Shown here piece after piece: positions 1 through 25,951 of a stretch of DNA of 25,951 nucleotides. Source of the stretch: Elusimicrobiota bacterium. GTDB taxonomy: Bacteria > CG03 > SLGR01 > PWQF01. Where the stretch lies: assembly GCA_003557485.1 (NCBI GenBank), contig PWOI01000105.1, positions 1 through 25,951 of the forward strand, read 5' to 3'. Under the pieces are notes generated by a model that was not told where the DNA came from, did not search any database, and saw nothing but the letters and a program-made list of their open reading frames with translations. Numbering within the stretch: the first letter of the stretch is position 1; the number at the start of each line of letters is the position of its first letter. The position numbers and the translations under genes were made by a program.

Positions 1-222
1 AAGCCGCTCGTGTACTATCTCAACAACCGTCTCATCGCTTACAAGACCGCCGTCTTCCATTATCTTTTGAACTTCAAGTCCAAGCGGAGTGCCTTCCTGA
101 GCAGCCTGCCGGAACATATCCCCGGTAGATATATGCGGCACATTAATACGCCGCGCCAGCTTTTTCGCCTGTGTTCCCTTACCGGCGCCCATCATTCCAA
201 GCATAACTATTTTACTGTTCAT
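1..222 (-). CDS. adk: Adenylate kinase, N-terminal part (runs off left edge)
   Basis: Adenylate kinase interconverts ATP + AMP and 2 ADP in the cytoplasm. The first 74 codons are visible; the rest lies beyond the left edge. The ATG overlaps the secY stop as TAATG, which fixes the start and fits the usual secY-adk order of the spc operon. The P-loop is at residues 9-17 and reads GMMGAGKGT. It is followed by the AMP-binding STGDM motif and a G-x-L-V-x-DE segment, both typical of the family. The P-loop is odd because the family normally has Pro before the second Gly (GxPGAGKGT) and here it is Met. Identity is secure from these motifs and the context. Confidence 0.93.
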   Translation of the reverse strand, partial: MNSKIVMLGMMGAGKGTQAKKLARRINVPHISTGDMFRQAAQEGTPLGLEVQKIMEDGGLVSDETVVEIVHERL

Positions 223-1535
223 TATATGTTAAAGTATCGCCCCTTCATACGCCCCTTTTTCATAAAACCTTCGTAATGCCTCATCATCAAGTGAGACTCA
301 AGCTGGCCAACGGTATCAAGAGAAACGCCCACCACAATAAGAAGGGCGGTTCCTCCAAAGTAAAAAGGAGCACCGAAAAGCGCTTCAAAATAATCCGGCA
401 GAATAGCTATTAAAACCACAAAAATTGCACCTATAAGAGTTATTCTTGTCAATACCTTGTCAATGTAATCAGCCGTAGGCTTTCCGGGCCTTATGCCGGG
501 AACAAACCCGCCCCATTTTTTCATATTTTCTGCAACATCTCTGGGGTTGAATGTTATAGCAGTATAGAAATAACAGAAAAATATAATAAGCGATGCATAT
601 AAAACTGTCCGTGGCCAGTATCCCGGTCTCAGGTAAAATGTAATTGATTCAAAGAGCGCCGTTTCCGGAAAAAACTGGGCCAGCTGAAGAGGGAGAAGCA
701 TAACAGCCATCGCAAAAATTACAGCAATAACTCCCGACTGATCAACCTTAAGGGGAAGATATGTATTTTGTCCTCCGTACATCTTTCTTCCAACTACGCG
801 CTTAGCGTACTTAACCGGTATTTTCCTCTGCCCTTGCTCCACAAAAACAACCACACCGGTAATCAGTATAATAATAGCAGTGATAAATATGCCGCCAAAA
901 AGAGTAATTTCTCCCACCCTTATCAATCCGAATAGTGTTCCTATACCTGCAGGAAGCCGGGCTATTATTCCTACAAATATTATAAGGGATATTCCGTTTC
1001 CGATACCATTCTCGGTTATCTGCTCCCCTATCCACATAACAAAAACTGCTCCGGCAGTAAGAGTTAATACCGTTATAAGCCGAAAAGCAATGCCCGGAGA
1101 CTGTACAACGCTTATCCCTCCGGCCTCCATTGACTCCATCCAGAAAGTCAGCCCAAAACCCTGTACAACAGCAATGGCAACACCGAAATATCTTGTATAC
1201 TGGGTTATTTTCTTTCTTCCCGCCTCTCCTTCTTTCTGAAGCTTCTCAAGATGCGGAATAGTAGTCCTGAGCAGGCTCATTATAATTGAAGCATTAATAT
1301 AGGGCATTATTCCCAGGGCGAATATTGATAATCTTCCTAGTGCGCCGCCGGAAAACATATCCAGAAACCCGAGAAGGCCCCCAGCCTGCTGTTCAAAGAA
1401 AAGCCGAAGGGCCCCGACATCTATGCCGGGAACAGGAATGGCAGCCCCTGCCCTGTATACTGCAAATATTCCCAGGGTATAAAGGACCTTTTTCTTGAGG
1501 TCGGCAATTTTGAATATATCGCCGAAACCTCTCAT
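222..1535 (-). CDS. secY: Protein translocase subunit SecY
   Basis: SecY is the channel of the SecYEG translocon in the inner membrane. The 437-residue product has the usual family length. It has about ten hydrophobic segments, the first near residues 18-36, followed by the VPGID segment typical of SecY. A basic cytosolic loop (GQRKIPVKYAKRVVG) lies near the middle, and the C-terminal tail is basic. The start overlaps the rplO stop as ATGA and the stop overlaps adk as TAATG, so translation is probably coupled. Its partner secE lies upstream in the same cluster at 25360-25542. No anomaly seen. Confidence 0.98.
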   Translation of the reverse strand: MRGFGDIFKIADLKKKVLYTLGIFAVYRAGAAIPVPGIDVGALRLFFEQQAGGLLGFLDMFSGGALGRLSIFALGIMPYINASIIMSLLRTTIPHLEKLQKEGEAGRKKITQYTRYFGVAIAVVQGFGLTFWMESMEAGGISVVQSPGIAFRLITVLTLTAGAVFVMWIGEQITENGIGNGISLIIFVGIIARLPAGIGTLFGLIRVGEITLFGGIFITAIIILITGVVVFVEQGQRKIPVKYAKRVVGRKMYGGQNTYLPLKVDQSGVIAVIFAMAVMLLPLQLAQFFPETALFESITFYLRPGYWPRTVLYASLIIFFCYFYTAITFNPRDVAENMKKWGGFVPGIRPGKPTADYIDKVLTRITLIGAIFVVLIAILPDYFEALFGAPFYFGGTALLIVVGVSLDTVGQLESHLMMRHYEGFMKKGRMKGRYFNI

Positions 1536-1996
1536 CCTATTATTTCCAAATCACCACCGGCTTTTTTAATTTTTTCTTCAGCTCTTTTTGAAAGATCACA
1601 ACCGGAAACTTTAAGTTTCTTCTTAATTTCTCCGTGTCCGAGTATTTTAACCTTGCCTTTACCTTTTATCATCTTTTTTTCTTTAAGTTTTTCGGGGGTC
1701 ACTGTCTCTCCGCTTCTGCATTTTTCCTGGAGATCACCCACATTAATTATTTCAATTTTTTCCTGGAAACTTTTATTGCTGAATCCCCGTTTTGGGAGTC
1801 TGCGCATGAGAGGCATCTGGCCTCCTTCAAAACCGCTTTTAATAGTACTTCCTGCGCGGTGTCCGCTTCCTCCGCGCCCACGCGTGGACGTACGGCCTTT
1901 TCCTGAAGCCGGGCCACGGCCCTTCCTAACTTTTTTTCTTCTCGAACCTGAGGCAGGAGAAAGATTATCTAAATTTATAAATTGATCGTTTTTCAT
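1532..1996 (-). CDS. rplO: 50S ribosomal protein L15
   Basis: L15 is a large-subunit protein that binds 23S rRNA late in assembly. The 154-residue product has the classic start (INLDNLSPASGSRRKKVRKGRG), a Gly/Arg-rich N-terminal extension around residues 20-60 that threads into rRNA, and a globular C-terminal half ending in a GGDLEIIG-like segment. The start overlaps the rpsE stop (ATGA) and the stop overlaps the secY start (ATGA). In many bacteria rpmD (L30) sits between rpsE and rplO; here there is no room for it. Confidence 0.97.
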   Translation of the reverse strand: MKNDQFINLDNLSPASGSRRKKVRKGRGPASGKGRTSTRGRGGSGHRAGSTIKSGFEGGQMPLMRRLPKRGFSNKSFQEKIEIINVGDLQEKCRSGETVTPEKLKEKKMIKGKGKVKILGHGEIKKKLKVSGCDLSKRAEEKIKKAGGDLEIIG

Positions 1997-2484
1997 AATT
2001 CCTGAGGTTTTTTATCCCGCATAAGAGCAATCTGATCCTTATTTCTCAGCCTTTTAAGCGCATCCATAGTTGCATAAACAACATTAATTGGATTCCTGGA
2101 GCGAAGACATTTTGAAAGAATATTTCTTATGCCTGCCGCTTCCAGAACAGCACGCGCCGCACCGCCGGCTATTATTCCTGTACCGGCCCCGGCCGGCTTA
2201 AAAAGAACTTCAGCCGCTCCGCATTTGCCTATAATCGTATGAGGAACTGTCCTGTCGTCTGTTATAGAAACTTCTACCATATTTTCCCTGGCCTTCTTCA
2301 TACCTTTCTCTATTGAAAAGCGCACATCTTTTGCCTTGCCTATGCCGACTCCCACTTTTCCGTTACCGTCGCCGACAACTGCAAGGGTGGAAAAACCGAA
2401 ACGCTTCCCTCCCTTAACAACCTTTGAAACCCGGTTTATATTTACTACGTGCTCTATGAATTCCTTTTGCTGTGTATCTATCAT
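1993..2484 (-). CDS. rpsE: 30S ribosomal protein S5
   Basis: S5 is a small-subunit protein near the mRNA entry site that contributes to decoding accuracy. The 163-residue product shows the N-terminal double-stranded-RNA-binding-like domain with VNRVSKVVKGG-type and GDGNGKVGVGIGKA motifs (about residues 15-50). It also has the C-terminal GAGTGIIAGGAARAVLE segment. The ATG overlaps the rplR stop as TAATG; the stop overlaps rplO as ATGA. Length and motifs are normal for the family. Confidence 0.98.
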   Translation of the reverse strand: MIDTQQKEFIEHVVNINRVSKVVKGGKRFGFSTLAVVGDGNGKVGVGIGKAKDVRFSIEKGMKKARENMVEVSITDDRTVPHTIIGKCGAAEVLFKPAGAGTGIIAGGAARAVLEAAGIRNILSKCLRSRNPINVVYATMDALKRLRNKDQIALMRDKKPQEL

Positions 2485-2795
2485 TAGAATTTAAGTCCGC
2501 CTTCCCTGGCACCCTCAGCCAGCATTTTAACCTGGCCGTGATACTTATAACCTCTCCTGTCAAAAACCACTTTTCCAACTTTTTTCTTTACGGCGGCTGA
2601 AGAAATATCTTTTCCGACTTCCTTTGCCCTGTCCATGGGATTTTTAAATTTCTTAGACGCTATTTTTGGTGAAAGAGACGAAGAACTAGCTATTGTAAGT
2701 CCTTTTGAATCATCAACAATCTGAGCATATATATGACGATTGGACCGGTAGACGCAGAGTCTTGGTTTTTCAGAATTTCCTATTACTCTTCTCAT
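2484..2795 (-). CDS. rplR: 50S ribosomal protein L18, short N-terminus
   Basis: L18 binds 5S rRNA and helps dock it on the large subunit. The 103-residue product carries the family core: a PRL-x-V-x-RSNRHIYAQIVDD block from about residue 11, then FDRRGYKYHGQVKMLAEGAREGGLKF at the C-terminus. L18 is usually about 117-120 residues and starts with a basic tail of roughly 15-20 residues, most of which is absent here. The only ATG overlaps the rplF stop (ATGA). Upstream in the same frame is a short Arg-rich stretch with no ATG, GTG or TTG before a TAA at 2844-2846. The start is therefore forced unless a rare codon such as ATT is used. A G-rich ribosome binding site (GGGGGC) lies just before the ATG, inside rplF. 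Confidence 0.93.
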   Translation of the reverse strand: MRRVIGNSEKPRLCVYRSNRHIYAQIVDDSKGLTIASSSSLSPKIASKKFKNPMDRAKEVGKDISSAAVKKKVGKVVFDRRGYKYHGQVKMLAEGAREGGLKF

Positions 2796-3352
2796 TGTCC
2801 GCCCCCTGCAAATCCTCCTCCTATAGCAGCCTTGCCTGCTTTCTTACGGACTTTCTCGTCCTCATATCTTATACCTGAACCTTTGTAGGGTTCGGGAGGC
2901 TGAAAATCCCTTATTTCCGCTGCGGTTTCTCCTACTTTTTGCTTGTCGTAGCCAGTTATTTCTATTATGTCTTTTTCAACAGCAGCTTCTACTCCTTCCG
3001 GAAGAATATATTCAATAGGATGCGAAAATCCGAGTTCAAGGACCATCTTATTCCCCTGAACCTTAGCGCGTTTTCCCCTTCCTACTATTTTAAGCCTTCT
3101 TTTGAAACCCTTACTGACACCTTCAACCATATTGCTTATAAGGGTTGTTGTTAAACCGTGAAGGCCGCGAATGCGGGGTGTATTATTTTTGCGAGTAACC
3201 GATATTACCCCTTCTTCAAAAGAAACTTCAACATCGGAAGGTATATTATGCTTTAACACCTTTCCTGAAGATTCAACCGTAATCTCATCCGGATTAAGCG
3301 TTATCTTTACACTATCCGGTACATTTATAGGTCTTTTTCCTACTCTGCTCAT
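2792..3352 (-). CDS. rplF: 50S ribosomal protein L6, Gly-rich C-terminal tail
   Basis: L6 binds 23S rRNA near the sarcin-ricin loop and the factor-binding site. The 186-residue product starts MSRVGKRPI as is typical and has two repeated L6 folds. The conserved block PPEPYKGSGIRYEDE lies close to the C-terminus. The usual end (a KKAGK-type sequence) is followed by about ten extra residues, mostly Gly, ending in GGGQ. That extra stretch is encoded by AGGAGGAGG and GGGGGC runs that also serve as ribosome binding sequence for rplR, with an ATGA overlap. The tail may therefore be a by-product of translational coupling or of a small deletion at the L6-L18 junction. Confidence 0.96.
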   Translation of the reverse strand: MSRVGKRPINVPDSVKITLNPDEITVESSGKVLKHNIPSDVEVSFEEGVISVTRKNNTPRIRGLHGLTTTLISNMVEGVSKGFKRRLKIVGRGKRAKVQGNKMVLELGFSHPIEYILPEGVEAAVEKDIIEITGYDKQKVGETAAEIRDFQPPEPYKGSGIRYEDEKVRKKAGKAAIGGGFAGGGQ

Positions 3353-3359
3353 TATATTA

Positions 3360-3758
3360 CTACCATATATAAATTAAAACTTCACCGCCAAGGCGGTTTT
3401 CCCTGCACTCTTTATCGGTTAAAAGTCCTCTTGACGTAGAAATAACCGCCCTTCCCAGTCCTTCAAGAACCTTTGGTATCTCATCAATACCAACATAGAA
3501 CCTGCGGCCGGGCCGGGAAATCCTTTTTATGTCTGTAATAACAGGCAGTCCTTTCTGAGTATATTTCAGATAAATGCGTACTATACCCTGCTTGTTATCT
3601 TCAATATTTTTATAGTTGGCTATATAGCCTTCCTCTTTAAGAATGCGGGCAATCTCACGCTTCACATTGGAACCCGGTATATCTACATGCGTTTTTTTAC
3701 GGGAAAGCGCATTTTTTATCCTGACCGCAAAATCTGCTATAGGATCTGTAACTACCAT
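3360..3758 (-). CDS. rpsH: 30S ribosomal protein S8
   Basis: S8 is a primary 16S rRNA-binding protein of the small subunit, and in many bacteria it represses the spc operon. The start at 3758 gives 132 residues beginning [18 protein letters not shown], which matches the family N-terminus. The C-terminus carries the conserved [22 protein letters not shown] block. The frame stays open 21 codons further upstream, but that stretch overlaps rpsN and does not look like S8, so the shorter start is chosen. The ATG overlaps the rpsN TAG stop by seven bases. Confidence 0.96.
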
Positions 3759-3937
3759 GATGATTTTGTAACTCCTGGAATCTTCCCTTCTGAAGCCAGC
3801 TTTCTGAAACATATTCTGCATATTCCGAAATCCCGCATATGTCCCCTACGCCTGCCGCAGAGACTGCAACGGTTATATTTTCGAACTCTGAATTTAGGAG
3901 TTCTTTTCTGTTTTTCTATCAATCCTTTACGTGCCAT
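3752..3937 (-). CDS. rpsN: 30S ribosomal protein S14, zinc-binding form
   Basis: S14 sits in the head of the small subunit. The 61-residue product is the short zinc-binding (type Z) form. Cysteines at 24, 27, 40 and 43 make two CxxC pairs, and the family blocks [21 protein letters not shown] and [11 protein letters not shown] are present. The zinc-free form in E. coli is about 100 residues and lacks these pairs. It lies between rplE and rpsH as expected in the spc operon. Confidence 0.97.
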
Positions 3938-3945
3938 TTTACTCC

Positions 3946-4497
3946 TTAATCTTTAAACGGGAAACCCATACGTTCGAAAAGTTTTTCGGAGAGTTTCCTT
4001 TCCTGCCTGTTAGTTATAATTGATATACTAAAACCTTTGGCCATTTTAAGCTTATCCTGATTGATTTCCGGAAATATTGATTCATCGTTTATTCCTATCG
4101 TAAGATTTCCGAAACGGTCAATGCTCCTCTTCAGCCCGCCAAAATCCCTGATACGGGGGATGGCTATTGTGAGAAGCTTATGAATAAACGCATACATTCT
4201 TTCTCCTCTTAAAGTAACCTTGCATCCAATAGGATTCCCCTTTTTAAGCGTGAAATTGGATATAGCTTTTTTTGCCCTGGTTACTACCGGCTGCTGACCG
4301 GTTATAAGTTTAAGGTTTTCAACAGCCTCTTCCAGAAGCGCTTTATCGTCTTTTGCCTTACTTACACCGACATTGACTATAACCTTCTTTACTTCCGGAA
4401 CGCCGTACGGAGAACCAATTTTGAATTCCTTCTGGATATCCTCAACAATATTATCTATATATTCCTTGTAGATCGGATTTTTTAACTGCTTGGCCAT
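3946..4497 (-). CDS. rplE: 50S ribosomal protein L5
   Basis: L5 binds 5S rRNA together with L18 and contacts the P-site tRNA from the central protuberance. The product is 183 residues from the ATG at 4497, which overlaps the rplX stop as TAATG. The frame is open seven codons upstream (4518), but that would extend into rplX with no L5-like residues, so it is rejected. Family blocks include [61 protein letters not shown] and a C-terminal FPF segment. Confidence 0.96.
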
Positions 4498-4808
4498 TAA
4501 ACTACCATTTCCCCGCATTTCCTGCAGACTCGCACTTTTTCACCATCTTCAAGGCGGTCAAATCTTATTTTTGAAGGCTGATTGCACTTCGGACATATAA
4601 GCTTTAAATTCGAAATATGAATCGGCCTTTCAACCTCCATTACACCGCCGGGTTCAGTCCTTGTAGGACGCGTATGCTTTTTTGCAACATTAAGTTTTGA
4701 TACCACAGCCCTGTCACCGGGGGGAAGAACAGATACAACCTCTCCCTTTTTCCCCTTATCCTTGCCGGATTTTACAATCACTGTATCTTTTTTCTTTATT
4801 TTGTACAT
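4497..4808 (-). CDS. rplX: 50S ribosomal protein L24
   Basis: L24 is an early assembly protein of the large subunit, near the peptide exit. The 103-residue product starts with a KOW motif (about residues 3-30, with KSGKDKGKKGEV). It continues with the conserved NVAKKHTRPT and GGVMEVERPIHISN blocks. The C-terminus holds a CxxC pair at 72 and 75 and another at 95 and 98, which would suit a zinc knuckle. The stop overlaps rplE as TAATG; rplN ends one base upstream of this ATG. Confidence 0.97.
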   Translation of the reverse strand: MYKIKKKDTVIVKSGKDKGKKGEVVSVLPPGDRAVVSKLNVAKKHTRPTRTEPGGVMEVERPIHISNLKLICPKCNQPSKIRFDRLEDGEKVRVCRKCGEMVV

Positions 4809-4809
4809 C

Positions 4810-5178
4810 TTATACGACCTCCGGAGCTAGGGAAATTATTTTTGCGAAGTTTTTATCTCTGAGCTCCCCCGCAATGGGCCCGAACACCCTTGTCCCGATA
4901 GGCTGCATTTTCTCATCAATTAAGACAGCCCCGTTTTCATCAAATCTTAATACAGTACCATCCGCCCTTTTTACAGGATATCGGGTCCTTACTATAACCG
5001 CTTTGACTATTTCACCCTTTGAAATACTGCCGGAGGGAATAGTATCTTTTACGGTAGCCGTTATTATATCCCCTACCGACGCTGTTTTCCTCTGACCGCC
5101 ACCCAGAACACTTATGCATAGTATTCGTCTGGCCCCGGAATTATCCGCAACCTTAATCTGTGATTCAACCCTTATCAT
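4810..5178 (-). CDS. rplN: 50S ribosomal protein L14
   Basis: L14 binds 23S rRNA at the subunit interface, next to L19. The 122-residue length is the usual one. The N-terminus carries RVADNSGA-type sequence (here [20 protein letters not shown]) and the C-terminus ends [12 protein letters not shown], both classic L14 blocks. A central [23 protein letters not shown] segment is also conserved. The start overlaps the rpsQ TGA stop by 14 bases. No anomaly. Confidence 0.98.
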
Positions 5179-5440
5179 TTTTAACCTTTACCTGAAGAAC
5201 TCTCCACCTTTTCAATTTGCTGAGAGGACGGCTTTCTTCTATAACAACTGTATCTCCCGCCGCAGAAACGTTCTGCTCATCATGCGCATAATATTTTTTA
5301 TTTCTCCGGATGACTTTTCCGTATATGTTGTGCCTTAACATGCGCTGCACCTGAACAACCCTGGTTTTGTCCATTTTGTCGCTGATCACCGTACCGGTCA
5401 GCTTTTTTCTGCCAGGTGAATTATTTTTATTGCTTTTCAT
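5165..5440 (-). CDS. rpsQ: 30S ribosomal protein S17
   Basis: S17 is a primary binder of 16S rRNA helices in the small subunit. From the ATG at 5440 the product is 91 residues with the family core [18 protein letters not shown] and a C-terminal [14 protein letters not shown] block. The frame is open 16 codons further upstream (5488), but that part lies inside rpmC and is not S17-like, so it is rejected. The chosen start overlaps the rpmC stop by 14 bases. The N-terminal residues are Lys/Asn-rich and somewhat longer than in E. coli. Confidence 0.95.
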
Positions 5441-5642
5441 TTTTCTCTTCTTTTTGTTTCTCTTTAAGAACCGACATGATTCTTGCAATATCCTTCCTTG
5501 CCACCCTTATCTGAATCGGATCGCCTAAAGCGCCGCCGGCATGCTGAAACTTCATTTCAAGCAGCTTTTTTTTAAGAGACCTAAGACGGTTTCCTAACTC
5601 TTCAGGGGTTTCATTTCTTAAATCTTTTGCTTTAAGAGCCAT
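5427..5642 (-). CDS. rpmC: 50S ribosomal protein L29
   Basis: L29 is a small helical protein near the polypeptide exit tunnel, part of the docking area for exported-protein factors. The 71-residue product begins [16 protein letters not shown] and continues with a coiled helix pair holding [24 protein letters not shown], close to the family consensus. The charged Lys/Glu tail is slightly long. The ATG overlaps the rplP stop as TAATG. Confidence 0.96.
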
Positions 5643-6058
5643 TACGTGTACTTTCCTCTCTCAACAAACTTGCACTTCATGGGCATTTTGGCTCCCGCAC
5701 GTTTCATTGCAATACGCGCATTTGTTTCATCAAGTCCTTCAAGCTCAAGAATAATCCTTCCCGGCTTTACAACTGCAGCATAAAACTCTACGGTTCCCTT
5801 TCCCTTACCCATTCTTGTCTCTGCAGGCTGCTTGGTAACCGGATGATCAGGGAAAATCCTTATCCAAACTTTCCCTCCTCTTTTCATATAGCGGGTTACC
5901 GCTACCCTTGCAGCCTCTATCTGTCTTTCGGTTATCCAGGCAGGCTCAAGAGCTTTAAGCCCGTATTGCCCAAAATTAACACGGCTCCCGCGCAAGGCCT
6001 TCCCTTTTCTGCGGCCCCGTTGTTTTTTTCTATATTTAACTTTTTTAGGTCTAAGCAC
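5642..6058 (-). CDS. rplP: 50S ribosomal protein L16
   Basis: L16 binds 23S rRNA near the A-site tRNA elbow and is needed for a mature peptidyl-transferase centre. The 138-residue length is normal. The start [16 protein letters not shown], the [19 protein letters not shown] block and [16 protein letters not shown] are family signatures. It sits between rpsC (17-base gap) and rpmC (TAATG overlap), the standard S10-operon order. Confidence 0.98.
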
Positions 6059-6075
6059 TTTATTATATCCCCGAA

Positions 6076-6708
6076 TTAATTATTTTCCAGTTTTTCACCG
6101 TTAAAAACCCACACTTTAACACCTATGTTACCGTAAGTCGTATTTGCTTCGACAAAACCGTAGTCAAGGTCTGCCCTTATAGTCTGCAAAGGAACCCTTC
6201 CCTCTTTCATCCACTCAGTCCTGGCTATCTCTGCTCCGTTTAGGCGGCCGCTTACGGCTATTTTTATACCTTCAGCGCCTGACTCAATGGCCCTTTCCAG
6301 GGATCTTCTCATTATAAAGCGGAAGCGCACCTTTCTTTCCAGGGCTGTAGCAATTGACTGGGCAATGAGAGTCGCATCTGTCAGAGGGTTTTTAACCTGC
6401 TCTATATTAACTACTGTTGTCTTACCCGTTATTGCATCTATTTCTTCTTTAAGCTTTTCCGCCTCAGACCCGCCTTTTCCTATTATAACGCCGGGTTTAT
6501 CCGTATGAATAGTAACCCTGACATTATCACCCATACGCTCAATTACTATTTTAGATATTCCGGCATCTGAAGATTTTGCTTTGATGAACTTTCGTATCTT
6601 TTGGTCCTCGGCAATCAACTTAGGCATATGCTTAAGATCAAACCACTTGGACTGCCAGTTTTTATCTACAGTCAGCCTGAAACTTAACGGATTTACTTTC
6701 TGTCCCAT
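6076..6708 (-). CDS. rpsC: 30S ribosomal protein S3
   Basis: S3 lines the mRNA entry tunnel and takes part in unwinding structured mRNA. The 210-residue product starts [12 protein letters not shown] as usual. It carries a KH type-2 RNA-binding domain with the GKGG loop at residues 77-80. The C-terminal S3 domain has [16 protein letters not shown] and LRADLDYG-like (here IRADLDYGF) blocks. The C-terminal tail is short compared with E. coli, a common variation. It lies three bases after rplV. Confidence 0.98.
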
Positions 6709-6711
6709 ATT

Positions 6712-7032
6712 CTACTGCACCTCAATTTCTATATGCGCGGTTCTTCTTTTATATATATCTGCCCTGCCCTGCGCGCGCGGTCTTAATCTCTTAAGTGACG
6801 GGCCCTGGCCAACCCAGGCAGTTTTAACTTTAACCCTGTCTGTTATTTCCTGAGCATTTGAATTGGCAACAGCCGAATCCAGCGTCTTCCTAACCGGAAG
6901 CGTAGCTCTTTTATTTATCATACTGAGAATCCTGTAAGCCTCATCAACTTTTTTGCCTCTTATTCTGTCAAGAACAAGGGCTATCTTCCTAGGACTCATC
7001 CTTATATATTTTGCTCTTGCTTTACCCATCAT
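6712..7032 (-). CDS. rplV: 50S ribosomal protein L22
   Basis: L22 lines the nascent peptide exit tunnel with its long beta hairpin. The 106-residue product has the KYIRMSPRKIALVLDRIRGK N-terminal block, and the hairpin region is LKRLRPRAQGRA, followed by RRTAHIEIEV. The first two codons are both ATG, so the start could be 7032 or 7029. It lies between rpsS and rpsC with three-base gaps on both sides and ends in TAG. Confidence 0.97.
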   Translation of the reverse strand: MMGKARAKYIRMSPRKIALVLDRIRGKKVDEAYRILSMINKRATLPVRKTLDSAVANSNAQEITDRVKVKTAWVGQGPSLKRLRPRAQGRADIYKRRTAHIEIEVQ

Positions 7033-7035
7033 TTA

Positions 7036-7326
7036 CTAATCCATTTCCTCCGCCAACTCTTTTGAATGCGCAGCGCCGTGTCCTTTAAAATGCCTTGTGG
7101 GAGCAAACTCCCCAAGCCTATGGCCTACTTTGTTTTCATCAATGTAAACATCAATAAATCTTTTACCGTTATGAACAGGAATAGTAAGCCCCACAAAATC
7201 AGGGGTAATCATTGAACGTCTGGAATACGTCTGCCTGGTTTTTTTAACTCCCTGCTCCTTGGCCTGGCGGACCTTTTTCATCAGGCTCTCATCCACAAAA
7301 TAACCTTTTTTAGCCGAACGGGCCAT
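7036..7326 (-). CDS. rpsS: 30S ribosomal protein S19
   Basis: S19 forms a complex with S13 in the small-subunit head and contacts the A-site tRNA. The 96-residue product shows the family blocks SLMKKV near residue 14, [23 protein letters not shown] and a C-terminal [14 protein letters not shown]. The start abuts rplB with no spacer. Length and motifs are normal. Confidence 0.98.
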
Positions 7327-8148
7327 TTATTTTCTCCTCCGTACTATTTCGCTTTCAGAAGCCTTTTTACGGCTTCTGGTTTTAACTCCCTTACACCTTT
7401 TCCCCCAAGGGGTTGAAGGGATATTGTTTCCCTTGCTTTTACCTCTGCCGCCGCCATGAGGATGATCTATGGCATTCATTGCAGTACCTCTTACCCTGGG
7501 ACGGCGACCGCGGTGCCGGGTTGCGCCGGCAAAACCGAGTTTCTGGGTAAAATGATCTGCATTCCCCAGTTTACCTATTGTAGCTTTGCAATCCAGCTTT
7601 ATCTTTCTGATTTCTCCTGAAGGAAACTTTACAAGAGCAAAATCTTTTTCTTTTGCAGTTACGGATGCTTCGCCTCCGGCGCTCCTTACAAGAATACCGC
7701 CCTGCCCCGGCTTAAGCTCAATATTATGAATTGGTGTCCCTTCAGGAATATACTTCAGGGGCCTTACATTTCCGGATTTAAGTGGAGCATAATCACTGCT
7801 TTCAACTCTGTCTCCGATATTAAGTCCGTCAGGATGCAGTATATAAGCCTTCTTTTTATCAGGGTATTCTACTAATGCAATATCACAACTGCGATTGGGA
7901 TCATACTCTATGGCAATTACTTCAGCCGGCTGAGAGTTCAGTCTTTTGTAATCAATGATCCTTATTTTTTGCTTACTGCCTCCGCCGCGATGACGTATTG
8001 TCATTCTGCCTTTATTGTTGCGGCCGCCGGTCTTTGATTTTTTAATAGTAAGCGATTTTTCCGGATCTTTTTTCGTAAGATGATCCCTTTTTGTCCTTAC
8101 TCTCTGTCTTTTTGCCGGATTCAGCGGCCTGTATTTACGGACAGCCAT
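7327..8148 (-). CDS. rplB: 50S ribosomal protein L2
   Basis: L2 is one of the most conserved large-subunit proteins and is needed for subunit joining and peptidyl-transferase activity. The 273-residue product has the expected length. The N-terminal OB-like fold contains RNNKGRMTIRHRGGGSK, and the SH3-like domain contains LKPGQGGILVRSAG. Near the C-terminus is the signature NAIDHPHGGG, with His at 229, the same number as the functionally important His229 of E. coli L2. The start is one base after the rplW stop. Confidence 0.99.
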   Translation of the reverse strand: MAVRKYRPLNPAKRQRVRTKRDHLTKKDPEKSLTIKKSKTGGRNNKGRMTIRHRGGGSKQKIRIIDYKRLNSQPAEVIAIEYDPNRSCDIALVEYPDKKKAYILHPDGLNIGDRVESSDYAPLKSGNVRPLKYIPEGTPIHNIELKPGQGGILVRSAGGEASVTAKEKDFALVKFPSGEIRKIKLDCKATIGKLGNADHFTQKLGFAGATRHRGRRPRVRGTAMNAIDHPHGGGRGKSKGNNIPSTPWGKRCKGVKTRSRKKASESEIVRRRK

Positions 8149-8149
8149 T

Positions 8150-8440
8150 TTACGGTCCCTCCATAAGGGCTATTCTGTCACCCTCTTTCAACGTTACCAT
8201 AGCCTTTTTCTTAGAAGAAGTTCGGCCTTCAAACCTTCCAAGCCTCTTTGGCTTGCCTTTAACTTTCTGAGTATTGACCTTTTTAACCGAAACATCAAAT
8301 ATTTCTTCAACAGCCTCTTTAATTTCTCTTTTACAGGCATCAGGATGAACATAAAAAAAGTATTTATTTGCCTGCATTCTTTCAAATGTTGATTTTTCTG
8401 TAACAACAGGGCCTTTTATTATTTTATATGGATCAATCAT
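8150..8440 (-). CDS. rplW: 50S ribosomal protein L23
   Basis: L23 sits at the exit of the peptide tunnel and docks trigger factor and SRP. The 96-residue product contains the family start DPYKIIKGPVVTEKS and the block FFYVHPDACKREIKEAVEEIF, with VKKVNTQKVKGKPKRLGRFEGR further on. The start overlaps the rplD stop as ATGA. Another reading frame is open across the same region (8194-8406) but has no protein similarity and is a shadow. Confidence 0.97.
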   Translation of the reverse strand: MIDPYKIIKGPVVTEKSTFERMQANKYFFYVHPDACKREIKEAVEEIFDVSVKKVNTQKVKGKPKRLGRFEGRTSSKKKAMVTLKEGDRIALMEGP

Positions 8441-9045
8441 TTTAACTGCCTTTTTTCTAGAAAATTTTCCCAGCCTTTATCAGTAAAAAGTATAAAATCG
8501 TTATAAAGCAAATCATATACATTGAAATTAAGCCCGGACTTAACAGTTACATTCGGTAAATTTCTGAAGGCTCTGAAAATATCATCTTTTCTTTCTTTTG
8601 TTATAAGAAGTACGCGGCCTTTAAAATCATCGCCAAGAGCTTTTTTCAAAAACTGTGCTGCGTTCCGGGTTTTAGGCTGAGCAAGTTTGATTTCTCCGGC
8701 AAGTGCAAGGTTTTTTTCCGTTATTTTACGGGCAACAACCTGAAGTAATGCCATGAGTTTCTTTTTATTTGGAATATCTTTTTTAAGATTTCTTTCCGGC
8801 CGGGGCCCGAAAGTTACTCCGCCACCTCTCCATATCGGAGACCTGTTGCTTCCGTGACGTGCGCGGCCGGTACCCTTCTGTCTCCAGGGCTTTTTTCCGC
8901 CACCGGAAACTTCGCTTCGGTCTTTAGTAGAAGCCGTATTCTGCCTGGCATTTGCCATTGAAGCAACTACAACCTCATGTATAAGAGGTTTATTTAAAGT
9001 TATATTTTTCAGCCCTTCAGGCATTTGGGGTGTTTTAACTGCCAT
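8437..9045 (-). CDS. rplD: 50S ribosomal protein L4
   Basis: L4 lines the exit tunnel opposite L22; in some bacteria it also represses the S10 operon. The 202-residue product carries the tunnel loop KPWRQKGTGRARHGSNRSPIWRGGGVTFGP (about residues 52-81), the strongest family signature. The rest is the globular domain with a GLNFNVYDLLYNDFILFT segment near the end. The start overlaps the last codons of rplC by 11 bases; the stop overlaps rplW as ATGA. Confidence 0.98.
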   Translation of the reverse strand: MAVKTPQMPEGLKNITLNKPLIHEVVVASMANARQNTASTKDRSEVSGGGKKPWRQKGTGRARHGSNRSPIWRGGGVTFGPRPERNLKKDIPNKKKLMALLQVVARKITEKNLALAGEIKLAQPKTRNAAQFLKKALGDDFKGRVLLITKERKDDIFRAFRNLPNVTVKSGLNFNVYDLLYNDFILFTDKGWENFLEKRQLK

Positions 9046-9661
9046 TTTTCCCTCTTGTTGTTTTTCTAATATATAATAAAGATTTTGAAGGTCCGGGGAC
9101 CGCCCCTTTTACAGCAAGAACATGCTCTTCCCTGTCAACTGCTATAACTTCAAGGTTCATCTGTGTTACTTTCTCAGCCCCCAGCCGGCCGGCCATTTTA
9201 ATTCCCGGAAAAACACGACCGGGATAGCTGGCTCCTCCTATGGATCCGGGAGCCCTGTGAAACCTGGAACCGTGAGTTGCCGGCCCTCCCCTAAAATTCC
9301 ATCTTTTCATAACTCCGGCAAAACCTTTTCCTTTTGATATTCCGCTTACGTCAACTTTATCTCCGGGTTTAAACATATCAGCATAAATCATGGTTCCATT
9401 TTCAGGAACATTTTTTTCATCAGTTATTTTAACTTCTTTAAGAACTTTCAAAAGAGGCAGATTCTTCTTCTTAAAAAATTCCGCATTGGGTTTCTTAAGA
9501 GACCGTTCCTTTGTTTCCATATATCCTATCTGCAGTTTTTCGCCTTTTTTATCAACGATCCAGCAGGGCCCGCATGATATGAGGGTTACAGCAACGCTGT
9601 CACCGGACTCGGTGAACATCCTGCTCATACCTATTTTTGTTCCCAAAATTCCCTCTATCAT
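9035..9661 (-). CDS. rplC: 50S ribosomal protein L3
   Basis: L3 reaches from the surface to the peptidyl-transferase centre and is one of the first proteins in 50S assembly. The 208-residue product starts [15 protein letters not shown]. Its central extension is [21 protein letters not shown], with [10 protein letters not shown] next, all typical of L3. The start overlaps the rpsJ stop as ATGA and the end overlaps rplD by 11 bases. Confidence 0.98.
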
Positions 9662-9969
9662 ACCTTAATCTCCACATCAATACCTGCAGGCAATTCAAGT
9701 TTACCCAATTCATCAACTGTCATAGCTGTCGGACTGTGAACATATATCAGCCGCTTATGAATACGCATCTCAAACTGCTCCATACCCCTTTTATCTACAT
9801 GAGGTGACTTATTGACCGTATATTTCTTAATCCTGGTAGGCAGCAGTATGGGGCCTGAAACCCTTGAACCCGTACGGGTTATGGTATCAACAATCCTGCT
9901 GACAGAATTATCCAGCATTCTGTGATCAAATCCCCTTAACTTTATTCTTATTTTCTGCTCGCCTACCAT
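9658..9969 (-). CDS. rpsJ: 30S ribosomal protein S10 (NusE)
   Basis: S10 is a small-subunit head protein and, as NusE, joins NusB and NusG in antitermination and transcription-translation coupling. The 103-residue product has the family blocks [44 protein letters not shown] and the C-terminal [11 protein letters not shown]. It follows tuf with a 16-base gap, so the str and S10 groups are joined here without an evident promoter. Confidence 0.98.
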
Positions 9970-9985
9970 AATAATTTACTTTCAG

Positions 9986-10112
9986 TTAATCCAGAACTTC
10001 CGAAACGACGCCGGCGCCTACGGTATGTCCGCCTTCACGAATAGCGAATCTCAATCCCTTTTCCATTGCAATGGGCTTTATCAATTCGCCTTCAATCTCA
10101 ACGTTATCACCG
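9986..10112 (-). repeat. Direct repeat shared by the two tuf genes (with 25825-25951)
   Basis: This 127-base segment reappears at 25825-25951 in the same orientation, offset by 15839 bases, with two mismatches near the gene end. The visible length is limited only by the window edge. The sequence after each gene's stop is unrelated, so the similarity stops at the coding boundary. Confidence 0.95.
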
Positions 10113-11176
10113 GGCATAACCATCTCACGACCCTCGGGAAGCTTTGCCACTCCCGTTACATCCGTGGTACGGAAATAAAACTGGGGACGGTAACCGGAGA
10201 AAAACGGCGTATGACGGCCACCTTCTTCTTTGCTGAGAACGTATACCTGACCCTTGAACTTTGTATGCGGAGTTATACTCCCGGGCTTGGCTATTACCTG
10301 GCCCCTCTCTATCTCTTCTTTCTCAACTCCCCTGAGCAAAAGACCGACATTGTCTCCGGCCTGCCCTTCTTCCATCTCCTTACGGAACATCTCAACTCCG
10401 GTTGCAACTGTCTTGCGGCTGTCGCGCAGACCCACTATCTCCACTTCGTCTCCTACCTTGACCACGCCTCTTTCAATACGGCCGGTAGCAACTGTGCCGC
10501 GTCCGGTTATCGTAAATACGTCTTCAACACTCATAAGAAACGGCTTGTCCGTCTCACGCTCGGGATCCGGAACATATGCATCAACTGCATCAACCAGTTC
10601 CTGTATACACTTGTTCTCTTCACTGTCTCCTTCTGACTCAAGCGCCTTAAGCGCTGAACCCTTAACGACAGGTATGTCGTCACCGGGAAACTCGTACTTG
10701 CTGAGAAGATCCCTTATCTCAAGTTCAACAAGCTCCAGAAGCTCCTCATCGTCAACCTGGTCTGTCTTATTCATAAATACAACTATATTAGGCACACCCA
10801 CCTGGCGGGCAAGAAGTATATGCTCGCGGGTCTGCGGCATCGGACCGTCCGCTGCGCTCACTACCAGTATTGCTCCGTCCATCTGCGCCGCTCCTGTTAT
10901 CATGTTCTTTATGTAGTCGGCGTGTCCCGGACAGTCAACGTGCGCGTAGTGCCTTTTCTCTGACTCGTACTCAACGTGCGCTGTCGCTATTGTAACTCCT
11001 CTTTCTTTCTCTTCGGGAGCATTGTCTATGTCATCAACATTCTTCATCTCGGCAAGTCCCTTGCTGGACAGATACTTCAGCATCGCTGCTGTAAGTGTCG
11101 TCTTGCCATGGTCAACGTGACCTATCGTACCCACATTTAAATGCGGTTTAGTCCTCTCAAATTTTGCTTTTGCCAT
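9986..11176 (-). CDS. tuf: Elongation factor Tu (complete copy)
   Basis: EF-Tu brings aminoacyl-tRNA to the ribosomal A site as a GTP complex. The 396-residue product has G1 GHVDHGKT at residues 19-26, switch I ending in RGVTIAT with Thr62, DCPG at 81-84 with catalytic His85, and NKTD at 136-139. Domains 2 and 3 follow, ending [16 protein letters not shown]. The start has a strong ribosome binding site (AAGGAGGT) in the 29-base gap after fusA. The last 127 bases are almost identical to the partial tuf at the right edge, with two silent differences near the stop. Confidence 0.99.
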
Positions 11177-11205
11177 CTCTTTACCTCCTTATGTTTAAAA
11201 CGGTT

Positions 11206-13263
11206 TCACCCTGACAGATTCTTTGAAATCTGATCCGGCACCTTTTGAAATCTTGAGGGTTCCATGCTGTGCGTTGCCCTACCCTGCGTAAGAGAACGCA
11301 ATGATGTGGCGTAGCCGAACATTTCTGCCAGCGGCGCATCGGCTCTTATCGCCTGTATTTGGTCCTGCTCTGTAGACATTTCCCGTACTGTTGCCCGGCG
11401 GGCATTCAGGTCTTCCAGCACATCGCCAAGATACTCGCTCGGCACCCTAACTTCCAAGTCAACTATGGGCTCCAGGAAAATTGGTTTGCCTGCACTCAAT
11501 GCTTTCTTAGTCGCTTTACCTCCTGCTATTTTAAAAGATATTTTTGAAGAGTCAACCTCATGGAAGGAACCATCCACGAGAATCGCCTTTATATCGGTAA
11601 CTTCAAACCCGCCGAGAGCACCGCTGGTTAGAGCTTCGCGAACCCCTTCTTCAACGGAAGGAATAAACTCCTTGGGTATTCTTCCCTCTCTGACCTGATC
11701 TTCAAACTGTACGCCTGAAGCTGTTTCAAGAGGTTCGAATTTCATAACTACGTGAGCATACTGTCCGCGGCCGCCGGTCTGTTTAATATATCTTTCTTCC
11801 ACTTTAGCCGGTTTCGTGATAGTTTCGCGGTAAGTTACAACCGGAGGCGATACCCGGCATTCAGCATTGAACTCATCATGGAGCCTGCGCACAATAACTT
11901 CAAGGTGTAGTTCACCCATCCCTTTTATGATGCTCTGTCCGCTTTCAGCGTCAATTGCCAGTTGAAGAGTAGGATCCTCCGAAGTCAGTTTTCTTAATGC
12001 TTCACCAAGCTTTTCTTCTTCAGCCTTGTTAGCAGGCTCGATAGCTACTGCTACTACCGGTTCAGGAAAGCTCATTCTCTCAAGAATAATAGGATTGCTT
12101 TTATCACAAAGACTGTCGCCGGTCGAAGTATTTTTCGGGCCAACCAGGGCGCCAATTTCTCCCGCTTTAAGGCTGTCACAGTCTTCTCGTGCATTTGCAT
12201 GCATCTGCAGTATCCTGGACACCCTTTCGTTTTTATTAAGGTTTAAATTAAAAATAGAACTCCCTTTTTCTATAGTTCCGGAGTATACCCTCACAAAAGC
12301 CAGCCTGCCCACATAATTATCTGTCATCGTTTTAAAAACAAGTGCAGCCAGAGGGCCTGCAGGATCTGCTGTCCTGGTGGCATCTTCCGCATTATGGGGG
12401 TTTTTACCTTTTACGGGAGGAATATCCAGAGGAGAAGGCATATAATCTGCAACAGCGTCTAAAAGAAGCTGAACACCCTTATTTTTAAGTGCTGACCCCA
12501 TCAATACGGGATATATATGTATATTTACAGTCGCCTTTCTTATCGCGTTTTTTAAAAGATCATCCGGAACCGGTTCTTCTTCAAGATATAGTTCCATAAT
12601 CCTGTCATCATTTTCCGCTATTTTTTCAACCATGGCGGCGCGCATTGATTCAGCCTCCTGCATAAGTTCGTCCGGTATGGGACGGGTTTCATATGCAGTC
12701 CCCGTTTGCTCACGGTAAATCTTTGCATTCATTTCAACCAAGTCTATAATACCTTTAAAACCGTCCTCTGACCCTATCGGAATCTGAAGCGGACAGGCCT
12801 TGCTGACTTTCATTCTGCTTTCTATCTGTTTAAGTACTCTTTTATAGTCAGCTCCTACCCGGTCAAGTTTATTAATGAAAACAATTCTGGGAATATGATA
12901 CTTGTCGGCCTGCCTCCATACCGTTTCCGACTGGGGTTCTACCCCGCCAACAGCGCAAAAAACTACCACACCGCCATCAAGGACCCGCAATGACCTTTCG
13001 ACTTCAACCGTAAAATCAACGTGACCCGGGGTATCTATTATATTAATAGTCTTTCCTTTCCATTCGCAGGTTGTTGCCGCGGAAGTTATTGTTATTCCCC
13101 TTTCCTGCTCCTGCTGCATCCAGTCCATAACAGCAGTCCCCTCATGGGTTTCTCCCATTTTATAAGTCTTTCCGGTATAATAGAGTATACGCTCGCTGAC
13201 GGTAGTTTTACCGGCATCGATGTGAGCCACTATACCAATATCTCTCAAGTTTTCCAGATTCAT
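11206..13263 (-). CDS. fusA: Elongation factor G
   Basis: EF-G drives translocation and, with RRF, ribosome recycling by GTP hydrolysis. The start at 13263 gives 685 residues beginning [20 protein letters not shown], which matches the family N-terminus. The G motifs are AHIDAGKT (13-20), RGITITSA (55-62), DTPGHVD (77-83) and NKLD (131-134). Domain IV has the GGRGQYAHV block, and domain V ends in the usual [11 protein letters not shown] region. The frame is open to another ATG at 13326 that overlaps the rpsG stop and would add 21 unfamiliar residues; neither start has a strong ribosome binding site. The 13263 start is preferred on homology grounds. Confidence 0.97.
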
Positions 13264-13319
13264 TGAATTTTCTTTTTTTATCGGGGTATTTCCCGGTTTT
13301 TCCTTTACTGCAGAAGAGT

Positions 13320-13790
13320 TTACCATCTGTAATGTGCGAAAGCCTTGTTTGCCTCCGCCATTTTGTGCATGGTTTCCTTTTTAGTAACCGCCGCACCTTC
13401 GCCCCTGGCAGCCATTAAAATCTCGGAAGCAAGCCTGTCCTTCATTGAACGACCTTTGGAAGCGCGCGCTATTTCAACAAGCCAACGGATTGAGAGCACT
13501 ATGCCTCTCCTCTGGCTCACCTCAACCGGCACCTGGTAGTTTGCACCTCCTACTCTACGCGATTTAACTTCCAGCAGCGGCTTAATATTATCTATAGCTT
13601 TATCAAGCGCCTCAACTGGTGAACAGTTAAGCTTAGAAGCTGCCTCCTCCAATGCGCCATAGCACATATTCTGTGCAACAGTTTTCTTTCCATCCTGCAT
13701 AAGTTTGTTTACAAGCATGTAAACAGTCTCATTCCCATATTTAAAGTCTTTTTTTACGGGTCCTCCGCCGTAGCTTCTTTTTCTGCTCAT
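13320..13790 (-). CDS. rpsG: 30S ribosomal protein S7
   Basis: S7 starts assembly of the small-subunit head and lies near the E site. The 156-residue length is normal. Family blocks are [21 protein letters not shown] near the N-terminus, [22 protein letters not shown] in the middle, and a C-terminal helix ending [13 protein letters not shown]. The start overlaps the rpsL stop as ATGA. Confidence 0.98.
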
Positions 13791-14155
13791 GATTTTTTCT
13801 GTCCGTACTTGGATCTTCCCTTTTTCCTTCCGTCAACTCCGGAAGTATCAAGAGTTCCTCTAACAATATGATACCTTACACCTGGCAAATCTTTAACACG
13901 TCCGCCGCGGATAAGAACTATGGAATGTTCCTGAAGGTTATGACCTTCGCCCGGTATGTAAGAAGCGACTTCCATACCGTTTGTAAGCTTAACCCTCGCG
14001 ACTTTTCTAAGGGCCGAATTCGGCTTTTTAGGCGTAGTTGTATAAACCCTCACGCAGACTCCTCTTTTCTGGGGACATCCTTGAAGCGCAGGAGTCCGGT
14101 TCTTTTTTATTATTCTTTTTCTTCCTTTTTTTATTAACTGGTTTGTAGTCGGCAT
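13787..14155 (-). CDS. rpsL: 30S ribosomal protein S12
   Basis: S12 lies at the decoding centre and controls accuracy. The 122-residue product begins [13 protein letters not shown]. It keeps the lysine-rich loop [13 protein letters not shown] with Lys43 and Lys44, and [10 protein letters not shown] with Lys88 and Asp89. These are the positions altered in many streptomycin-resistant strains, and here they are wild-type. It follows rpoC after 11 bases with an AGGAG ribosome binding site. Confidence 0.98.
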
Positions 14156-14166
14156 TATATATCTCC

Positions 14167-17100
14167 TTATGCGTTTGCTGTCTTTTTCGACTGCTTGGCG
14201 TAAACTCCTGTTCCCACGGGAATAAGTTTACCTATAATCACATTCTCCTTGAGGCCTTTTAATTTGTCTACCTGACCGGCAACCGCAGCCTCGGTAAGTA
14301 TACGTGTTGTTTCCTGGAATGAAGCAGCCGATATGAAACTTTCACCTGAAAGAGAGGCCTTGGCTATCCCGAGAAGCCTGGGTTTATATGTTGCCGGCCT
14401 CTTTCCCTCCTGTTCCATTCTGCGGTTTATGCTATCAACAATTTTTTTCTTTACTATTTCTTTTTCCAGGAAAGTTGTATCACCGCTTGAATTTATCTGT
14501 ACGAAAGAAAGCATCTGTTTAATAATTATTTCTATGTTCTTATCGTTTATTTTGACCCCCTGCAGCCTGTATACACCCTGAATCTCATTAACAAGGTATT
14601 CCTGAACTTCCTTATCCCCCTTAACCCTGAGCATACTATGCGGATTAATGGGTCCATCTGTGAGTGGTTCCCCGGAATAAACCTTATCGCCCTCATATAC
14701 AACAAGGTGTTTTCCGGGAGGAATTATATAGGTTTTTGATTCCGCCTTATCGCTTTCAACGGTAACCTTAAAAGCACCTTTTTCAATGGAGCCAAGACGC
14801 ACTGTACCATCTATTTCAGTTATCACGGCATTATTCTTTGGTTTCCTGGCCTCAAAAAGTTCAGTAACTCTGGGCAGTCCGCCGGTAATATCTTTTGTTT
14901 TTATAACTTCGTGAGGTATTTTAGCAAGCACATCTCCCGCACTAACACTATCTCCACTGTCGACAACCAGGTGAGTATCTACCGGAAGAGGATAGGATTT
15001 TTTATTTCCGCCTGAATCCGTTACCTCTATCTGGGGATGTAGTTTGGGGTTACGATAAGGAATTATAACTTTCTCGGTTTTACCCGTAGCCTTATTTATC
15101 TCTTTACGCGCAGTTATTCCGTCCCTGATATCCCTGAGCCTTACCTTTCCTGCCATTTCGGTTATTATTGGCATAGTGAAAGAGTCCCATTCCGCCAGCA
15201 TATCACCACGATTTACCGGAAAAGAATCCTTTCCTGATTTTTTATGTATTCTGGCGCCATACCTCACATCAAATTCATCAACCTTTTTACCTTCACTGCG
15301 GATTATAATTTTTCCTTTCCTGGAAATGTTTATCATTTCCTTTCGTTTATTAGTAATCGTGCTTATTCCTTTAAATTCGGCAATCCCTTCATGGCGTGAA
15401 ACAACCGCACTGCGCTGGGAAACTCTTGAAGCCGTACCCCCAATATGAAAGGTACGAAGAGTAAGCTGAGTTCCGGGCTCACCTATTGACTGTGCTGCAA
15501 TTATGCCTACCGCAAGCCCGGTAAGAGCAAGCTTACCGGTAGAAAGATCAAGCCCGTAGCATTTACAGCATATTCCTTCTTCCGTTTCGCAGGTAAGCGG
15601 CGAACGTATTCTTATGAAAGGTATTCCGGTTTTTTCTATTTTTTCAGCGGCCGCCTTGGTTATTACCTCTCCCTCTTTGGCAAAAACCTCGTCGGTTACG
15701 GGATCAACAATATTATCAAGGCTAACCCTTCCCCATATTCTTTCAGAAAATTTTTCTATTATTTCGGTACCTTCTTTAAGGTGGCCGACCCTTATTCCGT
15801 TTAATGTGCCGCAATCTTCTTCTTTGGTAACTATATTGTGTGCAACATCAACCAGGCGCCTGGTAAGATATCCCGCATCTGCTGTCTTAAGCGCGGTATC
15901 CGCAAGTCCTTTTCTCCCGCCGTGAGTTGATATGAAGTATTCCAAAGAAGTTAACCCTTCCCTGAAATTGGATTTTATCGGATTTTCAATAATTTCGCCT
16001 GTTCCTCCGGTTATCTTTTTCTGAGGACGGCTCATAAGCCCCCTCATGCCTCCGAGCTGGCGAATCTGATCTATCGAACCACGTGCCCCGGAAGTGGCCA
16101 TAAGGCGTATAGGATTAAACTTAGGGCCCTTTCCGTCGTATGGGATCTTGTCTTCTTTCTGTATTTCCGATATCATCTCGTCTGTAATTTTATCAGAGAC
16201 CTGGCTCCATATATCAATTATGCTGTTATATCTCTCAATATTGGTTATGTAGCCCTTACTGTAATTTGACTCTACTTTTTTAACCTTCTGCTGTGCCTTT
16301 TCAATGATTTCCTGTTTTTTGGTAGGAACATGCATATCATCTATTGAAATTGAAAGATCGCTCTTTGTAGCGTAGTGAAATCCTATCTTTTTTACCCTGT
16401 CAAGCATTACGGCTGTTTCGTATTTACCTACCTTCCAAAAACATTCCTCCACAAGAATAGACATTTCCTTTTTGGTCATTTCCCGATTCTTGTAACCAAG
16501 ACCTTCAGGAAGATAGCTATTAAAAAGCACCCGCCCTGCAGTTGTATAATCTTTCCATATGGCGGGGTTTTTCAGCTCTTTTTCTCCCCATTTTTCTTCT
16601 TCCTTTATCCTATTTATTCCATTAACTTTTATTCTCGCGTTCAAGTCAATATTTCCCATATTAAGAGCACTTTGCACTTCATCTCGGGAAGAAAAGATTT
16701 TACCCTCTCCAAAAACACCCTGCTTTTCCCGGGTAAGATAATTACACCCCATCACTATATCCTGCGTAGGAGTAACTATCGATGAACCGTTAGCGGGAGA
16801 AATAATATTGCTCGTTGAAAGAACCATTACTTTTGCTTCCATGCAAGCTGCAGGAGATATAGGTATATGAACCGCCATTTGGTCTCCATCAAAGTCAGCG
16901 TTAAAAGCAGTGCAGACAAGAGGATGGAGCTGAATAGCCTTACCTTCTATCAATACAGGCTCAAAGGCCTGTATCCCCATCCTGTGAAGTGTAGGGGCAC
17001 GATTCAAGAAAACAGGATGTTCGTTTATTATATTCTCAAGTATATCAAAAACCACAGGATCTTTTTCCTCTATAAAAGGCCGGGCAGTACGAAGATTTGT

Positions 17101-18273
17101 AGCAAGGCCCTTCTTTATGAGATCTCTCAGTATGAAGGGTTTATAAAGTTCCAGAGCCATTTCTTTGGGCAAACCGCACTGGTTTAATTGTAAATGAGGG
17201 CCAACAACAACAACTGCACGGCCTGAATAATCAACTCTTTTACCGAGAAGATTTCTGCGAAACCGGCCCTGCTTGCCTTTAATAGTGTCTGAAAGAGATT
17301 TCAGCGGACGTCCGCCGGTACCCGTCACAGTCCGGCCCCTTACGCCATTCTGGATAAGAGCATCGACCGCCTCCTGAAGCATTCGCTTCTCATTGTGCAG
17401 CATAACCGTGGGCGCCCCCATCCTTGATATCTGCATAAGGCGGTTGTTCCGGTTTATAACCCGCCTGTAAAGATCATTTAAATCCGAAGATGCAAACTTT
17501 CCCCCTTTTAGAGGAACAAGCGGCCTTAAATCGGGAGGAATAACCGGGATGCAGGAGAGTATCATATTTTCCGGGCTGTTACCGGAATTTAAAAAATCTT
17601 CAACAACCTTAAGGCGGCGCCTCCAGTTCCTGCGCTTCCCTTTTCCGCCTTTTTCAGATTCCAGATTTTTGCGTATCCCGCGCGCAATCTTTTTAAGATC
17701 TATTTCGCTTAAAAGCTTTTTCAGGGCTTCCCCTCCAGTCATTGCCTCAAACTCGTCTTCGTATTCATTCTGAAGCCTCTGGTAGTCTTCAATTGATATA
17801 AGCTGTCCTACCTGGAGTTTTTTACCTCCCAGTTTAATATCACCCTCGACACTAATTACAACATAGGCAGCATAATAAGCAATTCTTTCAACATCGGACC
17901 TTCTCATATCAAGAAGCATCCCTATTCTCGAAGGAGGTTTTCTTATATACCATATATGAGCAACAGGAGTTGCAAGTTCAATATGTCCCATACGCTCGCG
18001 CCGGACTTCCTTTTTAGTAACTTCAACACCGCATCTCTCACAAGTTACCCCTTCATGACGTGGATACTTGTAGCGACCGCAGTTGCATTCATAGTCCTTC
18101 ATCGGGCCGAATATCCTTTCACAGAAAAGTCCGTCCCTTTCTGCGCGAAATGTGCGGTAGTTTATGGTTTCGGCCTTTTTAACTTCTCCGTAAGACCACC
18201 CGCGCACATCCTCTGGAGAAGCAAGCATAAGTTTTATCGAATTAAAATTTTTATAATTAAGTTCTTCAGGCAT
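14167..18273 (-). CDS. rpoC: DNA-directed RNA polymerase subunit beta'
   Basis: Beta' forms one pincer of RNA polymerase and holds the catalytic magnesium. The 1368-residue product is complete. The N-terminal zinc site has Cys63, 65, 78 and 81. The active-site motif NADFDGDQ starts at residue 458, with Asp460, Asp462 and Asp464. The second zinc site ends with Cys895, Cys902 and Cys905. The bridge-helix/trigger-loop region holds [38 protein letters not shown]. It is not split or fused. It begins six bases after rpoB, so beta and beta' would be co-translated. Confidence 0.99.
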
Positions 18274-18279
18274 GATTTA

Positions 18280-21048
18280 TTAATCCTTAAGATTCTCTAA
18301 AATCGCTTTCAAGCCCAGGGACTGCAACTCCTTAACAAGCACCCTGAAAGATTCTGGCACTGTCGGTTCTTTTATTTCATCGTTTTTAATTATAGCTTCA
18401 TGCATTTCCGTCCTGGCTTTTACATCGTCACTTTTGTAAGTAAGAAGTTCCTGAAGCGTATAAGCAGCCCCGTAACCTTCCATGGCCCATACTTCCATTT
18501 CACCAAATCTCTGCCCGCCGAACATGGCTTTTCCGCCAAGTGGCTGACGGGTTATTAGAGAATAAGGTCCGGTCGAACGGGCATGAGCCTTATCTTCAGC
18601 CATATGTTCAAGTTTCATCAGATACATAATGCCCACAGTTATATTATCACCAAGTACCTCACCCGTCCGTCCGTCATAAAGCCTTGCGCGTCCGGATTCT
18701 GAAAGTCCATTTTCCCTAAGCATCTTTTTTATTTCTTTTTCAGTAGCTCCGTCGAATACTGGAGTGATAACCCTGATCCCGGCTTTTTCGGCAGCAAGGC
18801 CAAGGTGTGCCTCAAGAATCTGACCTACGTTCATTCTTGAAGGAACTCCTAAAGGATTTAAAAGAAAATCAACCGGGCGGCCGTCTTCGGTATACGGCAT
18901 ATCCTCTTCAGGAAGAATCCTTGATATAACGCCTTTATTCCCATGTCTTCCCGCAACCTTGTCACCTGCCATTAGTTTTCTGCGGGATGCAACATGTATT
19001 TTGACTTTTTTCGACACCATTACAGGAAGCTCGTCGCCCTTTTCAAGGTCGTCTATCTCGGCCTGACGCAATTTATTGAGCCGTTCCTCCTCAACACTCC
19101 GAAGTATTTTATTTTTTTCTCTATAAAGTTCGTATTCTTTTTTTGTTATTTCACCCTTTTTCGCTTTATTGCTCATTCTAAGGGTACGGGAGCTGCTGTC
19201 TTTTCTAAATTCTTCAATAAGACTGTCGTACCTGTCATTAATTTCCCCGGAAAACTTATCTTTCCTGTTTTTTGTAAGACTGTCTTTCCGGTCAAAAACT
19301 TCTACGCGTATAACTTTTCCTTCTATTCCTGGAGGAACCTTCAGTGAAGTGTCCTTTACATCTTCGGCTTTTTTACCGAAAATGGTTTTCAGAAGCCTGA
19401 CTTCGGGAGTATAGCGGGTTTTCCCTTTAGGTGTAACTTTACCTACGAGGATGTCACCCGGCCTTACATAAGCCCCAACCCTGACAATTCCGTTTTCATC
19501 AAGATCTCTTAGGCGTTTCTCTCCGACATTGGGTATATCCCTGGTTATTTCCTCTCTGCCTATTTTCAGGTCCCGGGCCTCAACCTCCTCTTTAAATATA
19601 TGGATACTTGTAAAAATATCCTCTTTAACAAGACGTTCGGAAACCAGAACCGCATCTTCAAAATTATATCCTTCCCAGGGCATAAAAGCTACAACAAGGT
19701 TGCGGCCAAGCGCAAGCTCGCCTTTTGCGGTTGCAGGCCCATCAGCCAAAATGTCGTCTTTTTTAACTTTCTCACCTTCAGATACTATAGGCAGCTGGTT
19801 ATAACTTGTGTCCTGATTGCTTCTTATGAATTTTTTAAGTTCATAAACATCTATATGGTCCTGTTCGGTTTTTTTATTGCTTTTTCCGGCAGCCTTTATG
19901 ATTATTTTCTCTGAATCAACATATATTACTTCGCCTGCCCTGTCAGCTTTTACAACAACACCGCTATTCCTGGCAACAACCTGCTCCATACCGGTAGAGA
20001 CAAGTGGAGGCTCGGTTATTGAAAGAGGGAGAGCCTGCCGCTGCATATTAGAACCCATAAGAGCGCGGTTAGCATCATTATGCTCCAAAAAAGGAACCAA
20101 ACCAGCCGCAGCCCCGACCATCTGCTGGGGGGAAATATCGATATAATTAACTTCAGTTTTTTTCACGAGGGGAAAATTGCCCCTCTGCCTTGCAGTTATA
20201 AGCCCGTCGGGAAGCTCCCCTTTTTTATCTGCTACAGTCGCGGGAACCAGTACGTTTTCATCTTCAATATCAGCGGTAAGATATTCTATTTTATTTGTAA
20301 TCTTTCCGTTTTCAACTTTTCTAAAAGGTGTTTCTATGAGACCGTATTCATTTATTCTTGAATAAATTGCAAGTGTTGACCGCAACCCGATATTCTGTCC
20401 TTCAGGCGTTTCAATCGGGCATATTCTTCCGTAATGTGTATGGTGAACATCCCTTACTTCAAAGCCAGCCCTTCTGCGGTCAAGACCGCCCGGGCCCAAC
20501 GCTGAAGTTCTTCTCTTATGGGTAAGTTCCGTAAGAGGGTTTGTCTGAGACAAAAACTGGGAAAGCTGACCCGTACCGAAAAATTTATTTATAGCAGCAG
20601 ACACAGGAACCGGATTTATAAGGGATGTCGGGGTCGCGTCTTCCGGAGACTGAAGATTCATTTTGCTTCTTACAAGTCTCGCCAAATTAGCAACTCCCCT
20701 CCTGAGATGGTTTTCAAGCTGTTCTCCAACTGTACGCACCCTGCGATTACCGAGATGATCTATGTCGTCTACTTCTCCTCCTATTCCGTTATTAAGCATT
20801 ATTATATATTTTACGGAGCATATTATATCAGAGGGAGAAAGATTTCGTTTTTGAAGAGACGGCAGGGGCATTTTTGAATCAGCGTATATTTGTTCAAGCT
20901 TTTTATTTATTTTATAGCGGCCGACTTTTGTCAGGTCATATTTTGCAGTTCCCTTAAAAAAAAGCGTATCAAAATATTCTATAGCTGCCTCGGGAGTTAT
21001 ATGCTGCTGCGACCTAAGAATCTTAAAAATTTCATATATGGCATCCAT
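18280..21048 (-). CDS. rpoB: RNA polymerase subunit beta, C-terminal fragment of interrupted rpoB
   Basis: This is the 922-residue part of beta after an in-frame stop. It holds the rest of the lobe, the fork and rifampicin region, the active-site wall and the clamp connector. Recognisable blocks are VDDIDHLGNRRVR, FFGTGQLSQF, THKRRTSALGPGG, the NRALMGSNMQRQALPL block, GRHGNKGVISRI and the C-terminal GGQRFGEMEVWAMEGYGAAYTLQELLT. The first ATG after the stop is at 21048, with no recognisable Shine-Dalgarno sequence. No ATG, GTG or TTG lies in frame between that ATG and the stop. Homology to RpoB runs in the same frame across the stop, so this is one gene with the fragment at 21112-21987. Whether the fragment is made separately is unknown. 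Confidence 0.9.
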   Translation of the reverse strand: MDAIYEIFKILRSQQHITPEAAIEYFDTLFFKGTAKYDLTKVGRYKINKKLEQIYADSKMPLPSLQKRNLSPSDIICSVKYIIMLNNGIGGEVDDIDHLGNRRVRTVGEQLENHLRRGVANLARLVRSKMNLQSPEDATPTSLINPVPVSAAINKFFGTGQLSQFLSQTNPLTELTHKRRTSALGPGGLDRRRAGFEVRDVHHTHYGRICPIETPEGQNIGLRSTLAIYSRINEYGLIETPFRKVENGKITNKIEYLTADIEDENVLVPATVADKKGELPDGLITARQRGNFPLVKKTEVNYIDISPQQMVGAAAGLVPFLEHNDANRALMGSNMQRQALPLSITEPPLVSTGMEQVVARNSGVVVKADRAGEVIYVDSEKIIIKAAGKSNKKTEQDHIDVYELKKFIRSNQDTSYNQLPIVSEGEKVKKDDILADGPATAKGELALGRNLVVAFMPWEGYNFEDAVLVSERLVKEDIFTSIHIFKEEVEARDLKIGREEITRDIPNVGEKRLRDLDENGIVRVGAYVRPGDILVGKVTPKGKTRYTPEVRLLKTIFGKKAEDVKDTSLKVPPGIEGKVIRVEVFDRKDSLTKNRKDKFSGEINDRYDSLIEEFRKDSSSRTLRMSNKAKKGEITKKEYELYREKNKILRSVEEERLNKLRQAEIDDLEKGDELPVMVSKKVKIHVASRRKLMAGDKVAGRHGNKGVISRILPEEDMPYTEDGRPVDFLLNPLGVPSRMNVGQILEAHLGLAAEKAGIRVITPVFDGATEKEIKKMLRENGLSESGRARLYDGRTGEVLGDNITVGIMYLMKLEHMAEDKAHARSTGPYSLITRQPLGGKAMFGGQRFGEMEVWAMEGYGAAYTLQELLTYKSDDVKARTEMHEAIIKNDEIKEPTVPESFRVLVKELQSLGLKAILENLKD

Positions 21049-21114
21049 TTTTGACGAGGTATTGTCTTTAGTGAGAGTAAGATGTATAGTCTGGTCGTTT
21101 ACAGGGCGCCCTTA
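21049..21114 (-). other. In-frame TAA and untranslated linker inside rpoB
   Basis: This stretch joins the two rpoB fragments in the same frame. It holds TAA (codon 292) and 21 sense codons translating to GRPVNDQTIHLTLTKDNTSS and a Lys, before the ATG at 21048. The linker fits the expected beta sequence after the DLDH block, so no frame shift is involved. A single base change (for example to CAA, GAA, AAA, TCA, TTA or TAC) would restore the gene. Part of a 10-bp palindrome overlaps the stop. Confidence 0.9.
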
Positions 21115-21987
21115 GGCAAAATGATCAAGATCCGCCAATTCAACTTTTCTTATTCCGTCTTTTCTCCACTTTTCAAGCAGTTCTTCTGTTACAACCTGAT
21201 TCGGACGACCACTGAACTCTGTTGTATCTTTCGCGGAATCGGGTATTGAAACAAGAATTTTACCTACAATTGTATCGCTTTTTTTTCCTTTAATATCAAT
21301 AAGCTTTGTAGGATAAAAAAGCCTGAGTATATCCTCGTCTTTTTCCCATCCCATGGCACGAAAAAGAACAGTTACGGGGAATTTTCTTTTTCTATTTATC
21401 CTTGCATAAAGTTCGTTACGATTATTATATTCTAACTCTATCCATGAACCCCTGTAAGGTATTATACGGCCGGCATAAAGATTTTTCCCAAGATTTGAAA
21501 CACCTTTTTTCTCATCTTCTTCATAGTTAATACCGGGAGATCTGTGGAGCTGATTTACTATAACCCTTTCTACTCCATTGATAATAAATGTCCCGGTGGA
21601 AGTCATATTGGGCAGGTCAAAAAGATATAATTCCTCTTCTCTTATATCCGGTTTTTTGCGCCCTTCCAGTTTAACCTCAAGGGAAAACCTCACCCTGATC
21701 GGAAGAGCATGGACAACATCTTTTTTTACTGCGTCTTCAATACTGTACAAAGGCAGGTCAACCTTGTAATCAATGTAGTTTAATTTCATATTCCTGTCTA
21801 TGCGCTCAATAGGAAATATATCTTCAAAGACTGCATGCAGCCCGAATTGCTCCTTTTCCCCTTCAGCAGACCACTGAAGAAATTTTTCAAAGGATCTTTG
21901 CTGAACCCGTATTAAATCGGGTGAGGGAAGGGATACCTTCGTTGAAGAAAAATCCTTAACTTTGTCAGGTATATGAGGATATAACAT
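21112..21987 (-). CDS. rpoB: RNA polymerase subunit beta, N-terminal fragment of interrupted rpoB
   Basis: This is the 291-residue start of beta, ending at TAA (21112-21114). It begins five bases after rplL. It contains the protrusion and most of the lobe: the N-terminal SLPSPDLIRVQQRSFEKFLQ block, FPIERIDRNMKLNYIDY, the VRFSLEVKLEGRK region, and FIINGVERVIVNQLHRSPGI. It stops after KVELADLDHFA, which aligns with the NDLDHGPYI region of E. coli beta, well short of a natural C-terminus. On its own it lacks catalytic parts. Read through, the full gene would be 1236 codons including the terminator, a reasonable length for a beta subunit lacking large insertions. Confidence 0.9.
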   Translation of the reverse strand: MLYPHIPDKVKDFSSTKVSLPSPDLIRVQQRSFEKFLQWSAEGEKEQFGLHAVFEDIFPIERIDRNMKLNYIDYKVDLPLYSIEDAVKKDVVHALPIRVRFSLEVKLEGRKKPDIREEELYLFDLPNMTSTGTFIINGVERVIVNQLHRSPGINYEEDEKKGVSNLGKNLYAGRIIPYRGSWIELEYNNRNELYARINRKRKFPVTVLFRAMGWEKDEDILRLFYPTKLIDIKGKKSDTIVGKILVSIPDSAKDTTEFSGRPNQVVTEELLEKWRKDGIRKVELADLDHFA

Positions 21988-21992
21988 TACTT

Positions 21993-22379
21993 TTATTTAA
22001 GTTCTACTGTAGCTCCAAGTTCTTCAAGCGCCGCTTTCGTTTTTTCCGCAGTTTCCTTATCTACACCTTCCTGAACAGGTTTCGGAGCACCGTCAACAAG
22101 TGTTTTTGCTTCCTTAAGGCCAAGTCCAGTTATTTCTCTCACAGATTTAATAACCTGAATCTTTTTATCTCCGGCTGCCTGGAGAACTACATCAAATTCA
22201 GATTTTTCTTCTTCTGATGCACCGCCTGCTGCTGCGCCGGCAGCTGCCACCGCTACAGGAGCCTGTGCCGAAACACCGAATTTTTCTTCCATAGCGGAAA
22301 CAAGATCCGACAACTCTATGACTGTAAGCTGCTCTACCTCTTCCAAAATCGTATCTACTTTACTCTTTTTCTTAGCCAT
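21993..22379 (-). CDS. rplL: 50S ribosomal protein L7/L12
   Basis: L7/L12 forms the flexible stalk that recruits translation GTPases. The 128-residue product has the N-terminal dimerisation helices ([25 protein letters not shown], about residues 12-36) and an Ala/Gly-rich hinge at about 37-60. The C-terminal domain holds [20 protein letters not shown] and [12 protein letters not shown]. It overlaps the rplJ stop by eight bases. The rplL-rpoB spacer is only five bases, with no room for the attenuator seen there in E. coli. Confidence 0.98.
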
Positions 22380-23424
22380 TACTGCTATCCTCCTTTTTTT
22401 CAGTATCCGTCACCGGGGCTTCTTCATCCCCGCTGGCCGGTTTTTCTGATTGATCTTTATCTTCCTCTTTAATATCCGTTGCAGAAGCCTCTGCTGCCGA
22501 TTTTCCGACAGCTTCTTCCTTTGAGTCCTGGCTTTCTGACTCAGAAGCGGATTGCTGCTTTTCCTGCGCAGCCGGTTCCTTAACTTCTTCTTCCTTTGCT
22601 TCCGGCTCTGCGACAGCTTCTTCCTTTGAGTCCTTACTTTCTGACTCAGAAGCGGATTGCTGCTTTTCCTGCGCAGCCGGTTCCTTAACTTCTTCTTTCT
22701 TTGCTTCCGGCTCTGCGACAGCGTCTTCCTTTGAGTCCTTACTTTCTGACTCAGAAGCAGATTGCTGCTTTTCCTGCGCAGCCGGTTCTTTAACTTCTTC
22801 TTTCTTTGCTTCCGGCTCTGCGGCGGGTTCTTGCCCTGAATTCTGATCCGAAACTGCGGTAACAGGTTCCTGTTTTTCTTCTGCGGCCTGTTCTGGATGC
22901 TCTGGTTTTTTCTCCTGTAAATCTTTTAATGCATAAATCAGTTTTTTAATTACTCCACTGAGAACGCTATGCAGATTCTGTATAGGGGCATTAAACACAT
23001 TAACTACCTGGGCGATAAGCACTGTCCTGTCCGGGAGATCAGCAAGTTTTTTCAATTTATTCTCATCAAGAAAATTTTCACCGACTATGGCTGCTTTAAA
23101 AGACAATATTTCATTTTCTGAGAAATAATTCTTAAAAACCTTAAGCCCAGCAGAGGGATCTTCCGAACCAAGTATAACCGCTACCGGTCCTTTAAGGCTG
23201 CCGAACAATTCTTCGTATTTTTCTTTTCCGGCATTCTCCAAAGAGCGCCTGGCAAGGCGGTTTTTTACAACCTTCAGGGTGCACCCTACACTTTTGAGTT
23301 CTTTTCTAAGAACATTGGCTGCATTAGCGTTTATGCCCTGATAACTTGCTACTATTACGCTTCCGGAAGATTGAATCTCTTCCTCAAAGTTTTTTACAAA
23401 TTGTTTTTTTTCTTCAATTTTCAT
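22372..23424 (-). CDS. rplJ: 50S ribosomal protein L10 with long repeat-bearing acidic tail
   Basis: L10 anchors L7/L12 dimers at the stalk base. Residues 1-172 are a normal L10: N-terminal rRNA-binding domain ([26 protein letters not shown]), then the L12-binding helix at about 146-172. Most bacterial L10 proteins end near there, at about 165-180 residues. Here another 178 residues follow, rich in Glu, Lys, Ala, Ser and Gln, with three tandem 35-residue repeats at 202-236, 237-271 and 272-306. The tail has no hydrophobic core and is probably disordered. The frame is intact through the repeats and ends by overlapping rplL, so the tail is in the same reading frame as a needed gene. The start has only a weak ribosome binding site, downstream of a structured leader. 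Confidence 0.96.
22507..22821 (-). repeat. Three tandem 105-bp repeats inside rplJ
   Basis: The period is exactly 105 bases (35 codons): the same GACAGC-type junction recurs at 22507, 22612 and 22717 on the plus strand. Unit residues run [12 protein letters not shown], then [15 protein letters not shown], then a DSKE-x-AV end. The three copies differ by only a few residues (Lys/Glu, Lys/Gln, Asp/Glu), and the DNA is nearly identical, so the duplication is recent or is kept alike by recombination. Confidence 0.96.
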
Positions 23425-23536
23425 TTTCTACAAAAAAATCCCGGCGGGGTTCTTCTAGAAACAGGAACACCGCCTTATACAACCCTGCAAGGCGGCCTGT
23501 TCCCTTACCGCCGGTTCTACTCCGGACAAACTAATC
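23425..23536 (-). promoter_or_regulatory. L10 leader, autoregulatory RNA upstream of rplJ
   Basis: The roughly 112-base leader between the promoter and the rplJ ATG folds well by eye. An inner hairpin pairs GGAACA (23498-23503) with TGTTCC (23464-23469), and CCGCCTT (23489-23495) with AAGGCGG (23470-23476), separated by a two-base GG bulge and closed by a 12-base loop. An outer stem pairs CCGGCGG (23508-23514) with CCGCCGG (23441-23447). In many bacteria the L10-L12 complex binds such a leader to repress rplJL. Position and shape fit the L10 leader family, but I could not run a covariance search. Confidence 0.75.
23432..23447 (-). terminator. Possible intrinsic terminator or attenuator in the L10 leader
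   Basis: The 3' arm of the outer leader stem (CCGCCGG) is followed after two bases by seven T residues, just before the rplJ start. A GC-rich stem plus T-run is the pattern of an intrinsic terminator. As the stem is also the closing helix of the L10 leader, ligand binding could favour termination. This is inference from the pattern; no alternative antiterminator fold was worked out in detail. Confidence 0.5.
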
Positions 23537-23542
23537 TTTTAA

Positions 23543-23570
23543 AGTATATTAATTTTTTTTTACTTGTCAA
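23543..23570 (-). promoter_or_regulatory. Sigma-70-type promoter for rplJL-rpoBC
   Basis: On the minus strand TTGACA (23565-23570) matches the -35 consensus exactly. TATACT (23543-23548) matches the -10 box with one change, at a 16-base spacing. The spacer is A-rich. It starts right after the rplA stop (TAG at 23574-23576). Transcription would begin near 23536, giving the L10 leader. It is the clearest promoter in the window. Confidence 0.8.
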
Positions 23571-23573
23571 ATA

Positions 23574-24254
23574 CTATGCGGCTATTTCAATGCCGGGGCC
23601 CATTGTGGTGGACAAAGAAACCTTTTCAATATATTTGCCTTTGGCAGCGGACGGACGGCTTTTTTTAATTGCATTTAGATACTCATGGAAATTATCTTTC
23701 AACTTCCGGATGTCAAATGAAGTCTTTCCTATTGCGCCATGCACAACAGCTGACTTATCCATACGAAACTCCATCTGCCCCTTCTTTGCCCTTTCAACGG
23801 CAGACACAACATCCTTGACCACGGTATTTGATTTAGGGGACGGCATCAGGCCCCTCGGACCTAAAATTTTACCGAGCTTGGCAAGGTCCTTCATACACTC
23901 AGGTGTAGCAAGAAGTATATCAAATTCAAGATTCCCTTTATTTACCGCATCTATAACTTCATTCTTTCCGGCTATGTCAGCCCCGGCCTGACGCGCTTTT
24001 TCCGCATCAGCAGCTTCTGCAGCAACTGCCACAACAAGCTCCTTGCCGGTACCGTGTGGAAGGACAACACTGCCTCTGACCATCTGATCAGACTGCTTTG
24101 GATCTACGCCTAACTTGATTGCAATATCCACGGATTCATCAAATTTTGCCGTAGCGCATTCTTTTAACTGTTCAAAAGCCTGTTCAATTTCATTTATTGA
24201 AAAAACCTTTTTTTCTGCCTTCTCTTTCAGGTCGTTATATCTCTTACTTCTCAT
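23574..24254 (-). CDS. rplA: 50S ribosomal protein L1
   Basis: L1 forms the mobile stalk that guides deacylated tRNA out of the E site, and in many bacteria it represses the L11 operon. The 226-residue product is near normal length. Conserved blocks include FDESVDIAIKLGVDPKQSDQMVRGSVVLPHGTGK, GPRGLMPSPKSNTV and a C-terminal KGKYIEKVSLSTTMGPGIEI. It begins three bases after rplK and ends in TAG just before the rplJ promoter. Confidence 0.98.
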   Translation of the reverse strand: MRSKRYNDLKEKAEKKVFSINEIEQAFEQLKECATAKFDESVDIAIKLGVDPKQSDQMVRGSVVLPHGTGKELVVAVAAEAADAEKARQAGADIAGKNEVIDAVNKGNLEFDILLATPECMKDLAKLGKILGPRGLMPSPKSNTVVKDVVSAVERAKKGQMEFRMDKSAVVHGAIGKTSFDIRKLKDNFHEYLNAIKKSRPSAAKGKYIEKVSLSTTMGPGIEIAA

Positions 24255-24257
24255 TTT

Positions 24258-24788
24258 TTACTTGTTCTCCGTTTCCTGCACTACCACTTCTTCGGATTTT
24301 TCTTCCGGAGCGCTTTCTTTTTTCTCAGGTTCCGCCGCATATTCCTTGCCTGAAGCTTCAGGAACAACATTTATCCCCATACTTGAAGCAGTGCCTTTTA
24401 TTATATTCATGGCTTTTTCAACATCTTCCGTATTCAAATCTTCAAGTTTCTGTTTTGCTATTTCTCTTACCTGGGCTTCCGTTATTTCACCAATTTTTCT
24501 TTTATTGGGCTCACCGCTGGCAACTGCTATTCCGGCAGCTTTTTTAATGAGAGAAGCCGCCGGGGCTGTTTTGGTTATAAAAGTAAAAGATTTATCCTTA
24601 TATACTGTAATTTCAACGGGCACGAGCATACCGGACTCACGGCTTTTAGTCTTATCATTGAACGCCTTACAAAAATCCATTATGTTTACGCCGTGCTGTC
24701 CCAATGCAGGCCCTACCGGAGGAGCGGGAGTTGCCCCCCCTGCCGGGATTTGAAGCTTTATCTTTGTATCAATAGTTTTCTTTGCCAT
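24258..24788 (-). CDS. rplK: 50S ribosomal protein L11 with charged C-terminal tail
   Basis: L11 binds the GTPase-associated region of 23S rRNA, next to the L10/L12 stalk. Residues 1-141 are a normal L11: the N-terminal domain has the [20 protein letters not shown] block (about 21-40), and the C-terminal rRNA-binding domain ends with [10 protein letters not shown] (about 132-141). Most family members end there. Here 35 further residues follow, rich in Glu, Lys and Ala ([17 protein letters not shown]), resembling the L10 tail repeats. The ribosome binding site is strong (AAAGGTGAT). Confidence 0.97.
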
Positions 24789-24800
24789 ATTTTATCACCT

Positions 24801-25352
24801 TTAAATTTTATCTACCTGAAGAAAGTCCAGTTCAACCGGTGTTGTACGTCCAAAAATAGTAACCATCACTTTTACCTTTTGTTTTGAGCTGTCAGCATCT
24901 TCAACTATTCCCATGAAATTATCAAAGGGGCCCTCTACTATCCTTACCTGATCTCCTTTTTTGAATGAAACTTCAGCCTGAGGCTCCTGTTCTTTTCTCT
25001 CTTCAACCATATCCACAATTTTCTTATATTCTTTATCGGTCAAAGGAATAGGATTTTCCCCACCGAGAAAATCCGTAACACCGCGAATATTTTTCATCAG
25101 CCAGTAACTTTCTTCATCAACAATCATATTTACAAGAATATAGCCGGGAAAGAAATCCTTCTCAACAACCTGTTTTTTTCCCTGTCTGAGAGTTACTACT
25201 TCTTTGCGGGGAATCATTGTGCCAAAAAACTTACCTTCTATGCCCCTGTTTGTGATAGTTTTTTCAAGAATATCAACTATTTTTTGTTCCTGGCCGGTAT
25301 AAGTGTTTACAACATACCACCTGGCTTTTTTTTCTTCTTTTTTTTCAGTCAT
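24801..25352 (-). CDS. nusG: Transcription termination/antitermination protein NusG
   Basis: NusG binds elongating RNA polymerase, affects pausing and Rho-dependent termination, and links to S10 on the ribosome. The 183-residue product has the NGN domain (about 10-115) with RWYVVNTYTGQE at the start and FFPGYILV at 67-74. The KOW domain follows (131-160) with KKGDQVRIVEGPFDNFMGIV. A short Lys/Glu stretch precedes the NGN domain. It is upstream of rplK by 12 bases. Confidence 0.98.
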   Translation of the reverse strand: MTEKKEEKKARWYVVNTYTGQEQKIVDILEKTITNRGIEGKFFGTMIPRKEVVTLRQGKKQVVEKDFFPGYILVNMIVDEESYWLMKNIRGVTDFLGGENPIPLTDKEYKKIVDMVEERKEQEPQAEVSFKKGDQVRIVEGPFDNFMGIVEDADSSKQKVKVMVTIFGRTTPVELDFLQVDKI

Positions 25353-25359
25353 TATTAAT

Positions 25360-25542
25360 TTACAACAATACTCCTACAACCCTGGACAGAATAAAGTCCA
25401 CTATACCTATATAAAAGGAAATAATTAAAACCAGAATTATTACCACAATAGTCGAAGCCATTGTAACCTGTTTAGTTGGCCATGCAACCTGTTTTCCTTC
25501 AGAAATAACTTCCCTTATAAATTGTCTCGGTTTTTCTAACAT
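25360..25542 (-). CDS. secE: Preprotein translocase subunit SecE
   Basis: SecE clamps the SecY channel in the inner membrane. The 60-residue product is the short form with one membrane segment (about residues 27-50). It is preceded by the amphipathic EVISEGKQVAWPTKQV motif characteristic of SecE. It starts 15 bases after the encoded CCA end of tRNA-Trp, with a GGGG ribosome binding site, and is followed by nusG after seven bases, the normal arrangement. Confidence 0.97.
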   Translation of the reverse strand: MLEKPRQFIREVISEGKQVAWPTKQVTMASTIVVIILVLIISFYIGIVDFILSRVVGVLL

Positions 25543-25557
25543 TTTACCCCTTTAATA

Positions 25558-25634
25558 TGGCAGGCCTGGCAGGACTCGAACCTGCAACCCCCGGTTTTGG
25601 AGACCGGTGCGCTGGCCAATTGCGCCACAGGCCT
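25558..25634 (-). tRNA. tRNA-Trp (anticodon CCA)
   Basis: A complete cloverleaf is visible on the minus strand. The acceptor stem pairs AGGCCTG with CAGGCCT, with discriminator G. The D arm pairs GCGC with GCGC, and the anticodon arm pairs CCGGT with ACCGG around CTCCAAA (anticodon CCA at 25598-25600). The T arm pairs GCAGG with CCTGC around TTCGAGT. The CCA end is encoded (25558-25560). Its 5' base directly follows the rpmG stop codon, so the tRNA must be cut from the operon transcript by RNase P and a 3' nuclease. Confidence 0.97.
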
Positions 25635-25799
25635 TTAACCTTTAACCGTTTTATGAGCGGTATGCTGCCTGCAAAACCTGCAGAACTTTTTCAACTCCAG
25701 TTTATCCTGTCTGTGTATCCTGTTGCGACGGTAAGTATAATTTTTCCTGCCACAACCGTCACACTCAAGATGCTGAACTATAATTTGTTTTTTCGCCAT
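25635..25799 (-). CDS. rpmG: 50S ribosomal protein L33, zinc-binding form
   Basis: L33 is a small large-subunit protein near the E site. This 54-residue gene is too short for many gene callers. The translation starts MAKKQIIVQHLECDGCGRKN and ends CRFCRQHTAHKTVKG. Cysteines at 13, 16, 40 and 43 make the zinc-binding (C+) form. The LELKKFCRFCRQHT block is typical. The start lies 25 bases after tuf; the stop touches tRNA-Trp. Confidence 0.96.
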   Translation of the reverse strand: MAKKQIIVQHLECDGCGRKNYTYRRNRIHRQDKLELKKFCRFCRQHTAHKTVKG

Positions 25800-25824
25800 T
25801 TAACCCGCCTTCAACGTTCTTTAA

Positions 25825-25951
25825 TTAATCAAGTACTTCCGAAACGACGCCGGCGCCTACGGTATGTCCGCCTTCACGAATAGCGAATCTCAATCCCTTT
25901 TCCATTGCAATGGGCTTTATCAATTCGCCTTCAATCTCAACGTTATCACCG
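25825..25951 (-). CDS. tuf: Elongation factor Tu, second copy, C-terminal end (runs off right edge)
   Basis: Only the last 42 codons are present, ending GVVSEVLD and TAA. The 127 bases differ from the other tuf (9986-10112) at only two sites, both in third codon positions next to the stop (CTG/CTT and GTT/GTA). It lies upstream of rpmG, the common tuf-rpmG-trnW-secE-nusG order. The near-identity means that it encodes the same C-terminal domain 3. Confidence 0.95.

Follow-up and report, generated by a model that had tools for sequence, protein, structure and literature searches.

The in-frame TAA found in rpoB of this Elusimicrobia draft genome is most likely not a real biological feature but an artefact of the draft sequence: the consensus of this fragmented, metagenome-assembled genome very probably has a wrong base here, or a minority one. 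Its cause appears to lie in sequencing, in assembly or in a mixture of strains, and not in the DNA of living cells, which would carry a sense codon at this position, probably GAA (Glu). The earlier sequence-only reading had set out a sequencing or assembly error, a nonsense mutation, readthrough and a natural split of the gene without choosing between them; error is now favoured both by the codon that relatives have at this site and by the recurrence of similar stops in other genes of the same draft, while a split of long standing is refuted.

The rpoB gene and its internal stop

The window, meaning the whole stretch of 25,951 nucleotides that was analyzed, is contig C108 of a fragmented metagenome-assembled Elusimicrobia genome (2.07 Mb in 212 contigs, estimated to be 86.6% complete). 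It contains the following features around the stop.

18280..21987, minus strand: rpoB read through its internal stop, 1,235 codons (translation and Pfam Rpb2 domains)
21112..21114, minus strand: in-frame TAA at rpoB codon 292, where the congener and three of four order-level relatives have GAA
21049..21111, minus strand: 21 codons from the TAA to the next ATG (21048); compared with the congener, 9 silent changes and no amino-acid difference
18280..21048, minus strand: 922-codon open frame that starts at this ATG and ends with the terminal stop of rpoB; probably no gene of its own
14167..18273, minus strand: open frame of 1,368 codons immediately downstream of rpoB, named rpoC for its position and length

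Rpb2 domains 1, 2, 3, 45, 6, and 7 are all found by Pfam in the one read-through frame, which by this domain content is the β subunit of bacterial RNA polymerase. Translation of the assembled sequence puts the stop (21114-21112, minus strand) at codon 292 of 1,235, within the lobe region (Rpb2 domain 2). The sequence-only reading had described a UAA at this codon in a frame that encodes RpoB before and after it without a shift, and this description is accurate: the TAA is present in the assembly at these coordinates, Rpb2 domains lie on both sides of it, and the ATG at 21048 follows after exactly 21 codons. The search for a second copy of rpoB that it had proposed found none in the genome (2.07 Mb, 86.6% complete). 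Elsewhere in the window, the gene located where rplJ (L10) would be (22372-23424, minus strand) is long, at 350 amino acids, and contains three nearly identical 105-base tandem repeats (22506-22822), which code for a C-terminal extension with many charged residues.

Codon 292 and its surroundings in related genomes

A sense codon is aligned to rpoB codon 292 in all five of the nearest relatives, a comparison that had been suggested as a check and whose outcome favors an error. The codon is GAA in the same-genus genome G001 and in the same-order genomes G002, G003, and G005, and CCA in the same-order genome G007. Over the first 290 residues the RpoB of G001 is 92% identical to that of the draft; the G001 frame is open for 524 codons, up to the end of its contig. 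A change from GAA to TAA at codon 292 takes a single G>T substitution. At the invariant columns of rpoB the draft has one deviation, as do other genomes.

The 21 codons behind the stop are also informative, as their comparison with G001 gives a dN of 0 at a dS of 1.14, while the parts of rpoB before and after this stretch give dN values of 0.04 and 0.03 and dS values of 1.0 and 1.3, respectively. Termination at the TAA with a restart at the next ATG would free these 21 codons to drift, and since none of them has changed its amino acid, the stretch must still be maintained as protein, or have been so until a short time ago.

Similar stops elsewhere in the same draft

A survey of 722 kb of the same genome for same-frame neighbors that are parted by just one stop codon and that both show coding signal gave about eight single in-frame stops, rpoB included, in this sampled third of the assembly. 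They comprise all three stop codons and are spread over several contigs, with gyrB on C121, GAPDH on C85, the HU-type gene on C107, the LpxD-type gene on C94, and the GalE-type gene on C170. In addition to rpoB, the interrupted genes are as follows.

gyrB (L070:4938): TAA; G001 codon GAA
GAPDH (L151:5243): TGA; G001 codon GGA
HU-type protein (L120:5720): TAA; G001 codon GAG
LpxD-type acyltransferase (L069:6221): TGA; alignment at the site ambiguous
GalE-type epimerase (L106:5237): TGA; G001 codon AGG
Histidine kinase (L109:4321): TAG; close to the contig end
Kelch protein (L119:4531): TGA; from the survey of 722 kb

In gyrB, GAPDH, the epimerase, and HU, a Pfam domain extends over the stop. 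For gyrB, GAPDH, and the HU-type, LpxD-type, and GalE-type genes, the draft's own copy contains one stop each, and all relatives whose alignment covers the position have a sense codon there. Constraint downstream of the interrupting stops is about equal to that upstream. The AGG of the G001 epimerase cannot have given TGA in one step, which leaves the epimerase outside the changes with a clear ancestral codon. The LpxD-type search also returned a TAG in G001, right where the alignment begins, and two TAA codons in G004 that were absent on realignment. A further same-frame pair (L106:12734) was dropped as two neighboring genes, and L149:6894, which has no Pfam match, and L075:6573 were left out of the count.

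The same survey was applied as a control to 665 kb of the relative G002. Stop-separated pairs occur there as well, but in none of the ten tested does a Pfam domain extend across the stop, and these pairs look like neighboring genes. Reciprocal tblastn searches over about 90 kb each way recovered the rpoB and HU stops in the draft and no convincing in-frame stop in G002, although other drafts are not perfectly clean and show weak paralogue matches with a single stop. The break in rpoB is therefore like single-base breaks elsewhere in its own assembly that are absent from a comparable genome, G002.

The occurrence of similar stops in other essential genes points to a quality problem of the whole genome and to nothing that is special to rpoB, whose TAA would be one of the about eight single-base stops in the sampled third of the assembly. 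Truncated forms of RpoB, GyrB, and GAPDH together should not permit life, and hence the best explanation is a consensus that contains wrong bases or minority ones. A precedent comes from the deposited genome of Mycobacterium smegmatis, where, like here, genes were broken by a single site, and where a significant proportion of the interrupted coding sequences was reported to be sequencing errors using bioinformatics, proteomics, and resequencing (PMC1852416). While proteomics and resequencing supported that conclusion, the present one comes from a fragmented metagenome assembly by sequence comparison alone.

Frequency and type of the presumed errors

Under uniform error, about 4% of all base errors would yield a stop codon (computed). 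The eight stops, in long open frames that total about 570 kb, would then, as a rough estimate, correspond to roughly 200 base errors, or about one per 3 kb. No accompanying surplus of missense changes was detected, with 51 derived in the draft versus 40 derived in the congener, but this comparison has little power, as only about two extra changes are expected in the sample and the lists include some duplicate and shadow frames. Also against an error, there were no frameshifts in the 89 kb compared.

Each of the four changes for which the ancestral codon is clear (rpoB, gyrB, HU, and GAPDH) is a G>T when read on the coding strand, an outcome that has a probability of about 0.005 under uniform error. 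A result this improbable needs either a biased error process or chance. Artefacts of the G>T type are described as arising from oxidized guanine in sequencing libraries (PMC12390751), and oxidized guanine in the library could lie behind the changes seen here, although four cases chosen in hindsight weigh little. The type of change is the same in both, but the artefacts in that description are defined by the asymmetry between read strands, whereas the four cases here are known from the consensus alone.

Alternative explanations

The alternative that survives best, although it is unlikely, is a real and recent nonsense mutation that the assembler happened to pick, carried by some members of the population or coming from dying cells or relic DNA. 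A single base change from GAA would be sufficient, the rest of rpoB is still under constraint, and the G>T bias of the four resolved cases would also fit damage in vivo. What this explanation requires, however, is that several independent lethal mutations, in rpoB, gyrB, GAPDH, and others, came together in one consensus.

It is highly improbable that general leakiness or a suppressor allows readthrough of the rpoB stop and so yields full-length RpoB, even though the coding constraint that persists past the stops, in rpoB as in the other genes with a break, is what readthrough would predict. All of the 40 tRNA genes found carry ordinary anticodons, with no stop-reading one among them, in a genome that at 86.6% completeness may have a missed tRNA; two full-length class I release-factor genes without internal stops are present, together with a third short relative; and the RNA behind the rpoB stop is not more structured than its shuffles. 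Moreover, TAA, TGA, and TAG are all affected and each of the stops is absent from relatives aligned over its site, while TAA terminates many open frames in the window, as the sequence-only reading had correctly pointed out.

Recoding of a stop codon is, for its part, very unlikely, as the incomplete genome has neither a stop-reading tRNA among its 40 ordinary anticodons nor a loss of either class I release factor. In bacterial codes with a reassigned stop, such as that of UGA in Mycoplasma and Gracilibacteria, stop codons also occur within conserved genes, but there one codon is changed throughout the genome, whereas here three stops are involved, each singly, and TAA still ends ordinary genes. 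Slimmer still than the chance of readthrough at rpoB is that of an Elusimicrobia lineage that truly bears scattered stops in its essential genes and reads through them by some mechanism that works on every one of the three stop codons.

A natural split of rpoB into proteins of 291 and 922 residues, which the position of the TAA in the lobe region might allow given that E. coli β tolerates splitting there, is scarcely credible, because the 21 codons between the two parts are fully conserved as protein relative to the congener at saturated silent change, and because the congener and the order-level relatives are unsplit at this site. This conservation rules out a long-standing split with a restart at the next ATG, an option that had earlier been listed as physically possible; constraint between the parts is not relaxed, relatives have no split in common, and a search of the literature on split β subunits found nothing directly useful. 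The lack of a Shine-Dalgarno sequence before the ATG at 21048, which had been raised against a split, is confirmed but means little, because of the 30 start sites checked in the window with a simple motif search, 15, including rpoB's own ATG, likewise have no recognizable motif.

Implications

If accepted unchecked, the rpoB stop could enter catalogues as a split rpoB, as a case of recoding or as a pseudogene. When an essential gene in a draft metagenome-derived genome shows an isolated in-frame stop, caution is hence advised, and the rest of the draft should first be checked for similar breaks.
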